From positions 124,001-188,000 of the forward strand of contig WLXD01000006.1 in assembly GCA_012103255.1 (NCBI GenBank): a stretch of 64,000 nt of DNA, in the 5' to 3' direction. Below are positions 1 to 64,000 of this stretch, one piece after another. Source of the DNA: Acidobacteriota bacterium. GTDB lineage: Bacteria; Acidobacteriota; UBA890; WLXD01. The translations under genes and the position numbers were made by a program. The notes under the pieces are model-generated. The model was not told where the DNA came from. It was given only the letters and a program-made list of their open reading frames with translations, and ran no database searches. How positions within the stretch are numbered: the stretch's first letter is position 1; each line of letters starts with the position of its first letter.

Positions 1-1
1 A

Positions 2-523
2 GTGCTGGTCCCCACGATCAACGGCATGAACGCGGAAGATCGCCGGTTCCAGGGCGTGCTCTATGCGGGCCTGATGCTGACGGACGATGGACCCTACGTA
101 CTCGAGTTCAACTGCCGGTTCGGTGACCCCGAGGCGGAGGTGGTACTCCCCCTCATTCGGAGCGACGTGGGCGAACTTCTGTCAGGCATCGCTGAGGGCC
201 GAGTGCCAGACCAAGTTGAAATCTCCGACGAACACGCTGCGATCGTCGTGCTTGCGGCGGAGGGCTACCCCGGCAAGCATCGGCACGGCGATGTGATCGA
301 CGGTCTCGCGCAGGCCGAGGCCATAGAGGCGGTTGCAATCATCCACTGCGGCACGACTTCCGACGGCGACAAGATCGTCACCAGCGGCGGCCGCGTGCTC
401 GGTGTCACGGCGACCGGTTGCAGTCGTGACGAAGCTCTACGGCGCGCATATGCGGCCGTCGAACAGATCAGTTTTCCAGGAATGCACTTCCGGCGCGATA
501 TCGGGCGTCGGGATCAGGAGTAG
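2..523 (+). CDS. purD: Phosphoribosylamine-glycine ligase, C-terminal part (partial at window edge)
   Basis: GAR synthetase joins glycine to phosphoribosylamine with ATP in cytoplasmic purine synthesis. Only the last 173 residues are in the window; the gene enters from the left, so codon 1 here is not the true start. The segment holds the end of the ATP-grasp domain, with the metal-binding run LEFNCRFGDPEAE at about residues 34-46, followed by the C-terminal PurD domain (EGYPG, then ITSGGRVLGV-like VTSGGRVLGV). It stops 2 nt before purE, so the two form a purine operon. The family match is clear; the missing N terminus should lie just upstream of this window. Confidence 0.95.
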   Translation: MLVPTINGMNAEDRRFQGVLYAGLMLTDDGPYVLEFNCRFGDPEAEVVLPLIRSDVGELLSGIAEGRVPDQVEISDEHAAIVVLAAEGYPGKHRHGDVIDGLAQAEAIEAVAIIHCGTTSDGDKIVTSGGRVLGVTATGCSRDEALRRAYAAVEQISFPGMHFRRDIGRRDQE

Positions 524-525
524 AG

Positions 526-1041
526 ATGAGCGAAGCACGAGTAGCGATTGTGATGGGCAGCATTTCCGACTACGAAGTCATGGCTTCGGGAGCCAAGATC
601 CTGGCCGATCTTGACGTGCCCTACGAGGTCAAAGTCATGTCGGCCCATCGCAGCCCAGCAGTTGTAGCCGACTACGTCTCCGGCGCCGAAGGTCGCGGCC
701 TCGAGATCATCATCGCCGCTGCCGGTGGAGCGGCTCACCTCGCTGGCGCGGTTGCCGCACATACTCGCCTTCCAGTGATTGGCGTCCCGCTTGTTGCGAC
801 CGCCATGGGCGGCATGGACGCCCTTCTCGCGACCGTGCAGATGCCTGGAGGCGTGCCCGTTGCGACGATGGGGTGCGGTAAGTGGGGGGCAATCAACGCG
901 GCCCACTTCGCAGCGCGGATTCTAGCGCTCGGTGACGCCGACATCGCTGCTAACGTCGTGGCCAACCGCGCGACGCAGACCGAGAACGTCAACCGCATGC
1001 AGGCCCAGCTGGAAGAGAAGCTGGCAGCCGACGGCCTCTAG
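526..1041 (+). CDS. purE: N5-carboxyaminoimidazole ribonucleotide mutase
   Basis: Class I PurE converts N5-CAIR to CAIR in de novo purine synthesis. The 171-residue protein has the usual length and the family landmarks: MGSISDYE near residue 10 (the MGSxSD substrate loop), MSAHRSP near residue 38, and a GAAHLAG-type loop (GGAAHLAG) near 66-73. The ATG is preceded by GGAG at the very end of purD, with which it is clearly co-transcribed. No purK is visible in the window. Its stop codon lies inside a CTAG that also supplies the stop of the convergent rlmN gene. Confidence 0.96.
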
Positions 1042-2117
1042 TCCGCAGACACCGTCGTCGGCGACACAGAGGGATCGTGGGCAGCCTGTAGCTGCCCACA
1101 GGCGGCGCCGATGTCTGCCCCGCGGCTATATCGAACTAGAACGTCCAGACCGGACCCGAGAGCCTCTCGGCGAAAGCGATCAATCGCGTCCTGATCCGGA
1201 CGCGCGAACGGCATCGTCTCGATCGGATTCCATGGGATCAGATTGACCTTGGCCGGCAGGCCTCGAAGCAGCTTGCCAAGCCTCTTGGCGTCATCCGGCG
1301 AGTCGTTCACGCCGCGAAGCAGCACATACTCGAACGTCACCCGTTCCCGGCGGCGCCAGGGAATGTCGCGCAACGCGGCGACCAGATCGGCAATCGGGTA
1401 CTTGCGATTGATCGGCATCAGCTCGGAGCGCACCGCATCCGTGGACGCATTCAACGACACCGCGATGCGGGGGCGTCGCTCCCCCAGGCGGCCCAACTCG
1501 GCAAGCGCAGGTACGAGTCCGACCGTGGAGACAGTGATGCGACGCCACGACCATCCGGGGCCTGCCGGATCCTGCAGCGCTTCGACTGCCCCGATGACGC
1601 CTGGAAGATTGTCCAGTGGCTCCCCTTGTCCCATGAAAACGACGTTGGTCCGCTTGGGAGGCAACTCGGCATCGGAAAGCAGGCTCAGAACCTGCCCAAC
1701 AATCTCCCCCGCGCTCAGCGACCGCTGGAGCTTCATGGTCCCGGTCTGGCAGAACGTGCAGGCGAAGCGACATCCCACCTGGGACGAAATGCAAAGCGTG
1801 GCCCGTTCGCCGGTGGGCATGTAGACGGCTTCAACGAGCTCGCCGCCGCCGGTTCTCAGCAAGTAGCGGCGACTCCGATCCGAGGAAACGAACCGCTGCG
1901 CCACTTCCGGCGGTGCAACTGCCGCCTGACTCGCCAACCCAGTGCGCATGTCGGCCGGCAAATTTGTCATGCGCTCGAAGTCGAAGACGCCACGCTGGAA
2001 CACCCATTCGGCGACCTGATCGCCGCGATACGGTTCGTAGCCGAAATCATCCAGAGCGGCACGCCAAGAGCTGGCGGGGCGATCAAGCAGGTTCAGACTT
2101 GGTGCTGGTGCGTTCAT
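1038..2117 (-). CDS. rlmN: 23S rRNA (adenine2503-C2)-methyltransferase, radical SAM
   Basis: RlmN methylates C2 of A2503 in 23S rRNA, and of A37 in some tRNAs, by radical SAM chemistry with a cysteine relay. The 359-residue protein has the CxxxCxxC cluster motif as CRFACTFC near residue 116, the MGQGEPL motif near 162 and the C-terminal relay cysteine in GAACGQL near 338. The N-terminal helical RNA-binding domain is present, so length is normal. It is convergent with purE and overlaps it by 4 nt (1038-1041), the two stops sharing a palindromic CTAG. It is divergent from waaA, with about 68 bp between the starts. Confidence 0.96.
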   Translation of the reverse strand: MNAPAPSLNLLDRPASSWRAALDDFGYEPYRGDQVAEWVFQRGVFDFERMTNLPADMRTGLASQAAVAPPEVAQRFVSSDRSRRYLLRTGGGELVEAVYMPTGERATLCISSQVGCRFACTFCQTGTMKLQRSLSAGEIVGQVLSLLSDAELPPKRTNVVFMGQGEPLDNLPGVIGAVEALQDPAGPGWSWRRITVSTVGLVPALAELGRLGERRPRIAVSLNASTDAVRSELMPINRKYPIADLVAALRDIPWRRRERVTFEYVLLRGVNDSPDDAKRLGKLLRGLPAKVNLIPWNPIETMPFARPDQDAIDRFRREALGSGLDVLVRYSRGADIGAACGQLQAAHDPSVSPTTVSAD

Positions 2118-2139
2118 GGCGAATCGACAGGGCTATAAT
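2112..2139 (+). promoter_or_regulatory. Putative sigma70-type promoter for waaA
   Basis: A perfect TATAAT occurs at 2134-2139, with a weak -35-like GTTCAT at 2112-2117 and a 16-bp spacer. Transcription would start near 2146, about 40 nt before the waaA start. It lies in the short gap between the divergent rlmN and waaA genes and is the only exact -10 hexamer I noticed there. The -35 part is poor, so this is inference from position and the -10 box. Confidence 0.4.
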
Positions 2140-2185
2140 CGAGCCTTCGCCGGCCGACCTCACCCGTAGCGAGCTCCCTTAGCAA

Positions 2186-3490
2186 TTGTTTGCTGCCTAT
2201 ACCTTCCTATATGCAATCGGCCTCTGCGCGCTCGCGCCGCGGGCACTGCTGCACAAACTCACCGGTGGGCGCTACGGAATCGCACTCGGCGAACGCCTCG
2301 GCAGGGTGCCTCGCCACCTGCTTCCGCACCGTGGCGCCATCTGGATACATGCGGTTTCTGTCGGCGAGGTTCACGCAGCCCGCGGTCTGATTCCACACCT
2401 TCGAGCCTCCGCCAGAGATGTGAGTATCGTGCTATCCACGACGACTCCGACCGGTCAGGCGCTCGCCGAAAAGGCTGGCGCGGACGCCGTGTTCTACATG
2501 CCGCTGGACCTTCCTAGGGCGGTCTCGGCCTACGTCGAGGCGCTGCGGCCCCGGGCGCTCCTCCTGGTCGAGACCGAGATCTGGCCCAACCTCCTGCGTG
2601 CTGCCTCCGACTATCGAACCCCGGTGGCGATCGTCAACGGTCGACTCTCGGAACGGACCGCCCGACGCTATGCCGCACTAGATCGACTCTGGCCAACTCC
2701 GTTCGAGTTCATCGCGGCCGTCTGTGCGCGGACCACGGAGGAAGCCTCGCGATTCGTCGAAATGGGCATTCCCGAGGGCCGGGTAGTGACGACCGGTAAC
2801 CTCAAGGCGGATGCCGCCGCTCTCACTCCACCCGCCGAACTCACCACGCGCCTGAGGGACGCTCTCTACCTCGACCCGGAAACTCCGCTGATCGTTGCCG
2901 GCTGCACGATGGATCACGAGGAAGAGAAAGTGCTCCTGGCATTCCGGCGCGTACAGGCTCAGCACGCCAGCGCGACGCTACTGATTGCACCGCGTCATCC
3001 GGAACGATTCGATGAAGTTGAAGCGCTGGTTCGCAACGCGGGATTCTCGTGTCGGCGCCGAACCAACTCTTCCGACGAGGCTGCCGACGTGATTCTGCTC
3101 GATACGATCGGCGAGTTGCCGGCTGCGTACGGTCTCGGCAGCATCGCGTTCGTGGGCGGCAGTCTGGTCCCCACCGGAGGTCATAATCTGCTCGAACCGG
3201 CAATCCAGTCGCGGCCCGTTCTCTTCGGGCCGTCGACCGAGAACTTCGCCGATCTTGCAGGCGAACTCGTTCGCTCCGGGGGAGGCATCCGCGTCGGAGA
3301 TGGCGAAGGCCTCGCTCGCGAGCTCATCGCCCTCCTGGACGACGAGACGCGCCGCACCGATGCCGGAGTTCGCGCGTTCAAGGTGGCCCGGCGAGACGCC
3401 GCGGCCGGCAAGCGCACGGCGCGCCTGCTGACGCGGCTGATCTTGGGCGCGGATCGCGATCCTATCGGTAGGAATCACCATGGTTCGTGA
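2186..3490 (+). CDS. waaA: 3-deoxy-D-manno-octulosonic acid (Kdo) transferase
   Basis: WaaA (KdtA, GT30) adds Kdo from CMP-Kdo to lipid A precursor at the inner face of the cytoplasmic membrane. The 434-residue protein has an N-terminal membrane-anchoring hydrophobic stretch, the acceptor-domain motif VSVGEVHAA near residue 56, and the donor-domain motif GGSLVPTGGHNLLEPA near 322-337. An in-frame stop at 2180-2182 leaves TTG at 2186 as the first possible start, and it gives a full-length N terminus. The gene opens the lipid A/core cluster and overlaps lpxK by 11 nt. Confidence 0.93.
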   Translation: MFAAYTFLYAIGLCALAPRALLHKLTGGRYGIALGERLGRVPRHLLPHRGAIWIHAVSVGEVHAARGLIPHLRASARDVSIVLSTTTPTGQALAEKAGADAVFYMPLDLPRAVSAYVEALRPRALLLVETEIWPNLLRAASDYRTPVAIVNGRLSERTARRYAALDRLWPTPFEFIAAVCARTTEEASRFVEMGIPEGRVVTTGNLKADAAALTPPAELTTRLRDALYLDPETPLIVAGCTMDHEEEKVLLAFRRVQAQHASATLLIAPRHPERFDEVEALVRNAGFSCRRRTNSSDEAADVILLDTIGELPAAYGLGSIAFVGGSLVPTGGHNLLEPAIQSRPVLFGPSTENFADLAGELVRSGGGIRVGDGEGLARELIALLDDETRRTDAGVRAFKVARRDAAAGKRTARLLTRLILGADRDPIGRNHHGS

Positions 3491-4481
3491 GACCGCTGGA
3501 CTGCCGTGGGCATGGGCGAGCGCGCTGCGAGTGGCCGCTCACCAGCAAGGGTTCTTGCCCACGGTGCAACTGCCGCACCCGGCCGTGAGCGTCGGGGCGC
3601 TCGAAATGGGAGGTACGGGGAAGACGCCCGTCACCCTGGCGGTCGCCAGCGCTCTGGCCGCCGCCGGGGCGCGACCCGCGATACTGAGTCGCGGCTATGG
3701 TCGCGCCAGCGACGCGCCTGTTCTAGTAAGCGATGGTGCGGGCAACAAGCCCCTTGTGTCGGCGACGGAAGGCGGCGACGAACCCTGGCTCATGGCCCAC
3801 CTATTGCCCGAGGTTCCGGTGGCCGTGGCATCACGTCGCGAGCAAGCGGCGGATCTCGTTCGGAATATCGATACGTTTGTAATGGACGACGCTTTTCAGC
3901 ACGTCCGCGTGAATCGTGACACCAACGTGCTGGTCGTGGATGGGGCCGCTCCTTTCTGGCGACAACACACTCCTCCCTTCGGACGGCTGAGAGAACGGCC
4001 TGCGGCAGCGGCGAGGGCTACGGTGTTCGCCGTGTATGGGGATGCGAGCGGGCTCGAGACTCGATGGCCTGCCATCCCCCGCCTCACGGTAGGCGTGCGA
4101 CCGCCGCGCTTTGTGCTTTTCGAAGAATGGCTCGCCGACGGACGCAACGTCGGAGAACCAAGTCCTCCCGGCGGTTCCGTCGCGGCTTTTGCCGGCATCG
4201 CCAGGCCACACCGCTTCTTCGATGGCCTGAAGGACACCGGCGCCGCGATTGGACACACGCGGGTCTTCCGAGACCATCATCCGTACCGCACAGCGGACAT
4301 CAAACAACTGTTGTCGGACGCCGAACAGCAGGGTTGTCGAAACGTGGTGACAACTGAGAAGGACGCGGCTCGCTTGGCGGAACTCGCGGTTCCGGCGACT
4401 CGCCTACATGTGATGACCCACCGTGTGGACCTGGAGCCACACGCGGACTTGCTCGCCATCTGCGGGGTTCGCCAGCCATGA
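3480..4481 (+). CDS. lpxK: Tetraacyldisaccharide 4'-kinase
   Basis: LpxK phosphorylates the 4' position of the lipid A disaccharide to make lipid IVA at the inner membrane. The 333-residue protein carries the P-loop GGTGKTP near residue 44, SRGYGR near 63, and the DDAFQH motif near 138-143 typical of the family. It lacks an obvious strong N-terminal membrane helix, though residues 5-15 are moderately hydrophobic. The ATG lies inside the end of waaA, and its TGA overlaps the next gene's ATG (ATGA at 4478-4481), so translation is coupled on both sides. Confidence 0.94.
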   Translation: MVRETAGLPWAWASALRVAAHQQGFLPTVQLPHPAVSVGALEMGGTGKTPVTLAVASALAAAGARPAILSRGYGRASDAPVLVSDGAGNKPLVSATEGGDEPWLMAHLLPEVPVAVASRREQAADLVRNIDTFVMDDAFQHVRVNRDTNVLVVDGAAPFWRQHTPPFGRLRERPAAAARATVFAVYGDASGLETRWPAIPRLTVGVRPPRFVLFEEWLADGRNVGEPSPPGGSVAAFAGIARPHRFFDGLKDTGAAIGHTRVFRDHHPYRTADIKQLLSDAEQQGCRNVVTTEKDAARLAELAVPATRLHVMTHRVDLEPHADLLAICGVRQP

Positions 4482-5338
4482 GCATCGCTTCGTTCGTGGT
4501 GAGCCGGGTCCAGGGACAGGTCGAACGCTGGGACTTCGCAAAGGCGGGGCGGCGTGGAGCCTCCCTGGGACGACTGTTCTATCGGCTCGATCGTCGGCAT
4601 CGCGAGGTCGCGCTAAGCAACCTTGCCGTCGCTTTCCCGGAGCGCGATGAGGGATGGCGTGAACACGTAGCCGTAGCGTCCTTCGCGCAAGCCGGACGAA
4701 CGATCCTGGAGTTGCTCTGGAGTCCGAACCTCGCGACTGCGGGGTCGCACGACGAATTCGTTCGATTCGACAGTCTCGACAACCTGCGGGCCGCGCTCGC
4801 CGGCGGCAAAGGCGCCATTGTCGCGACCTGCCACGCTGGCAATTGGGAGCTAACGGGCATTGCAGCTGCGGGCCAGGGGATTCCCCTGGTCGCTCTCGCG
4901 CGCACCCTTGATGACCCTGGCCTTGATGCGCAGTTGATAGACCTTAGAACTCGAACCGGTCAACGAGTCATCCCCAAAGCGGGTGCCCTGCGCCCCACCA
5001 TGCGCGCGCTGCGCGACGGCGAAGCGGTTGCGCTACTCACCGATCAGAACACGCTCCGCCGCGAAGCCGTATTCGTGCCCTACTTCGGCAAGATGGCGGC
5101 GACCACGCCGGCTGCCGCGCAACTTCACCTGCGAACCGGCGCCCCGATTCTCAACGCATTCTCCATACCCGAGGAGACCGGCTATCGCGTGATCATCGAA
5201 CCGCCGATGCAAATTCCCGTCGCGGACGACGCAGCCGAGTCGATCACGGCCGCGGTGACCTCCAGAATCGAGCACTATGTGCGGGCCTATCCGGAGGCTT
5301 GGCTATGGATGCACGACCGCTGGCGCCAAAGACCATGA
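4478..5338 (+). CDS. Lysophospholipid/lipid A acyltransferase, LpxL/HtrB family
   Basis: Proteins of this family add the late (secondary) acyl chains to Kdo2-lipid IVA. The 286-residue protein has the catalytic HX4(D/E) motif as HAGNWE near residue 119 and the usual later blocks, ending with EAWLWMHDRWR, the family's typical C-terminal motif. Its place right after lpxK, with ATGA overlap, supports a lipid A role. Which acyl position or chain it uses cannot be told from sequence, so no letter is assigned. No second paralogue is in the window. Confidence 0.88.
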   Translation: MSIASFVVSRVQGQVERWDFAKAGRRGASLGRLFYRLDRRHREVALSNLAVAFPERDEGWREHVAVASFAQAGRTILELLWSPNLATAGSHDEFVRFDSLDNLRAALAGGKGAIVATCHAGNWELTGIAAAGQGIPLVALARTLDDPGLDAQLIDLRTRTGQRVIPKAGALRPTMRALRDGEAVALLTDQNTLRREAVFVPYFGKMAATTPAAAQLHLRTGAPILNAFSIPEETGYRVIIEPPMQIPVADDAAESITAAVTSRIEHYVRAYPEAWLWMHDRWRQRP

Positions 5339-5345
5339 GACCGCA

Positions 5346-6359
5346 TTGAAGAAGGGAACGTGGGTAGTCCGACTGCCAACATGGCTCGGCGACACTGTGA
5401 TGGCCGTGCCCACGATCCGGGCGCTAGCTCGCGCGACGTCCGAGCTCGTGCTCTGGGGCCCTTCGGTCAACGCGCGGCTCCTGCGTGCAGTGGGCGTGCA
5501 TCACAAAGTACTGCCGTACTCGCGCAGGCGCGGCCCCACCGGGCTCATCGATCTCTGGAGTGGTGTCGCCGCGCTGAGGCGACTCCGGCCCAGCGGCGTC
5601 GTGCTGTTGCCCAACGCCTACGAACCCGCGCTCGTGGCCCGACTAGCGGGGATCCGCCGCCGTGTTGGCTTCGCCACCGAGTGGCGTGGCAACCTGCTCA
5701 CCGAACCGCTCACGCCGCCGGATCCGCTGCGTCCACAACATGAGTCACGACGCTACGCGGATCTTCTCGGACCGACTCCAGCGCAGTCTCCGCTCCCGGA
5801 CGATTGGCGCCTGGCGCCGCCGACAGACTCCCGCGACCGTTTGAGGGCGCTCATCTCGCAACCCGACGCTCCTATTCTGGCCGTCGTTCCAGGCTGCGCG
5901 AACGGTCCGGCCAAACGTTGGCCCGCGCGACACTACGCCCGACTGATCACTGCTGCGGCCGAGGAATGGGGAGCGCTGCCCGTGCTCCTTGGCGGCAACC
6001 AAGACCGTTCCGCTACCGCAGCCGTCGCGGCAGCCAGCGAGGTCGAGTGTCTCGATCTCGCTGGACAAACCGATATCGTCGATCTCGCCGCGCTTCTGGC
6101 CGGAAGCCGCGCTGTGATCGCGAACGACACAGGCGCAGCGCATTTGGCGGGCGCCCTTGGCGTTCGAACTCTGGTGCTATTTGGCCCCACGGATCCGCTG
6201 CGGACGAAGCCACTTGGACCGAATGTTCGGATCGCGTCGGTCGCCACGTTCTGCCAGCCGTGCATGTCGCCTACTTGTCCGCTCGACCATCGATGCATGA
6301 ACGGGCTCACGCCCGACCACGCGATCGGAATGCTGAGGCCGCTCTGGAAGGCAGGCTAG
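5346..6359 (+). CDS. waaF: ADP-heptose:LPS heptosyltransferase II (GT9)
   Basis: GT9 enzyme that adds the second heptose to the LPS inner core from ADP-heptose. From TTG at 5346 it is 337 residues, starting MKKGTWVVRLPTWLGD, the family's N-terminal substrate loop; the open frame extends further upstream but would overlap the acyltransferase by 60 nt. [13 protein letters not shown] and LFGPTDP near residues 258-285 are the donor-binding motifs, and a C-terminal CQPCMSPTCP cysteine cluster is typical of WaaF. It lies 7 nt after the acyltransferase in the same operon. The choice of waaF over a paralogue rests on these motifs. Confidence 0.88.
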   Translation: MKKGTWVVRLPTWLGDTVMAVPTIRALARATSELVLWGPSVNARLLRAVGVHHKVLPYSRRRGPTGLIDLWSGVAALRRLRPSGVVLLPNAYEPALVARLAGIRRRVGFATEWRGNLLTEPLTPPDPLRPQHESRRYADLLGPTPAQSPLPDDWRLAPPTDSRDRLRALISQPDAPILAVVPGCANGPAKRWPARHYARLITAAAEEWGALPVLLGGNQDRSATAAVAAASEVECLDLAGQTDIVDLAALLAGSRAVIANDTGAAHLAGALGVRTLVLFGPTDPLRTKPLGPNVRIASVATFCQPCMSPTCPLDHRCMNGLTPDHAIGMLRPLWKAG

Positions 6360-6469
6360 AGACGCCAGCTCCCCCGCCTGTGTTGCCGCCCGCCAGAGCG
6401 CGCGGGTAAGCTAGCGACGCCTCTCTCAACCCGGTCGGACATCCGACCCATCACTAGGTCGCGGATCGC

Positions 6470-7480
6470 ATGCCGCATTCCCTGCTCGACCCGTCAATGG
6501 AAGATCTGCGCGCCGCGGTCCGTCAGTTCGCGGGGAAGCGGGTCTTGATCTGGGGCGACTTCGTCGCCGATCGATTCCTGCATGGCTCAACCACGCGCGT
6601 GTCCCGGGAGGCGCCAGCCCTCGTGCTCAAGCATGAGCGAGAGGAAATCCGGGCGGGCGGAGCCGGCAACGCAGCGCTGAACGCTGCCGCGCTTGGGGCA
6701 AGTGTCACCGTACTCGGGTATGTCGGCCAGGACAGCGCAGGTCAGGCATTGCTCGGCGCGCTTCGCGACTCCAGCATCGACGTTGGCCGCCTCATCCAGG
6801 TCGAGGGCCGGTCAACCCCGGTCAAGACTCGAGTCATGGCCGGCGGCACCCACACGGTGCGCCAGCAGATTCTTCGGATCGATCAGGAGACCGCGTGGCA
6901 AGAAGACGTGGAGGAGCACGGCATCGCAGCACATCTCGACGCGGCGACTGATTGGGCAGACGCGGTGATGATCTCCGACTACGGCCTCGGCACGATCGAA
7001 ACCGCAGCCGCACGAGCCTGGCTCGAGAACGCGCCCGGTGTGCCAGTTATTCTTGATTCAAGACACCGACTCCTCGAATTCTCCGGGGTCACCGCCGCGA
7101 CGCCGAACGAGGAAGAGGCTGAGTCAGCCACCGGCATGCTGCTAGGCGACGACCTCGGCGCCGTGCAGGACGCCGGCAAGATGCTGTTGGCCCGCCTGGA
7201 GTGCGATCACCTGTTGATCACTCGTGGCTCTCACGGCATGTCCGTCTTCGGACGCGAGGGAGCAGCCGATCATCTTCCAGCTCACAGCGCCAGCGAAATA
7301 GCCGACGTGACGGGCGCCGGCGACACCGTCATCGCGGCGTACACACTAGGTCTCGCCGCTGGCCTCCCTGCACTGATGTCCGCTCGGGTCGCCAACGTCG
7401 CCGCAAGCCTTGCAGTGCGCAAACACGGCACCGCGACCGTCTCGCACGACGAGCTCATCGGACACCTGGGCGACGCGTGA
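6470..7480 (+). CDS. rfaE1: D-glycero-beta-D-manno-heptose-7-phosphate kinase (RfaE domain I)
   Basis: PfkB-fold kinase that makes heptose 1,7-bisphosphate on the route to ADP-heptose. The 336 residues cover only the kinase half of E. coli HldE: RAGGAGNAALNAAALG near residue 61, TPNEEEA near 208 and DVTGAGDTVIAAY near 278 (anion hole and catalytic Asp). No nucleotidyltransferase domain follows, so that activity (rfaE2) must be encoded elsewhere. A 110-bp gap without a clear terminator separates it from waaF, so it may have its own promoter. Its stop overlaps the GTG of waaC, placing the kinase between the two heptosyltransferases. Confidence 0.92.
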   Translation: MPHSLLDPSMEDLRAAVRQFAGKRVLIWGDFVADRFLHGSTTRVSREAPALVLKHEREEIRAGGAGNAALNAAALGASVTVLGYVGQDSAGQALLGALRDSSIDVGRLIQVEGRSTPVKTRVMAGGTHTVRQQILRIDQETAWQEDVEEHGIAAHLDAATDWADAVMISDYGLGTIETAAARAWLENAPGVPVILDSRHRLLEFSGVTAATPNEEEAESATGMLLGDDLGAVQDAGKMLLARLECDHLLITRGSHGMSVFGREGAADHLPAHSASEIADVTGAGDTVIAAYTLGLAAGLPALMSARVANVAASLAVRKHGTATVSHDELIGHLGDA

Positions 7481-8550
7481 CCGAGCACCCCAACCGACCC
7501 GCCGCGGACGCTCGCGTGCTCATAGTGCGCTTGAGTTCAATCGGCGACGTCATCCACGCCATGCCGGCGTTCCAGGCGGTTCGCGAAGCACTACCCGACG
7601 CGCACATTGGCTGGGTTGTGGAATCCGCGGCGGCGCCCCTGGTGCGATGTATTGAAGGCCTCGACGCGGTCCATGAGGTGGACGTCCAAGACTGGCGCCG
7701 CAATCTCGTGCGACCCAGAGCGTGGCGGCACTTGTTCCGTAGCCTCCGCGGCGTTCGAGCTACCGAATATGACGTCGCGCTCGATCTGCAGGGTCTACTG
7801 AAGTCGGCGCTGGTGTCGAGGTTCTGCGCCCGACGCACCATCGGCATGGCTCGCGCCGACCTTCGCGAGCCAGCAGCAAACTTGCTCTATTCGGCGACCG
7901 CACCGGCTGCTCGCGAACCCGTGCACGTTACCGAGCGCGCGATCGGGGTGGTCAAGAGTTTCGTGCCGATCGAGGTCGCTGCTCCACGATGGCCAGCGTT
8001 GTTTGCCGATTCGCGGCCGTCACGGGACGGGCGAGACTCTCCATCCCGTGAAGCGCCCGTACTACTCCACACGTTTGCCAACTGGTCGAGCAAGGCCTAC
8101 CCAGACCAAGACTGGATTGCTGTGGCCAAGGCACTGCACCGCGAGACCGGTCGACGGGTTCTGTGGCTCTGGGGACCGGGCGAAGAGGCGCGGGCTCGTG
8201 GCCTCGCCGCCGAGGCCGGGTCGGGCAGCGAACCGACTCCCGAACTCAAACTACCGGATCTCCTGGCACTCACCGAGAAGGCGGCATTGGTAGTCGGAGG
8301 GGACAGCGCGCCCCTCCATCTCGCGGTAGCCTGTGGCACGCCCGTTGTAGCTCTGTTCGGCCCGACCGATCCGCGTCGCCTCGGGCCTTTGCGCGAGGCC
8401 GATGAAGTCACCGTCAACCGACTGGAATGTTCTCATTGCCATCGCCGCAAATGTCCGCTTGGCACCAACGAGTGCCTCGAGTCAATCAGTCCGGACGAGA
8501 TCGTCCGCGCAGCACTCGCCCGTCTAAGTCGAACGGGCCAGGAACACTGA
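7477..8550 (+). CDS. waaC: Lipopolysaccharide heptosyltransferase I (GT9)
   Basis: GT9 enzyme that adds the first heptose to Kdo. GTG at 7477 overlaps the rfaE1 stop (GTGA) and gives 357 residues whose N terminus VLIVRLSSIGDVIHAMPA is diagnostic for the family; the open frame runs further upstream but would lie inside rfaE1. Later motifs are VVGGDSAPLHLAVACGTP and ALFGPTDPRR near residues 271-295. The C-terminal cysteine cluster CSHCHRRKCP resembles heptosyltransferases. Residues 185-205 are a low-complexity SRDGRDSPSRE-like insertion. The assignment to WaaC rather than WaaF follows the N-terminal motif. Confidence 0.9.
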   Translation: MTEHPNRPAADARVLIVRLSSIGDVIHAMPAFQAVREALPDAHIGWVVESAAAPLVRCIEGLDAVHEVDVQDWRRNLVRPRAWRHLFRSLRGVRATEYDVALDLQGLLKSALVSRFCARRTIGMARADLREPAANLLYSATAPAAREPVHVTERAIGVVKSFVPIEVAAPRWPALFADSRPSRDGRDSPSREAPVLLHTFANWSSKAYPDQDWIAVAKALHRETGRRVLWLWGPGEEARARGLAAEAGSGSEPTPELKLPDLLALTEKAALVVGGDSAPLHLAVACGTPVVALFGPTDPRRLGPLREADEVTVNRLECSHCHRRKCPLGTNECLESISPDEIVRAALARLSRTGQEH

Positions 8551-8551
8551 C

Positions 8552-9121
8552 ATGCGTCTCGCAGCGCGCTGGCGAGCCTGGGCCGCCCATCACCGCGTTC
8601 ATGTTGGCATCGTATTCGCGCTCGCATACGTGGCGTTCAGCAGGCCCGATATGTCGACCTTCTGGGTCGGCGCCTTGCTCGTAGCTGCTGGAGAGGGCAC
8701 GCGCGTGTGGGCTTGTGGTCACCTCGTACGCAATGAGGAACTCACGCGCGACGGCCCGTATCGATTCGTGCGTCACCCGCTGTACCTCGGCAGCCTGCTT
8801 ATCGGCCTGGGTCTCGTCGGTCTGGCCGAACACCAGCTCGTTTGGCTAGCCGCCTTCAGTGGACTCTACATCGGCTTCTATCTGCCCGCGATGTACGTAG
8901 AAGAGCTGCGGCTACAGTCGTTGTTCGGCGCCGAGTATCTCGAATACATGGATGATGTGCCCCGTCTGATTCCCCTGCCACGTCGCTCAGACCCCTGGCA
9001 GGACCCCGATCCGAAGGAATCCGGCTTCTCGGTTGAGAAGAGTCGGCGAAATCGGGAAATGCGAACCGTCGCCGTGATGGCGTTGCTGCTGCTGGTGCAA
9101 TACCTGAAGGGTTACTTCTAG
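8552..9121 (+). CDS. Membrane methyltransferase of the isoprenylcysteine/phospholipid methyltransferase type
   Basis: A 189-residue polytopic membrane protein with about four hydrophobic segments. The block GPYRFVRHPLYLG near residues 68-80 is the conserved SAM-binding region of the ICMT/PEMT superfamily, and the later YVEELRLQSLFGAEYLEYMD matches the family's C-terminal half. In bacteria such proteins methylate small lipids or have unknown substrates; the real substrate cannot be told. It starts 1 nt after waaC, so it belongs to the LPS operon and may act on an envelope lipid, which is inference. Its last residues form another hydrophobic helix. Confidence 0.75.
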   Translation: MRLAARWRAWAAHHRVHVGIVFALAYVAFSRPDMSTFWVGALLVAAGEGTRVWACGHLVRNEELTRDGPYRFVRHPLYLGSLLIGLGLVGLAEHQLVWLAAFSGLYIGFYLPAMYVEELRLQSLFGAEYLEYMDDVPRLIPLPRRSDPWQDPDPKESGFSVEKSRRNREMRTVAVMALLLLVQYLKGYF

Positions 9122-9134
9122 GTAAGCGACCGGC

Positions 9135-9479
9135 TCATCCCGCGCCGTCGCCCACGACGCGCACGCGATTCACGAGAGTGCGCACTCCGCCCACCGATCC
9201 CGCCACTCTCAGAATTCGGCGTAGAACCGCCACGGACGGGGCCGTTCCGGAGATCTGAACCGTCCCCGCATTGGCGCTCACATCTAACCCGCCGACGGGC
9301 AGTTCGTCCGACCTTAGCGCGCCATAGACGGCCTGTACGAGGGCGCCGTCAGGGTCCGCCACCGTCGAGTTGAGCGTGCGCTCACTGCTGGCGCACGCGG
9401 CCAAGCCACAGATCAACACAACTGGCCATATCTGACCCAACAAGTGTTTTTGGTCTCGGAGGTGACTATTGGTGCGCAT
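9135..9479 (-). CDS. Small BON-domain lipoprotein
   Basis: A 114-residue exported protein. The N terminus has a hydrophobic core and a lipobox (CGLAAC, lipidated Cys near residue 29). The rest is a single BON-like domain: VYGALRSDE, then NAGTVQISGTAPS and a final VRTLVNRVRVVG strand. BON domains bind phospholipid or pair with outer-membrane partners, as in OsmY and DolP, but here there is only one copy. It is convergent with the methyltransferase and divergent from the HD-GYP gene. No operon partner is visible. The domain call is from pattern recognition only. Confidence 0.65.
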   Translation of the reverse strand: MRTNSHLRDQKHLLGQIWPVVLICGLAACASSERTLNSTVADPDGALVQAVYGALRSDELPVGGLDVSANAGTVQISGTAPSVAVLRRILRVAGSVGGVRTLVNRVRVVGDGAG

Positions 9480-9584
9480 TAGACTGTTCCGAACACCTTC
9501 GACGGCACGACGTCTCTCGTGTCTGACAGGGGCAGTCTAGGACATCCCCGGCGAACTTCGCGCAGGCCGCGACCGGACATCGAC

Positions 9585-10436
9585 ATGGCTACAGCACCGA
9601 GCTCACTTCCGGGATTCACCGAGCAGAACATCGTTCTGCCGCAACGGCTGTGGAACCGCCTTGAGCAGTACGCAGACGACACGGCCCGGGAACCAGGCGA
9701 GGTTGTCGCCGAAGCTTTGCGACTCCTGTTCTCGGGAGCCGTCCCGACGGCCGCAGCCTCGGTCAGCGGCGTTGCCGCCGAAGATAGTGAAAGCGCGCCG
9801 ATCGCGGCCGTCGCGAGCGCCGCAAACAGCGGCAACGTCGAAATGCAGCTCGCCGACGTCACGGATGAAGCCGTCACCAGCGACAAGCTGTTCGAGCGCT
9901 TGTGTCAGGTCATGGAAGCTGTAGACAAGCGCGACGGCTTTACCGGCTCGCATTCTCGGGCAGTGTCCGAACTCGCTCTGGCCCTGGCGAAGGCGATGGA
10001 CCTTCCGGAGCCGGAGCACCGGGAACTCGAAATCGCGGCTCTTGTGCACGACCTGGGCAAGGTACGCGTCCCTGAGGAAATCCTCGGGAAACGCGGGCGC
10101 CTCACAGCCGACGAGTGGGCACTCGTAAAGCAGTACCCCGAATTCGGCGCGGAAATGCTCGCCGGGCACGAGGGTTTGCAGGGAGTTCGACAGGTCGTTT
10201 CAGCCCATCAGGAACGGTGGGACGGCAGCGGCTACCCGAACGGGCACGCGGGAGATGACATCGCCATCGCTGCGCAGATCGTGGGACTGTGCGACGTCTA
10301 CACGGTGCTCACGTCGGAGCGCTCCTATCGTCCTGCTCTCGCCCCCGATACGGCGCGCCGCACGATCGAGTCTGGAGCAGGACGGCTATGGAATCCGGAG
10401 CTCGTGCGCAAGTTGATTGACACCGCCCTGAAATAG
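9585..10436 (+). CDS. HD-GYP domain protein with ribbon-helix-helix-like N terminus
   Basis: A putative cyclic-di-GMP phosphodiesterase. The HD-GYP domain fills roughly residues 105-283: HSRAVSELA, the metal pair HDLGK near 154, and HQERWDGSGYPNG near 208-220, the GYP signature. Residues about 15-45 (LPQRLWNRLEQYADDT, then REPGEVVAEALRLLF) look like a ribbon-helix-helix DNA-binding fold; a low-complexity linker with acidic residues follows. I chose ATG 9585 (283 residues); an in-frame GTG at 9519 would add 22 basic residues with no clear purpose. No receiver or PAS sensor is present. The RHH call is inference. Confidence 0.82.
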   Translation: MATAPSSLPGFTEQNIVLPQRLWNRLEQYADDTAREPGEVVAEALRLLFSGAVPTAAASVSGVAAEDSESAPIAAVASAANSGNVEMQLADVTDEAVTSDKLFERLCQVMEAVDKRDGFTGSHSRAVSELALALAKAMDLPEPEHRELEIAALVHDLGKVRVPEEILGKRGRLTADEWALVKQYPEFGAEMLAGHEGLQGVRQVVSAHQERWDGSGYPNGHAGDDIAIAAQIVGLCDVYTVLTSERSYRPALAPDTARRTIESGAGRLWNPELVRKLIDTALK

Positions 10437-10511
10437 GTCACCGACTTTGCGTCGGCGCCACCGCGGACTACCCTGCGGGGGTCCTTCCTGTTTCAGCGCG
10501 CGAGTTTCACG

Positions 10512-12413
10512 ATGCGTCTGCTCAAGATCGGCGTCGCCAACGTCAACCCGACAGTCGGCGCGGTCGAATCCAACACTGACGACCTCATTGCGCAGGCCTC
10601 TGCCATGGGCAACCAGGGCGTGGCGGTAGCGTGCTTCCCGGAACAGGTCATTGGCGGCTACCCGCCGGAAGATCTCGTGCAGTGGCGATCGTTTCTTGCA
10701 GCGCAGTACGAGCAACTCGAGCGTTATGCAGCCGCCACGGCGCAGAGCCACCTGGTCAGCGTAGTGGGACTTCTCGCGCCGGTCGGCGGCCAGATCTTCA
10801 ATGTTGCGGCCGTGGTCCACGCCGGCGAGATCCTCGGCCTCGTGCCCAAAGAGAAGCTGCCGTCGTACAACGTCTTCTATGAAGGCCGGACGCTCTCTCG
10901 AGGTGGCCCATACCTGGAACTTGACGCGGGAGGGGCGCCGCTGGGCGACTACGTCTTCGAATTCGAGTTCGGCCGCCTGGCAGTCGAGGTCTGCGAGGAC
11001 GCCTGGTCGCCCGACGGTCCCATGCGACGCCGGTGCTACTCGGGCGCCGAAATCGTGGTGAACGTATCCGCGTCCCCCTATCGAGTCGGGATCAGCGCCA
11101 CGCGCCGCGAGATGCTCGCGACCCGGTCAGCAGACAACGAGGTGACGTTCGTCTATGCCAACGCGGTTGGTGCCCAGGACGGCCTGATCTACGACGGCGG
11201 GGGTTATGTGTTCCAGAACGGCCGACTGGAACTCACCGCCGAGCGGTTCCGTGAGGGCTTCAGCACGTGCGTTGTCGACCTGGATCGCACCCTCAGGTTG
11301 CGCACGGAGAACACCACGTGGCGTTCCGACTGCGAAGACTTCATGGAAGGCGTCGTGCCGGTGCCCACGATCCGCTCGAGCGCTCCAGTGGCCGACGCCA
11401 GCGCGCTCGAGTATCCAGCCCCTGCAAGCGACTCCTACTTCCTGCCTCAGGTCACGCTGACGGCCGCCGACGGCCGTCATGGCGTGCTCGATGAGTTGAT
11501 GTCTGCCCTGGCCCTTGGAGTGAAGGACTACTACTGCAAGACAGGCGCGTTCAGTTGTCTTGGTGTTGCTCTTTCCGGCGGACGCGATTCGTTGATGACG
11601 CTCCTAGTCGCGTGGCACGCCGCTGCTTTGATCGTCGAGCAGGAAGGCTCGGGGAAGTCGGCCTCCTCACTTGTGCGGGCCTTCTACATGCCGAGCCGCT
11701 ACTCCACTGATGGCACACGCGGCGCAGCCGCCACCATCTGTGATGAACTCGGCATCGAACTGCGCACGATCGCGATTGACGACGCCTTCGAACGTGAGAT
11801 CGAGGCCACGCGACAGATGCTCGATGGCGACGATCCCACCGAAATCACGCGTCAGAACGTGCAAGCGCGCATTCGCGCCCAGCGCATGTGGAATTGGGCA
11901 AATAGTTCGGGGGCCCTCTTCCTCCAGACAGGTGACATGAGCGAGAAGGCCGTTGGCTATACAACGATTGGCGGCGACCTCGAGGGTGCGCTCTCGGTGA
12001 TTGCGAACATCCCGAAGACGGTCGTTGTCGCTCTGCTTGAACGCCAACTCGAGCAGCACGGCTGGAAGGGCATCGAAGAGACCTTGGCCACCGAACCCGG
12101 ACCTGAACTCGCCGAAGCGCAAGAAGCAGAGAACGAACTCATGCCGTTCGCCGTCCTCGATGCTTGCCTGTGGCTCTACGCCGGCGAGAAGCTCGCGCCG
12201 GCCGAGGTCGCCAGCGCTCTTCTTGGCGCGTTTCCGGAGCGCGACCCGGAACAGCTCCGGGGGTGGGCGCACCAGTTCGCGAAGCTGTTCAGCCGCTCGA
12301 TCTACAAGTGGGTCCAGGCGCCGCTATCGCTGCACGTCGGCTCGCTGGATCTGGACCGAGAACGAGCGCTGCAGCTGCCGGTGGTCCAGTCGGACGAATG
12401 GTCTCGCGGCTAG
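10512..12413 (+). CDS. nadE: Glutamine-dependent NAD(+) synthetase
   Basis: Makes NAD from nicotinic acid adenine dinucleotide using glutamine as nitrogen source. The 633-residue protein is a two-domain fusion: an N-terminal nitrilase-type amidase (catalytic Glu in FPEQVIGGYPPED near residue 45, Lys in PKEKLPSYNVFYE near 114, Cys in VEVCEDAW near 162) and a C-terminal synthetase with the pyrophosphate loop LSGGRDSL near 353-360 and later TGDMSEKAVGYTT near 475. Length and triad fit the bacterial/eukaryotic-like long NadE. It stands alone between the HD-GYP gene and a gene-poor region. Confidence 0.95.
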   Translation: MRLLKIGVANVNPTVGAVESNTDDLIAQASAMGNQGVAVACFPEQVIGGYPPEDLVQWRSFLAAQYEQLERYAAATAQSHLVSVVGLLAPVGGQIFNVAAVVHAGEILGLVPKEKLPSYNVFYEGRTLSRGGPYLELDAGGAPLGDYVFEFEFGRLAVEVCEDAWSPDGPMRRRCYSGAEIVVNVSASPYRVGISATRREMLATRSADNEVTFVYANAVGAQDGLIYDGGGYVFQNGRLELTAERFREGFSTCVVDLDRTLRLRTENTTWRSDCEDFMEGVVPVPTIRSSAPVADASALEYPAPASDSYFLPQVTLTAADGRHGVLDELMSALALGVKDYYCKTGAFSCLGVALSGGRDSLMTLLVAWHAAALIVEQEGSGKSASSLVRAFYMPSRYSTDGTRGAAATICDELGIELRTIAIDDAFEREIEATRQMLDGDDPTEITRQNVQARIRAQRMWNWANSSGALFLQTGDMSEKAVGYTTIGGDLEGALSVIANIPKTVVVALLERQLEQHGWKGIEETLATEPGPELAEAQEAENELMPFAVLDACLWLYAGEKLAPAEVASALLGAFPERDPEQLRGWAHQFAKLFSRSIYKWVQAPLSLHVGSLDLDRERALQLPVVQSDEWSRG

Positions 12414-13022
12414 ACTCCGCTAGCCGGGGCGGGCGTGACCGTCCTAGATAGCTACGGGGCCAACGCCGTGGAAGTACCGAGCGGTAGACGGCCCCGGTGC
12501 CGCCGGGCAGGCCACCCCAATACTTCTATGTGAACAACAAGGACGGAGCGCCTTATGACATGCTGGGCAGCATACCGGATACACTCTACTTCCGGGGTGG
12601 GGCGACAGGCTGGACGAACTACACACGAGGGTCGCCGAATGAGCAAGTCCGCAAAACGACGATGGTCACCACCCGCGTTGACGCTTATCAGCTCGGATGG
12701 GACAGAGGGGGCACCGGGAACCGGCGGCACCGCAGACGCCGAAACGCCTACCCCGACGCTGTTGCAAAAGAACGTAGGCTCGATGGAGATTTCGCCAGGG
12801 CGTGGCCCCGGCAACAATCCAGCCGCCCCGTCGTAGCCGGATCGCCTGTACGGACGACCATAACGTCGCTGCCGATGAGACGCTGCCCTGGTTCGTGGGC
12901 GAGGTCGGACTTGAGGAACACCGCAGCGAGTAGCGCGTCCACGATCAGGCGCGTTGCTACCTCCTGGCGACCCCACCGTGCTCGCTGCTACTCAATCGGC
13001 GTGTCGATCGTCGGCGAAGAAA
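12414..13022. other. Gene-poor stretch 3' of the selenocysteine tRNA
   Basis: About 600 bp with no recognisable gene, between the nadE stop and the 3' end of tRNA-Sec. Open frames occur on both strands (12497-13180 plus, 12452-12976 minus) but run through the tRNA or have skewed, arginine-rich composition and no family match I know. The part around 12520-12690 looks less GC-rich than its surroundings. selC genes are known integration sites in other bacteria, so this could be the trace of a decayed insert, but no integrase or direct repeat of the tRNA 3' end was seen. One small frame with a ribosome-binding site is listed separately. Confidence 0.5.
12639..12836 (+). CDS. Possible small peptide of unknown function (65 aa)
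   Basis: ATG at 12639 is preceded by GAGG at 12627-12630 with 8-nt spacing. The predicted peptide begins MSKSAKRRWSPPALTLIS and continues with a Gly/Thr/Asp-rich part (GTEGAPGTGGTAD) and a Pro/Asn-rich end. The basic start plus W-x-P-P-x-L faintly recalls leader regions of some RiPP precursors (the K-x-W/Y-x-x-P-x-L pattern), but the leader-to-core spacing of lasso peptides is not met and no maturation enzyme lies nearby. It may equally be non-coding. Reported because it is the best-supported frame in this gap. Confidence 0.28.
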   Translation: MSKSAKRRWSPPALTLISSDGTEGAPGTGGTADAETPTPTLLQKNVGSMEISPGRGPGNNPAAPS

Positions 13023-13120
13023 TGGCGGAAGCGCCTGGGGATCGAACCCAGCCAGGACGCCTTCCGGCGCCCCGCAACGGCTTTGAAGGCCGCGGAAGCC
13101 ACCAGACTCCATTCGCTTCC
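13023..13120 (-). tRNA. selC: tRNA-Sec, anticodon TCA
   Basis: Read on the minus strand from 13120, the sequence folds as a selenocysteine tRNA of 95 nt plus encoded CCA (13025-13023). Acceptor GGAAGCG pairs with CGCTTCC, discriminator G. A long D stem (GGAGTC with GGCTTC, loop TGGT), an anticodon stem with loop CTTCAAA (anticodon TCA, reads UGA), a long variable arm (GGGCGCC, loop GGAA, GGCGTCC) and T arm CTGGG-TTCGATC-CCCAG follow. The long variable arm, extended D stem, TCA anticodon and G73 are diagnostic. The expected eighth acceptor pair is A-G and mismatched. It implies selenoproteins and selA/selB/selD elsewhere in the genome. Confidence 0.93.
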
Positions 13121-13241
13121 ATCAAGATCTCGGGCGTCGGGTGCTGGAACATTGTCGCAGTCGGATTCGTAGGTAGCTAGCAGATGGCGCGCCTTTGACG
13201 CGCCCCGGCGCCACTGGGCAAAGCAGGAGGACAGACAAAGC

Positions 13242-13601
13242 ATGGATGAACGTCAAACTTCCAGTCGCGGCGACGTTGGTCGCCATCTCGACCGCATCTG
13301 GCGCGAACTCAAGCAACTTACTCGACAGGTGGAAACCGAAACGCGACGCGGCGGACAGGTAGCGCGACTTCGCTACGAACTGCGAGGGCTGCGCCAGGAT
13401 CGCGAAGCGTTGCTCACCCGGCTCGGCGCGGCCGTGTACCGCGCCCAAGGTGACGCCGACCGTCGCCCCGCGCTCCGCAACGTGCTCGGCTACGACGACG
13501 CAATCGAAGACCTGCGCCAGGTCGACGAACAGATTGGTGACCGTGAAGCCACTTTGCAGGTGGTTCTGAGCTCCCCCCGCGAGGGCGCTGACGCGGCCTG
13601 A
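13242..13601 (+). CDS. Small coiled-coil protein of unknown function
   Basis: A 119-residue cytoplasmic-looking protein with no signal peptide. A strong ribosome-binding site (AGGAGG at 13226-13231) precedes the ATG. Residues about 15-60 and 85-110 are charged heptad-like helices (IWRELKQLTRQVETE, RYELRGLRQDREALLTRLG), so a helical hairpin or coiled-coil dimer is likely. I do not recognise the family. Its 3' end overlaps the putative promoter of the tRNA-Ala gene. A GC-rich hairpin (GGCGCG/CGCGCC, 13193-13211) lies upstream of its start. Confidence 0.7.
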   Translation: MDERQTSSRGDVGRHLDRIWRELKQLTRQVETETRRGGQVARLRYELRGLRQDREALLTRLGAAVYRAQGDADRRPALRNVLGYDDAIEDLRQVDEQIGDREATLQVVLSSPREGADAA

Positions 13602-13617
13602 GCCGATTGGCTACAAT
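13588..13617 (+). promoter_or_regulatory. Putative promoter of tRNA-Ala
   Basis: A -35-like CTGACG at 13588-13593 and a -10-like TACAAT at 13612-13617, with an 18-bp spacer, place a start near 13624, five bases before the mature tRNA. The -35 box lies within the last codons of the upstream coiled-coil gene. Position and the near-consensus -10 support it. Confidence 0.5.
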
Positions 13618-13628
13618 ACCGGGCGCCC

Positions 13629-13701
<73 letters not shown>

Positions 13702-13710
13702 CTACCCTCG

Positions 13711-13748
13711 ACGCCGTCGACCTCGGTCGACGGCGTTGTCGTTTGGTC
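13711..13748 (+). terminator. Hairpin terminator after tRNA-Ala
   Basis: A perfect 10-bp stem, ACGCCGTCGA (13711-13720) and TCGACGGCGT (13727-13736), with loop CCTCGG, lies 9 nt after the tRNA. The following TGTCGTTTGGTC is only moderately T-rich. It probably ends the tRNA transcript and separates it from the gene at 13766. Confidence 0.65.
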
Positions 13749-13765
13749 TCTCCGAAGGAGGACGT

Positions 13766-14068
13766 ATGGACTTCGACGACCCCGACGCACGGCTGGAACA
13801 TCTCCTGCAGCTGGAGAAGCTCTCGGAAACGCTGGCCGATCGCGACGGCGGCGAGCTGTTTCAACGCGACCTGGAAGAAGCGCGACAGCTGGCTGCCTCA
13901 GACGCTCGCTTCGAACCCCTCGTAGAGGGGCTTGCCGCCGAGACCCTGGGCGAGCGGATGGCGGCTGTGAATCGTTTCTTCGAAAGCGTGCCGGCCACCG
14001 AACTGGCAACTCTGCAACTGCCCATGAACCTGTCGCAGCTGCGTCAGATCTTCCTTAGTTCTAGGTAG
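13766..14068 (+). CDS. Small acidic protein of unknown function
   Basis: ATG at 13766 follows a good AAGGAGG site (13755-13761) and gives 100 residues, acidic and mostly helical (DARLEHLLQLEKLSETLA, DLEEARQLAASDARF). No signal peptide, membrane segment or cysteine is present. I do not recognise the family. The open frame extends upstream through the tRNA-Ala gene, which is not credible coding sequence, so the later ATG is used. Its end overlaps by 8 nt with the end of the convergent exported-protein gene. Confidence 0.72.
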   Translation: MDFDDPDARLEHLLQLEKLSETLADRDGGELFQRDLEEARQLAASDARFEPLVEGLAAETLGERMAAVNRFFESVPATELATLQLPMNLSQLRQIFLSSR

Positions 14069-14693
14069 CGGACGGTCGGACCCGTAACCAGCCAGGCGGG
14101 ATACCCAGTCGTCGTGCCTCGCGACGGAGATCAACCAAGTCCTGGTCGAGTTCCTTGTCTCGCGCTTGAGCTGCCTCGATCTTCTGGCGTGTTTCGGCGG
14201 TCGACCGGTGAGAGAACAGAAACGCGCGTTCTTCGCGGCGTAGCTCCTTGATCCTCTCGGCGATCTCGTCTTTCTCGCGACCAATACTCAGCACCCGCTC
14301 GCGCCAATACTCCTGAGTCTGCTCCGGCGCGACTGCATCCTCGGGCTCGTCCCCTTCAGCGTCGTCCGACGTCTCCGAGTCCGATTCTGGAGGCTCGGAA
14401 GGCTCACCCGACTCTTCAGTTCGTGGCGGAGTATTCGGCGCCGGAATTTCGGGCTCCGGCTCCGTCTCATCCTTCTCGATCCGAAGTACCAGGTCCGCCG
14501 CGATCGTTGCCTGTTGTCCGAACTGGATAAACTCGACGCGGTCGCCGACCATTCGCGCACTCGACGTGCGGATCACGCGACCGTTCTTCAGGTAGATACG
14601 ATCGGCCGCAGCGGCGCTGCCCGCCACCGCAAATGCGGCGATCAGGATCACGGCACGCGCGACGAAGCAGAGGCGCAGTGATTGGAACATCAT
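14061..14693 (-). CDS. Exported protein of unknown function with acidic linker and coiled coil
   Basis: A 210-residue protein with a Sec signal peptide (hydrophobic residues 12-28, AAAADR cleavage region near 30). A short beta segment follows, DRIYLKNGRVIRTSSARMVGD, resembling small SH3-like folds found in periplasmic proteins of several Gram-negative phyla. Residues about 75-120 are Glu/Pro/Ser-rich and unstructured. The C-terminal third is a charged coiled coil (KDEIAERIKELRREERAF, then ARDKELDQDLVDLRREARR), ending in GIPPGWL. No enzyme motif is seen. It is convergent with, and slightly overlaps, the 100-residue gene. Confidence 0.72.
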   Translation of the reverse strand: MMFQSLRLCFVARAVILIAAFAVAGSAAAADRIYLKNGRVIRTSSARMVGDRVEFIQFGQQATIAADLVLRIEKDETEPEPEIPAPNTPPRTEESGEPSEPPESDSETSDDAEGDEPEDAVAPEQTQEYWRERVLSIGREKDEIAERIKELRREERAFLFSHRSTAETRQKIEAAQARDKELDQDLVDLRREARRLGIPPGWLRVRPSAT

Positions 14694-14804
14694 GGGTTAC
14701 AGGCTAGCATGCGCTGTACGATCCCTCGAAGAGGGAGACGAAGGATCAGCACGTATTCTCTATCTGCACAGGCCTCGATTGGTCAGCAATGAGCAACTCT
14801 AATC

Positions 14805-15773
14805 ATGTCTGATTCGGCTGACGAGCTCGATCTGAGCATCGTGATCCCGCTGCACAACGAGGCGGAGAACGTCGAACCACTGGTGGACGAGATCTTCGAG
14901 ACGGTTGGTGCCCTGGATCTGCGGTTCGAGTTGATCCTGGTCGATGACGGCAGTCGCGACGAAACCTTTGACCGTCTCCGCCGACGCGCCGCCCAGCATC
15001 CCAACGTTCGCTTGATCAGATTCGCGCGGAACTATGGCCAGACCGCAGGACTGTCGGCCGGGTTCCACGCCGCTCGGGGGCCGCTCATCGTTACGCTCGA
15101 CGGCGATCTACAGAACGATCCTCGTGACATCCCGGCCCTTCTGACGAAGCTCGACGAGGGATACGACGTCGTGAGCGGCTGGCGCAAGAACCGGCAGGAC
15201 ACGTTCATCAACCGGACCCTTCCGTCGCGGATCGCCAACCGTCTGATCTCACGCAGTACTGGCGTCACCCTTCACGACTACGGCTGCGCTCTGAAGGTCT
15301 ACCGCAAGAGCGTTCTCGATCGCTTCGAACTGTACGGACAGTTGCATCGATTCTTGCCGGCGCTTTGCGCGATGGCAGGTGCCCGGGTAGCGGAGATCGT
15401 CGTCAATCATCGCGCTCGCGAGCGCGGCGCCACGAAGTACGGAATCGGGCGAACCCTGACTGTTCTGCTCGACCTGACGACCGTCAAGTTCATGTTGAGC
15501 TACGGTGCTCATCCGATCCGGGTGTTCGGAATGGCATCGGTTCTCTCGGGCCTGGTCGGAGTTGCATCGCTCGCGGCCACGATTGGCATGAAGTTCTCGC
15601 CTCTGGGGGTGGACATGACCGGCAATCCCCTGCTGTATCTCGCCATGATGGGCGTGATTGTGGCGGCCCAGTTCATGCTTATGGGCGTGATCGCGGAGAT
15701 GCTCACGAGGACGTACCACGAGGCACAGGGCAAGCGGCCCTACATCGTGATCGAGCAGGTCAACGTCGAATAA
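14805..15773 (+). CDS. Polyprenyl-phosphate glycosyltransferase, GT2 (GtrB/DPM type)
   Basis: A 322-residue membrane GT2 enzyme that would move a sugar from a nucleotide donor onto undecaprenyl phosphate. The GT-A domain has SIVIPLHNEAENV near residue 9, LVDDGSRDE near 45 and the metal-binding TLDGDLQNDP near 95-104. After the catalytic region come two transmembrane helices (about 247-268 and 281-304), the layout of GtrB, ArnC and YkcC-type enzymes. The sugar cannot be told. It is isolated, with convergent unknown genes at its 3' side, so no pathway partner is visible nearby apart from the epimerases. Confidence 0.88.
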   Translation: MSDSADELDLSIVIPLHNEAENVEPLVDEIFETVGALDLRFELILVDDGSRDETFDRLRRRAAQHPNVRLIRFARNYGQTAGLSAGFHAARGPLIVTLDGDLQNDPRDIPALLTKLDEGYDVVSGWRKNRQDTFINRTLPSRIANRLISRSTGVTLHDYGCALKVYRKSVLDRFELYGQLHRFLPALCAMAGARVAEIVVNHRARERGATKYGIGRTLTVLLDLTTVKFMLSYGAHPIRVFGMASVLSGLVGVASLAATIGMKFSPLGVDMTGNPLLYLAMMGVIVAAQFMLMGVIAEMLTRTYHEAQGKRPYIVIEQVNVE

Positions 15774-15800
15774 CGTGGCGGCCCTGCCAAGCCCCGGGAC

Positions 15801-16655
15801 CTAGTCCTGGAGACGTCGAGCTCGACTCCCGCGCCGCACAGTGCCAGCTCCGTCGGTAATCATCACGACGGACGTGTACTCCGTCGCGTAGATCACCAGG
15901 CCCTGCCCGAGCACAATCGGCTCGGTCTTGAGCTTGTCGTCCGGTGCAGCGACCTCGGGAGTGGACGTATACAGGAGCACGCGACTGTCGGTCTCCCAGC
16001 CATCACCCAGTCCCTGATCAATCGTCACCACATCACCCGCAGCGTAGGTCTCCCAGTTCGCCATGACCTCGCGATCAGGGCTGTCGGACTGACTCAGGGA
16101 CTCGCTGAAGCCGTGTACAACGGTGCCGTCAGCTTCCAATTCGGTCAGCAGGAAATCCGGCGAGATCGGCTCGAAGTCCACGTCGCCGGCTACGCTGTCG
16201 GCAAGTAGGGCGTGCAAGTGGTCACCGGGTTCGATCTCAGCACAAGACTGCGTGATGCGACCCATGGCGCGACCTTCGTCAATCTGGAATACCTCGATCT
16301 GCCCGAGAAGATTGATGGCCCGCCCGAAGATCTCCTCCGTACGAGGGTGACGAACTTCGCCGTCCACGCGGTAGAGAAGGTAGGTCTCGCCCACACGTAC
16401 GCCAGTGCTTTCGGGTGAGATAAAAACGGCATCACCAGGGCCGAAGATCTGCATGCTGGGTTCGCGACCTGCGGTAACCCGGCCGAGCGACTCGACCACC
16501 GTGGGTATCGCCGTGGCCAGGCACTGCGGGCCGACGTACTTGGCGGGCGTGAGTCGGCCTTGCGCCTCGGCAGCCCAAGGCAAAACCACCGCGACTGTGA
16601 CGACAGCCGCTCGGCTAGCTATGTGTAGTTTTCCGGAACGACGCATGTGGTCCAC
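15801..16655 (-). CDS. Exported protein of unknown function downstream of bamD
   Basis: A 284-residue protein with a signal peptide ending near AAEAQG (residue 32). The body looks beta-rich. The middle has FGPGDAVFISPESTGVRVG near residues 70-88 and a later AAGDVVTIDQG, repeats of a GD-x-V/I pattern that recall the flagellar FlgT C-terminal or LysM-associated exported proteins of Acidobacteria-like genomes. That resemblance is weak. It begins 17 nt after bamD ends, so both are likely co-expressed, and a role in envelope biogenesis is inferred. No catalytic motif seen. Confidence 0.7.
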   Translation of the reverse strand: MDHMRRSGKLHIASRAAVVTVAVVLPWAAEAQGRLTPAKYVGPQCLATAIPTVVESLGRVTAGREPSMQIFGPGDAVFISPESTGVRVGETYLLYRVDGEVRHPRTEEIFGRAINLLGQIEVFQIDEGRAMGRITQSCAEIEPGDHLHALLADSVAGDVDFEPISPDFLLTELEADGTVVHGFSESLSQSDSPDREVMANWETYAAGDVVTIDQGLGDGWETDSRVLLYTSTPEVAAPDDKLKTEPIVLGQGLVIYATEYTSVVMITDGAGTVRRGSRARRLQD

Positions 16656-16672
16656 CTTCCCCTATGGAGGGA

Positions 16673-17473
16673 TCAAAGGAACCCCGGTTCGTCCTCTTCT
16701 GACGGCCGGGTTGCGCCTCCCTGCCGAAGCCATTCACTCGCATCGCGGACGCGCTCGCACTCGGCGTGCTCGTCCACGATTTGCTGGAAGTAGGTAGTCG
16801 CCTGACGCCGATCGCCCTGGCGTCGATGCGATTCCCCGATGATCCAGACAAACTCACACCTTAGGGACGTTGTGCCGTATTTCCGAAGCGCGAAAATCGC
16901 GCGCTGTCGCGCCGCCGAATAGCGCCCACGCGACATCTGGAAATCTGCGACGCCCAATTCATGCTCAGACAGGTTGTCCACCACCCGCTGCATGCTTTCC
17001 TGCGCCTGCTCGGCGTACGGGCTCCCTGGGTAGTCCTCGAAGAAGATCTCGAACGCTCGCAACGCCTCGACGGCCTGCGACTGATCCCGATCGGGCGAGC
17101 GCATCATGCTCAGGTAGCTCATCGCGATCATGAGCTGCGCGTAGTCAACCTGGCCGTGCGAAGGATGATACGTCAGGAAGTTACGAAACGCGTCGACGGC
17201 CAGGATCAACGTCGAGGTTCGATCCTGTTCGTAGTACGACCGCCCAAGGGACAGCCGCGCTTGCGGCAGGTGAGGGCTCGTTGGGTAGTTGCGCAGAAGC
17301 GTGTCGAAGCCTTCGGATGCCTTGCTCCACTCGCCTTCTTCCATGAACGCGCGCGACTGTTCGAACAGCTGCGTACCGGCGGAGTCCGCGGGCAGGGCGA
17401 GTGGCTCTGAGCCACATGCCGCGACCAGAAAGGCCAACGTCACAATGCTGGCTCCGCTAAGGGCTTTCTTCAT
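16673..17473 (-). CDS. bamD: Outer membrane assembly lipoprotein BamD (YfiO)
   Basis: BamD is the essential lipoprotein of the BAM complex that folds beta-barrel proteins into the outer membrane. The 266-residue protein has a signal peptide with lipobox (LVAACG, Cys near residue 20) followed by TPR-like helical repeats: SRAFMEEGEWSKASEGF, RLSLGRSYYEQDR, MSRGRYSAARQRAIFAL and QATTYFQQIVDEH. Spacing of the repeats and length fit BamD. Its ATG overlaps the epimerase stop by 4 nt, and it is followed closely by the exported unknown protein. Confidence 0.9.
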   Translation of the reverse strand: MKKALSGASIVTLAFLVAACGSEPLALPADSAGTQLFEQSRAFMEEGEWSKASEGFDTLLRNYPTSPHLPQARLSLGRSYYEQDRTSTLILAVDAFRNFLTYHPSHGQVDYAQLMIAMSYLSMMRSPDRDQSQAVEALRAFEIFFEDYPGSPYAEQAQESMQRVVDNLSEHELGVADFQMSRGRYSAARQRAIFALRKYGTTSLRCEFVWIIGESHRRQGDRRQATTYFQQIVDEHAECERVRDASEWLRQGGATRPSEEDEPGFL

Positions 17474-18429
17474 GGCGAGGTCAGGGCTTCCGTGGACTCG
17501 TGAGCGACGGCCTGCCAGTGCTTCGCAAGGCCTTCACGTAATGACGTTTCGGGAACAAATCCAAGCTCGGTTTCGGCAAGCGACGTGTCCGCACAGGTGT
17601 CGCGAACATCTCCGCGCTGTACCCCTTCGCGCTCAACTTGCAGGCGATTTCCTGACACCTCTTCAATCGCTTCGATGAGCTGATTGACCGTGACAGTGCT
17701 GCCCCCTCCGACATTATACACAGCCCCTTCCTGTCCCCTTTCGGCGGCGCGCAGGAGCGCCGTGACCGTGTCCGCCACGTAAGTGAAGTCCCGCGTTTGC
17801 TCACCATCGCCGAAAAGTCGGATCGACGTACCGTCTCTTGCGGCGGTCAGAAACCTTTGGATGGCCATGTCCGGCCTTTGTCGTGGGCCGTAGACTGTGA
17901 AGAACCGCATCGACACCGTGGCGAGCCCGTAATTGCGGTGGTACAGCCTCGCGAGGTGCTCCGCCGCAAGCTTCGTTACTCCGTACGGCGAGAACGGCTT
18001 CTCCCGTGCGCTCTCGCGCATTGGCAGTTGAGCCGCGTCGCCGTAGACGGATGAGGACGATGCGTAGACCACCCGTCCGACGCCCTGCTGCAGCGACGCC
18101 TCGAACAGACGCTGAGATGCATAGATGTTGTGCGAGGCGTAATCCTGAAAGCTCGCACCCCACGAGGAGCGGACGCCCGGCAACGCCGCCAGGTGAAACA
18201 CCCGATCCACGCCCTCGAGCAATTCATCAAGATCGAGAGTCTCGAGCATGTCACCCACATACTCAAAACGGGCTTCCTGCCGTTGACGGTCAACGCGCGC
18301 TCGCTTGAGTGCGAGATCGTAGTTCTCGACGAGCCCATCGATACCCACGACCTCGTCCCCGGCCTCGAGCAGTCGCTCTACGAGGTGGGAGCCAATGAAT
18401 CCAGCTGAACCAGTAACAAGACTTCGCAT
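17470..18429 (-). CDS. NAD-dependent nucleotide-sugar epimerase/dehydratase
   Basis: Extended short-chain dehydrogenase (SDR) of 319 residues. The NAD-binding GSAGFIGSHLVERLL is near residue 7, and the catalytic Ser/Tyr/Lys are in YASSSSVYGD near 125 and YGVTKLAAEHL near 152. The ENYD near 36 and the tail resemble UDP-glucuronate/UDP-galacturonate 4-epimerases, but UDP-glucose 4-epimerase or a dehydratase is also possible. It probably supplies sugar nucleotides for surface glycans. It starts 15 nt after rpe ends, and its stop overlaps bamD. Confidence 0.85.
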   Translation of the reverse strand: MRSLVTGSAGFIGSHLVERLLEAGDEVVGIDGLVENYDLALKRARVDRQRQEARFEYVGDMLETLDLDELLEGVDRVFHLAALPGVRSSWGASFQDYASHNIYASQRLFEASLQQGVGRVVYASSSSVYGDAAQLPMRESAREKPFSPYGVTKLAAEHLARLYHRNYGLATVSMRFFTVYGPRQRPDMAIQRFLTAARDGTSIRLFGDGEQTRDFTYVADTVTALLRAAERGQEGAVYNVGGGSTVTVNQLIEAIEEVSGNRLQVEREGVQRGDVRDTCADTSLAETELGFVPETSLREGLAKHWQAVAHESTEALTSP

Positions 18430-18444
18430 CGCGTTGAAGAGACT

Positions 18445-19119
18445 CTAGTCAGTCGAGCCCGCCGTGGCGGCCTCGCGTAAGTTCGAAGCGGCAGCGGCCG
18501 GATCGGCCGCGCCGGTGATGGCCGATCCGGCCACCAGAATGCTCGCACCGGCCTCCGCGCAACCCGCGGCCGTCGAAGGACCGACTCCTCCGTCGACCTG
18601 GACCTCGACGTCGGTGAGTTCGTGCACGTCCAGGTAGGCCCGGATCGCTGCGATCTTTCGATACGACGCTTCGATGAACGACTGCCCACCGAACCCAGGG
18701 TTCACGGTCATCACGAGGACGAAGTCGCCGTTCTTGAGAACAAACTCGAGCCCTTCTGGGCCAGTGCCCGGATTCAGGGCCACGCCGGCTCGAGCTCCAC
18801 TCTCGCGGATGACCGCAAGTGTGCGCTCGAGGTGGTACGTCGCCTCGACATGAACGCTAATCCAGTCGGCGCCCGCGTCGCGGTATGCGGTAACCCAGAG
18901 TTCGGGGCGTTCCACCATCAGATGCACATCGATCGGCTTCTGGGTGAGCGGCCGCAAACACTCCACAACCGACGGCCCAAAGGAAATGTTCGGCACGAAA
19001 TGTCCGTCCATCACATCGATATGCAACACATCGATGTGATCCTCCAGGTCACTCACCAGAGCCCCCAACTGCATCTTGTCGGCGGCCAGCAAAGACGGGG
19101 CGATCTGGATCTCAGTCAT
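18445..19119 (-). CDS. rpe: Ribulose-phosphate 3-epimerase
   Basis: Interconverts ribulose 5-phosphate and xylulose 5-phosphate in the pentose phosphate pathway. The 224-residue TIM barrel has APSLLAADKMQLG near residue 7, the metal/catalytic motif HIDVMDGHFVPNISFG near 33-48, DVHLMVE near 64, VNPGFGGQSF near 140, and QVDGGV near 174 with the second catalytic Asp. The ATG overlaps the stop of the PASTA gene by 4 nt, so the genes are translationally coupled. Confidence 0.96.
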   Translation of the reverse strand: MTEIQIAPSLLAADKMQLGALVSDLEDHIDVLHIDVMDGHFVPNISFGPSVVECLRPLTQKPIDVHLMVERPELWVTAYRDAGADWISVHVEATYHLERTLAVIRESGARAGVALNPGTGPEGLEFVLKNGDFVLVMTVNPGFGGQSFIEASYRKIAAIRAYLDVHELTDVEVQVDGGVGPSTAAGCAEAGASILVAGSAITGAADPAAAASNLREAATAGSTD

Positions 19120-19856
19120 CGGCTCACCTCGAGCACAATTTCGCCGCCAGCGGCGATGCGGAAACCTGGCTGGGGACTCTGGGCAACGATGGTGCCGGGC
19201 GGGACGTTGGCGTGCACGCGTCGATTGGATCCTTCGCTAACCCGGAAGCCCCGAGCCTCGATGTCGCTGCGAACATCGCCAACGGCATGCGTCACAAGAT
19301 TCGGCATGACGTAGTAGACGATGGGCGGACCAAGCGATGAAAGGAGTCGGAGCGGACGCTGCGCTTCGGTCGGGGGCGCGTCAGCCGGGGGTGATTGCGC
19401 GATGATCGTGTCTCGAGGGACATCGTAGCTCGGCGCGCTGGCGACGTAGTCCACCTGAACTCCCTGCTGTTCGAGCCGGATCAGCGCACGTTGACGGGCG
19501 TCACCGACATGGTTCGGCACGACGAGTTCCAGAGGGCCGGTGGACAACATGACGCGCACGGTCCGCATTCGCTTCACCTGCGTGCCGGGCGCCGGATCCT
19601 GACGCACCACGTGGTCGGCCGGAACGGCGTTCGCCTGCAGGCGATCCTCATCGATCTCCAGCACCATGCCCGCCGCCTCGAGTTCGGCCAGGGCCGCGGT
19701 GTCAGCCAATCCGCGCAAGTCAGGCACCCGGTCGGCCGGTCCTGAGACGGCCAATCGCGTCACGACCCAGCCTCCGGCGACGAATGTCACCGTCGACACG
19801 CCGAGCACGAAAATCACGCGACCGAAGGACGCGAGATAGCTGGATAACGAAGGCAC
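19116..19856 (-). CDS. Membrane-anchored PASTA-repeat protein
   Basis: A 246-residue protein with one N-terminal membrane helix (about residues 11-32) and then three PASTA domains: RVPDLRGLADTAALAELEAAG, VVPNHVGDARQRALIRLEQQ and VMPNLVTHAVGDVRSDIEA, each followed by a V/I-x-x-Q-x-P-x-x-G type strand (VVRQDPAPGT, IIAQSPPAD, IVAQSPQPGF). PASTA domains bind muropeptides or act as spacers in kinases and PBPs, but no kinase or transpeptidase domain is attached. This small form is often found between rsmB and rpe in related genomes, as here; its function is not established. Confidence 0.88.
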   Translation of the reverse strand: MPSLSSYLASFGRVIFVLGVSTVTFVAGGWVVTRLAVSGPADRVPDLRGLADTAALAELEAAGMVLEIDEDRLQANAVPADHVVRQDPAPGTQVKRMRTVRVMLSTGPLELVVPNHVGDARQRALIRLEQQGVQVDYVASAPSYDVPRDTIIAQSPPADAPPTEAQRPLRLLSSLGPPIVYYVMPNLVTHAVGDVRSDIEARGFRVSEGSNRRVHANVPPGTIVAQSPQPGFRIAAGGEIVLEVSR

Positions 19857-19888
19857 TAGATCAACCTGAACGGGATCAGCGAGACGCC

Positions 19889-19911
19889 AAAGGGCCGCAA
19901 CCGGCGGCCCC
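19889..19911 (-). terminator. Hairpin after rsmB
   Basis: On the minus strand a 7-bp stem, GGGCCGC and GCGGCCC (19910-19892), loop CGGTT, is followed by TTTGG. It lies between the rsmB stop and the PASTA gene. The T run is short, so it may attenuate rather than stop transcription into the PASTA-rpe genes. Confidence 0.4.
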
Positions 19912-19926
19912 CAATCGCAGAGGATT

Positions 19927-21252
19927 CTAGCACGGCGCCTGGGCTGCGAGCCGGGTCAGCCGCGCCACGTAGAACCCATCCAGGTCAGGGTCCAACGGGA
20001 AAGTCCGCAGATCCCCCACTACATCAACGCTACAGCCGTCCGGGGCGACCTCGAAGGGTTTCCGCGCGATGGTGGGGTCCGCCGAGAGGGCCGACTCCAC
20101 AACCTCTTCGTTCTCCTCGGGTTCCGTTGAACAGGTCACGTAGAGCAACTCGCCAGTGGCGTCGAGCACCTGCAGTGTGTTGCTCAGGATGGCTCGTTGC
20201 GTATCGGCCAGGGCCGCCAGCCCCTCCTCGCTCGTGCGCCACTTGATCTCGGGGTGCCGCCTTATGGTGCCAAGACCGGAGCACGGAACGTCGACAAGGA
20301 TTCTCGAGAATCGCGTCGAGACCGGCAGATCGCGGCCCAGATCACAACGCACCCAGTCCAGGCCGGTGGCTCCGGTTCGACGAGCCAGCGTACGCGCGTC
20401 GCTCAGGCGTTCCGAATGACTATCGAGACACAGCACACGAGAGCCCTCCTCGGCAAGTTGCCTACCCTTGCCCCCGCGACCAGAGCACGCGTCCAGGATC
20501 GTGCCGGGCCCCTGCCCCATCAGTTCTGTCACCATCTGCGCAGCCTCGCTGCGTGGCACCGCCAACCCGTCGGCGATCACCTCCGAGAGCGTTCGGCGAT
20601 CCAGGCTCCCGAGCCTCACGCTCCGTGCGACCCGCAGACCGGGAACAGCCTCCCCGCCGTCCTCGGTGAGTCGGCCAATCGTCTGCGCGAGACCCTCCTC
20701 GCTGGACGCCCTGAGAAACGCGACCGGTGGAGCCAGCGTCGCCGCCAACCATTTGGCAGCACTACGAGACTCCCACCGCACCGCCAGCCAATCGGGCAAG
20801 TCATAGTGATCTGCGGACGAATCGCTGCCAGCGTCGATCTCGCCGCCCGCCCGTAACCAGGCTCGAAGCACCGCGTTGGCCAAACCAGTCGCCCGCGGGC
20901 GCTGACGCTTCAACGCCTCCACGGTGCGATGTACCGCGGCGTGGGGTGGGACCGAATCCAGATATGCACATTGATACAAAGCGATCCGGAGCGCGACGCG
21001 GACTGGAGCATCCAGCTTTGCAAGGGGGCGACGGCAGAACGGTCTCAGCGTTCGGTCCAGAGTCCGCTGTCGCCGCAGGACGCCGTACACGATCTCGGTG
21101 CACAGTGCGCGATCGCGAGCGGGCATCCGCTTCCGTCCGAGCACCTCGTCAAGCGAACGGTCTGATCGCCGGCCGTGCTCCACGCGCGTCAAGATATGGA
21201 GTGCGGCGTCGCGAACCTTGTGGCCACCGCTGGCAGTGTTCCCATCAGTCAC
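19927..21252 (-). CDS. rsmB: 16S rRNA (cytosine967-C5)-methyltransferase
   Basis: RsmB methylates C967 of 16S rRNA. From GTG at 21252 the protein has 441 residues: an N-terminal NusB-like RNA-binding domain (KVRDAALHILTRVEHG, RALCTEIVYGVLRRQRTLD) and a C-terminal Rossmann methyltransferase with LDACSGRGGKGRQLAEE near residue 255, VDVPCSGLGTIRRHPEIKW near 325 (first catalytic Cys) and YVTCSTEPEENE near 375 (second Cys). The frame stays open upstream but into fmt; the GTG overlaps the fmt stop by 8 nt and gives a normal N terminus. Upstream genes def and fmt are co-transcribed. Confidence 0.93.
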   Translation of the reverse strand: MTDGNTASGGHKVRDAALHILTRVEHGRRSDRSLDEVLGRKRMPARDRALCTEIVYGVLRRQRTLDRTLRPFCRRPLAKLDAPVRVALRIALYQCAYLDSVPPHAAVHRTVEALKRQRPRATGLANAVLRAWLRAGGEIDAGSDSSADHYDLPDWLAVRWESRSAAKWLAATLAPPVAFLRASSEEGLAQTIGRLTEDGGEAVPGLRVARSVRLGSLDRRTLSEVIADGLAVPRSEAAQMVTELMGQGPGTILDACSGRGGKGRQLAEEGSRVLCLDSHSERLSDARTLARRTGATGLDWVRCDLGRDLPVSTRFSRILVDVPCSGLGTIRRHPEIKWRTSEEGLAALADTQRAILSNTLQVLDATGELLYVTCSTEPEENEEVVESALSADPTIARKPFEVAPDGCSVDVVGDLRTFPLDPDLDGFYVARLTRLAAQAPC

Positions 21253-22204
21253 GGTCGCCGCCCAGGGTAGTGCCCGCAGAGATGTCGTAGCCGCGAAGGA
21301 AATCGGACGCTGGGAGTCGCCGGCCGCCCGGCCGTTGTACTTCGAGAAGTTCGAGACATCCGTCGCCGCAAGCCACAACGAGACGCCCCTCAGACTCGAG
21401 GACGACGCCTGGAGCGCCGTTCGCATCGGAGGGCGCGGGCGATGCATTCCAGATTCTCAGAACGTCCCCTGCAAGCACTGTGTGCGCTACGGGCCACGGC
21501 TGCATGGCGCGTACCTGACGCTCGATCGAATCCGCCGGAAGGCGCCAGTCGATCGCGCCATCGGTCTTGCGAATGAGCTTGGTCATGGTCGCCAGGGTGG
21601 CGTCCTGAGAATGTGGCTCGAGCTCACCAAGTGCCAGGCGATCGATCGTTTCGGTCGTGAGGGCGGCCCCGAGTTCGCTGAGCTTCGCTCCGAGAGTTCC
21701 GCTGGTCTCGCCAGGATCAAGTTCGATTCGGCGCTGCAGTAGCACCGGGCCGGTGTCCAGCCCTTCGTCCATGAGCATCGTGGTTACACCACTCTCGCGG
21801 TCGCCGGCCAGAATCGCTGCCTGGATCGGACTCGCGCCGCGATGCCGCGGTAACAACGAGGCATGTAGATTGACGCACCCGAGGCGTGGCAGGGCGAGTA
21901 TGGATGGTGGCAAGAGTTGCCCAAAGGCAACGACTACCGCAGCGTCCACTTCGAAGGCTCGGAGTTGCGGCTCGACGCCATCATCTCCGAGTCGCTCCGG
22001 CTGAAGCACCGGCACGCCGTTGTCGACGGCCCATCGCTTCACCGGCGACTGCGCCGTGCGACGCCCGCGACCGGACGGCCGATCGGGTTGAGTCACAACC
22101 GCCGCGATCGCGTGCGTGTTAGCAAGCGTCGCGAGCGTCGGAACTGCCAGCGCGGGCGTGCCCATGAACAGGATGCGCTGTCGCTTCGATTCGGTTCGGG
22201 TCAA
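21245..22204 (-). CDS. fmt: Methionyl-tRNA formyltransferase
   Basis: Transfers a formyl group to initiator Met-tRNA. The 319-residue protein has RILFMGTPALAVPTL near residue 9, NLHASLLPRHRGASPIQAAILAGD near 112-135 (the formyl-THF-binding SLLP region with catalytic Asn/His) and the later DEGLDTGP with catalytic Asp, followed by the C-terminal OB-like tRNA-binding domain (RAMQPWP, LRIWNASP). It starts 5 nt after def ends and overlaps rsmB, the common def-fmt-rsmB order. Confidence 0.95.
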   Translation of the reverse strand: MTRTESKRQRILFMGTPALAVPTLATLANTHAIAAVVTQPDRPSGRGRRTAQSPVKRWAVDNGVPVLQPERLGDDGVEPQLRAFEVDAAVVVAFGQLLPPSILALPRLGCVNLHASLLPRHRGASPIQAAILAGDRESGVTTMLMDEGLDTGPVLLQRRIELDPGETSGTLGAKLSELGAALTTETIDRLALGELEPHSQDATLATMTKLIRKTDGAIDWRLPADSIERQVRAMQPWPVAHTVLAGDVLRIWNASPAPSDANGAPGVVLESEGRLVVACGDGCLELLEVQRPGGRRLPASDFLRGYDISAGTTLGGDRD

Positions 22205-22209
22205 TGCGA

Positions 22210-22722
22210 CTACCAGTCGTCGGCCTTGATCCGTCGCTTGATCTTGCGACGAGCCAGGTCGCGCTTGAGCGGCGACACGCGATCGATGAACAACACGCCA
22301 TCGAGATGGTCGATCTCATGATGAAGGCACCGCGCCAGGAGCTCGTCGCCCTCGACTCGAATCGGGTTCCCGTCGAGATCCTGAGCCTCCACAACAACCC
22401 TTTCGGGTCGCGGGACAACCAGCATGATGTCCGGGAACGACAGGCAACCTTCCTCTTCACGCACTCCGCCCTCTTCGGCTACGACCCGCGGATTGACAAG
22501 CACCATCAGGTCGTCCGGGTCCTCACCGACGGAAAGGTCGATCACGCAAATCCGCTCGCTGCGGCCGACCTGGGGTGCGGCGAGGCCGATCCCCGGCGCC
22601 GCGTACATGGTCGCGACCATGTCGGCGGCGAGTTCGCGGAGATCCTCGTCAAACTCAGACACGGGTTCCGTTCTCTCAGCGAGAATGGTCTCCGGGTATT
22701 TGACGATATCGAGGATAGGCAC
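22210..22722 (-). CDS. def: Peptide deformylase
   Basis: Removes the N-formyl group from new proteins. All three deformylase motifs are present in the 170-residue protein: GIGLAAPQVG near residue 45, EEGCLSFPD near 92 (metal-binding Cys) and HHEIDHLDG near 134-142 (metal-binding His pair and catalytic Glu). The start MPILDIVKYPE is typical. It is the first gene of the minus-strand block def-fmt-rsmB and is divergent from truA across 74 bp that should hold both promoters. Confidence 0.97.
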   Translation of the reverse strand: MPILDIVKYPETILAERTEPVSEFDEDLRELAADMVATMYAAPGIGLAAPQVGRSERICVIDLSVGEDPDDLMVLVNPRVVAEEGGVREEEGCLSFPDIMLVVPRPERVVVEAQDLDGNPIRVEGDELLARCLHHEIDHLDGVLFIDRVSPLKRDLARRKIKRRIKADDW

Positions 22723-22796
22723 GGTACCGGACCTCCGAGTCCAGAGGCGGACCGGAACGCGGGAAGCTTGATGGCGTTCGAGGATAACATCGGGAG

Positions 22797-23540
22797 ATGC
22801 GCACGAAGCTCACGATCGCCTACGTTGGAACGGCCTACTCGGGCTGGCAACGTCAGGCCAACGCCCCCACGGTCCAGGCGGCTCTCGAAGACGCCGCGGC
22901 CGCCGTGGCTGGCATGCCGACTCGAGTCCACGGAGCCGGTCGCACGGATGCGGGTGTTCACGCGCAAGGCCAGGTTGCTCACTTCGACGCTGACAAAGCT
23001 CGGGACGCAGCAACCTGGCAGCGGGCGATCAACGCCGGACTGGACTCCGACATACGCGTGATCGCGGCCATGCCGGTGAGCGATGACTTCCATGCCCGCC
23101 ATAGCGCGCGCGGGAAGACCTATCGCTACGCCCTTGAAGGAGGCGCGATCCAGTCCCCGTTTAGCGCGCGATACGCGTGGCACGTCGGAGCCGATCTGGA
23201 CATCAGGGCTCTGCAGGCTGGCGCCGAGCAGCTGTTGGGCCCGCTCGATCAGCGCGCCTTCGCAACCCAGCCGGAAGACGGCGGACGACCCGATCGACCC
23301 CTGGATTCCGTGAGTGTGCAACCAACACCACGAGGCATCGACATCGTGTTCGTCGGGCGCAGTTTCCTACGCCATGCCGTACGCGCGATGGTGGGCACGT
23401 TGGTGGAAGTCGGCCGCGGCCAGCGCGGGGCTGAGTCGGTTCGGGGCGTCGCAGCGTCAGGAGATCGAACGCTGGCGGGAGCCACTGCACCAGCCCATGG
23501 GCTTTGCCTCGAAGCAGTCCACTACGACGATCAGGCCTAG
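22797..23540 (+). CDS. truA: tRNA pseudouridine(38-40) synthase
   Basis: Makes pseudouridine at positions 38-40 in the tRNA anticodon arm. The 247-residue protein shows TIAYVGTAYSGWQRQ near residue 6, the catalytic motif GAGRTDAGVHAQGQVAHF near 46-63 (Asp in RTDAG), GKTYRYAL near 104 and FLRHAVRAMVGTLVEVGRG near 186-204. Length is normal. It is divergent from def and followed after 63 nt by the galE-like gene on the same strand. Confidence 0.95.
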   Translation: MRTKLTIAYVGTAYSGWQRQANAPTVQAALEDAAAAVAGMPTRVHGAGRTDAGVHAQGQVAHFDADKARDAATWQRAINAGLDSDIRVIAAMPVSDDFHARHSARGKTYRYALEGGAIQSPFSARYAWHVGADLDIRALQAGAEQLLGPLDQRAFATQPEDGGRPDRPLDSVSVQPTPRGIDIVFVGRSFLRHAVRAMVGTLVEVGRGQRGAESVRGVAASGDRTLAGATAPAHGLCLEAVHYDDQA

Positions 23541-23603
23541 GCAGTACACTGCCGACTCCCCGTTCTGAGTCCGCTGAATCGGCGGCAAAGTGGAGTGTTC
23601 GGA

Positions 23604-24593
23604 ATGCGCGTTCTCGTTACCGGCGGCGCCGGTTATGTCGGCTCGAACGTGGTGTCCGCTCTACGCGACGCAGGCCACTCGGTTTCGGTCATCGACGACC
23701 TGTCCTCCGGTCATCCGGCGGCATTGTCGGACGATGTTGAGTTCGCACATGGAGGTTGCGGCGATCCGGCGGCGCTCGAGGCGATCGAACGCCCGGACGG
23801 CATCATGCACATGGCCGCCAAGTGCTCCGTTGGCGAGTCCATGTCGAACCCGCGCGCCTACTACGAGACCAACGTCCGCGAGAGTCTGCGACTGCTCGAT
23901 TGGATGGTCGACCGTGAAATCCCGTGGATCATCCACTCGTCGACCTGCGCCGTCTACGGAATTCCCCGGCGACTCCCCTTGGGTGAAGACGCGACCCCGC
24001 GCCCCATCAACGCGTACGGTGCCACCAAGCTCGCGGTGGACCAGGCGATCTCCTACTACTCTGGCGCGTACGGGCTCCAGGGCACGCGGATGCGCTACTT
24101 CAACGCCGCCGGCGCCCAACCGGACGGCACGCTCGGCGAGGACAAGACGCCGGCGAGCAATCTGATTCCGCGTGTGCTCGCCGTGGCGCTCGACATCCAC
24201 AAGGACGTCGGCATCTTCGGCACCGACCACCCGACGCCGGACGGCACCGGAGTACGCGACTACGTTCACGTCCGCGATCTGGCCGCCGCCCACCTACTGG
24301 CAATGGACAAACTGGCAAGCGGCGACGCGGGCAATACCTACAACCTGGGTACCGAATCCGGCTCGTCGGTCCAGGAGGTACTTGCAGCGGCGCGCGAGGT
24401 GACCGGGCACGACATCCCGGCCATCGCCAAGGAGGCGCGAGAAGGCGATCCCGCGCTGCTCGTGGCATCGAGACAGCGCGCCCGAGACGAGCTGGGCTGG
24501 GAACCGGAACGCTCCGACCTCTCGACGATCTTGCGCGATGCCTGGGAATGGCACCGCACCCATCCATCCGGCCACCGGACCGCCGGCTCATGA
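23604..24593 (+). CDS. galE: UDP-glucose 4-epimerase (GalE-like)
   Basis: SDR epimerase of 329 residues that interconverts UDP-glucose and UDP-galactose. It has VTGGAGYVGSNVV near residue 5, DDLSSGHPAAL near 32, HMAAKCSVGESM near 74, SSTCAVYG near 115, YGATKLAVDQ near 140 (catalytic Tyr/Lys) and RYFNAAGAQPDG near 168, all GalE hallmarks. ATG 23604 with GGAG 8 nt upstream is preferred over GTG 23595, which adds only three residues. A second, more distant epimerase is encoded at 17470-18429. Its TGA overlaps the cdsA ATG. Confidence 0.92.
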   Translation: MRVLVTGGAGYVGSNVVSALRDAGHSVSVIDDLSSGHPAALSDDVEFAHGGCGDPAALEAIERPDGIMHMAAKCSVGESMSNPRAYYETNVRESLRLLDWMVDREIPWIIHSSTCAVYGIPRRLPLGEDATPRPINAYGATKLAVDQAISYYSGAYGLQGTRMRYFNAAGAQPDGTLGEDKTPASNLIPRVLAVALDIHKDVGIFGTDHPTPDGTGVRDYVHVRDLAAAHLLAMDKLASGDAGNTYNLGTESGSSVQEVLAAAREVTGHDIPAIAKEAREGDPALLVASRQRARDELGWEPERSDLSTILRDAWEWHRTHPSGHRTAGS

Positions 24594-25381
24594 CCCGTGC
24601 ACTGACGGCGGCCGTCATCATCGGTGTGCTGCTCGGTGTGCTCTACATGCCGCCTGTTGCCTTCGCGGTGGCCGCTTCCGTGGTGCTCCTGATCGGCTGG
24701 AACGAATTCAGCCGGTTGCTGCAGGCCCTGGGTGTCGACATCGCTGCCGCCCCGGGCGCTCTCGTCGCCCTCGCCTTGGCGAACTCTTTCCTCGACGGGC
24801 CTTCGGCAGCGATGCTGGTCCTTCTGGTGGCCGTCCCGCTTCTCGCCCTGGCAACACTTCGCGACAACTACGGCGACCCCCGAAGATTGACCTTTGCGAT
24901 CGCCGGTGGTTTCGCCGGTCTCGCCTGGCTCGCAATCCCGATGGGAGCACAGATCGGCATTCGCTATCACAACGACGGCATCGCCTGGCTGTTGTTCCTG
25001 TACGCCAGCGTCGCGCTCGGCGATTCGGCCGCCTACTACGGAGGCAGTAGGTTCGGGCAGCATCGACTCGCGCCCGACCTGTCGCCCAAGAAGTCCATCG
25101 AAGGATCCGTGTTTGGGATTGTTGGCAGCGCGGCGGGCGGCCTCGCACTCTCGCCATGGATCCCGGGCCTCCCCCTCTGGCAGGCGGCCCTCGTCGGAGC
25201 GGGACTCGGGCTCGTCGGCCAGGCGGGCGACCTGATCGAGTCTTCATTGAAACGAACTGCAGGCCGCAAGGACTCCGCCGATCTTCTCCCCGGGCACGGC
25301 GGCGTGCTCGATCGAATCGACGCGCATCTTCCCGCTGGAGCATTGCTATACGCGATACTCCGCACCGGAGTGCTCGGGTAG
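24590..25381 (+). CDS. cdsA: Phosphatidate cytidylyltransferase
   Basis: CDP-diacylglycerol synthase of phospholipid synthesis, an integral membrane enzyme. ATG 24590 overlaps the galE stop and gives 263 residues with about seven hydrophobic segments. The family signature is at the C terminus, SSLKRTAGRKDSADLLPGHG then GVLDRIDA (about 220-247), with SPKKSIEGS near 166-174 and DSAAYYGGSRFG near 145. The open frame extends 14 codons upstream into galE, but the overlapping ATG is the usual start. It lies 122 bp before rseP, as in many bacteria (cdsA-(dxr)-rseP), here without dxr. Confidence 0.95.
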   Translation: MTRALTAAVIIGVLLGVLYMPPVAFAVAASVVLLIGWNEFSRLLQALGVDIAAAPGALVALALANSFLDGPSAAMLVLLVAVPLLALATLRDNYGDPRRLTFAIAGGFAGLAWLAIPMGAQIGIRYHNDGIAWLLFLYASVALGDSAAYYGGSRFGQHRLAPDLSPKKSIEGSVFGIVGSAAGGLALSPWIPGLPLWQAALVGAGLGLVGQAGDLIESSLKRTAGRKDSADLLPGHGGVLDRIDAHLPAGALLYAILRTGVLG

Positions 25382-25503
25382 AACCCGGAGCCCACCTTCG
25401 TTTTCGGAACGAGCTGCGAGCCAGACTGCTACATTTAGTTCCAGATAGACGCTAGCCGCGTAGCCGGCCGCGCAGGATTTCTCCCCGACATCCCGGACTT
25501 GCC

Positions 25504-26847
25504 GTGTTCGACATCGCCACCAACACTCTCGCGCTGATCTTCGTCCTCGGCGTGCTCGTCTTTGTCCACGAGCTCGGCCACTTCATGTTCGCGAAGTGGT
25601 TTGGCGTCGGCGTGGAAGTGTTCTCTCTCGGTTTCGGCCGGAGACTCTTCGGCTTCCAACGGGGCGACACCGACTACAGGGTCTCGCTGCTCCCGCTGGG
25701 CGGGTACGTGAAGATGGTCGGCGAGAGTCCCGACGAAGACCTCACCGGATCCGAACTCGAATATCTCGGCAAACCGAAGTGGCAGCGTCTGATAATTCTC
25801 GTCGCGGGCCCGGCGATGAACGTCATGCTGGCGTTCGTGCTTATGGTGGGCGTCTACCTACTCGGCATTCGCGTGCAGGCCGATGCAGACGATCCGGTCG
25901 TACTGGGCATCGTCGAACCGAACACCCCGGCCGATGTAGCAGGGCTGCAGGCTGGCGACTACATCCGCGCCATCGATGGAGAGCCGCTGGAGGACTGGGA
26001 GGAGTTCCGGGTCCGGATCCTGATCTCGGCCAACCAGCCCCTCGAGCTGGACGTTGAGCGCGACGGACAGTCGATCGCAATCACGGCAACTCCGGAAGAG
26101 TCGACGGAGCAGAACATCGGTCGGCTAGGCGTCCAGAGTCCGCGGCCGCCGCAGATCGGTCCGGTCGAGCAAGGCGGTATGGCAGAGGCGGCTGGACTGC
26201 GCGACGGCGATATCGTGACCGCGGTCGCCGGTCAATCGATCTTCCACTGGAACCAGCTTCAGCGGGCGATCGTCGACAGCATCGACGCTCCGCTCGCGTT
26301 GACTGTGGCGCGCGATGGGAACGAGTTCGACACAGCCCTGACACCTACGCTGAACGAAGCCGGCTTTGTTGAGATCGGGTTTGCTCAGGTTGAAGAGCAC
26401 GTCATCAAGCTGCGGAGCTACCCTCTCGGCGAGGCCGTTACGCAAGCCGGAGCGGAGCTCAAGCGCCAATCTCTCTTGCTCGGCCAGATCCTGAAACGTT
26501 TGTTCACCGGGCGGATGTCCGTTCGCACGCTCTCTGGCCCGCTGGAGATCGCGCGCTTCTCAGGCCAAGCGTCGCGCACCGGAGATCCTTCCGTGCTGAT
26601 GTCCTTCATGGCTTTCATCAGCCTGCAGCTCGGGATCATTAACCTGCTGCCAATTCCCGTGCTCGATGGCGGTCAGATTGCTCTGATCCTCTTCGAGGCG
26701 GGTATCCGTCGGGACCTGTCACTGCAGGTAAAAGAGCGCATCATGCAGGTCGGCGTGATCATGCTGGTCTCGCTGATGGTCGTGGTGATCACGCTCGACG
26801 TGACCAAGTTGCTTCCGGCGTCGTGGTTCAGCTGGCTACCGTTCTAG
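25504..26847 (+). CDS. rseP: RIP metalloprotease RseP (site-2 protease)
   Basis: Intramembrane zinc protease that cleaves anti-sigma factors and signal-peptide remnants. The 447-residue protein has the zinc motif HELGHF in the first membrane helix (about residue 22), FGRRLFGF and GGYVKMVGE near 40-75, two PDZ domains (about 125-205 and 210-290; VEPNTPADVAGLQAGD and VEQGGMAEAAGLRDGD), and the third metal ligand in PIPVLDGGQI near 382-391. The start is GTG 25504; no ATG start is available. The 122-bp gap from cdsA has no clear terminator, so co-transcription is possible. Confidence 0.95.
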   Translation: MFDIATNTLALIFVLGVLVFVHELGHFMFAKWFGVGVEVFSLGFGRRLFGFQRGDTDYRVSLLPLGGYVKMVGESPDEDLTGSELEYLGKPKWQRLIILVAGPAMNVMLAFVLMVGVYLLGIRVQADADDPVVLGIVEPNTPADVAGLQAGDYIRAIDGEPLEDWEEFRVRILISANQPLELDVERDGQSIAITATPEESTEQNIGRLGVQSPRPPQIGPVEQGGMAEAAGLRDGDIVTAVAGQSIFHWNQLQRAIVDSIDAPLALTVARDGNEFDTALTPTLNEAGFVEIGFAQVEEHVIKLRSYPLGEAVTQAGAELKRQSLLLGQILKRLFTGRMSVRTLSGPLEIARFSGQASRTGDPSVLMSFMAFISLQLGIINLLPIPVLDGGQIALILFEAGIRRDLSLQVKERIMQVGVIMLVSLMVVVITLDVTKLLPASWFSWLPF

Positions 26848-26969
26848 TCACCAGTCAACGGAAGCCCCGACCGCTCGCCAGACGGATCCGCAACAAACGC
26901 CCGGGCGGGTCGTATTCTCCTTGAGATCCACCGCGGCGATCGCCGCGCCCCCTAACGAGCGAGGCATGC

Positions 26970-27698
26970 ATGAAAGTCACTGTTGAACATCGGCCCTCCT
27001 ACGCCCTGGGCATCGTGGAACTCGAGGCCGGCGAGGCGGTGCGCGCCGAGACCGGAGCAATGGTCTCGATGAGCGGCAACGTGCAGGTGGAGAGCGGCAT
27101 CCAGGGCGGACTGTTGCAGGGAGCTATGCGCAAGGTGCTCGGCGGAGAGTCCTTCTTCGTCAATACCTTCACGGCACAGGGCGCCGCCGGACATGTGACC
27201 TTCGCGCCCAGCCTGCCCGGGGACGTCGTTGAGCACGTCGTGAGTGGAGATCTTTACGTGCAGTCGGGTTCGTACCTGGCCGGCGATCCGGGCGTCGAAA
27301 TCGATATCAAGTGGGGCGGCGCCAAGTCATTCTTCGCCTCCGAGGGTTTGTTCCTTCTACATCTGAAGGGCCAGGGCGACGTTCTGCTGAGTTCGTTCGG
27401 TGCGATCCACAAGGTTGATCTGAACAACGACAGCGTCGTGATCGACACCGGCCACATCGTCGCGTTCGACAGCAGCCTGCAATGGGATGTTCGCAAAGCC
27501 GGAGGCCTGTTCACCTCCCTCATCTCCGGCGAGGGATTTGTGGCGGAATTCAAGGGCACCGGCAGCGTCTGGCTGCAGACGCGCTCGAACCAGGCTTTCC
27601 TCGACTGGCTGATGCCGCGACTGCCCACCGCCCGCACGTCGAGCGGTGGCCGTGGCGACCTTGGCGGCATTATCGGGAACGTACTCCGAGGGTCCTAG
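26970..27698 (+). CDS. AIM24/TIGR00266-family protein
   Basis: A 242-residue cytoplasmic protein of the AIM24 beta-helix family: VELEAGEAVRAETGAMVSMS near residue 14, GLLQGAMRKVLGGESFFVNTF near 47-67, and the late WLQTRSNQAFLDWL. Family members are common in bacteria and archaea but their function is unknown; the yeast relative affects mitochondrial inner-membrane organisation. It has no signal peptide or membrane segment. The gap before it holds a perfect 16-bp palindrome, CGCGGCGATCGCCGCG (26932-26947), 22 bp before the start. Confidence 0.88.
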   Translation: MKVTVEHRPSYALGIVELEAGEAVRAETGAMVSMSGNVQVESGIQGGLLQGAMRKVLGGESFFVNTFTAQGAAGHVTFAPSLPGDVVEHVVSGDLYVQSGSYLAGDPGVEIDIKWGGAKSFFASEGLFLLHLKGQGDVLLSSFGAIHKVDLNNDSVVIDTGHIVAFDSSLQWDVRKAGGLFTSLISGEGFVAEFKGTGSVWLQTRSNQAFLDWLMPRLPTARTSSGGRGDLGGIIGNVLRGS

Positions 27699-27788
27699 CT
27701 CCAGGCATAGTCACGGTGGACCGAGGGCACAGGCGACGCTAGCCTGTGCCCTTCACCGTCATGCACCAGTACACATCGGAGCGCCGTC

Positions 27789-29051
27789 GTGTCCCCTACC
27801 CGTGTCCCGCGCCGCATCATCTCGGCCCTCGTTCTGTTCGTGTGCACCGGCTGTGGAAGTCCCGCGACGCCACCCTCCGCAGGCGACGACCTCAACGCCA
27901 CGGTGCTCCGAGTGCAGAGCGCGCTCGACGGACGTGGCGGCCGCATGGGGCCCAGCGACATCGTTGTGGTAGGCGATCGAATCACCGGGATCCTGCCGCA
28001 TGGCCGCGGGCGCGGGCGTGTGATCGATCTGGGCGACGCCACCGCGCTTCCCGGCCTGATCGACACTCACGTTCACCTTGGGTGGCACTTCAATCGTGAA
28101 GGTAGAACGCCAAGTTCCGACGTAGAGGAAACGGCCGAGGAGGTCGTCCTCTACGGCGCCGAAAACGGCTTCGCCACGCTCCAGTCCGGGGTCACAACGG
28201 TTCAGAGTCTCGGGGCGCCGGTTGATCGAGAACTCCGCGATGCCTTCGCACGCGGCATCTTGCCAGGCCCGCGTGTGCTCACGTCCCTGGCAGCCATCGG
28301 CACGTGGAGCGGAGCAACACCGGAGGACCTGCGTGCGGTGGTGAGGGCCCGCCACGAAGAGGGTGCAGACCTCATCAAGATCTTCGCCTCGGCGAGTATT
28401 CGCGTCGGCGGCACACCCACCCTTGAGCAGGAACTGCTTGACGCGATTTGCGGAGAAGCCTCCGACCTTGGCCTGCGAACAACCGTTCACGCACATGGCC
28501 CGGAGAGTGCCCGGCGAGCTGCAATGGCGGGATGCACAACGATCGAGCACGGCGCACTGCTCGACCGGGCGACGCTGGAGTTACTCGCCGAACGAGGTCT
28601 CTTCTACGACCCCAATATCGACCTCGTACTTCGCAACTACTTCGAGAACGAAGAGAAATTTCTGGGCGTCGGCGGCTATACCGCAGAAGGGTTCGAGCAG
28701 ATGCGAGCGGCGGTGCCTGCGGCCCTCGCGACGTTCCAAGAGGCGCTGACCGTCCCTGATCTCAAGATTGTGTTCGGCACCGACGCTCTGGCGGGCTCTC
28801 ATGGTCGCAATGCCGAGGAACTCATCTACCGGGTCGAAACGGGCGGTCAAGAAGCGATGGATGCCGTCGTTTCGGCAACCTCGCTGGCGGCCGAGTCTCT
28901 GGGGATGGCCGGCGAAATCGGGACCCTCGCGGTCGGCATGAAGGCCGACATCATCGCGACGCGGGGCGATCCATCCGAGCAGATCGGGAGCCTGATCAGC
29001 CCGCGGTTCGTGATGCTCGACGGCCGGGTCGTCCGTAACGACGGACACTAG
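27789..29051 (+). CDS. Amidohydrolase (imidazolonepropionase-like), putative lipoprotein
   Basis: A 420-residue metal-dependent hydrolase. Metal ligands are seen as DTHVHLGWH near residue 89 (HxH), the carboxylated-Lys candidate in LIKIFASAS near 197, HAHG near 237 and IEHG near 256, and GTDA near 331. The start is GTG 27789, giving an export signal with a lipobox-like CTGC (Cys near 20), so the enzyme probably acts in the periplasm. The family includes prolidase/organophosphatase-like and many uncharacterised dipeptidases; the substrate is not predictable. No transport or operon partner adjoins it. Confidence 0.82.
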   Translation: MSPTRVPRRIISALVLFVCTGCGSPATPPSAGDDLNATVLRVQSALDGRGGRMGPSDIVVVGDRITGILPHGRGRGRVIDLGDATALPGLIDTHVHLGWHFNREGRTPSSDVEETAEEVVLYGAENGFATLQSGVTTVQSLGAPVDRELRDAFARGILPGPRVLTSLAAIGTWSGATPEDLRAVVRARHEEGADLIKIFASASIRVGGTPTLEQELLDAICGEASDLGLRTTVHAHGPESARRAAMAGCTTIEHGALLDRATLELLAERGLFYDPNIDLVLRNYFENEEKFLGVGGYTAEGFEQMRAAVPAALATFQEALTVPDLKIVFGTDALAGSHGRNAEELIYRVETGGQEAMDAVVSATSLAAESLGMAGEIGTLAVGMKADIIATRGDPSEQIGSLISPRFVMLDGRVVRNDGH

Positions 29052-29080
29052 ACGCAGTCAGGCTTTCTGCGGACAAGAGA

Positions 29081-29108
29081 AGGGCGCCGCCCAGCTGGAC
29101 GGCGCCCC
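29081..29108. terminator. Bidirectional hairpin terminator between amidohydrolase and ndk
   Basis: Stem GGGCGCCG (29082-29089) with CGGCGCCC (29100-29107), loop CCCAGCTGGA. It lies in the 82-bp gap between convergent genes. On the minus strand it is followed by TTCTCTTG, so it best fits termination of the ndk transcript, but may serve both. Confidence 0.6.
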
Positions 29109-29133
29109 TCACAATCACTGGGTTTCGGCTGCG

Positions 29134-29550
29134 CTAGAGCAATTCGCGACCCGAGAAGTGGAACGCCAGCTCCTCTGCGGCCGTCTCCGGTGCATCCGAA
29201 CCGTGCACGCTGTTGCGCTCGATGTTCTCGGCGTAGAGGGCGCGGATGGTGCCTTCAGCCGCCTCGGCCGGATTCGTCGCACCCATGACCTCGCGCAAAT
29301 GCGTGATGGCGTCGTCACGCTCGAGCGCGACCGCATAGATCGGACCCGAAGTCATGAAGTCACACAGGTCGCCGAAGAACGGACGCTCGCTGTGAACACC
29401 GTAGAACGCTTCTGCTTCCGAGCGGGAAAGCGTTGTCTTCTTGCACGCGAGGACACGGAAGCCCTCTTCTTCGTAGCGGGCAAGAATCTTGCCGGCGTCG
29501 CCACGCGACACGGCGTCCGGCTTGATCATCGCAAGAGTGCGTTGCGCCAT
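29134..29550 (-). CDS. ndk: Nucleoside diphosphate kinase
   Basis: Transfers phosphate from ATP to nucleoside diphosphates via a phosphohistidine. The 138-residue protein begins RTLAMIKPDAVSRG and has the active-site motif NSVHGSD near residue 115, with SDAPETA after it. Length is typical for bacterial Ndk. It directly follows mdh (1 nt gap) as the last gene of the minus-strand block icd-mdh-ndk, and a hairpin terminator follows. Confidence 0.97.
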   Translation of the reverse strand: MAQRTLAMIKPDAVSRGDAGKILARYEEEGFRVLACKKTTLSRSEAEAFYGVHSERPFFGDLCDFMTSGPIYAVALERDDAITHLREVMGATNPAEAAEGTIRALYAENIERNSVHGSDAPETAAEELAFHFSGRELL

Positions 29551-29551
29551 C

Positions 29552-30481
29552 TCAGTTCTCCAACTTTTCGACGAGTTCGCGCACGTGCGCTACGGAGCGG
29601 TCGAATTCTTCCTGCTCCGCCTCGGTGAGTTCAATTTCGAAGACACGTTCCATGCCGGTGGCGCCCAGAACTGCGGGAACACCGACAAACAAACCGTCGA
29701 CGCCATACTCGCCCTGCAGCTTCGCGGCCACGGGCAGAATCTTCTTCTTGTCGAGCAGAATCGCCTCGATCATCTCCGCCACCGACTCGCCCGGTGCATA
29801 GTAGGCTGAGCCGGTACCCAATAGCTTCACGATTTCCGCGCCCCCGTTCCGGGTGCGATCCTCGATCCGCGAAACCTGCTCGGAAGTCATCAGCTCCGTG
29901 ATCGGGACGCCGGCAACCGTGGAGTAGCGCGACAGCGGCACCATTGTGTCGCCGTGCCCACCGAGCACGAATGCGTGCGTATTCTCCTGCGAGACACCGA
30001 GCTCCATCGCGATGAACGCCTGGAAACGTGACGAATCGAGGACGCCAGCCATTCCCATGATGCGCTCACGCGGGAAGCCGGACTTCTGCTCCGCCACCCA
30101 GACCATCGCATCGAGCGGATTGGTGACCAGGATCAATATCGCGTCGGGCGAATATTTGACCACTTCCTCGACCACGGAACCCACGATCGCGACGTTCTTG
30201 TACAGAAGATCATCGCGGCTCATGCCCGGCTTCCGCGCCAGGCCAGCCGTGATCACGATGATGTCCGAGCCCTGGGTATCTACGTAGTTGTTCGTGCCGG
30301 TGATCTTGCAATCGCCCCCGATGATCGGGGTGGCCTCGGTCATGTCGAGCGCTTTGCCCTGCGGCATGCCCTCGACGATGTCCACAAGCGTCACGTCGGC
30401 CAGCCGACGGTTGGCGATGCTGTAGGCGCAGGTAGCGCCCACGTGTCCGGCTCCGACGATGGTGACCTTCTTCAGCGCCAT
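29552..30481 (-). CDS. mdh: Malate dehydrogenase (LDH-like type)
   Basis: NAD-dependent oxidation of malate to oxaloacetate in the TCA cycle. The 309-residue protein has the nucleotide fold [15 protein letters not shown] near residue 6, [12 protein letters not shown] near 81-92 with the substrate-selecting Arg, TNPLDAMVW near 118 and the active-site HGDTMVPL near 175. The short, LDH-like form is typical of Acidobacteria, Bacteroidetes and deltaproteobacteria rather than the E. coli type. It lies 3 nt after icd. Confidence 0.95.
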
Positions 30482-30484
30482 CGC

Positions 30485-31732
<1,248 letters not shown>

Positions 31733-31873
31733 GGGCTCACGTTCCTTGTGGGGCTATCGTGACTGCACGAGCCCGGATCGAAGGCGTTGCGATGGGCCGG
31801 TCGGGCGCGAAGTTGTGACGCGCGCTCGGGCCAAAAGAAGGGGGCCAGCGGCACCGCCGAGCCCGACGCGAGC

Positions 31874-31902
31874 AAGCTAACATGGGCCTCAGGGGGGTTC
31901 AA
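31874..31902 (-). promoter_or_regulatory. Putative promoter of icd-mdh-ndk
   Basis: On the minus strand TTGAAC (31902-31897) and TAGCTT (31879-31874) are separated by 17 bp, in the 202-bp gap between serA and icd. The start would be near 31867, leaving a leader of about 135 nt. The -10 match is modest, so this is tentative. I see no riboswitch in the gap. Confidence 0.33.
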
Positions 31903-31934
31903 ACGAGCGGCATGCGCTGCCCCTACCAGTCGCG

Positions 31935-33515
31935 TCAGACGGTGACCTGGCGAACCCAATGCATGTTCGGCAGACTCGAGACCGCGTCGAGATCGGCGGC
32001 CTCCAGCGCATGGTCCAACACGAGCGCGGCGATCGCGTCGCCTCCACTGCTGTTGCGGCCGAGGCTCATGTCCGCGATGTTCACGCCTCGTTCGGCGAGC
32101 AACGTGCCGACCCGGCCAATCACCCCAGGTGCGTCCTCGTTGAGGAACACCAACATCGTGCCTCGCGGAGCAATGTCAATCGCAAGTCCGTCGATCTCGA
32201 CCAGACGGGTCCGATCGCGACCGAACACCGTTCCGGCCACAGCATGGTCAGCCCCCTCCGCGTGGGCGGTTACCCGGACCAGGCTTGAGTAGCCAGGCCA
32301 GGCATCTCCCGTCACAGCGTCCACGCGAAGGCCACGTTGTCGAGCCAACTGCTCCGCGTTCACCTCGTTCACCTCAACGTCGAGAAACGCCGACAGCGCT
32401 CCGGCGATGATGTTGGCGGTCAGCGGTGTCAGGGTCGCCGCCGCGATTTCGCCGAAGTACTCGATCCGTAGCCGGTCGATGCCGGAGTAGCTCTGCGACA
32501 AGAACGATCCCATCCGGCGAACCAACGGCAAGTACGGCGCCACGGCCGCATGCTCGCCCGGCGGAAGCGCCTTGACGTTGATGGCGTGGCGAATCACTCC
32601 CCGCGACAGGTACTCAGCCACCTGTCGAGCGATGCCCTCGCCAACACGCTGCCTTGCCTCCTGCGTCGCGCCGCCCAGGTGTGGCGTGCCGACGAAGTGG
32701 GGGTGGGCGAGCAGACCGACGTTGTCTGTGGGTTCGGTCTCGAACACGTCACATGCGGCGCCGGCGACGTGACCCGACTCAAGGCCCTTGAGCAGTGCTG
32801 CCTCGTCGACTACTCCACCGCGGGCGCAGTTGACGATCCTCACCCCCGCCGGCATGCGTCCGATCGAAGCACTGTTGATCAGTCCGGTGGTTTCGGGCGT
32901 ACGTGGCACGTGCACAGTCAGGAAATCCACATCAGGCAACAAATCGTCGAACTCTCGCAACTCGATGCCGAGGTCGGCGGCTGCCGAAGCGGAGAGGAAC
33001 GGATCTGTTCCCAGTACCGTCATTCCCAGACCTTGGGCACGACGCGCGACCTCGCGACCGATGCGACCGAGTCCGACGATGCCCAGACGCTTCTTGTTCA
33101 ATTCCACGCCCAGGAAGGCACCGCGATCCCAGGTACCCGCCCGCAGTGCCGCGGAGGCCTGCGGGATATTCCGCGCCAACGAGGTCACCAGGGCGATCGT
33201 GTGTTCTGCCGCGGACACCGTGTTGCCCCATGGCAGGTTCATCACCAGAACCCCACGCTCGGTACATGCAGGCACGTCAATGTTGTCCACACCGACCCCC
33301 GCGCGACCGACAACCCGCAGCGAATCGGCGGCGGCAACAGCCTCGGCGTCTACGAGATGCGGCGAATGCACGATGACGCCGGCGTACGGCTCGATGATGT
33401 CCGACAGCGAGCCGGTCGCACGATCGGCAAGATGCGTCACCTCGATATCGGCTTCTTCGAACGCCTCGCGACCGCCGTCCGGCAGCCGCCCGCAGACCAG
33501 GACCTTTTCGCTCAC
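31935..33515 (-). CDS. serA: D-3-phosphoglycerate dehydrogenase
   Basis: First enzyme of serine synthesis. The 526-residue long form has the NAD-binding GLGRIGREVARRAQGLG near residue 148, the catalytic Arg in NCARGGVVDE near 230, the His in GTPHLGGATQEARQ near 278, a middle allosteric substrate-binding domain (about 315-450) and a C-terminal ACT domain (LVFLNEDAPGVIGRVGTLLAERGVN, split here: LVFLNEDAPGVI then GRVGTLLAERGVN). Feedback control by serine is thus expected. Its ATG overlaps the aminotransferase stop by 4 nt, linking steps one and two of the pathway. Confidence 0.96.
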   Translation of the reverse strand: MSEKVLVCGRLPDGGREAFEEADIEVTHLADRATGSLSDIIEPYAGVIVHSPHLVDAEAVAAADSLRVVGRAGVGVDNIDVPACTERGVLVMNLPWGNTVSAAEHTIALVTSLARNIPQASAALRAGTWDRGAFLGVELNKKRLGIVGLGRIGREVARRAQGLGMTVLGTDPFLSASAAADLGIELREFDDLLPDVDFLTVHVPRTPETTGLINSASIGRMPAGVRIVNCARGGVVDEAALLKGLESGHVAGAACDVFETEPTDNVGLLAHPHFVGTPHLGGATQEARQRVGEGIARQVAEYLSRGVIRHAINVKALPPGEHAAVAPYLPLVRRMGSFLSQSYSGIDRLRIEYFGEIAAATLTPLTANIIAGALSAFLDVEVNEVNAEQLARQRGLRVDAVTGDAWPGYSSLVRVTAHAEGADHAVAGTVFGRDRTRLVEIDGLAIDIAPRGTMLVFLNEDAPGVIGRVGTLLAERGVNIADMSLGRNSSGGDAIAALVLDHALEAADLDAVSSLPNMHWVRQVTV

Positions 33516-34669
33516 CCGTCCGAATCCAGTTCGGCAGCGGCCGCCGCTACCGCAGTCCCCAACTGCAGATCATGACCCAGGCCGCTCAGTACCCGCTCGA
33601 GCGTTGCGAGCGTACCCAGCAGATCGACCTCGTCGATGTACCCCAGATGACCGATGCGGAAAATGTCTGGCTTCAGCTCGCCCTGGCCACCGGCCACGTA
33701 CACACCGTGGTCCTGGCGCATGGCGGCTACGATGTCGGGCGCCATCCCGCTGCGCGGGGCACGAATCGCCGTAACCGCGCTGCTCGGTGCATCGGCCGAG
33801 AGTAGATCGAGCCCAAGCGCCGCCGCAGCAGCTCGAGTGGCACGAGCAAGGCGAGCCGCATTCTGCTCCAGCGCCTTGATGCCGCCGGCGTCATCCAAAG
33901 CGCGGAGCGCCGCCTCGAGCTCCAGAATCAAACTGGTTGCTGGAGTGAAAGGTGTTTGGTCGTCGGCGGCGCGGTCCGCGTACTTGCGGAGATCAAAGTA
34001 GAAACGCGGCTTCTTGCGAGCCTCACGAACGCGGTCCCATCCGCGCGGCGAACACGCAACGAACCCGAGGCCCGGCGGCACCATGAAAGCCTTCTGCGAG
34101 CCACCACACACTGCATCGAGTTCCCATTTGTCGGTCTCGACGGGCATCGCGCCGACAGCGGTGATGGCGTCGACAACAATCGCCACCTCAGGTTCGACCC
34201 GACGGGCCGCACGCACGAGCGCCTTCACGTCGAGCGCGCCGCCCGTGGAGGTTTCGCTAGCGGTGATCACCACACCCTGGACGGGCCGGAACGCGGCGAT
34301 CGCCTCTGCCATCTCGTCCGGGCCGAACACCTCGCCTGGAGACATCGGAACCGATCGCACCCGCATCCCGAAGCACTCCGCGACCTCGCCCCAGCGCTCG
34401 CCGAACTTGCCGCTGGCGACAACCAGAATCCGGTCGCCCGCGGCGAAGAGGTTCGTCAGCGCGGCCTCGACCGCTCCGGTCCCGGAACTGGCCAGCACGC
34501 CGACCGGGCCGGCCGTACGAAAGGCGGCCTGCAGATTCTGCTGTACGGCGGCGAAGCGCGGCTTGAACTCGGCCGCGCGGTGATGCGGCAACGGTTCGAC
34601 GGCCGCGGCAACCGCGTCCGGATGAACGGGCGCCGGTCCGGGAGTCATGAGTCTCTTCTTGCGTATCAT
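33512..34669 (-). CDS. Class V aminotransferase, serine-pyruvate/phosphoserine type
   Basis: A 385-residue PLP enzyme of the alanine-glyoxylate/serine-pyruvate aminotransferase family. The start MIRKKRLMTPGPAPVHP at 34669 is typical; the frame is open further upstream but into mobA on the other strand. The PLP-binding Lys is in GGSQKAFMVPPGLGF near residue 190, and DAITAVGAMPVETD near 168-181 holds the cofactor Asp. Coupling with serA strongly suggests that it makes phosphoserine, standing in for SerC; the family alone does not prove this. Confidence 0.88.
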   Translation of the reverse strand: MIRKKRLMTPGPAPVHPDAVAAAVEPLPHHRAAEFKPRFAAVQQNLQAAFRTAGPVGVLASSGTGAVEAALTNLFAAGDRILVVASGKFGERWGEVAECFGMRVRSVPMSPGEVFGPDEMAEAIAAFRPVQGVVITASETSTGGALDVKALVRAARRVEPEVAIVVDAITAVGAMPVETDKWELDAVCGGSQKAFMVPPGLGFVACSPRGWDRVREARKKPRFYFDLRKYADRAADDQTPFTPATSLILELEAALRALDDAGGIKALEQNAARLARATRAAAAALGLDLLSADAPSSAVTAIRAPRSGMAPDIVAAMRQDHGVYVAGGQGELKPDIFRIGHLGYIDEVDLLGTLATLERVLSGLGHDLQLGTAVAAAAAELDSDG

Positions 34670-34724
34670 GAGCGCCAGTGTACCCGCTTCGCGAATCCAC
34701 GACTGCACCCGGAGGACGTCTGAA

Positions 34725-35342
34725 TTGCCACTGCACAAGGTCTTGAATCCGTGGCCCGACGTCACGATTGGCGTGCTGCTTGCCGGCGGCGCCAGCCGAC
34801 GCATGGGCCGCGCCAAGGCGTCTATCGATGTGGCCGGACGATCCCTCGCGTTGCGATCGGCTGACGCGCTCTCTGGTGCCGCTCCGCGGTGCGTGCAGAT
34901 CGGTGGCGACCCTGTCGACGGTCTGGGCTGGCCCGTCGTGCCCGACCAGCGGCACGGCACGGGGCCGGGTGCAGGGTTGGAGACCGGGCTGCTCCAGGCG
35001 CCTGGCTGCGCCGTGGTCGTTTGTCCGGTCGACACCCCGATGCTGCCGGCCTCGCTGCTACTGGACCTGCTGGACCGCGTAGAGGGTGGGGCTATCGCGG
35101 CGGCACCCCACTTCCAAGGGCGGTGGCACCCTTTGACATCAGCCTGTTCGCCCGCACTCCTCCCGGCGTTGAGCGCGTGGCTTGATGCCGGCCGGAAAGA
35201 CCTCCAGGGCCTGTTCGACTCGGTCGACGCGGTGCGCGTCGAGACGGCAGCGCTCGAGCGCCACGGCGTCCCCGATCTCATCCTCGCGAACGCAAACCGA
35301 GCGGAAGATCTGGACAAGATCCGAGATGCGCTCGTCGGCTAG
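34725..35342 (+). CDS. mobA: Molybdenum cofactor guanylyltransferase
   Basis: Links GMP to molybdopterin to make MGD for DMSO-reductase-family enzymes such as formate dehydrogenase. The 205-residue protein has the nucleotidyltransferase start IGVLLAGGASRRMGRAKA near residue 15 and VCPVDTPMLP near 102 with the metal-binding Asp. TTG 34725 has a strong GGAGGA at 34711-34716; an earlier in-frame ATG (34647) would sit across the divergent aminotransferase start. With tRNA-Sec in the same window, a selenocysteine formate dehydrogenase is a plausible client, which is inference. Confidence 0.85.
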   Translation: MPLHKVLNPWPDVTIGVLLAGGASRRMGRAKASIDVAGRSLALRSADALSGAAPRCVQIGGDPVDGLGWPVVPDQRHGTGPGAGLETGLLQAPGCAVVVCPVDTPMLPASLLLDLLDRVEGGAIAAAPHFQGRWHPLTSACSPALLPALSAWLDAGRKDLQGLFDSVDAVRVETAALERHGVPDLILANANRAEDLDKIRDALVG

Positions 35343-35375
35343 AGCCGAGAGGAACACGGTCGAGAGAGATTGCCG

Positions 35376-36578
35376 CTAGGCGCCAAACTTGCGGAGCCGA
35401 CCCGCGTGGGCCAGCACGAGCGGCAGCACGTCGGACGCGCTGACGTGGCCGAGCGAACCGCCGACACACTCACGCTCTCCGAAGCCGGGGTGATTCTGTG
35501 ACCGTGCGTCGGGCCCAGCGATCAGCAATGGCACGGGATGCCACGAGTGGGCGCTCATTCGGCTTGGCGTGGAGTGATCGCCAGTCACCATTACGACGTC
35601 AAAGTCCTCCACCAGGCGGCCGATCACGCCATCGGCCTTCTCGACCTCGGCAACCTTGGCATCGAAGTCGCCATCTTCTCCCTTCGAGTCCGTCGACTTG
35701 TAGTGCAGGAATACGAAGTCCGCGCCGTCGAGACTCTTCACCTGCTCAACCATGGCGTCGGGCTCATCCTTCACCGGGTGGGCTGCCATGCCGGCGAGTC
35801 GGGCAACGCCTAGATACATCGGATATGCGGCCACCGCCGCGGCGGTCAGCCCGTAGAGTTCGCCCATCGTCGGCAAGGGGGAGTAGCCATCGAATCCCCG
35901 CAGTAGGACGCCGTTCGCCGCGCCCTGATCGTCGAGCGCATCGGCCGCGCGGGTCACGAAATCGGCCACCAACGCTGCGGCTCGTTCCGATCCCTCCGAT
36001 TGCGCCACAGGTGCCAGCGGTGGAACGCCCGTGACGAGAGGGTCGGTGTCAGCGATATCGCCTTCGAGACCGGCACCGCGCAGAATCACGCACGCCCGGT
36101 ACTGCTTCACGTGCCGCACGCGCATCTCTACGCCCGCCGGGTCGGGCATCGCGTCGAGACGTTCCGCGAGCGGAGCGCCGATCTCGTCACCGATCCGGCC
36201 CGCTCGACGATCCGTCACCTGACCTTCGGCGTTCAGCGAGCAGAAGTTGATGCGGGCCGCCACGTCCCCTGGACGCAGATCGGCACCCACACCCAGCGCA
36301 GCAAGTACACCCCGGCCAACCTGATGTTCCACCGGGTCATAACCGAAGAGACCGATGTGGGCGGGGCCGCTACCGGGGGTTACGCCCGGAAGGATGGGAG
36401 TCGAGAGTCCCAACTCTCCTCGTGCGGCAAGCCTGTCCAGGTTGGGCGTCTTCGCCGCTTCCAACTCGGTTTCCCCTGTGTGCACATGAGGCAAACCTCC
36501 GAGACCGTCGAGCACCATGAATAGGATGCGCCGGTCGCTTGGCACGGCGAGGGAGCGATAGAAGTCGAGATGAGCCAT
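35376..36578 (-). CDS. apgM: 2,3-bisphosphoglycerate-independent phosphoglycerate mutase, archaeal type
   Basis: Converts 3- to 2-phosphoglycerate. The 400-residue protein belongs to the alkaline phosphatase superfamily: VLDGLGGLPH near residue 22 (metal Asp), KTPNLDRLAARGELG near 43, TPGSGPAHIGLFGYDP near 66-81 (catalytic Ser region), HYKSTDSKGEDGDF near 293 and VTGDHSTPSRMSAHSWHP near 330-347 (metal His/Asp). This shorter ApgM form is less common in bacteria than GpmI. It lies 19 nt after a GT2 gene, with which it may be co-transcribed. Confidence 0.93.
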   Translation of the reverse strand: MAHLDFYRSLAVPSDRRILFMVLDGLGGLPHVHTGETELEAAKTPNLDRLAARGELGLSTPILPGVTPGSGPAHIGLFGYDPVEHQVGRGVLAALGVGADLRPGDVAARINFCSLNAEGQVTDRRAGRIGDEIGAPLAERLDAMPDPAGVEMRVRHVKQYRACVILRGAGLEGDIADTDPLVTGVPPLAPVAQSEGSERAAALVADFVTRAADALDDQGAANGVLLRGFDGYSPLPTMGELYGLTAAAVAAYPMYLGVARLAGMAAHPVKDEPDAMVEQVKSLDGADFVFLHYKSTDSKGEDGDFDAKVAEVEKADGVIGRLVEDFDVVMVTGDHSTPSRMSAHSWHPVPLLIAGPDARSQNHPGFGERECVGGSLGHVSASDVLPLVLAHAGRLRKFGA

Positions 36579-36597
36579 GCCCTACTTGCCTAGTCGA

Positions 36598-37353
36598 TCA
36601 GGTGGCGAGCGAAACGCGGCGAGCATACCACCGTGGCGCAAATTTGAGAGTGGCGATCATCAGCAGGATTCCGGTGCCTGCCCCGATCGTCCCCCGGACA
36701 GTACCGCTGATCTTCGAGCGGCCGATCCGGTCTCGATAGCGAACCGCTACTTCTTCGGTGCGCAGCCCGTGCTGAAGGGCCTTGACCTGCATCTCAGCAT
36801 TCCAGCCATAAGCAGGATCGCGCATTTCGAGTTTCTGCAACGCGTCCCATCGGATCGCGCGAAACGGCCCCATGTCACGAAACTGGTGACCGAAGAGAAG
36901 TCGGATCAGGCCCGTCGCCAGGCCGTTGCCCCAACGCACGTGTGGGCCCAGTGCACCGGGTCGGGCCAGCTCGACGCGGCTGCCACAAACCAGGTCTGCT
37001 CCCGACTCGATCGCTTCCAGCAGTTTGCCGAGGTCCTGCGGATAGTCGCTGTAGTCAGCATCGAGGATCACTAGTACGTCGGGAGGAGACGCGGCCAAAT
37101 GACGTATGCCGGCCTGACACGCGCTTCCGTAGCCTGGCCTGTTCTCACTAATAACTTCCACGCCGAGCCGGCGGGCCACATCGGCCGTCCCGTCACTACT
37201 GTTGTTGTCCACCACGACGATGCGCGACACACGCTCCCGCGGGATATCTCCTATCACGTGCGGCAGCGCTTCCGCCTCATCATTGGCGGGCATCACGATG
37301 GCAACGGCCAGAGAAGAACGTGTCGATTCTGAGAGATTCGGGTCGGCGCTCAT
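36598..37353 (-). CDS. Glycosyltransferase family 2
   Basis: A 251-residue GT-A enzyme resembling dolichyl-phosphate-sugar synthases: AIVMPANDEAEALPHVI near residue 18, VVDNNSSDGTADVA near 46 and the metal-binding VILDADYSDYP near 93. The C terminus has a hydrophobic stretch (about 219-235) but no paired membrane helices, unlike the enzyme at 14805. Acceptor and sugar are unknown. It sits directly upstream of apgM on the same strand; the metabolic link is unclear. Confidence 0.83.
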   Translation of the reverse strand: MSADPNLSESTRSSLAVAIVMPANDEAEALPHVIGDIPRERVSRIVVVDNNSSDGTADVARRLGVEVISENRPGYGSACQAGIRHLAASPPDVLVILDADYSDYPQDLGKLLEAIESGADLVCGSRVELARPGALGPHVRWGNGLATGLIRLLFGHQFRDMGPFRAIRWDALQKLEMRDPAYGWNAEMQVKALQHGLRTEEVAVRYRDRIGRSKISGTVRGTIGAGTGILLMIATLKFAPRWYARRVSLAT

Positions 37354-37461
37354 GAGGATAAGTCTACCCGGACGTCGTGTTAGGCTCCGGCACCGCGCGC
37401 CGCTTCATGTGCGACAACTCCCGCCCAGTCCGCCTTCTGACCACCCGGACCTCTGCGCTCG

Positions 37462-38268
37462 ATGCTCGTTGCTGCTATCTCCGTCCTGTTTCTTGCCGGC
37501 GCAATCGGCATGCTCGTCGCGGCCTGGCTCGCGAGTCCGCCGACTGGTCCCGGGTTCTGGCGCCTCAGCCTGCTCCTCATCATCACCGGGATTGGCCTCG
37601 GAGCTGGACTCCGCCTCGTTGGGCTCAGCACAGCATTGCCGCCGATGGGCGCTCTGTCACTGGGCCTCCTGGCGGGCTCGATCGTTCTGCTCATCGCCTT
37701 TGGCACCGCCCTCGGCAACCGCCCGGACGCTCCACGATTCGCACTACTGGGCGCCTCGGCGGCGCTAGCACTCGCATCGTTGCTTACCGACCCCGCGCTC
37801 GTCGCATCGCAGGCCGACGGGATTGCGCTCGCCATTTTTGTTGTCGGCCGACTCACGCTTACTGCAGCGCTTGGCTCGGTCATGCTGGCGATGATTCTGG
37901 CGCACTGGTACCTAATCCAACCGACGATGCCCGTTGAGCCACTCAACAGAGTCCTAGCGCTATTTCTCATCGCCGAGGTCATCGAGCTCGTTCTGGTGGG
38001 CGCCATCATCACCCTGCACTGGCCAGAGTGGGCCGCGGCGCCTGGCGGCATCATGCGTGCGTTCGTACTCGGCGACGCGCTGTTCGTCGCGGTACGCCTG
38101 GTACTCGGTGTCCTCGCGCCTCTAGGCCTTGGCTGGATGACCTGGAAGACCGTGCAGATTCGGTCGATCCAGTCGGCAACCGGCATCCTGTATGCTGCGA
38201 TCGTCTTTGTGCTGTTTGGCGAGATCATCTCGCTCTATCTCTCGCTCGCGACCGGACAACCTTTCTGA
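37462..38268 (+). CDS. Polytopic membrane protein of unknown function in the cytochrome b cluster
   Basis: A 268-residue integral membrane protein with about eight hydrophobic helices and very few charged residues. The pattern, with conserved-looking His in AHWYLIQPTMP near residue 153 and TLHWPEW near 188, recalls NrfD-like or cytochrome-oxidase-associated proteins, but I cannot name the family. The stop overlaps the next gene (TGATG), so it is coupled to the zinc-ribbon protein. Its position ahead of the Rieske/cytochrome b genes suggests a respiratory role, by context only. Confidence 0.72.
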   Translation: MLVAAISVLFLAGAIGMLVAAWLASPPTGPGFWRLSLLLIITGIGLGAGLRLVGLSTALPPMGALSLGLLAGSIVLLIAFGTALGNRPDAPRFALLGASAALALASLLTDPALVASQADGIALAIFVVGRLTLTAALGSVMLAMILAHWYLIQPTMPVEPLNRVLALFLIAEVIELVLVGAIITLHWPEWAAAPGGIMRAFVLGDALFVAVRLVLGVLAPLGLGWMTWKTVQIRSIQSATGILYAAIVFVLFGEIISLYLSLATGQPF

Positions 38269-38729
38269 TGACTCAGTCGATCGAGTGGCGCTGCCCGGAA
38301 TGCGAGAAGCCGAGTTCGCAGGATCTCGCGAGCGGTGGGCAACTCCTCTGCTCGCACTGCGAGCATGCGCAGGGGTACGTCGAGGGCTCCGAGACCGAAG
38401 ACGGCGCGGTTTCCAACCCGCTCAATGCGTGCGTCAGCTGCGGCTACGATCGGCTCTTCGCTCAGAAGGACTTCAATCGGAAGGTCGGGCTCGTAATCGT
38501 ACTCATCGGTGCGGCGCTGTCGCCCTGGACCTACGGCCTCAGTCTGCTCGCGTTCATGGGCTTCGACTACGCGCTCTACCGGTTCGTCCCCGAGATCACG
38601 GTCTGCTACGGATGCGACGCGATCCACCGGGAGTTCGAACACAATCCGCTGCATCGTGCCCACGATCCACTGCTTGCCGATCGCTACAAACGCGAAGCCC
38701 CGATCAACGCGGATTGGGCCAATGATTGA
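38268..38729 (+). CDS. Zinc-ribbon membrane protein of unknown function
   Basis: ATG 38268 overlaps the previous stop and gives 153 residues. Four CxxC pairs are visible: CPEC near 10, CSHC near 28, CVSCGY near 52 and CYGCD near 112, making two likely metal-binding ribbons. Between them lies a hydrophobic segment (VGLVIVLIGAALSPW, LSLLAFMGF; about residues 68-93), probably two short helices. No family is recognised. The N-terminal ribbon would face the cytoplasm. It may be a chaperone or assembly factor for the complex encoded downstream, which is inference. Confidence 0.72.
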   Translation: MTQSIEWRCPECEKPSSQDLASGGQLLCSHCEHAQGYVEGSETEDGAVSNPLNACVSCGYDRLFAQKDFNRKVGLVIVLIGAALSPWTYGLSLLAFMGFDYALYRFVPEITVCYGCDAIHREFEHNPLHRAHDPLLADRYKREAPINADWAND

Positions 38730-38836
38730 CAGGGTTCCTGGGCAGACGTTAGCTTTGTCGCGCTTTGCGATGCGGGGGGCACGTGAATCTAGCGCCGACC
38801 TCCCCGTCCGCCTACGATTCAGGCCGGTTTGACCGT

Positions 38837-39742
38837 ATGTCATCGAAAGAAACTCCTGATTGGGAAGAGCCAGAACCCGAAGAGGACGAGCCAAGTCCCT
38901 TCAAGATCGCTCTGGGCTTCTTCATTCTCCCGCTCCTGCTGGTCATCGGCGGCATTGGGATCTTTCTGCTGTTCGGCGTACTGGCCCACGAGGACGTTGA
39001 TCCGGCGTCGTACCTCGCTGAAATCAACGGACGCGGAATCAACGAGCCCTGGCAGGCGGCTTTTCATCTTTCGCAGCAATTGCAGTTCAACGACGAACTG
39101 CATGGCGACGAAGACTTCGCCGGCCAGGTGGTGGCAGCGCTCGAGAGCGCCGATGACGACGATCCGCGGATTCAACGCTTCCTCGCCATCGCGCTTGGCC
39201 GCATCGGTCATCCCGTCGCCGTCCCGGCTCTCGTCAACCAGCTCGGAAACGAGGACGACGAGGTCAAGGTCAACACGCTGTGGGCGCTTGGGAATATCGG
39301 CGACCCGGCCGCGGCCGACGCGGTAGCTGGCCTGCTCAACTCCGACCAGGACGACGTCCGCACGATGTCCGCATACGTGCTGGGTGTTCTGGCCTCGCCG
39401 ACAACTGCGGAACGGCTGCAGGTCAGCCTCACGGACCCTGTCCCTGCCGTACGCTGGAACTCCGCCGTTGCCCTCGGGCTGATGGGCGACCGAGCCGGAA
39501 CCGACATGCTCGGCCGCATGATCGACCGTGAACATCTCGCCCAGACACCGGGTGTTCTGGCCGACGATCACGCGACCACGATGTTGGCAGCGCTGGCAGC
39601 ACTTGAGAAACTCGGGCCCATGGGGCTCGACGAACGCCTGGTATTGCTGCGAGAATCCGATCCCGATCCGCGTGTCCGCGCAGCCGCCCGCCGCGTGCTC
39701 GCAGTCCCGCAGACACCCAATTCCGACGAACTAGCGAACTAG
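38837..39742 (+). CDS. Membrane-anchored HEAT-repeat protein
   Basis: From ATG 38837 the protein has 301 residues: an acidic N terminus (EEPEPEEDEP), one membrane helix (about 23-48) and then five or so HEAT-like repeats, e.g. RIQRFLAIALGRIGHPVAVP, VKVNTLWALGNIGDPAAAD, VRTMSAYVLGVLASPTTAE and VRWNSAVALGLMGDRAG. Such repeats make a protein-binding solenoid, here in the periplasm. An upstream in-frame start at 38765 lacks a purpose. It ends 45 nt before the Rieske gene and is likely part of the same operon; a scaffold or assembly role is inferred. Confidence 0.8.
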   Translation: MSSKETPDWEEPEPEEDEPSPFKIALGFFILPLLLVIGGIGIFLLFGVLAHEDVDPASYLAEINGRGINEPWQAAFHLSQQLQFNDELHGDEDFAGQVVAALESADDDDPRIQRFLAIALGRIGHPVAVPALVNQLGNEDDEVKVNTLWALGNIGDPAAADAVAGLLNSDQDDVRTMSAYVLGVLASPTTAERLQVSLTDPVPAVRWNSAVALGLMGDRAGTDMLGRMIDREHLAQTPGVLADDHATTMLAALAALEKLGPMGLDERLVLLRESDPDPRVRAAARRVLAVPQTPNSDELAN

Positions 39743-39787
39743 ATCCGCTCCCGACCGCGGAGCCCTAGCCAACCTGGGGAGCCATCG

Positions 39788-40336
39788 ATGGCCGAAGCCA
39801 AGGCACAGAAAGCCGCAGGAACAGCAGCCGGCACCGGTACCAATCGCCGGGAGTTCCTGGCGTCGTTCCCGTTCGTGACTGCGGCCTGGGTCGCCATGAC
39901 CGGTGCGCTGGCCGGCGTTGGCGCCGCGACCCTGCGTTTCCTCTACCCGAACGTGCTCTACGAGCCGCCGCAACAATTCAAGATCGGATTGCCCACCGAC
40001 TTCCAGGTCGGCGAGGTATCGACTGCGTTCAAGGACCGGTTCGGCGTCTGGGTCGTTCGCAACGACGAGGGTTTCTACGCCCTGATCACCGTCTGCACGC
40101 ACCTGGGTTGCACGCCGAACTGGCTGGCCACCGAGAACAAGTTCAAGTGTCCATGCCACGGAAGCGGTTTCTACTCTTCGGGAATCAACTTCGAAGGTCC
40201 GGCCCCCCGACCGTTGGAGCGCGCAGCGATCGCGCTCGCGGACGACGGCCAGATCCAGGTCGACAAGTCGCAGAAATACCTGTTTGAACAGGGCGGTTGG
40301 GACGATCCCAGCTCGTTCCTCCCCTTTACCGCTTAG
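39788..40336 (+). CDS. petA: Rieske iron-sulfur protein
   Basis: The high-potential [2Fe-2S] subunit of a cytochrome bc complex. The 182-residue protein has a twin-arginine-like N terminus (NRREFLASFPFV) that serves as membrane anchor, and the cluster motifs CTHLGC near residue 101 and CPCHGSGF near 121, supplying two Cys and two His ligands plus the disulfide pair. A GG-type ribosome-binding site (GGGGAG) precedes it. It starts the petABD-like core and is followed after 24 nt by cytochrome b6. Confidence 0.95.
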   Translation: MAEAKAQKAAGTAAGTGTNRREFLASFPFVTAAWVAMTGALAGVGAATLRFLYPNVLYEPPQQFKIGLPTDFQVGEVSTAFKDRFGVWVVRNDEGFYALITVCTHLGCTPNWLATENKFKCPCHGSGFYSSGINFEGPAPRPLERAAIALADDGQIQVDKSQKYLFEQGGWDDPSSFLPFTA

Positions 40337-40360
40337 CACCAGGACGGCCAGGAGAATCGG

Positions 40361-41197
40361 ATGAGCTGGCTCAACAACCTCAAAGACAAGGTCGGAACGC
40401 CGTCCGGGTGGTATAGCGACCTGACGCGTACGCCGGTGTGGAAGTCGATCTTCCGCCACAAGCTGCCGAACGACCCGAAAAACCGCGCGCTCGTGGTTCT
40501 CACCAACGTGTTCCTGCACTTGCACCCCGTGCGCATGCGCAAGCAAGGCCTGCGGGTTTCGTACACGTGGTGCATGGGCGGCATCTCGTTCTTTCTGTTC
40601 CTGTCGCTCACGGTCACGGGCATCCTGCTGATGTTCTACTACCGACCCACCGCGCAGCACGCCTACCCGGACATGCTCGACCTGATGGAGTCGGCGTCGC
40701 TCGGAATCATGCGTGAGATGCACCGCTGGGCCGCTCACCTGATGATCATCACGGTGTGGCTGCACATGCTGCGCGTGTTCCTGACCGGCTCGTACAAGCC
40801 ACCGCGGGAATTCAACTGGGTCGTTGGCGTTCTGCTGCTGGTGCTGACGCTGCTCTTCTCGTTCACCGGCTACTTGCTCCCGTGGGATCAGCTGGCGATG
40901 TGGGCTGTCACCGTTGGATCGAACATGGCGCGCGCCACACCAATGATGGGTACGGAAGGACCCGGCGTGCAGTTAATGCAGATCGGTGACGTGCCGTTGA
41001 TCACGGCCGGCTCTGATATGCGCTTCGTTCTCCTGGCGGGCAGATTTGTCGGCGAAGGCGCACTGCTGCGTTTCTACGTACTGCACTGTCTCGGAATCCC
41101 GTTCATTTTCGTCATCCTGCTGGCCGTCCACTTCTGGCGAGTGCGACGAGACGGCGGCATATCGGGTCCCGGTAAGGGCGGGAAGCTGGCGCTATGA
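40361..41197 (+). CDS. petB: Cytochrome b6-type subunit (N-terminal half of cytochrome b)
   Basis: A 278-residue membrane protein with four helices that carries the two b hemes. Heme ligands are seen in [17 protein letters not shown] (His pair 14 apart) and [19 protein letters not shown] (His pair 15 apart); the 14/15 spacing is the b6-type rather than bc1-type pattern. [15 protein letters not shown] matches the Q-site loop of b6. The protein has a longer N terminus than plant b6. The split from the C-terminal half (next gene) also fits the b6f-like arrangement. Confidence 0.95.
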
Positions 41198-41237
41198 CAC
41201 AAATCATGCGGCATCCCGACGGACGGAGGGCTAGCGA

Positions 41238-42326
41238 ATGATCGACCTGCTTCGGGGCTTCATGAACTGGCTGTTCGAGCCATCCATCGCGCTCACGCTC
41301 ACCATCGTGGCCGTGTGGGCGCTCTACCGATATCGGCGCGTTTGCACGCAAAACAAGATCGTCGGTGGCCTCATCGTGGCCTCCCCGCTCCTGTTTTTCT
41401 TCTTCTCCGCGTTCGATCCCAACTTCTGGATCCAGTTCAAGCGGCCCGACAACATCCCGATCGCCGGGATGATGTTTCTGGTTGTCTTCTTCACGTGGTT
41501 CGCGCTGAAGCTCGCCGTCGACAACGACGACCGGATTCGCGAGGGGCGCCCGCCGAAGGAAGCCGACCCGGAAGAGGAAGAGAAGGTCTTTGTCTGGCCT
41601 GACCTCGTCTACACCGAACTCCTGTGCCTCCTGCTCGTCAGCATCCTTTTGGTCGTCTGGTCGATCCTGATCCCAGCGCCACTGGAGGAGCCTGCCAACC
41701 CGCAGCTGACCCCGAACCCCTCGAAGGCACCGTGGTATTTCCTGGGCCTGCAGGAAATTCTCGTCTACTTCGATCCGTGGCTCGCGGGGGTGGTCATCCC
41801 TACGTTCATCATCATCGGGCTCATGGCGATCCCGTATATCGATACGAACGAAAAGGGCAACGGCTACTACACGTACGAAGAACGAAAATCAGAGATATTC
41901 CTGTTCCAGTTCGGCTTCATCGTCCTCTGGGTGTTCCTCGTCTTTGAGGGCACATTCCTGCGCGGACCCAACTGGAACTTCTATGGACCGTACGAGTACT
42001 GGGACCCGCACAAACTTGTGCCGCTGACGAACATCAACCTCTCCGAAGTCCTGTGGGCTCGATGGTTGGGTATCGGCCTGCCGAGCTTCTGGCTGGTCCG
42101 CGAGTTCGTCGGCATTGTCCTGATGCTCCTGTATTTCGTTGCGCTCCCCGTCTGGCTGGCGCGCGGTTTCCTGCGCCGCTACTACGACCAGATGGGCCTG
42201 ATGCGCTACGTGATCTTCAGCCACCTGTTGCTCTGGATGGTGATGATTCCCATCAAGATGTATCTACGGTGGACGATCAATCTGAAGTATTTCGTCGCGA
42301 TTCCCGAGTTGCTGTTTAACATCTGA
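41238..42326 (+). CDS. petD: Subunit IV-like C-terminal half of cytochrome b, extended
   Basis: A 362-residue protein with about eight hydrophobic segments, much longer than the 160-residue subunit IV of b6f. The Qo-site region NPSKAPWYFLGLQEI (about 160-174) is conserved, but the canonical PEWY is replaced by APWY, lacking the proton-accepting Glu. An additional N-terminal helix pair and C-terminal helices (IVLMLLYFVALPVW, LLLWMVMIPIKMY) extend the protein. It lies 40 nt after petB. It forms the quinol-oxidising core with the Rieske and b6 subunits. Confidence 0.88.
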   Translation: MIDLLRGFMNWLFEPSIALTLTIVAVWALYRYRRVCTQNKIVGGLIVASPLLFFFFSAFDPNFWIQFKRPDNIPIAGMMFLVVFFTWFALKLAVDNDDRIREGRPPKEADPEEEEKVFVWPDLVYTELLCLLLVSILLVVWSILIPAPLEEPANPQLTPNPSKAPWYFLGLQEILVYFDPWLAGVVIPTFIIIGLMAIPYIDTNEKGNGYYTYEERKSEIFLFQFGFIVLWVFLVFEGTFLRGPNWNFYGPYEYWDPHKLVPLTNINLSEVLWARWLGIGLPSFWLVREFVGIVLMLLYFVALPVWLARGFLRRYYDQMGLMRYVIFSHLLLWMVMIPIKMYLRWTINLKYFVAIPELLFNI

Positions 42327-42341
42327 CGAGCTGCTAGCGCC

Positions 42342-42368
42342 CGAACACGGGGCCTGCTCCCGTGTTCG
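42342..42368 (+). other. Perfect hairpin between petD and the multiheme cytochrome gene
   Basis: A perfect 10-bp stem, CGAACACGGG (42342-42351) and CCCGTGTTCG (42359-42368), loop GCCTGCT, followed by TGAATAACC with no T run. It sits between the petD stop and the next ribosome-binding site (GAGGGG before 42390). It is too T-poor for a typical terminator; an mRNA-processing or stability element that sets subunit ratio is possible. Confidence 0.5.
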
Positions 42369-42389
42369 TGAATAACCGAGGGGTGGCCG

Positions 42390-45281
42390 ATGGCCAAGAA
42401 GAAACGCAAAGGCGTATTCGCCCACGACATCGATCGGCTCAACATGTGGTTCGCGATCATTGCGATCGCGGCATTCACGAGCGTTCTGTGGATGATCTGG
42501 GATGACTACGCGCGCCCGTGGAAGGCATATCAACGCCAGTTCCAGGTCGTTCAGAACGAGGTGACGCAGCAACAACTGGCCGACGAGCAGGCACGCGTCG
42601 ACCAACAGGCGCTGTCTCAACTGCGTCAGCAGCGCGACGCCGCTGAGCAGACGCTCTCGGGCCAGTCGGAACAGATCGGCGGACTCGAAGACGAGATTGC
42701 CGCGAAGCAGACTCGGCTCGACCTCGCGGACCAGAACTTCCGTTTCTCGCGTTCGGTGTTCGACACCCGGCGTTGGGAATTCGAGGAAGCCCGCAAGCAC
42801 CATGGTGAAGAAGGTGCCGCGGCGGAACGCGAAGCGCTTGACCTCGCTGATGCCGAGGTGGAGCAGTACCGCCTCGAGTTGGAAGCGCTGACGCTCGAAC
42901 GCGACGCGCTGCAGACCCAACTCTCGGCCCTCACCGACGCCAGGGATGCCGCCACGAGCGAAATCACGGGTATGACCCGCGAGATCGATCGACTGCAAGA
43001 CCGTCTCGACGGGCTGCGCTTCGACTGGGTCTACTACCTCCGGAATGGTCCGTTCATGGACGGACTGAACCCGTCCGAACGAATCAATCAGGTCGTGCTC
43101 GACGACATCCGGATGGACCTGAACTTCACGGACGCCCCGCAAGTCGACCGCTGCCAGTCCTGCCATCTCGGCATGGCGTCCGCGGACTACGAGAACTACG
43201 ACCAACCCTTCACAAGCCACCCTCGGCTGGACCTGTTTGTGGCAGACACGTCGATCCATCCCGCGGGCGACTTCGGTTGCTCCGTTTGTCACGGCGGTAA
43301 GGGCCACGCAACGACCTTTTACTCGTCGGTTCACACTCCCGACAATGAGAGCGAAGAAGAGCGCTGGACGCACGACCTTGGATGGGGCGAGATCCATCTG
43401 TGGGAATGGCCGATGCGCACGAGCGGCGATATCGAAGCCTCATGCGTGAAGTGCCATATGGAGGATCCGTGGCTGCCTGAATCTCCTAAGCTCGAGTATG
43501 GGCTCGAGTTGGTTGAGAATCTGGGCTGCTCGGGCTGCCACCAGATCGATCGCTTCGACGATGATCGCAAGCGGGGTCCCGATCTCACGCGGATTGGCGC
43601 CAAGACAGGCGCCGATTGGGCCTACAACTGGGTTATGGACCCGAAGTCCTTCCGCCCCGAAACGTCCATGCCGCAGTTCTTCAACCTGGCGAACACGTCT
43701 GACGCCTATTGGACGGGCCGCAACCAGGTCGAAGCTGAGGCCATCGTCTCGTACCTGTTTGCGAGCAGCTCCGACGTGGAGCTCGATTCCGCCCCCAACG
43801 GCGACATCGCGCGCGGCGAGAATCTCGTTGAATCGGTCGGCTGCCTTGGCTGCCACATGGTGGGCGACTACTCCCCCGCCACCGAATACGACCCGAACAC
43901 GGCGCGCTTCTCGGGCTACCGCCATCACGGACCGGACCTCGACGGCGTGGGCTCAAAGGTCAGCGCCGATTGGCTCTACACCTGGGTTAAGGATCCGCAG
44001 CACTACTGGGCCGAGACCGTGATGCCCGACCTTCGCCTCACCGACGGCGAAGCAGCTGATATCACGGCCTACCTGATGAGCCTGACGCATGACACGTTCG
44101 CGGCCGCGACGATGCCGACCGTGGACGCTTCCCTGCGTTCAGATGTCGCGCTCGAGTATCTGCAGCAGCAGATGCCCACTCAGGCCGCCGCGGACCAGTT
44201 GGCCGCGATGGACGAAGACGCGACCAAGCTCTACCTCGGTGAGCGACTCATCGCCCGCTACGGCTGCTCCGGCTGCCACGTTGTCCCGGGCTTCGAGGAC
44301 GCCGGAAGGATCGGCACTAGTCTCTCGGAGTGGGGTAGCAAGGCCGTTGCCCGTCTCGATTTCGGCCTCCTGGATCTCCCGCACGATCGACGCACTTTCC
44401 TGGAGCAGAAACTCCGGTCTCCGCGTAGCTATGACGATGGTCGCGAGAGGAACCCGCAGGAACTTCTGCGGATGCCGGACTTCGACCTAACGGCCGAAGA
44501 AATCGACGCCATCGCGGTGGCAATCCTGGGCTTCACGGACCAGGAAATGCGACCGGCCGCCAAGCCCGCCGAGACGCCGCGCCGTCTTGCCGTGCTCGAG
44601 GGCCAGGCGATCGCTGACAAGTTCAACTGCCGTGGTTGCCACCTCCTGGAGGACAACGGCGGCGCGATTCGCACGGTCATCGCAGACGAAATGGTCGAGC
44701 GCGGTGTCGTGAACAACGCCACTGCCGGTCTGGCGTTCGGTCCGCCGAACCTGCGGTCGCAGGGCGCCCGCGTACAGCCAGCTTGGCTCTACGACTTCTT
44801 CACCGAGCCTTCGACCGTACGGCCGTGGCTCGATGTTCGGATGCCAACGTTCCCGTTCACCGACCACGAACTGAACGCGCTCACGGCCTACTTCGCCGCC
44901 CTCGACGAGGTTCCCTACCCGTTCGAGTCGTCGTTTACCACGGCGCATTCGTACCCGGCTGACCTCGTGAGCGAGGGTCGCGAACTTGCGGCGGATCAGA
45001 GCGGTTCGCTGCAGTGCTTCTCCTGCCATTTCCGCGGCACCCAGGAACCGCGCGTGCCGCCGTCACAGTGGGCGCCGGACCTGGCGCTCGCAGCCTCACG
45101 ACTCCGGCCCGAATGGATCGACGGCTGGATCAAGGATCCGCAGGGACTTCAGCCGGGCACCAGCATGCCGCAGTTCTACACCTCGCTCGAGGCTGGACGA
45201 GGCTTCTGGGGCCCGCTTAACAACGATCCCCAGGCAGAGATCGACGCTCTCGTGGCTTACATCATGAGCCTCGGGAACTGA
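42390..45281 (+). CDS. Membrane-anchored octaheme cytochrome c with coiled-coil N terminus
   Basis: A 963-residue protein. One membrane helix (about residues 23-42) is followed by a long coiled coil (about 50-220, rich in Gln/Glu/Arg) and then a large periplasmic part with eight CxxCH heme sites: CQSCH (~255), CSVCH (~297), CVKCH (~352), CSGCH (~380), CLGCH (~484), CSGCH (~625), CRGCH (~747) and CFSCH (~876). Several repeat a c-type module with a later M-P axial-ligand region (TSMPQFF, ETVMPDLR, VRMPTFP, TSMPQFY). It replaces the simple cytochrome c1/f of ordinary complexes and probably passes electrons from the Rieske protein to soluble carriers. Confidence 0.9.
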   Translation: MAKKKRKGVFAHDIDRLNMWFAIIAIAAFTSVLWMIWDDYARPWKAYQRQFQVVQNEVTQQQLADEQARVDQQALSQLRQQRDAAEQTLSGQSEQIGGLEDEIAAKQTRLDLADQNFRFSRSVFDTRRWEFEEARKHHGEEGAAAEREALDLADAEVEQYRLELEALTLERDALQTQLSALTDARDAATSEITGMTREIDRLQDRLDGLRFDWVYYLRNGPFMDGLNPSERINQVVLDDIRMDLNFTDAPQVDRCQSCHLGMASADYENYDQPFTSHPRLDLFVADTSIHPAGDFGCSVCHGGKGHATTFYSSVHTPDNESEEERWTHDLGWGEIHLWEWPMRTSGDIEASCVKCHMEDPWLPESPKLEYGLELVENLGCSGCHQIDRFDDDRKRGPDLTRIGAKTGADWAYNWVMDPKSFRPETSMPQFFNLANTSDAYWTGRNQVEAEAIVSYLFASSSDVELDSAPNGDIARGENLVESVGCLGCHMVGDYSPATEYDPNTARFSGYRHHGPDLDGVGSKVSADWLYTWVKDPQHYWAETVMPDLRLTDGEAADITAYLMSLTHDTFAAATMPTVDASLRSDVALEYLQQQMPTQAAADQLAAMDEDATKLYLGERLIARYGCSGCHVVPGFEDAGRIGTSLSEWGSKAVARLDFGLLDLPHDRRTFLEQKLRSPRSYDDGRERNPQELLRMPDFDLTAEEIDAIAVAILGFTDQEMRPAAKPAETPRRLAVLEGQAIADKFNCRGCHLLEDNGGAIRTVIADEMVERGVVNNATAGLAFGPPNLRSQGARVQPAWLYDFFTEPSTVRPWLDVRMPTFPFTDHELNALTAYFAALDEVPYPFESSFTTAHSYPADLVSEGRELAADQSGSLQCFSCHFRGTQEPRVPPSQWAPDLALAASRLRPEWIDGWIKDPQGLQPGTSMPQFYTSLEAGRGFWGPLNNDPQAEIDALVAYIMSLGN

Positions 45282-45289
45282 TCTGACTT

Positions 45290-45315
45290 AAAGCAGACAC
45301 AGAGCGCTGTTTTTT
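45290..45315 (+). terminator. Probable terminator after the octaheme cytochrome gene
   Basis: AAAGCAG (45290-45296) can pair with CTGTTTT (45307-45313) with one G-U pair, loop ACACAGAGCG, and the T run extends to 45315. A second hairpin (GCCGAGGACA with TGTCTTCGGC, 45318-45344) follows, and a -10-like CATAAT at 45349-45354 may start the cupredoxin transcript. The stem is AT-rich, so strength is uncertain. Confidence 0.42.
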
Positions 45316-45431
45316 ACGCCGAGGACAACACCAGTGTCTTCGGCAGGGCATAATGAGCCCGCTCTTATCTACCCTTCTCGCCTGCCGCAAGCCCGAGGTT
45401 GCGACGCGGGAACACCCCTCTGGAGTGAAGG

Positions 45432-46202
45432 ATGCATTTGCGTAAGATCGCAGCTCTAGCGCTGCTGGTCCCGTTTGCTGCCGCGTGCGGCGGCGGTGAA
45501 GATGCCCCCGCGGCCGCGGCGCCAGCCACCGCCGAACCTGCGGCGACCGCGCCGGACCTCAGCAACGCGGGCGGCGTCGCCGGCGCGGTGATGTTCGCGG
45601 GCGAGGCACCGGGTGCCGAAGCCATTCAGATGGCAGCGGATCCGTTCTGCCAGACAGCTCACAGTGATGCCGTGATGAGCGCCCCGGTGATGACCGATGC
45701 CGCCGGCGGACTGATGAACGTGGTCGTCCACGTTTCGAGCGGCCTCGAGAACTACTCGTTCGATGCGGCGACGGACCAGGCGATCCTGGATCAGAGCGGC
45801 TGCGTTTACGATCCGCACGTCCTCGCTATGCAGACCGGGCAGACGGTCATTATCCGCAACAGCGACGACACGCTGCATAACGTGAACGTGCAGCCCAGCA
45901 GCAACCCGGCGTTTAACCAGGGGCAGCCTCTCGCGGGCATGGAAATCGAGAAGATCTTCGACAGCGCCGAGGTCGGTATCCCGGCACGTTGCGATGTTCA
46001 CCCCTGGATGGGCGCGTTCATCTCGGTCTTCGACCACCCGTACTTCTCGGTGTCTGCCACCGACGGCGCGTTCTCGATCGCGCAGTTGCCTCCTGGCGAC
46101 TACGTCCTCGAGGCGTGGCACGAGACGCTTGGCACGATGACGCAGAGCGTCACCGTGGCTCCGAACGAGACTGCTTCGGTCAGCTTCGAGTTCGGCAGCT
46201 AG
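45432..46202 (+). CDS. Cupredoxin-like lipoprotein
   Basis: A 256-residue exported protein with signal peptide and lipobox (FAAACG, Cys near 19), an Ala/Pro-rich linker, and a plastocyanin/azurin-like domain. Type-1 copper ligands are visible as His in DTLHNVNV near residue 155 and C-D-V-H-P-W-M near 187-193 (Cys, His, Met). The C-terminal part (SATDGAFSIAQLPPGDYVLEA) is a beta domain like carboxypeptidase regulatory repeats. Its place between the cytochrome bc and oxidase-maturation genes suggests an electron carrier or copper donor. The ATG has a GGAG site (GGAGTGAAGG) just upstream. Confidence 0.8.
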   Translation: MHLRKIAALALLVPFAAACGGGEDAPAAAAPATAEPAATAPDLSNAGGVAGAVMFAGEAPGAEAIQMAADPFCQTAHSDAVMSAPVMTDAAGGLMNVVVHVSSGLENYSFDAATDQAILDQSGCVYDPHVLAMQTGQTVIIRNSDDTLHNVNVQPSSNPAFNQGQPLAGMEIEKIFDSAEVGIPARCDVHPWMGAFISVFDHPYFSVSATDGAFSIAQLPPGDYVLEAWHETLGTMTQSVTVAPNETASVSFEFGS

Positions 46203-46246
46203 TCGAATCGCGGTGGGCGAAGCCCCTCGCAATTTCGGTTCTGACG

Positions 46247-46284
46247 GTCGGCGTCCCGCACCGAGCGGGGCGCCGACTTTGTTT
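46247..46284 (+). terminator. Strong terminator after the cupredoxin gene
   Basis: GTCGGCG-T-CCCGC (46247-46259) pairs with GCGGG-G-CGCCGAC (46265-46277) around a single mismatch, loop ACCGA, followed by TTTGTTT. This is the clearest intrinsic terminator in the window. It would end the cupredoxin transcript and implies a separate or read-through promoter for cyoE. Confidence 0.75.
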
Positions 46285-46307
46285 GAGGGCAATGGACCCT
46301 CCCGGCC

Positions 46308-47165
46308 ATGACCGCCAGCGACTACATACAGCTCACCAAACCGCGGCTCAGTATGCTGGTGTGGATGACCACCCTGGCCGGCTACTTCATGGCGCCCGGC
46401 GAGTTCGCCGCGCTCCCGCTGGCCGCGACGCTACTCGGCACCATCTTCGTCGTGGGCGGCGCAAATGCGCTCAATCAGGTGTATGAGCGCGACATCGACG
46501 CCCTGATGCGCAGAACTCGTGGGCGTCCTCTTCCCTCCGGTCGACTGACCGCGGCACCCGCGGCGATCTTCGCAGTCACGCTCGCAGGTCTGGGTGTCCT
46601 CGTGCTCGGCCTCGGGGTGAATTGGCTCTCGGCCGCGCTTGGTGCGGCAGGGTTTGGGCTCTATGTGTTCGCGTATACGCCCCTGAAGCAACGGTCGACG
46701 CTGTGCACGCTCGTCGGCGCGGTTCCAGGGGCCATTCCTCCTCTCATCGGTTGGGCCGCTGCTACGGGGACACTTGAGTACACCGCCTGGCTGCTGTTCG
46801 GCATTCTGTTTCTGTGGCAGATGCCGCACTTCCTGGCCATCGCGCGCCTGTACCGCGAGGACTACCGCCGCGGCGGAATGGTGATGCTTGGCATCGAGGA
46901 TGCGGACGGACCGCGCACCTATCGACAGATGATCGTGTACTCGGCCGCGCTAGTACCCGTGTCGATGGCGTTGACCCAGACGGGTGTGGTGGGCGGCGTC
47001 TACTTCGCCGGCGCTGCCCTGCTCAGCCTGGGCTTCGTCGTGGTGTCGGCACTCGCTCTCCGCCACGACGAGCGCGCCTCGGATCGCACCGCCTTCCTGT
47101 ATTCACTCGGGTATCTGCCAGCGCTTCTCGCCTTGATGCTCTTCGACAAGACGTTGCTACAGTGA
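46308..47165 (+). CDS. cyoE: Protoheme IX farnesyltransferase (heme O synthase)
   Basis: CtaB/CyoE adds a farnesyl group to heme B for heme-copper oxidases. The 285-residue membrane protein has the UbiA-type motif NALNQVYERDIDALMRRTRG near residue 47-66 and RPLPSGRL next, then YTPLKQRSTLCTLVGAVPGA near 123-142, plus seven to nine helices. It indicates that heme O or heme A oxidase is made, though no oxidase subunit is in the window. Its TGA overlaps the next gene's GTG (GTGA). Confidence 0.95.
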   Translation: MTASDYIQLTKPRLSMLVWMTTLAGYFMAPGEFAALPLAATLLGTIFVVGGANALNQVYERDIDALMRRTRGRPLPSGRLTAAPAAIFAVTLAGLGVLVLGLGVNWLSAALGAAGFGLYVFAYTPLKQRSTLCTLVGAVPGAIPPLIGWAAATGTLEYTAWLLFGILFLWQMPHFLAIARLYREDYRRGGMVMLGIEDADGPRTYRQMIVYSAALVPVSMALTQTGVVGGVYFAGAALLSLGFVVVSALALRHDERASDRTAFLYSLGYLPALLALMLFDKTLLQ

Positions 47166-47614
47166 ACTCAGCCGACATTCCTGCCTGGGCACTGCAGCTG
47201 CCCACGTTGAACGCGACACTCAACACCATCAGCGCACTGTTTCTGCTGAGCGGGTACCGCCTGATCCGGAGTGGAAACCGCGACGGGCATCGTCGCGCCA
47301 TGCTCGCCGCCTTCACCACCTCGACGCTGTTCATCGTCAGCTACTTGACCTACCACTTCTTCGCCGGCGCAACGCCGTTCGGCCACGAGGGAACCTGGAT
47401 CCGTACGGCCTATCTGACCGTGCTCCTGACACATACCGTCCTCGCCGTCCCCGCCGCACCGATGGCGATCGCGACGCTAGTGCTTGGTTTGCGCGGGAAG
47501 TTCGAGACACACCGACGTCTCGCGCGGATCGCCTTCCCGGTGTGGCTATACGTCTCGGTTACCGGCGTGATCGTGTACGTGATGCTGTATCACGCGCCGG
47601 GCGCGGCCGGCTAA
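47162..47614 (+). CDS. DUF420 membrane protein, oxidase assembly type
   Basis: From GTG 47162 the protein has 150 residues and four membrane helices. It matches the DUF420 (YozB/CtaM-like) family: LPTLNATLNTISALFLLSGY near residue 13-32, HRRAMLAAFTTSTLFIVSYL near 43, THTVLAVPAAPMA near 94 and a terminal YHAPGAAG. CtaM of Staphylococcus and relatives is needed for aa3-oxidase maturation, and the coupling to cyoE supports such a role here. The open frame extends far into cyoE but the overlapping GTG is a natural start. Confidence 0.85.
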   Translation: MNSADIPAWALQLPTLNATLNTISALFLLSGYRLIRSGNRDGHRRAMLAAFTTSTLFIVSYLTYHFFAGATPFGHEGTWIRTAYLTVLLTHTVLAVPAAPMAIATLVLGLRGKFETHRRLARIAFPVWLYVSVTGVIVYVMLYHAPGAAG

Positions 47615-47625
47615 ACCGGGAACGG

Positions 47626-48900
47626 CTAGCCGAAGCTCGAGTCGTTCGAGTGCGCCAACGCGCCCTGTTTCACGACGAGGTCGGGCTTCAGTTCGCCGAA
47701 TCGATACGGCAGCATCCGGTAGTCGTCGACGGAATAGACCTGCAGGTCTGCCGCCATTCCCACCTGCAACGTTCCGATTTCGCCACTTCGGCCGATCGCC
47801 GCGGCGGCATTGCGGGTGGCGGCGACGAGCGCCGCTTCCGGTGACATGCGCAGCAACATGCACGCCGTGGCGATCACAACTCCCATCGACATCACAGGAC
47901 TTGTGCCCGGATTGAAGTCGGTGGCCAATGCGATCGGCACACCTGCTTTCTGGATGGCCTTGGCGGGCGCTTGATGTGCGTTCATGACATACATCGGCAC
48001 GGTCGGCAGCAGCACCGCGACGGTGCCTGACTCCGCCAGCGCGGCCGTCCCCGTCGCCGAGATGTAGTCGAGGTGATCCGCCGATACCGCCCCGAATTCC
48101 GCCGCGAGTTCGGCTCCCCCGTTTGTCCCGAGTTGATCGGCATGGAGCTTGATGCCGAGCCCGATGTCGCGCGCCACCGCGAACACCTGTCGGCATTCAG
48201 CCACGCTAAAAGCACCCTCTTCGCAAAACGCGTCCACGAAGTCGATGCGATCGGCGAGAGCACGCACCATTTCGATCACCAGGCCGACGTACTGGTCGCG
48301 GTGCCCCCGGAATTCCGGCGGCACAGCGTGCGCGCCGAGAAGCGTGGTCACAACGTCGACCGTTTCCGTGGCGGCTAGTCGGCGCGCGGCCCGGACGAGT
48401 CGTGATTCGTGCTCGAGGCTCAAGCCATATCCGCTCTTGGCCTCTACCGTTGTGGTTCCGTGGCTCAGCATGAGCCCGAGTCGGTGCCTGCCGAGGTCGA
48501 CTAGCTCTTCCTCACCCAGCTCACGAGTGGCCGCGACCGTCGACAGGATCCCGCCCCCGGCGGCCAGGATTTCCTGGTAGGAGTCGCCGGCCACGCGCTG
48601 ACCGAACTCCGCTGAGCGCCATCCGCCGAACAACAGGTGCGTGTGCGGATCGACGAATCCTGGTAGGACAACCCCGTCGCGGGCATCAACTCGGACGACA
48701 TCGGCCGCCTCGCGAACTTCCCGTAGCAACCCGCTAGCAGGGCCCGCGTAGACGATTCGCCCGTCGGCAGCGGCGATCGCCGCGTCCTCGATGAGGCCGA
48801 CGTCCTCTTGCCCCGTCCCTGCAGCCGCCTCCGTCCCCTGCCCCATCGTGAGGCACTGGCCGATCCCGCGGACGACGAGAGTCGCTTTGGACTTAGGCAA
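47626..48900 (-). CDS. hutI: Imidazolonepropionase
   Basis: Third step of histidine degradation, opening the imidazolone ring to formiminoglutamate. The 424-residue amidohydrolase has the metal motif DPHTHLLFGGWR near residue 84, EAKSGYGLSLEHE near 152 (substrate loop), TTLLGAHAVPPEFRG near 184, KLHADQLGTNGGAELA near 257, and ATDFNPGTSP near 333 with the metal Asp. It starts next to the hutU stop (overlap-free, adjacent). No hutH or hutG is in the window, so the pathway is only partly clustered. Confidence 0.94.
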   Translation of the reverse strand: MPKSKATLVVRGIGQCLTMGQGTEAAAGTGQEDVGLIEDAAIAAADGRIVYAGPASGLLREVREAADVVRVDARDGVVLPGFVDPHTHLLFGGWRSAEFGQRVAGDSYQEILAAGGGILSTVAATRELGEEELVDLGRHRLGLMLSHGTTTVEAKSGYGLSLEHESRLVRAARRLAATETVDVVTTLLGAHAVPPEFRGHRDQYVGLVIEMVRALADRIDFVDAFCEEGAFSVAECRQVFAVARDIGLGIKLHADQLGTNGGAELAAEFGAVSADHLDYISATGTAALAESGTVAVLLPTVPMYVMNAHQAPAKAIQKAGVPIALATDFNPGTSPVMSMGVVIATACMLLRMSPEAALVAATRNAAAAIGRSGEIGTLQVGMAADLQVYSVDDYRMLPYRFGELKPDLVVKQGALAHSNDSSFG

Positions 48901-50622
48901 TTAGCTCTCCGTGGCCTCGAGCGACGGAATATCCACTTCATGGCGTCGCGCCGCATCCACGGCCTGGGAGTAGCCAGCGTCTGCGTGACGTACCACGCCC
49001 AGACCAGGATCGATCGTCAGGACACGCTCCAGGCGCTCTGCCTTGGCATCGCTCCCGTCGGCCACGATCACCATTCCGGCGTGCAGCGCGCGGCCCATCC
49101 CAACGCCGCCCCCATGGTGAAACGACACCCAGGAGGCGCCACCGACCGCGTTCATCGCGAAGTTGAGTAGCGGCCAATCGGCAACGGCATCCGAACCATC
49201 GAGCATGGCTTCCGTCTCTCGATTCGGCGACGCCACCGACCCGCAATCGAGGTGGTCGCGTCCGATAGCGACCGGCGCCGAGACCTCGCCGTTCGCCACA
49301 AGCCGATTGATCTCGGCGCCGAAGCGCGCGCGTTCGCCGTAGCCCAGCCAGCAAATGCGCGACGGCAGCCCGAGCTGCGGCACCCGCTCACGCGCCAGAC
49401 GAACCCATCGGTGCAGAATGACGTCCTCGGGGAACACGCGCAGGAGAGCATCATCAAGGATGTCCAGGTCACGCTGGTCGCCCGACAGACACGCCCAGCG
49501 GAAAGGGCCCTTGCCTTCGCAGAACAGCGGACGAACATAGGCAGGGACGAATCCCGGGTACTTGTAGTGTCCGTCGGCACTGCGAACCTCCAGACCGCCG
49601 AGCTCGGCCTGACCTCTGAGATTGTTGCCGTAGTCGAAGCAGATAGCGCCGGCCGCTTGCAGGTCCAAGATTCCCTGCGTATGAGCCACCATCGAGCCGA
49701 GCGAACGACGTCGGTACTCCTCGGGATCATCCGTACGCAACGCATCGAGCTCGGCCAGGTCGCCAGTGGGCACGTAGTCGAGTTGGTTGTGAGCGGAGGT
49801 CTGATCCGTCACGACGTCAGGAATCGCGCCGCGACGCGCCAACTCCGGATAGATCTCGGCGGCGTTGCCCACCAGACCGACGGACAGTCCCGTGCCGGCG
49901 CTCTTGGCTTCCTCGATCCACCTCAATGCCTCATCGAGATCAGCTGTTTCGCGATCGCAGTAGCCCTCCTCGACCTTGCGTGACACGCGATCGGGCCGGA
50001 CCTCTACGACGAGCACCGCTGCTTCGTTCATCGTGGCCGCGAGCGGTTGCGCGCCGCTCATGCCGCCCAGCCCAGCCGTCAGCACAAACTTGCCGCTGAG
50101 GCTATCGGCACCGAACTCCTGGCGAGCACATGCGGCGAACGTCTCGTACGTTCCCTGAAGAATCCCCTGCGTGCCGATGTATATCCATGAGCCGGCCGTC
50201 ATCTGGCCGTACATCGTCAGGCCCGCGAGATCGAGAGCCTCGAAGTTCTCTTCGGTAGCCCAGTCAGGGACGAGGTTTGAGTTTGCGATGATCACGCGCG
50301 GCGCATCCGGATGAGTCCGGGCGACGTATACGGGCTTCCCTGACTGCACGCACAACGTCTCATCTGGCCCAAGGCGCCGCAGCACGTCGACGATCTGACG
50401 ATAGGCCTTCCAGTTGCGCGCGGCGCGGCCCGACCCGCCGTAGACGACGAGCTGAGGCCAATCGACGGCGACCTGCGGGTCGAGGTTGTTCATGAGCATC
50501 CGAAGCGCACCTTCGACGTCCCACGACGAACAGGTCTTCTCGGTCCCTCGCGGCGCTCTTATCGGGCCGTCCGGCCGCAATTCGGGATACATCGGACGTG
50601 TGGCGTTGGATTGCTCGCTCAT
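48901..50622 (-). CDS. hutU: Urocanate hydratase
   Basis: Second step of histidine degradation; an NAD-dependent hydratase. ATG 50622 gives 573 residues, close to the usual 555-560; the frame stays open upstream into the exported unknown gene, but the N terminus there is not urocanase-like. Motifs: [12 protein letters not shown] near residue 60, [18 protein letters not shown] near 128-145, [17 protein letters not shown] near 180 (NAD loop), GNAAEIYP near 244, and [12 protein letters not shown] near 430 with the catalytic-site Cys. It is followed immediately by hutI. Confidence 0.95.
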
Positions 50623-50653
50623 GCTGCTTCCCGCTGGGGACCAGGCCCCGGTT

Positions 50654-51793
50654 CTACTGCGGGTTCGGCGTACTGCGGAGCCGCCATACCCGGATGTCGG
50701 AAACGAACGCCTCGCCGAGCTGCGTGGTTCGCAAAGGCTCGAAATAGGCTTCCCAGGCCTCATCCCACCGATTGAGTAGTCCGTCGCCGCCACCGCCCGG
50801 ACCCCGGTCCTCAAAGACGATGCCGACGTGGTCGTCAATCGTAACGATGTCGCCGGGCCTGACGGTATCCCAGTCCACAGCTCTGAGTGGGTCACTCGTC
50901 CAGTAGTACGCACCGTCGTTCGCGAGGAACATGTCACCCACAACGACGTCCGCCACTTGATCGAGTTCTTCCCAGCCAACCAGAGCTCCGTCGTACGCGC
51001 CGGCCGCGGTCTGTGCGCGTAGCCAGAAGTCGAGCACAGTGCCACCCAGGAACGCATCCGCAGGATGGTCCGTCTCAGCGGTGAACGGCACGTAGGCGAG
51101 CCCGGCGTAGGCGGTGAGCTGTCCGAGCGGATCGTCTCCAGCTCGCATTGTGACGCGGGGCGGCCGGAGCATCGGGTCTGACTCGTGCACCTGGGCCGCC
51201 GACGGCGACTGCGCCTGTTGCAGGATGCGGTCGCGCCAGTCCCGCACCACGGCGCGCGCGGCGAAACGCATGGTCCCCGACGAGAGATCCGGGAAGATGT
51301 CTCCGGCCGGAGTTACGTCCGCGGCATGAGTCGGAGCGAACCCCCAGGCCACCTGGAAACTGTCTGCGAAGAGGATCTGAGCCGCGTCGAAGTCTGGCTC
51401 GAATTCCGGGTTGGCGAAACCATGGAGCGGCTCTACCTTCAGCCAAAGAAACTCGATCGGGTACCACCAATCGCGCCATTCCTCTACGGACTCGGGAGAT
51501 CCGTCGGGATCAATCAGGACGCTATCGATCGTGCCGTAAAAGCGGTTCTCCCCACTGAAGGCGGGTCGAGCCTCGATGATGGCCATCAGTGTTACTGGAG
51601 TACCTTCCAGAACACTCTGGGGATTCGTCGAGGCCACGGGATCGCCCAGTGACGCCGACACGACCCAGACTCTTTCGATGCTTGGCGTCAGGAACTGCCG
51701 CGCTCGAGGCACGCCCAGTACAAAGGTGATGACGGCAGCCACGACGGTTGACCCGATGAGCAGTAGCCGCAGTCGTTCAGTGCGTTCAGCCAA
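50654..51793 (-). CDS. Membrane-anchored protein with CHAP/NlpC-like tail, unknown function
   Basis: About 379 residues from TTG 51793, the likeliest start since the frame otherwise overlaps the upstream protease gene. An N-terminal membrane helix (about residues 8-28) is followed by a long extracytoplasmic part. The C-terminal section has the order [18 protein letters not shown] (about 325-342) preceded by [10 protein letters not shown], which recalls NlpC/P60 or CHAP cysteine peptidases, but no cysteine remains in the mature protein, so a catalytic site is doubtful. No other family is recognised. It lies between the protease and hutU on one strand. Confidence 0.65.
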
Positions 51794-51800
51794 TGGCCCG

Positions 51801-52631
51801 TCAGACTGTCGGCTCGGCCGAGGGCAGCAGTCCGGCTCGACCAATGAGTCGCGACGCTACCCGGCGCACTGTGTTCACAGGAATCGCGAACCCCACACCG
51901 GCGTATGCACCGGTCTGGGTGCGTTGCGCCTCTTCAGACACTGCGATCGCGGTGTTGATCCCGATCACTTCGCCGCGAAGGTTCGCGAGCGGCCCGCCGG
52001 AGTTGCCAGGATTGATCGCGGCGTCCGTCTGAATGAAAGGACTCGTCAACGAAAGCGACCGCACCCGGCGATCAAGGGCGCTGACGATGCCGGTGGAAAC
52101 TGTTCCGTTGAGCCGGAACGGCGCTCCCACGGCAACAACCCACTCGCCAACCTCCAGATCGCTTGAATCACCCAGGGCGGCAGCCACGAGTGGCTCTGGC
52201 GACTCGACCTGTAGCACCGCGATATCGACACCGCGATCACCCCCAACGAGGCTGGCAGGCAGCGAGATCCCGGACTCCAGGACCACGTTGATATCGCCGC
52301 CGCCATCGACAACGTGGGCGTTGGTCACCACGTAGCCATCGGATCGAACAACGACGCCCGAACCACTCGAAATCGCGGGGCCGGAACGGCCGCGACCGTC
52401 CGCGTACACCTCGATCACGACGACTGCCGGGCTCAGAACCCGCGCCACCTCGGTCCAGGGCGTCGCACTCGTGCCCACCCTGAGTTGTGGGGCGGGTCCG
52501 CCAAGATCGACCTCTGGCCAGATCGCTCCGTCCGGGGCCACCATGTGACTGCCCACAACGGCGAAGGCGATCAGTGAAAGAACCACCAGGACCGTGCGGC
52601 GCAACAATGTGTCGAAATCGCTAGCGCTCAC
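51801..52631 (-). CDS. Trypsin-like serine protease of the HtrA type, without PDZ domain
   Basis: From GTG 52631 about 276 residues with an N-terminal membrane helix (about 15-33), then a trypsin fold. The catalytic triad is seen as VVTNAHVV (His ~104), RGVDIAVLQV (Asp ~135) and NPGNSGGPLAN (Ser ~210). After the protease domain ends (VGFAIPVNTVRRVASRLI) only about 12 residues remain, so no PDZ domain is present, unlike DegP/DegS. It probably acts in the periplasm in envelope quality control. It is divergent from the efflux operon. Confidence 0.83.
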   Translation of the reverse strand: MSASDFDTLLRRTVLVVLSLIAFAVVGSHMVAPDGAIWPEVDLGGPAPQLRVGTSATPWTEVARVLSPAVVVIEVYADGRGRSGPAISSGSGVVVRSDGYVVTNAHVVDGGGDINVVLESGISLPASLVGGDRGVDIAVLQVESPEPLVAAALGDSSDLEVGEWVVAVGAPFRLNGTVSTGIVSALDRRVRSLSLTSPFIQTDAAINPGNSGGPLANLRGEVIGINTAIAVSEEAQRTQTGAYAGVGFAIPVNTVRRVASRLIGRAGLLPSAEPTV

Positions 52632-52794
52632 AGGGCGAGTGTAGCACGCAGGCCTATGTAGAACTCCGACGGTTGGAGCCGCAGAAACCGAGTACCGGCG
52701 GCACATCTAGGGGCATGGAGGCCTTGACGGCACACCGCTCACCGCGGGCACACGACCACCCACGGCTCCCTACCGCCGAAGACCTCAAACGAGC

Positions 52795-52823
52795 TTGCCG
52801 CGACCCCCTGGCCTCACTAACCT
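52795..52823 (+). promoter_or_regulatory. Putative promoter of the efflux operon
   Basis: TTGCCG (52795-52800) and TAACCT (52818-52823) with a 17-bp spacer lie 53 bp before the adaptor ATG in the 244-bp gap with the divergent protease gene. Both boxes match the consensus only in part. No operator-like palindrome stands out nearby. Confidence 0.32.
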
Positions 52824-52875
52824 CCTACCAGTCGCATCAACTTCGGCTGCGTCTTTCCCCGAATCCGGCCTTCCG

Positions 52876-54159
52876 ATGATCAAGAAACTCGCCATTGCCG
52901 TCGTCGTACTTGCCGTGATCGCGGCGGGCATCTACTCGAACACGAATCGGACGCCCTCAGCGCAGCGCGTCCAGACGGAATCGATCGAGCACCGCGAGTT
53001 GACCGCCAAGGTCTCCGGCTCCGGCCAGATCCGTCCCTTCCGCGAAATCGACATGTCCTCCAACGTCATGGGGCGCGTTGAAGAACTTGCGGTTCAAGAA
53101 GGTGAGGAGGTGTCGACCGGACAGTTCCTGCTCCGGATCGATCCCGTGCGCTACGCGAGCGCGGTCGAACAGGTCCAAGCATCGATCGCCTCCGCGGAAA
53201 CGAGCCTTACCCTGGCCGAGCAGAACCTCCAGTACGCACGCGAGGTGCTGGACCGACGGCAGGGGCTCTACGAGCAGGACCTCCTCTCCGAGGAGGCCTA
53301 CCTCGACGCCCTGCAGAACGTCCGACGCGAAGAGCGCACCGTTCAGCTGCGACAAGGCGAGCTCGATCGGCTCAGCGCACAGCTGAAGCAGTCCGAGCAT
53401 GATCTGGCACAGGTGCTTTTCACCTCTCCCTTGGATGGTGTCATCACGAAGCTGAACATCGAGGAGGGCGAAACGGCGATCACGGGCACGATGAACAACC
53501 CGGGCACCGTGTTGCTGACGATCGCGGACCTCTCGTTCATCGAAGCCGAGATTGAGATCGACGAAACTGACATCGTCGACGTCGCCGTTGGCCAGCCTGC
53601 TGAGGTTCGCATCGACGCCTTCCCGGACGACGTCTTCGCAGCGGAAGTGATCGAGGTCGGGCGCAGTCCGATCAGTGCAGTGCAGAGCACCTCGCAGGCT
53701 GTGAACTTCAAGGTTGTGGTACGCGTTATCGAGCAGGTGCCAGGCGCTCGTCCAGGGCTCTCGTGCACGGCCGACGTGATCACCGCTACCCGCCGCAACG
53801 CCGTCGCTGTGCCCATCCAGTCGCTCATTCTTCGCGAAGTTCGCCTCGACGACGATGGCAACGTAGTCGAACTCGACCCAGTTGCAGAGCTGCTAGCCGA
53901 AGTCGACGGCGAGGCGGCAACGGATCCCGCCGAGCTCGAGGAAATTGAAGGGGCCTTCCTGATGCGCGACGGCGAGGCCAGATTCGCCGCCGTGGAAGTC
54001 GGCATCGCGGGCGAACGACACTTCGAGGTAATCTCAGGTATCGAGGCTGGTGACGAAGTCGTGACGGGACCGTTCGACATTATTCGCTCTCTTGCCTCTG
54101 GCGACCGCATCGAGAAAACCGGCGCATCGGGTCGAGCCGGCAACAGTGAAGCCGAATAG
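52876..54159 (+). CDS. Periplasmic adaptor protein, HlyD/MacA (RND/ABC efflux) family
   Basis: A 427-residue membrane-fusion protein that links inner-membrane pump to outer-membrane channel. It has an N-terminal membrane helix (about 4-20), the lipoyl-type half motifs [16 protein letters not shown] near 51 and [20 protein letters not shown] near 70-89, a coiled-coil hairpin (about 100-200), and beta-barrel and membrane-proximal domains after [18 protein letters not shown] near 180. An acidic insert (about 330-360) is unusual. ATG 52876 is used; the frame opens earlier but without a sensible N terminus. First gene of a five-gene efflux operon. Confidence 0.9.
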
Positions 54160-54166
54160 GCAAGTA

Positions 54167-54922
54167 ATGAACGAAACTACAGCGGTGCCAACGGCTCCCA
54201 GCGGCGAGCCCATCATCAAGATTCGCGACCTCAAGAAGATCTATGACATGGGGCGCGTGAAGGTCGAGGCTCTCGCGGGCATCGACCTGGACATTCATCG
54301 GAACGAGTTCATCGCGATCATGGGTCCCTCCGGATCCGGGAAGTCGACGTTGATGAACCTGCTCGGGTGCCTCGACACGCCAACCGAAGGCAACTACACG
54401 CTCAGCTCACACGAGGTCTCGGCCCTCGACGACAATGAGCTCGCCGAAGTTCGGAATCGCGAGATCGGATTCGTGTTCCAAACCTTCAACCTGCTCCCGC
54501 GCGCCACGTCGCTACACAACGTCGAACTGCCGCTAATCTACGCCGGCGTATCCGGGCGCGAGCGGAAAAAGCGCGCACTCGAAGCGCTGGACATCGTTGG
54601 CCTCGCGGAGCGCTCCGATCACCGTCCGAACGAGCTTTCAGGTGGTCAGCGACAACGTGTTGCGATCGCGCGAGCACTGGTCAACAAGCCGGCTATTTTG
54701 CTGGCCGATGAGCCAACGGGGAATCTGGACTCGAAGACGTCGCTGGAGGTCATGGATCTTTTCATTCGACTCCACGACCAGGGCCAGACGGTGATTATCG
54801 TCACCCATGAGCCTGACATCGCCGAGTACGCGCACCGCGTTGTGACTTTCCTCGACGGCCGGATCGAGTCGGACGTACGGCAGGCTGCCAAGCGACTCGA
54901 CACCGAGGCCGTGCCGGGCTGA
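54167..54922 (+). CDS. ABC transporter ATPase, MacB/LolD type
   Basis: A 251-residue ATPase with Walker [10 protein letters not shown] near residue 53, Q-loop FVFQTFNLL near 98, signature LSGGQRQR near 158, Walker [14 protein letters not shown] near 178-190 and the switch His in VTHEPD. The sequence after the core resembles LolD/MacB ATPase domains, here free rather than fused to a permease. ATG 54167 lies 7 nt after the adaptor stop and the open frame before it overlaps the adaptor gene. Two permease genes follow. Confidence 0.94.
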
Positions 54923-56169
54923 TGGCCGGGCCGGGCCGCGGTGTCGGACTGGCCGAGGGCGTTTTTATCGCCCTCGATGCGATCTGGGCGAACAAGCTTC
55001 GCTCATTCCTCACCGTGCTCGGGAACGTCATCGCGATCAGTTCGATCATCCTCGTGGTCACGATCATCCAGGGTGTGAATGCGGAGGTCACCAAGATTTT
55101 CACCGCCGAGGGCGCAGACATCTTCACCGTCCGCCGCGAGAGCCTGGTGTTCTCGCAGGAGGAAGCGATGGCGATGCGTAGTCGGCCGCGGCTAACTCGC
55201 GAAGACGCGCGCTTCTTACGCGAGACGGGAACAGCCTTCGAAGCCGTCGTCGAATCCGCTGATGGCAGCGGCCGCGTTGAATACGGCAACGAGTCGCTCG
55301 GCGGCGTAGCGATCGAGGGACGCTCCTGGGAATGGGGCCTCATCGACGGAAACGGCCTCGAGGCGGGGCGCTACTTCTCGCCCCTCGAGACGAACAGGGC
55401 GCGACCGGTCGCACTGATCGGCATCGACGTCGCATCGGAACTGTTCCCTGGCGCCGATCCTGAATCGGCCATCGGGCGTCGCATCCGCGTCCACAGCCTC
55501 CACTACGAAGTTGTAGGTGTGATGAAGACACGAGGCTCCTCGTTCGGTTTCAGCCGGGACGAAGTGGTCGTGGTACCGATTCGGATGTTCCAGCGCATGT
55601 TCGGTTCGCGCAACAGCTTGTCCTTCTCGATCAAGCCGCGCGGCCCGGAATTCGTTCAACCCGCTATGGATGAGGCACGCACGCTGATGCGGATCCGCCA
55701 CCGCCTGCGGCCGGCCGACGAGGACGACTTCGGCATCAGTGACTCCTCGACCTTCCTCGACCTCTACAACCAGTTCACGGCCGGGATATTCGGCGCGCTC
55801 GTCGGAATCGTCGCAATGGCCCTGGTCGTCGGTGGCATCGTGATCATGAACATCATGCTCATGGTGGTCACCGAGCGGACACGGGAAGTGGGAATTCGCA
55901 AAGCTGTGGGCGCCACCTACAACCAGGTCCTGTGGCAATTCCTGGTGGAGGCGGTGACACTGTCCGTTTTTGGCGGTGCCGTCGGGATCACGCTCGGCTA
56001 TCTCGCGGCAGCGGCAATCGCGGCCTTCACGCCGCTGCCCTTCGTCCTCGCCACCTGGTCGATCGTCGCGGCGCTCGTCACCGTCATCGGGGTCGGAGTG
56101 GTGTTCGGGATCTATCCCGCCAGTCGCGCCGCGAAGCTCGACCCAATCACCGCGCTGGGGTACGAGTAG
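54922..56169 (+). CDS. ABC transporter permease, MacB/FtsX type (first)
   Basis: A 415-residue permease: one N-terminal helix (about 32-52), a large periplasmic MacB-type core domain (about 55-270), then three C-terminal helices. Diagnostic block: VTERTREVGIRKAVGATYNQVLWQFLVEA split here as VTERTREVGIRKAVGA near residue 318 and QFLVEAVTLSVFGG near 345. Its start overlaps the ATPase stop (TGATG). Its periplasmic domain differs from the second permease, so a heterodimer is likely. Confidence 0.92.
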   Translation: MAGPGRGVGLAEGVFIALDAIWANKLRSFLTVLGNVIAISSIILVVTIIQGVNAEVTKIFTAEGADIFTVRRESLVFSQEEAMAMRSRPRLTREDARFLRETGTAFEAVVESADGSGRVEYGNESLGGVAIEGRSWEWGLIDGNGLEAGRYFSPLETNRARPVALIGIDVASELFPGADPESAIGRRIRVHSLHYEVVGVMKTRGSSFGFSRDEVVVVPIRMFQRMFGSRNSLSFSIKPRGPEFVQPAMDEARTLMRIRHRLRPADEDDFGISDSSTFLDLYNQFTAGIFGALVGIVAMALVVGGIVIMNIMLMVVTERTREVGIRKAVGATYNQVLWQFLVEAVTLSVFGGAVGITLGYLAAAAIAAFTPLPFVLATWSIVAALVTVIGVGVVFGIYPASRAAKLDPITALGYE

Positions 56170-56172
56170 TCC

Positions 56173-57426
56173 ATGCGATCTCTGGTTCTCACTGAAGTCT
56201 TGAAGATGGCGTGGAACTCGCTGCGGGCGCACAAGATGCGTTCGCTGCTCACGGTCCTCGGCATCGTGATCGGCATCATGATGGTCGTCGGCATGACGAG
56301 CTTGATCCGGGGCTTCGATAAGTCCATCACAGGCCAGATCGAGAGCATGGGCTCGGACACTCTTTACCTGGTTAAGTGGAGTGGCACGGGCGTGTTGGCG
56401 GGCGGTGATCTGCGGGAGTTGCTAGCCCGGCCGGATATCGACGACCGTGACGCGGAGGCTATCGAGCGACTCAGCGAAACTGTCGGCGGCGTGTCCGTGA
56501 TGTACGGGGCGAGCTTCCCACCCGCCATCGGGGCGCTCTCATATCGCGGCGAACGGTCCAATCAAACCCAGGTCATGGGCGTCGCACCTGCGTTCCTCGA
56601 TGCAGGAGACATGGAACTTGATTTGGGCAGATTCGTAACTTCTATCGACGTTCGGAACCGTTCGGACGTCGTAGTCATAGGGAACGGCGTTCGCAAGGCG
56701 CTGTTTCCTACGATCGATCCCATCAATCGCCGCATCAGAATCAACGGCCGGGAGTATCGCGTGGTCGGTACGATCAAGGAACGCGCCGCCGCCAGCATGC
56801 TGGGCGACCAGGCCGACAATTTCGCGATCGTACCGTCAGGCAATTTCCGTAAGCTCTTTGGAGCCCGCCCGGACGCCATGATCATCCTGCGGGCCAAGAA
56901 CGGAATCCCCGTCGAGGACATGCAACGCGACGTCGAGGGGATCATGCGCGCCCGCCATGGGCTGCGGGCCGACCAGCCGTCGGACTTCGAGCTCAGCTCG
57001 CAAGAAACGCTTCTCGAGTTGTGGAACAACCTGACGCAGTACTTCTTTCTGACCCTGGTGGCCCTGTCCTCCGTCGCCCTGATGGTGGGCGGAATCGGCG
57101 TGATGGCGATCATGCTGGTGTCCGTCACCGAGCGAACTCGCGAGATCGGCATCCGCAAGGCTCTCGGTGCGCGGAGCAGCGACGTACTTATTCAGTTCCT
57201 GGCCGAAGCCGTTGTTCTCGCCGCTGTCGGGGGCCTCATGGGCGCCGGCGTCGGCGCCTCCGTGGGGTGGATTGCCCACAAGGCAACCGGCTTCCCCATC
57301 TCCCTTCCCTGGTGGTCATTCGCGATTGCAGTGGGCACGTCATCCTTGATCGGGATCGTGTCCGGAATCTATCCTGCTAACCGGGCTGCACGCCTCGATC
57401 CCGTCGAAGCGCTTAGATACGAATGA
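56173..57426 (+). CDS. ABC transporter permease, MacB/FtsX type (second)
   Basis: A 417-residue paralogue of the previous permease, in the same order: N-terminal helix (about 24-44), periplasmic domain (about 48-285) and three C-terminal helices with VTERTREIGIRKALGARSSD near 318 and QFLAEAVVLAAVGG near 345. It begins 3 nt after the first permease. The two likely pair with the single ATPase to form a heterodimeric pump. The C-terminal end SGIYPANRAARLDPVEALRYE is the usual family tail. Confidence 0.92.
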   Translation: MRSLVLTEVLKMAWNSLRAHKMRSLLTVLGIVIGIMMVVGMTSLIRGFDKSITGQIESMGSDTLYLVKWSGTGVLAGGDLRELLARPDIDDRDAEAIERLSETVGGVSVMYGASFPPAIGALSYRGERSNQTQVMGVAPAFLDAGDMELDLGRFVTSIDVRNRSDVVVIGNGVRKALFPTIDPINRRIRINGREYRVVGTIKERAAASMLGDQADNFAIVPSGNFRKLFGARPDAMIILRAKNGIPVEDMQRDVEGIMRARHGLRADQPSDFELSSQETLLELWNNLTQYFFLTLVALSSVALMVGGIGVMAIMLVSVTERTREIGIRKALGARSSDVLIQFLAEAVVLAAVGGLMGAGVGASVGWIAHKATGFPISLPWWSFAIAVGTSSLIGIVSGIYPANRAARLDPVEALRYE

Positions 57427-57562
57427 GCGGCTCCAATTCGTGCGAAACTCTGGCGGTGGGCGACCGTCTTCTGGATATACCGAAGGTGGCCTCGTGCGCC
57501 TGAAAGCGAACGCGATCCGATTTCCCTTGGGCGGGGGGATTCGATACGTAGAGAGGAACTGC

Positions 57563-59185
57563 ATGCGGAATCTGCTGGTGGCCGGGTGTATTGCATCCAT
57601 GGCCCTCGTTTCCCCACTTCACGCCCAGGAGCCTCAGACGACAGAGGTCTCCAGCAATCTCGTGGCGGACGGCCGTCCGGAATTCGAACTCACCCTGTTC
57701 GACGCCGTCGAGATGGCCATGCGCTACAACCTCCAGGTGAGGCTGAACAAGCTGACGCCGGAGTCATCGTACGAGAACATCAACGCGAACCGCGCGCAGT
57801 TCGACCCGACGTTGGTGTTCGACATACCGAGCGCATTCAGCCGCCGAACGTCACAGGGCACCTCTTCGCTTGATGGCGGTGACGTGGTCGAGCAGGAGAA
57901 CCTGAATGGTGGCTTCACGTTCCGCGACAAACTCGAGTTCGGTACCGACTGGTCCGTCAGTTGGACTGGTGGCCGCAGCTTTAGCACCAACGCCTTCAGC
58001 AGCTTCAACCCGAACTTCAGTTCGTCGGTAAACCTGACGTTCTCGCAACCGTTGATGCGCGGATTCGGACGCGAAGTCCAGACGGCCTCGATCGTGATCG
58101 CACAGAACAATTACGAGATCAGTCGCGAACAGTTCAGGCAACAGGTCTGGACAACCGCGCGCCAGGTCTACCGTGCGTACTGGGCGCTCGTCTTCGCCGA
58201 GTCCAATCTCGAGACGCAGGTTCTCGCGCTCGACCTGGCCCGTGAACAGTTCGACCGCAACCGTATCCAGGTTGAAATCGGTACGCTGGCGCCGATCGAA
58301 ACGATCCAGGCAGAGCAACAAGTGGCCTCCGCCGAGCTGTCGGTAACGAGCGCCCAGCAGACCCTGGACGACGCCGAGGACGACCTCAAACGGCTGATCA
58401 ATATCGGTGCGGCGACAGTCACCGGATGGGACGTCAACCTGGTTCCCACCACCGACCCGCCACTCGACATTTCCGACGTTGATGTCGAGGACGCCATCCG
58501 CATCGCACTCGACAATGATCCAACGCTCCGACAGGAGAGTTTCCGACTCGACTCGCAGTCTTTGAACCTCAAGACTGCTGAAGATGCGATGAAGCCCCAG
58601 CTGAACCTCTCGGGTTCTCTGAACCTGAGCGGAAACGGTGGTGATTTCATCATTCGCGGCGGCGGATTCGGATCTACGGACGTTGTCGAGATCCAGGAAG
58701 GCGGATTCAACGACGCCCTGCGCAACATGATGTCCGGTGACTTCCGTAACTGGCAGGTCGGTCTGCAGTTACAGATCCCGATCAACAACTGGGGTGCGAA
58801 AGCCCAGTATGCGCAGGCGATGATCACCGAGCGACAGATCGCTACCCGCATGGCGGATCGCGAACAGCAGCTGCGCGTCGACGTCACGAAGGCCGCCCGT
58901 CAGGTGACCAGTGGCGCGCGCCAGGTTGCCCAGGCCCGCACCGCCCGCGAACTCGCGCAGCGCCAGCTGGACGCAGAACAGCGCAAGTTCGCAGTCGGGA
59001 CGACGACCAACTTCGAGGTCCTCCGCTTCCAGCGTGATCTCGTGGACGCGCAGAATACGGAACTGCTCCGGATTCTCGACTACGTCAACTCGCTCGCCGA
59101 CCTCGAACAACTCAAGGGCACGCTCTTGCAGTCCCTCGGCGTGTCGATCGGCGTCGCGGGCGTTGGCCAGGGCGCTCAGCAGTAG
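57563..59185 (+). CDS. Outer-membrane efflux channel, TolC family
   Basis: A 540-residue protein with signal peptide (about residues 1-20, cleavage after SPLHAQ). Two repeats of the outer-membrane efflux protein fold are seen: the helical barrels QQVWTTARQVYRAYWALVFA (about 192-211) and EQQLRVDVTKAARQVTSGARQ (~432-452), with NFEVLRFQRDLVDAQNTE near 477. ATG 57563 follows GAGAGG; the frame opens earlier but without a signal peptide. It completes the adaptor-ATPase-permease-channel operon, 137 nt after the second permease. Confidence 0.9.
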   Translation: MRNLLVAGCIASMALVSPLHAQEPQTTEVSSNLVADGRPEFELTLFDAVEMAMRYNLQVRLNKLTPESSYENINANRAQFDPTLVFDIPSAFSRRTSQGTSSLDGGDVVEQENLNGGFTFRDKLEFGTDWSVSWTGGRSFSTNAFSSFNPNFSSSVNLTFSQPLMRGFGREVQTASIVIAQNNYEISREQFRQQVWTTARQVYRAYWALVFAESNLETQVLALDLAREQFDRNRIQVEIGTLAPIETIQAEQQVASAELSVTSAQQTLDDAEDDLKRLINIGAATVTGWDVNLVPTTDPPLDISDVDVEDAIRIALDNDPTLRQESFRLDSQSLNLKTAEDAMKPQLNLSGSLNLSGNGGDFIIRGGGFGSTDVVEIQEGGFNDALRNMMSGDFRNWQVGLQLQIPINNWGAKAQYAQAMITERQIATRMADREQQLRVDVTKAARQVTSGARQVAQARTARELAQRQLDAEQRKFAVGTTTNFEVLRFQRDLVDAQNTELLRILDYVNSLADLEQLKGTLLQSLGVSIGVAGVGQGAQQ

Positions 59186-59202
59186 TTTCGCTGCGGCTGT
59201 GT

Positions 59203-59221
59203 AGCGGGCACGGAGCCCGCT
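59203..59221 (+). other. Hairpin between the TolC-like gene and the next lipoprotein gene
   Basis: AGCGGGC (59203-59209) pairs with GCCCGCT (59215-59221), loop ACGGA, ending right before the ATG at 59222. With no T run it is unlikely to be a strong terminator; it could hide the start or attenuate transcription from the efflux operon. Confidence 0.4.
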
Positions 59222-59233
59222 ATGCTTTGCCGC

Positions 59234-60178
59234 ATGAGCTCTCGCAAATACCGGCACCGCCCGAAGCCGCCACGGTTGCGTGGGGTGGCCACACTGCTCG
59301 TTGCCCTGACAGTGGCGGGCTGCGGCCAGGAGACGCCCGGCGAAACCGCCGCTCCCCCCGCCGGGCCGGTCAGTGTCGTGTTCCTGGCCCCGGCTGCGGA
59401 GACCGGTCTCGACGCCGAGGCGGCGGCAGCGCTCGCCTGGCTGCGGTCACGGAACGACTTCGACACGTCGTTCGTTCAGCTTGCGGACCTCGCCAACGCT
59501 TCTCCGTCACCGGCCAGCGTGCTGTGGTGGCATCACGCCGCGGCAGGGCCGCTGCCCTCAGCCGCCCTTGCGGAAGCAGCCCTAGAGACAGTCCGAGCAC
59601 ATCTGAGCACGGGTGGCGCGCTCATGCTTTCGCTGCTGGCAAGTCCCTGGGTAGTTCCACTCGGCCTCGAGACAGTCGGTCCGAACGAGGTCGGCCTGCA
59701 GCCGGGCACGCACTGGGCGCGCTGGGGTCCTGACGACGATCGCATCCTGGCTGGGATGCAGAGCTACCGTGGCCATCCCCTGTTACGCCCCCACTGGGGC
59801 ACGATCCTGTCGACCTGGATGCGACCGAGCGAAGTCTACGCAAGCGCGGCCTGGACCAACGACATCTGGCCAGCCAACGGGAAGGTCGTAGCCATCGGAC
59901 GGCGATATATCGGGCTCGACCCGGACCGCCGCACCGTCGTCGAGTACGACGCCAGTGCCGCACGATCCGGTCACGTTCTGGCCATCGGCGAAGGCCTCTA
60001 CTTCGCCGACGAGGACAACCCGAATCGAGCCCACGCGGAGTCCTTGGCCGCCGACGCACTCGGCTACCTGGGAGGACACATGCCTCCTGCGCCGGCTGGC
60101 TCACGTATCGCCACACATGGAGCCCCCGCGCTCATGAGCGGCCAAGACCGGGGACGACGGCGCCGAAGAGCTTCCTGA
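59234..60178 (+). CDS. Lipoprotein with a catalase-like/glutamine-amidotransferase-type fold, possible N-terminal part of the next gene
   Basis: About 314 residues from ATG 59234 (an in-frame ATG at 59222 adds four). Signal peptide with lipobox LTVAGC (Cys ~30). The body (VVFLAPAAETGLD, RAHLSTGGALMLSLLASPWVVPLGL, IAIGEGLYFAD-like) looks like an alpha/beta domain of the ThuA/glutamine-amidotransferase type: a G-x-x-L-M-x-S-L core and short strands. The label is tentative. The frame ends in an Arg-rich tail (RGRRRRRAS) that looks out of frame, while the next frame carries an acidic linker; a frameshift may separate one gene into two. Confidence 0.55.
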   Translation: MSSRKYRHRPKPPRLRGVATLLVALTVAGCGQETPGETAAPPAGPVSVVFLAPAAETGLDAEAAAALAWLRSRNDFDTSFVQLADLANASPSPASVLWWHHAAAGPLPSAALAEAALETVRAHLSTGGALMLSLLASPWVVPLGLETVGPNEVGLQPGTHWARWGPDDDRILAGMQSYRGHPLLRPHWGTILSTWMRPSEVYASAAWTNDIWPANGKVVAIGRRYIGLDPDRRTVVEYDASAARSGHVLAIGEGLYFADEDNPNRAHAESLAADALGYLGGHMPPAPAGSRIATHGAPALMSGQDRGRRRRRAS

Positions 60179-60206
60179 GCCTCCTGGAGGCCCAGACGCG
60201 ACTCCT

Positions 60207-62960
60207 GTGGCGGAGCCTGCGCTCGACGAACTCCCGCCTGTTCTCGGAGCCACGAGCTATTGGCAGCCGCGCACCAACAGCACCAAACACTTCGACCCAG
60301 ACCAGGCTTTAGAAGCGTTCGAGGTCATGCCGGAGCCGGCTACGATAGAAAGCGTCCTGGCGGCCCGCTCCGGACTCGTGCTCGAGCGCGACGACGCTGC
60401 CGGCGATCCCTTTACCCAGTACAGTCCACGGACGCTCGTCGTGGGCCGCGACACCGGCTACGTTGACGAACTTTGGGGCTATCCGTTCCGCTTGCTGCGC
60501 GATCTCCGTTTTGGGCTGGTCGAAGATGACGGCAGCTTGCGGTGGCTGCATCGGGCGGACAACGTCCGCTACACAGCGCGGCCAGAGGGCGGGAGTTTCC
60601 GCTACTCGTTCGAGGACTTCAGCGTCGACCTACACCTGGCTGTTCCTCGCGACCGCTCGGGCCTCATAGCCGTCGCGACTGTTGATCCGCCACGCCAGCT
60701 CCGGCTGCGCGCAGCCTGGCGGGTCGATCACGCGATCATGTGGCCCCGCGAAGCATCGCACCTCGGCGACCTGGAGTTGGGATTCTCCGCAGCAACCGGA
60801 GCTGTGATCTGGCGCGACGAGGCAGGTGTGGTCGAGTCGTGGGCGGGATTCGGCCCCGGTGCGGTCGCTGCGGACTTCGGAGGCATCACGTGGCCGACTG
60901 ACGGACCGGGCGATGACGTGGCCGGGCTGGCGTCTGAGCAAGAGGGCGAGTCGCCGAGCGCGGCGCCGGCAACCCGGCAGGTCTGGGTGGATGCGATCAT
61001 GGATCCCAACGTTCCCGGCCCCACGATTTTCGTCGCCGCCGCTCGAGCAGGCGACGACACGGAGCCAGCTGCGCAGTACCGAGCAGATCTCAGCGATCCA
61101 GCCGCCGTCTGGACGGAGAATGCAAACTACTGGGCCGCCTTCCTGGCCGATACGCTTTCAATTGCCTCGCCGGATCCTACCCTCAACGAGGCTTTTCGTT
61201 GGGCCAAGGTTGGACTCGAGGCGTTCCGCGTCACGACCCCCGGAATGGGAACCGCACTCGCTGCGGGCTTTGCGCCGGCTCGCCGCGCGAGTGACGACGA
61301 ATGGGCTGCGAATAACGATTTCCTGCGACGGCCCGGTTACGGCTGGTACTTCGGTCGCGACGGGATCTGGTCTGCACGGGCGGCGGACGCGTACGGCGGC
61401 GCCGATCTGGCCGAAGAGACGCTCCGATTCCTGGCGCGATACCAGGACGTAGACGGCAAGATCCTTCACGAACTGAGTCCCGGCTGGGTACCTCACTACG
61501 ATGCGGCTGACTCCACTCCCCTGTTTCTGCTCGGGCTCGAGCATCACGTCCGGGCGACGGGCAACCGGGAACTGCTGCGCGAACTCTGGCCCACGGTGCG
61601 GCGGGCCATGGATTTCCTCGACAGCACCGACACGGACGGCGACGGGCTGATCGAGAACACGAACGTCGGCCACGGCTGGATCGAGGGCGGACGTTTCTAC
61701 GGAGCCCACACCACGCTCTACCTGGCCGGAGTTTGGGTGGCGACGCTCGAGGCCGTGGGTCGCATGGCTGAGTGGATGACCGACGAGGAGCTCGCGCAGA
61801 GCGCCGACGATCGCGTTCCCATCGCGCGCAGCGCATTGAACGAGGGGTTCTGGGATCCTCTCGATCGCGCTTTCCGATATGGAAAACTCGTCGATGGAAG
61901 CTACCTTCCACATGAGACGATCCTGCCCGCCGTTCCGGCGCTCCTTGGAGTGGCGGACGAAGAGAAGGCGAGAGCCATGGTCCCGCTGCTCGGCAGCGCC
62001 GAGATCACCGCCGACTGGGGCTCGCGGATGGTGGCGCGATCGAATCCCGACTACAACCCGGTTGGCTACCACGACGGCTCGGTGTGGCCCCTCTACACGG
62101 GCTGGACTTCACTCGCGGCCTACCGCGCGCGCCAGCCCCTTATCGGATTCCTGCACGCGTACGACAACCTCCGGCTGGTTCGCCACGGGTCACTCGGCAA
62201 TATCCCTGAGGTGATCCATGGCGACGTGTTCCAGCCCGCTGGTGTCACGCAACATCAAGCCTGGTCGCACGCGCTCAGCGTGCTGCCGATCGTGGAAGGG
62301 CTGATGGGCATCCGACCGGACGCGATGAACCAGACGCTGCAGGTGCACCCGCAGCTGCCCGGCGGCTGGCGCGACCTGAGCGTGCAACGCATCCGCGTTG
62401 GCGACGACGCGTTCAACATCACGGTCAACCGAGACCACGAAGCGAGTTCTTTTGTGATCGAGCGCGTTGCGGGGAACGCCCCGATTCAATTCGATCTGGC
62501 CCTCGGCCTGCCGCGCGCGGCCCTCGTGAACCTCGATCACGATGCGACGATGGGCGTCGCGATTCCGGCTGGGGAGTCGATCGTGAACCTCGCCACCGAG
62601 AAGCAAGTCCGAGTCATCGCTACGCTCACAGAGGGGCGCGGAGTAGTCGCCTTCCGTCACAGTCCGTTCCCTGAGGTGATCCAGGTACTCCCCACCCCCG
62701 CCGCCGGTGCCTCGAGTCAGGCAATGCGTGTCGTCGAATCGAGATTCAGCGCTGGGGCGCTCAACGTCAGGGTCGAAGGACTGCCCGGTGAGACGTATCG
62801 CTTTGGAGTCTCGACGCCGTGGCCGGTACGAAACGTCGCCGGGCCGCGAGGATCCGTGATCGTCAGCGCAGGGCCCGGCCGGGCCGTTATCGAAACGACG
62901 ATTCCGGGCGACGGCCTCGCCTATCAGCGCGCAGATCTGACGATCGAATTCAGGCGCTAG
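60207..62960 (+). CDS. Glycoside hydrolase with debranching-enzyme-like (alpha/alpha)6 barrel
   Basis: A 917-residue protein whose catalytic part (about 300-690) resembles amylo-alpha-1,6-glucosidase/GDE-type (alpha/alpha)6 barrels: WYFGRDGIWSARAADAYGG near residue 383, DAADSTPLFLLGLEHH near 432, DTDGDGLIENTNVGHGWIEG near 474-493, NPVGYHDGSVWPLYTGW near 615 and HAWSHALSVLPIVEG-like near 690. The N-terminal ~290 residues are a beta domain and the last ~200 a beta-rich tail. GTG 60207 is used, but the in-frame stop is at 60135 and the intervening Asp/Glu/Pro-rich linker reads as coding. Substrate unknown; glycan or disaccharide hydrolysis inferred. Confidence 0.75.
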   Translation: MAEPALDELPPVLGATSYWQPRTNSTKHFDPDQALEAFEVMPEPATIESVLAARSGLVLERDDAAGDPFTQYSPRTLVVGRDTGYVDELWGYPFRLLRDLRFGLVEDDGSLRWLHRADNVRYTARPEGGSFRYSFEDFSVDLHLAVPRDRSGLIAVATVDPPRQLRLRAAWRVDHAIMWPREASHLGDLELGFSAATGAVIWRDEAGVVESWAGFGPGAVAADFGGITWPTDGPGDDVAGLASEQEGESPSAAPATRQVWVDAIMDPNVPGPTIFVAAARAGDDTEPAAQYRADLSDPAAVWTENANYWAAFLADTLSIASPDPTLNEAFRWAKVGLEAFRVTTPGMGTALAAGFAPARRASDDEWAANNDFLRRPGYGWYFGRDGIWSARAADAYGGADLAEETLRFLARYQDVDGKILHELSPGWVPHYDAADSTPLFLLGLEHHVRATGNRELLRELWPTVRRAMDFLDSTDTDGDGLIENTNVGHGWIEGGRFYGAHTTLYLAGVWVATLEAVGRMAEWMTDEELAQSADDRVPIARSALNEGFWDPLDRAFRYGKLVDGSYLPHETILPAVPALLGVADEEKARAMVPLLGSAEITADWGSRMVARSNPDYNPVGYHDGSVWPLYTGWTSLAAYRARQPLIGFLHAYDNLRLVRHGSLGNIPEVIHGDVFQPAGVTQHQAWSHALSVLPIVEGLMGIRPDAMNQTLQVHPQLPGGWRDLSVQRIRVGDDAFNITVNRDHEASSFVIERVAGNAPIQFDLALGLPRAALVNLDHDATMGVAIPAGESIVNLATEKQVRVIATLTEGRGVVAFRHSPFPEVIQVLPTPAAGASSQAMRVVESRFSAGALNVRVEGLPGETYRFGVSTPWPVRNVAGPRGSVIVSAGPGRAVIETTIPGDGLAYQRADLTIEFRR

Positions 62961-63864
62961 CCAGACCACGCAAGGCCCGCGTGCCTCGCAGGCCACATGC
63001 CGCCGAAGCGGCGACTACCGCTCGGCGCACGGCCATCTCGGTACTCGAGCCCATGAGACGCTCGCACACGAATGCTGCGCCCAACGTATCCCCAGCACCG
63101 GTCGGATCGACCACTTGAACCTCGGGGGCCGCAATATGCGCTGGCGCCGTCTCCGGTCGATACAGCGAGGCGCCGCGCGCGCCGCGAGTAATCAGGACCT
63201 CGCGGGGCCCGATGCGCGAGTCCACAAGACCTCGCACAAAACCGGCGACCGCCCTATTCCACTCGTGTTCGCCGGCAAGGATGGCAGCCTCCTGTTCGTT
63301 GCACTGGATCGTGTCGGCGGCCTCGAGCCAGCTCCGCCAGTCGGCCGGGCGCGCCGGGAAGCGTCGTCCCTCGGCGTCGATGCCAAGTACAAGGCTGTGC
63401 ACGTCGAGATGCACGGGAATAGGCAGCGCGGCCAGCGCACGCAACGCCGCGGGCGTTAGTACCGCGCCCGTGATGCAGTTCACCAAGACGGCGTCACAGT
63501 CCGCGATCGCCTCGATCTCGGGTGCATCGAGCGGTGGGGTGGGCCAACGCAGGCACTCGTCACGATCGCCCCCCACGAGTCCGCCGTCCCGGTAGACAAG
63601 CTCGACGCAGCTGCCGGGCCCGCGCCATGCCACGAGGGCGTCCGCCGCGACGTTGTCGTACGGCGTCCATTCGAGTTCGACGGACTCGCGTGTGTCGTCA
63701 GCCACTCGGCAGATTGGCACAACGTCCACATCGTGCCGGCCCAGGTTGGCCAGAGCTCCCACCGAGTAGGCCAGCCCTCCGAGGCCGGTCGCAACCGTAC
63801 CGTCCGGCATCTCAACCCGGTCCTGGACGACCACCCCCACGACGGCCACGCGCGGCCTAACCAC
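62950..63864 (-). CDS. PfkB-family carbohydrate/nucleoside kinase
   Basis: A 304-residue ribokinase-like kinase. GLGGLAYSVGALANLGRHDV near residue 26-45 is the substrate-binding glycine motif, and DPTGAGDTLGAAFVCERLMG near 260-279 holds the catalytic Asp and anion hole; NEQEAAILAG near 205 is the usual PfkB strand. Start GTG 63864. Its start overlaps the preceding symporter stop by 8 nt, and its end overlaps the glycosidase end by 11 nt. It probably phosphorylates whatever the symporter imports; substrate unknown. Confidence 0.88.
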   Translation of the reverse strand: MVRPRVAVVGVVVQDRVEMPDGTVATGLGGLAYSVGALANLGRHDVDVVPICRVADDTRESVELEWTPYDNVAADALVAWRGPGSCVELVYRDGGLVGGDRDECLRWPTPPLDAPEIEAIADCDAVLVNCITGAVLTPAALRALAALPIPVHLDVHSLVLGIDAEGRRFPARPADWRSWLEAADTIQCNEQEAAILAGEHEWNRAVAGFVRGLVDSRIGPREVLITRGARGASLYRPETAPAHIAAPEVQVVDPTGAGDTLGAAFVCERLMGSSTEMAVRRAVVAASAACGLRGTRALRGLASA

Positions 63865-64000
63865 TTCGCCTCGCTACGCCACCTATGAGCACCCCGAGCA
63901 ACACCGTTACGGCCGCACCCGCGGGCGTGAGCCAGGTCCAGGCGAGTCCGCCAGCCTGCTGCAATGCCAGAGCGGTTAGCTGGCCGGCCACCATGGCGGT
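63857..64000 (-). CDS. Probable sodium:solute symporter, C-terminal end (partial at window edge)
   Basis: The last 47 codons of a gene that runs off the right edge on the minus strand. The segment is one hydrophobic helix, LAWTWLTPAGAAVTVLLGVL, followed by a short basic tail (GGVARRSG), which fits the last helix of SSS-family sodium:solute symporters (the W-x-W-x-x-P-x-G pattern). A different transporter is possible. Its TAG lies inside the start of the PfkB gene, a uptake-then-phosphorylation pairing by context. Confidence 0.6.
   Translation of the reverse strand, partial: TAMVAGQLTALALQQAGGLAWTWLTPAGAAVTVLLGVLIGGVARRSG

Follow-up and report, generated by a model that had tools for sequence, protein, structure and literature searches.

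An octaheme cytochrome c as the putative c-type subunit of a b6f-like Complex III in Acidobacteriota, with a predicted coiled-coil hairpin

The octaheme cytochrome c encoded in the window, the whole 64,000 nt stretch of acidobacterial DNA analysed here, is probably the c-type subunit, on the periplasmic side, of a quinol-oxidising Complex III of b6f-like type, which would pass electrons on to a small periplasmic carrier and whose coiled coil would form a returning hairpin. It is encoded by the fifth gene of an operon in the order HEAT-repeat protein, Rieske protein, cytochrome b6, subunit IV, octaheme cytochrome and cupredoxin lipoprotein (Table 1). The first-pass annotation had proposed that the octaheme protein replaces cytochrome c1 or f; that it stands in for these subunits is supported, because the operon combines Rieske, cytochrome b6 and subunit IV genes, neither cytochrome c1 (PF02167) nor cytochrome f (PF16639) gives a profile match in the genome, and the gene order is conserved throughout the phylum.

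Table 1. Features of the octaheme operon, in positions of the window; residue numbers are those of the respective protein.
Feature	Position	Strand	Evidence
HEAT-repeat protein, one membrane helix, first operon gene	38837..39742	+	PF13646, E 1.4e-25
Rieske [2Fe-2S] protein, CTHLGC...CPCHGSG	39788..40336	+	PF00355, E 1.8e-9; motifs kept in 22 sequences
Cytochrome b6-like subunit, four TM helices	40361..41197	+	PF00033, E 6.4e-38; aligned to solved cytochrome b6
Subunit IV (petD-like), enlarged	41238..42326	+	PF00032, E 1.1e-6; alignment to solved subunit IV
Octaheme cytochrome c subunit, 963 aa	42390..45281	+	ORF reading, family alignment
N-terminal transmembrane helix, residues 19-37	42444..42500	+	Hydropathy 2.02; inside model helix 9-142
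Predicted antiparallel coiled-coil hairpin, helix to residue 142, break 143, helix 144-225	42513..43064	+	AlphaFold2, covariation, constant length, Gly cluster
Triheme module, CxxCH 255/297/352, candidate distal His277/His290/His315	43146..43466	+	Conservation; Pfam C7/C554-like matches
Five class-I-like cytochrome c modules, CxxCH 380/485/626/747/876, candidate distal Met427/545/695/818/926	43518..45278	+	Invariant Met-Pro; PF00034
Cupredoxin, lipoprotein-like, candidate type-1 Cu ligands His149/Cys187/His190/Met193	45432..46202	+	Conservation; weak alignment to blue-copper domains
Intrinsic-terminator-like stem after cupredoxin	46246..46278	+	14 pairs, 11 GC; folding z -2.8

The octaheme reading frame begins with an ATG preceded by a Shine-Dalgarno-like GAGGGG. 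All 16 cysteines of the protein lie within its eight CxxCH motifs, of which 0.0066 would be expected from composition and at most one occurred in 20,000 shuffles. There is a single hydrophobic segment, with a Lys/Arg-rich N-terminus ahead of it; by the positive-inside rule, the N-terminus should therefore be cytoplasmic and the remainder of the protein periplasmic. The first-pass description of one membrane helix, a long helical region and eight CxxCH sites in 963 residues is thus confirmed by the reading frame, hydropathy, AlphaFold2 and shuffling, as is the position of the gene directly after petD, the preceding gene being that of subunit IV. Class-I cytochrome c domains account for the C-terminal two thirds (PF00034 in three stretches, E 2.8e-28), and weak C7/C554-like matches cover residues ~286-385. 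In the PDB, profile matches are limited to individual cytochrome c domains, and NCBIfam has no model that covers the protein.

Ligand conservation was scored in 59 members of the long form, among which all CxxCH motifs and distal candidates, comprising 16 axial ligands, are essentially invariant. His277 and His290 are present in 59/59, and His315 in all 58 sequences having a residue at that position, whilst the distal Met of each of the last five hemes precedes a Pro (Met-Pro in 58-59/59). The exceptions are one member without the second heme stretch and one with Glu at position 926. Two entries of one relative (L007:851-3682 and L019:574-3405) have seven CxxCH motifs, with the second heme stretch missing, perhaps owing to an assembly fault. 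Conservation of this kind suggests a heme order of three bis-His sites followed by five His/Met, class-I-like sites. An AlphaFold2 model of the whole protein, built from six sequences, had a pLDDT of 42, too low to judge the placement of the hemes or the distances between them.

The cytochrome b6-like subunit aligns with solved b6 structures such that its second His pair (242/257) has the 14-residue spacing, and Cys71 occupies the position of b6 Cys35, which carries heme cn. This Cys is kept in the 950-aa subfamily of loci; the 600-aa subfamily, and the 1100-aa subfamily for the most part, have Gly instead. A conserved N.flHlHP motif (His53/His55) precedes the first TM helix, and the placement of Arg260 is close to that in a Kuenenia site where an additional b heme is predicted to sit at the interface of the dimer. 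The exact His/Arg spacing of that central heme (204) is absent from the cytochrome b, in which the nearest pair, His55-Arg260, is 205 apart and suggestive only. Subunit IV has about eight TM-like segments by hydropathy, three N-terminal and two C-terminal of them additional to petD; these additions have no match in Pfam. Its Qo motif reads KAPWYFLGLQE instead of PEWY, and APWY is found in 41/41 sequences, including its own. In the gap between the subunit IV and octaheme genes, a 10-bp perfect inverted repeat lacking a T-run (42342-42368) was considered as a regulatory hairpin and rejected, being absent in the related locus L005 and not unusual by shuffling.

At the ends of the operon, the HEAT gene is kept upstream of the Rieske gene in the 950-aa subfamily (L005, L008, L009, L053-L058), and the ligand motifs HN and C..H.WM of the cupredoxin are kept in 23 sequences; this protein, the probable electron acceptor, has a carboxypeptidase-regulatory-like domain (PF13620) at its C-terminus. 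The terminator-like stem that follows likely marks the end of the operon, beyond which lie ctaB and then a DUF420 gene. Elsewhere in the window there is a selenocysteine tRNA gene (Rfam RF01852) at 13027-13120 on the minus strand.

Relatives were searched for in 297 genomes, all Acidobacteriota, of which 159 contain some match to the octaheme protein and about 40 contain relatives aligning over essentially its whole length. Identity is 58-79% in the named relatives, which come from metagenome-assembled genomes of the phylum, and 37-43% for full-length matches in distant families; the viral contigs and plasmids searched gave no relatives. Every fetched locus with enough flanking sequence has the order cytochrome b, subunit IV, octaheme. 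The subunit occurs in three forms, of ~950 aa, ~1050-1200 aa and ~550-700 aa. The ~1050-1200-aa form also has eight hemes, and in one branch, with proteins of about 1100-1200 aa (L042-L046, L059), a further coiled-coil stretch of ~75 residues is inserted after heme 4, ahead of the Met ligand of that heme. The ~550-700-aa form has seven or eight hemes and a linker of ~53 residues from the membrane helix to heme 1; it is found in Rieske/cytb operons, several times behind a fused cytochrome b-subunit IV gene. In a tree of the heme part, 57/58 long forms fall into one clade (SH-aLRT 97), together with L093, a shortened member; L092, the 58th long form, lies among the short forms on a long branch.

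The region between the membrane helix and the hemes had been described as a coiled coil of about 170 residues acting as a stalk. The helical region is real, spanning residues ~42-225, but it is predicted to form a two-helix hairpin of about 180 residues and not a single stalk. In an AlphaFold2 model of residues 1-264, built from seven sequences, helices extend over residues 9-142 and 144-225, with pLDDT values of 92-98 over residues 71-200, and almost every relative has Gly at about positions 137-143. The periodicity of hydrophobic residues is near 3.5, clearly so for residues 145-210 (family mean, p 0.0005); for helix 1 alone, the coiled-coil periodicity is marginal and not significant (p 0.08-0.10). 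Among 34 non-redundant sequences, hydrophobic covariation is strongest on the antidiagonal i+j=280 (permutation p 0.005; 0.0025 in a stricter set, the permutations controlling for relatedness only partly), as expected for an antiparallel hairpin turning at residue 140; in the same sequences opposite charges follow the heptad comb (p 0.02), and a parallel arrangement of the helices gives no covariation signal (p 0.5). The distance from the conserved Trp44 to Cys255 has a median of 211 residues and lies within 205-215 in 55/58 members, and identity in the spacer is only ~30%, versus 42% in the heme part. Foldseek matches in the PDB are to generic coiled-coil hairpins (SMC arms, the colicin E2 receptor domain and EmrA) with E > 0.001, which fit the shape without showing homology. 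The coiled coil is therefore best described as a predicted antiparallel hairpin of fixed length.

If the coiled coil were instead a parallel dimeric or trimeric stalk, the hemes would be held far out, as in a periplasm-spanning wire or an extracellular electron link, both of which had been suggested by the first-pass annotation. The single membrane helix, the long helical region and the eight hemes are all real features in keeping with this, and we estimate that an upright helix 1 could by itself extend some 150 A out from the membrane. However, the helix-break-helix prediction, with its break at 143, is of high confidence, and the covariation is antiparallel. At 1.5 A per residue, helix 1 would run ~104 residues past the membrane and helix 2 would return 82, so that, with the hairpin upright, heme 1 would lie some 30-35 A out from the membrane. 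Related subunits without the hairpin have the same heme domain with only the ~53-residue linker before heme 1, which provides an independent second argument against a remote stalk. Given the predicted hairpin, its near-constant length and these short-linker relatives, the hemes probably return toward the complex rather than being held far out, and the periplasm-spanning wire is unsupported. An extracellular link is similarly disfavoured: no porin or outer-membrane cytochrome gene is present among the annotated operon genes or their neighbours, the operon ends with a cupredoxin, and the OmcA/MtrC decaheme profile (TIGR03507) scores 13.3 bits against a cut-off of 209.3. Overall, we regard a parallel stalk as quite improbable.

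Two further readings concern the function of the complex. It might be specialised for bifurcation or reverse electron flow, in the manner of the NAD(P)-linked complexes proposed in Kuenenia, rather than being a plain quinol:cytochrome c/cupredoxin oxidoreductase. The operon shares with Kuenenia the split b6/subunit IV genes, the enlarged subunit IV and the octaheme cytochrome c, the spacing of His53/His55 and Arg260 is near that of the His/Arg pair of the predicted Kuenenia heme, and the Kuenenia complexes have been proposed to reduce NAD(P) (PMC12954380). Such a role is nevertheless unlikely here, as neither the annotated genes of the operon nor its direct neighbours include a flavoprotein or NAD(P) oxidoreductase gene, the operon ending with the cupredoxin, followed by ctaB and the DUF420 gene; an acidobacterial cytochrome bc complex, the type of which may differ from this one, is also upregulated under oxic conditions together with a caa3 oxidase (PMC10564751). 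The octaheme protein could otherwise be a separate HAO- or c554-like multiheme enzyme merely encoded beside bc genes, given that multiheme enzymes adjoin Rieske/cytb genes elsewhere, including at a second locus of the same genome with a PF13447 octaheme and a NapA-like protein, and given the weak C554/C7 matches at residues 286-385. PF13447 is, however, absent from its Pfam matches at E values up to 0.1, whilst the octaheme of that second locus matches at 2.2e-23; the five Met-ligated class-I modules leave no pentacoordinate catalytic heme; and the linkage to cytb and subunit IV is strict throughout the phylum, as is the membrane anchor. A separate enzyme is hence very improbable indeed.

For the quinol oxidase with a returning hairpin that we favour, we infer an electron route, partners and a hairpin function as follows. 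Quinol, probably menaquinol, would be oxidised at the Qo site formed by cytochrome b6 and subunit IV. One electron would go back via the b hemes, plus heme cn where Cys71 is present, whilst the other would reach the octaheme subunit by way of the Rieske head domain; in this subunit the five His/Met and three bis-His hemes may spread or store electrons. The subunit would then reduce a small periplasmic carrier, most likely the operon cupredoxin or a monoheme cytochrome c, that supplies aa3/caa3-type oxidases. Bis-His hemes often have potentials below that of the Rieske cluster, and a path through hemes 1-3 thus counts against this explanation. The hairpin between the membrane anchor and the hemes would bring the heme domain back to the complex, and may serve as an arm or a brace, with the Rieske protein, the second monomer and an oxidase as conceivable points of contact. 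It is possible, if somewhat doubtful, that in Complex III of this kind, and there only, the hairpin works as a structural clamp or ruler: by reaching across the dimer or over the Rieske protein, or by docking an oxidase, it would set the chain of three bis-His and five His/Met hemes in a defined place. The subunit would then accept electrons from the Rieske head and also act as an output arm that stores several electrons, in much of this major phylum of soil bacteria.

The genome encodes three CuA heme-copper oxidases and several cytochrome c domains. On contig C2, L106 and L109 contain ACIII genes (ActD, NrfD, a 1017-aa Mo/FeS protein and a multiheme cytochrome c) adjoining a caa3 oxidase to which a cytochrome c domain is fused. 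A second Rieske/cytb locus, on contig C1 (L041:4624-10926), includes an HAO-like octaheme (PF13447), a NapA-like molybdopterin oxidoreductase and a tetraheme protein, a locus reminiscent of the Caldithrix Nap cluster with its Rieske/cytb genes (PMC5317091). Hence the studied locus is one of three quinol-oxidising systems of the genome, and the presence of ACIII with caa3 means that the octaheme complex may have a specialised role.

The earlier statement that no protein of this exact architecture had been described went too far. Operons of b6f-like type with an adjacent octaheme cytochrome are reported for Nitrospina gracilis, Kuenenia stuttgartiensis and Methylomirabilis oxyfera (PMC3578206), and modelling of Kustd1485 of Kuenenia gave long alpha-helices wrapping the complex (PMC12954380); because of these parallels, an octaheme in place of c1 or f is not a new idea, and a long-helix version has already been described from modelling. 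The possibility that this is a common, characterised cytochrome subunit, which the first-pass annotation set against its own reading, is borne out in that the layout is common in the phylum, but we found no experimental characterisation of such an octaheme subunit in the literature. The present analysis adds that the subunit occurs throughout the Acidobacteriota, that its 3+5 ligand set is essentially invariant and that the hairpin keeps a fixed length; it further adds the relatives lacking a hairpin, the APWY motif, and HEAT and cupredoxin proteins as partners. Few soil bacteria are commoner than the Acidobacteriota, and their Complex III is labelled 'cytochrome bc1' in one paper on respiration (PMC8407424), as against the b6f-like complex with an eight-heme subunit indicated by this gene. 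The known range of octaheme bc complexes is widened beyond nitrogen-cycle bacteria, the ligand pattern predicts two classes of heme within one subunit, and the conserved hairpin length, together with the hairpin-less subunits, makes the role of the coiled coil testable by structure.

The closest parallels are the systems of Nitrospina, Kuenenia and Methylomirabilis, which, as far as the available part of PMC3578206 goes, share the split cytochrome b6 and subunit IV, the Rieske protein and an octaheme as the only adjacent c-type gene, a likeness of gene layout and not of compared octaheme sequences. The acidobacterial operon differs in its host phylum and in the upstream HEAT and downstream cupredoxin genes seen here; that part of the source gives neither a ligand set nor a coiled coil for its octahemes. 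Compared by description, Kustd1480-1485 and Kuste4569-4574 (PMC12954380) also have a large multiheme cytochrome c with a TM helix, extra TM helices in subunit IV (five TM helices reported, versus about eight TM-like segments here) and a b6-like cytochrome b, but include NAD(P) oxidoreductase subunits, which are absent from the acidobacterial operon. With canonical bc1 and b6f complexes the operon shares Rieske, cytochrome b6 and subunit IV, the 14-residue His spacing and heme cn Cys being as in b6f; it departs from them in having the octaheme for c1 or f, APWY for PEWY and an enlarged subunit IV. The multiheme subunit also recalls the pentaheme ActA, and ActE, of ACIII as a multiheme periplasmic entry point for quinol oxidation, one octaheme class-I cytochrome c domain being a distant profile match to 6btm_A; the membrane subunits of ACIII differ, however, with NrfD and no Rieske or cytb, and ACIII is encoded separately in this genome.
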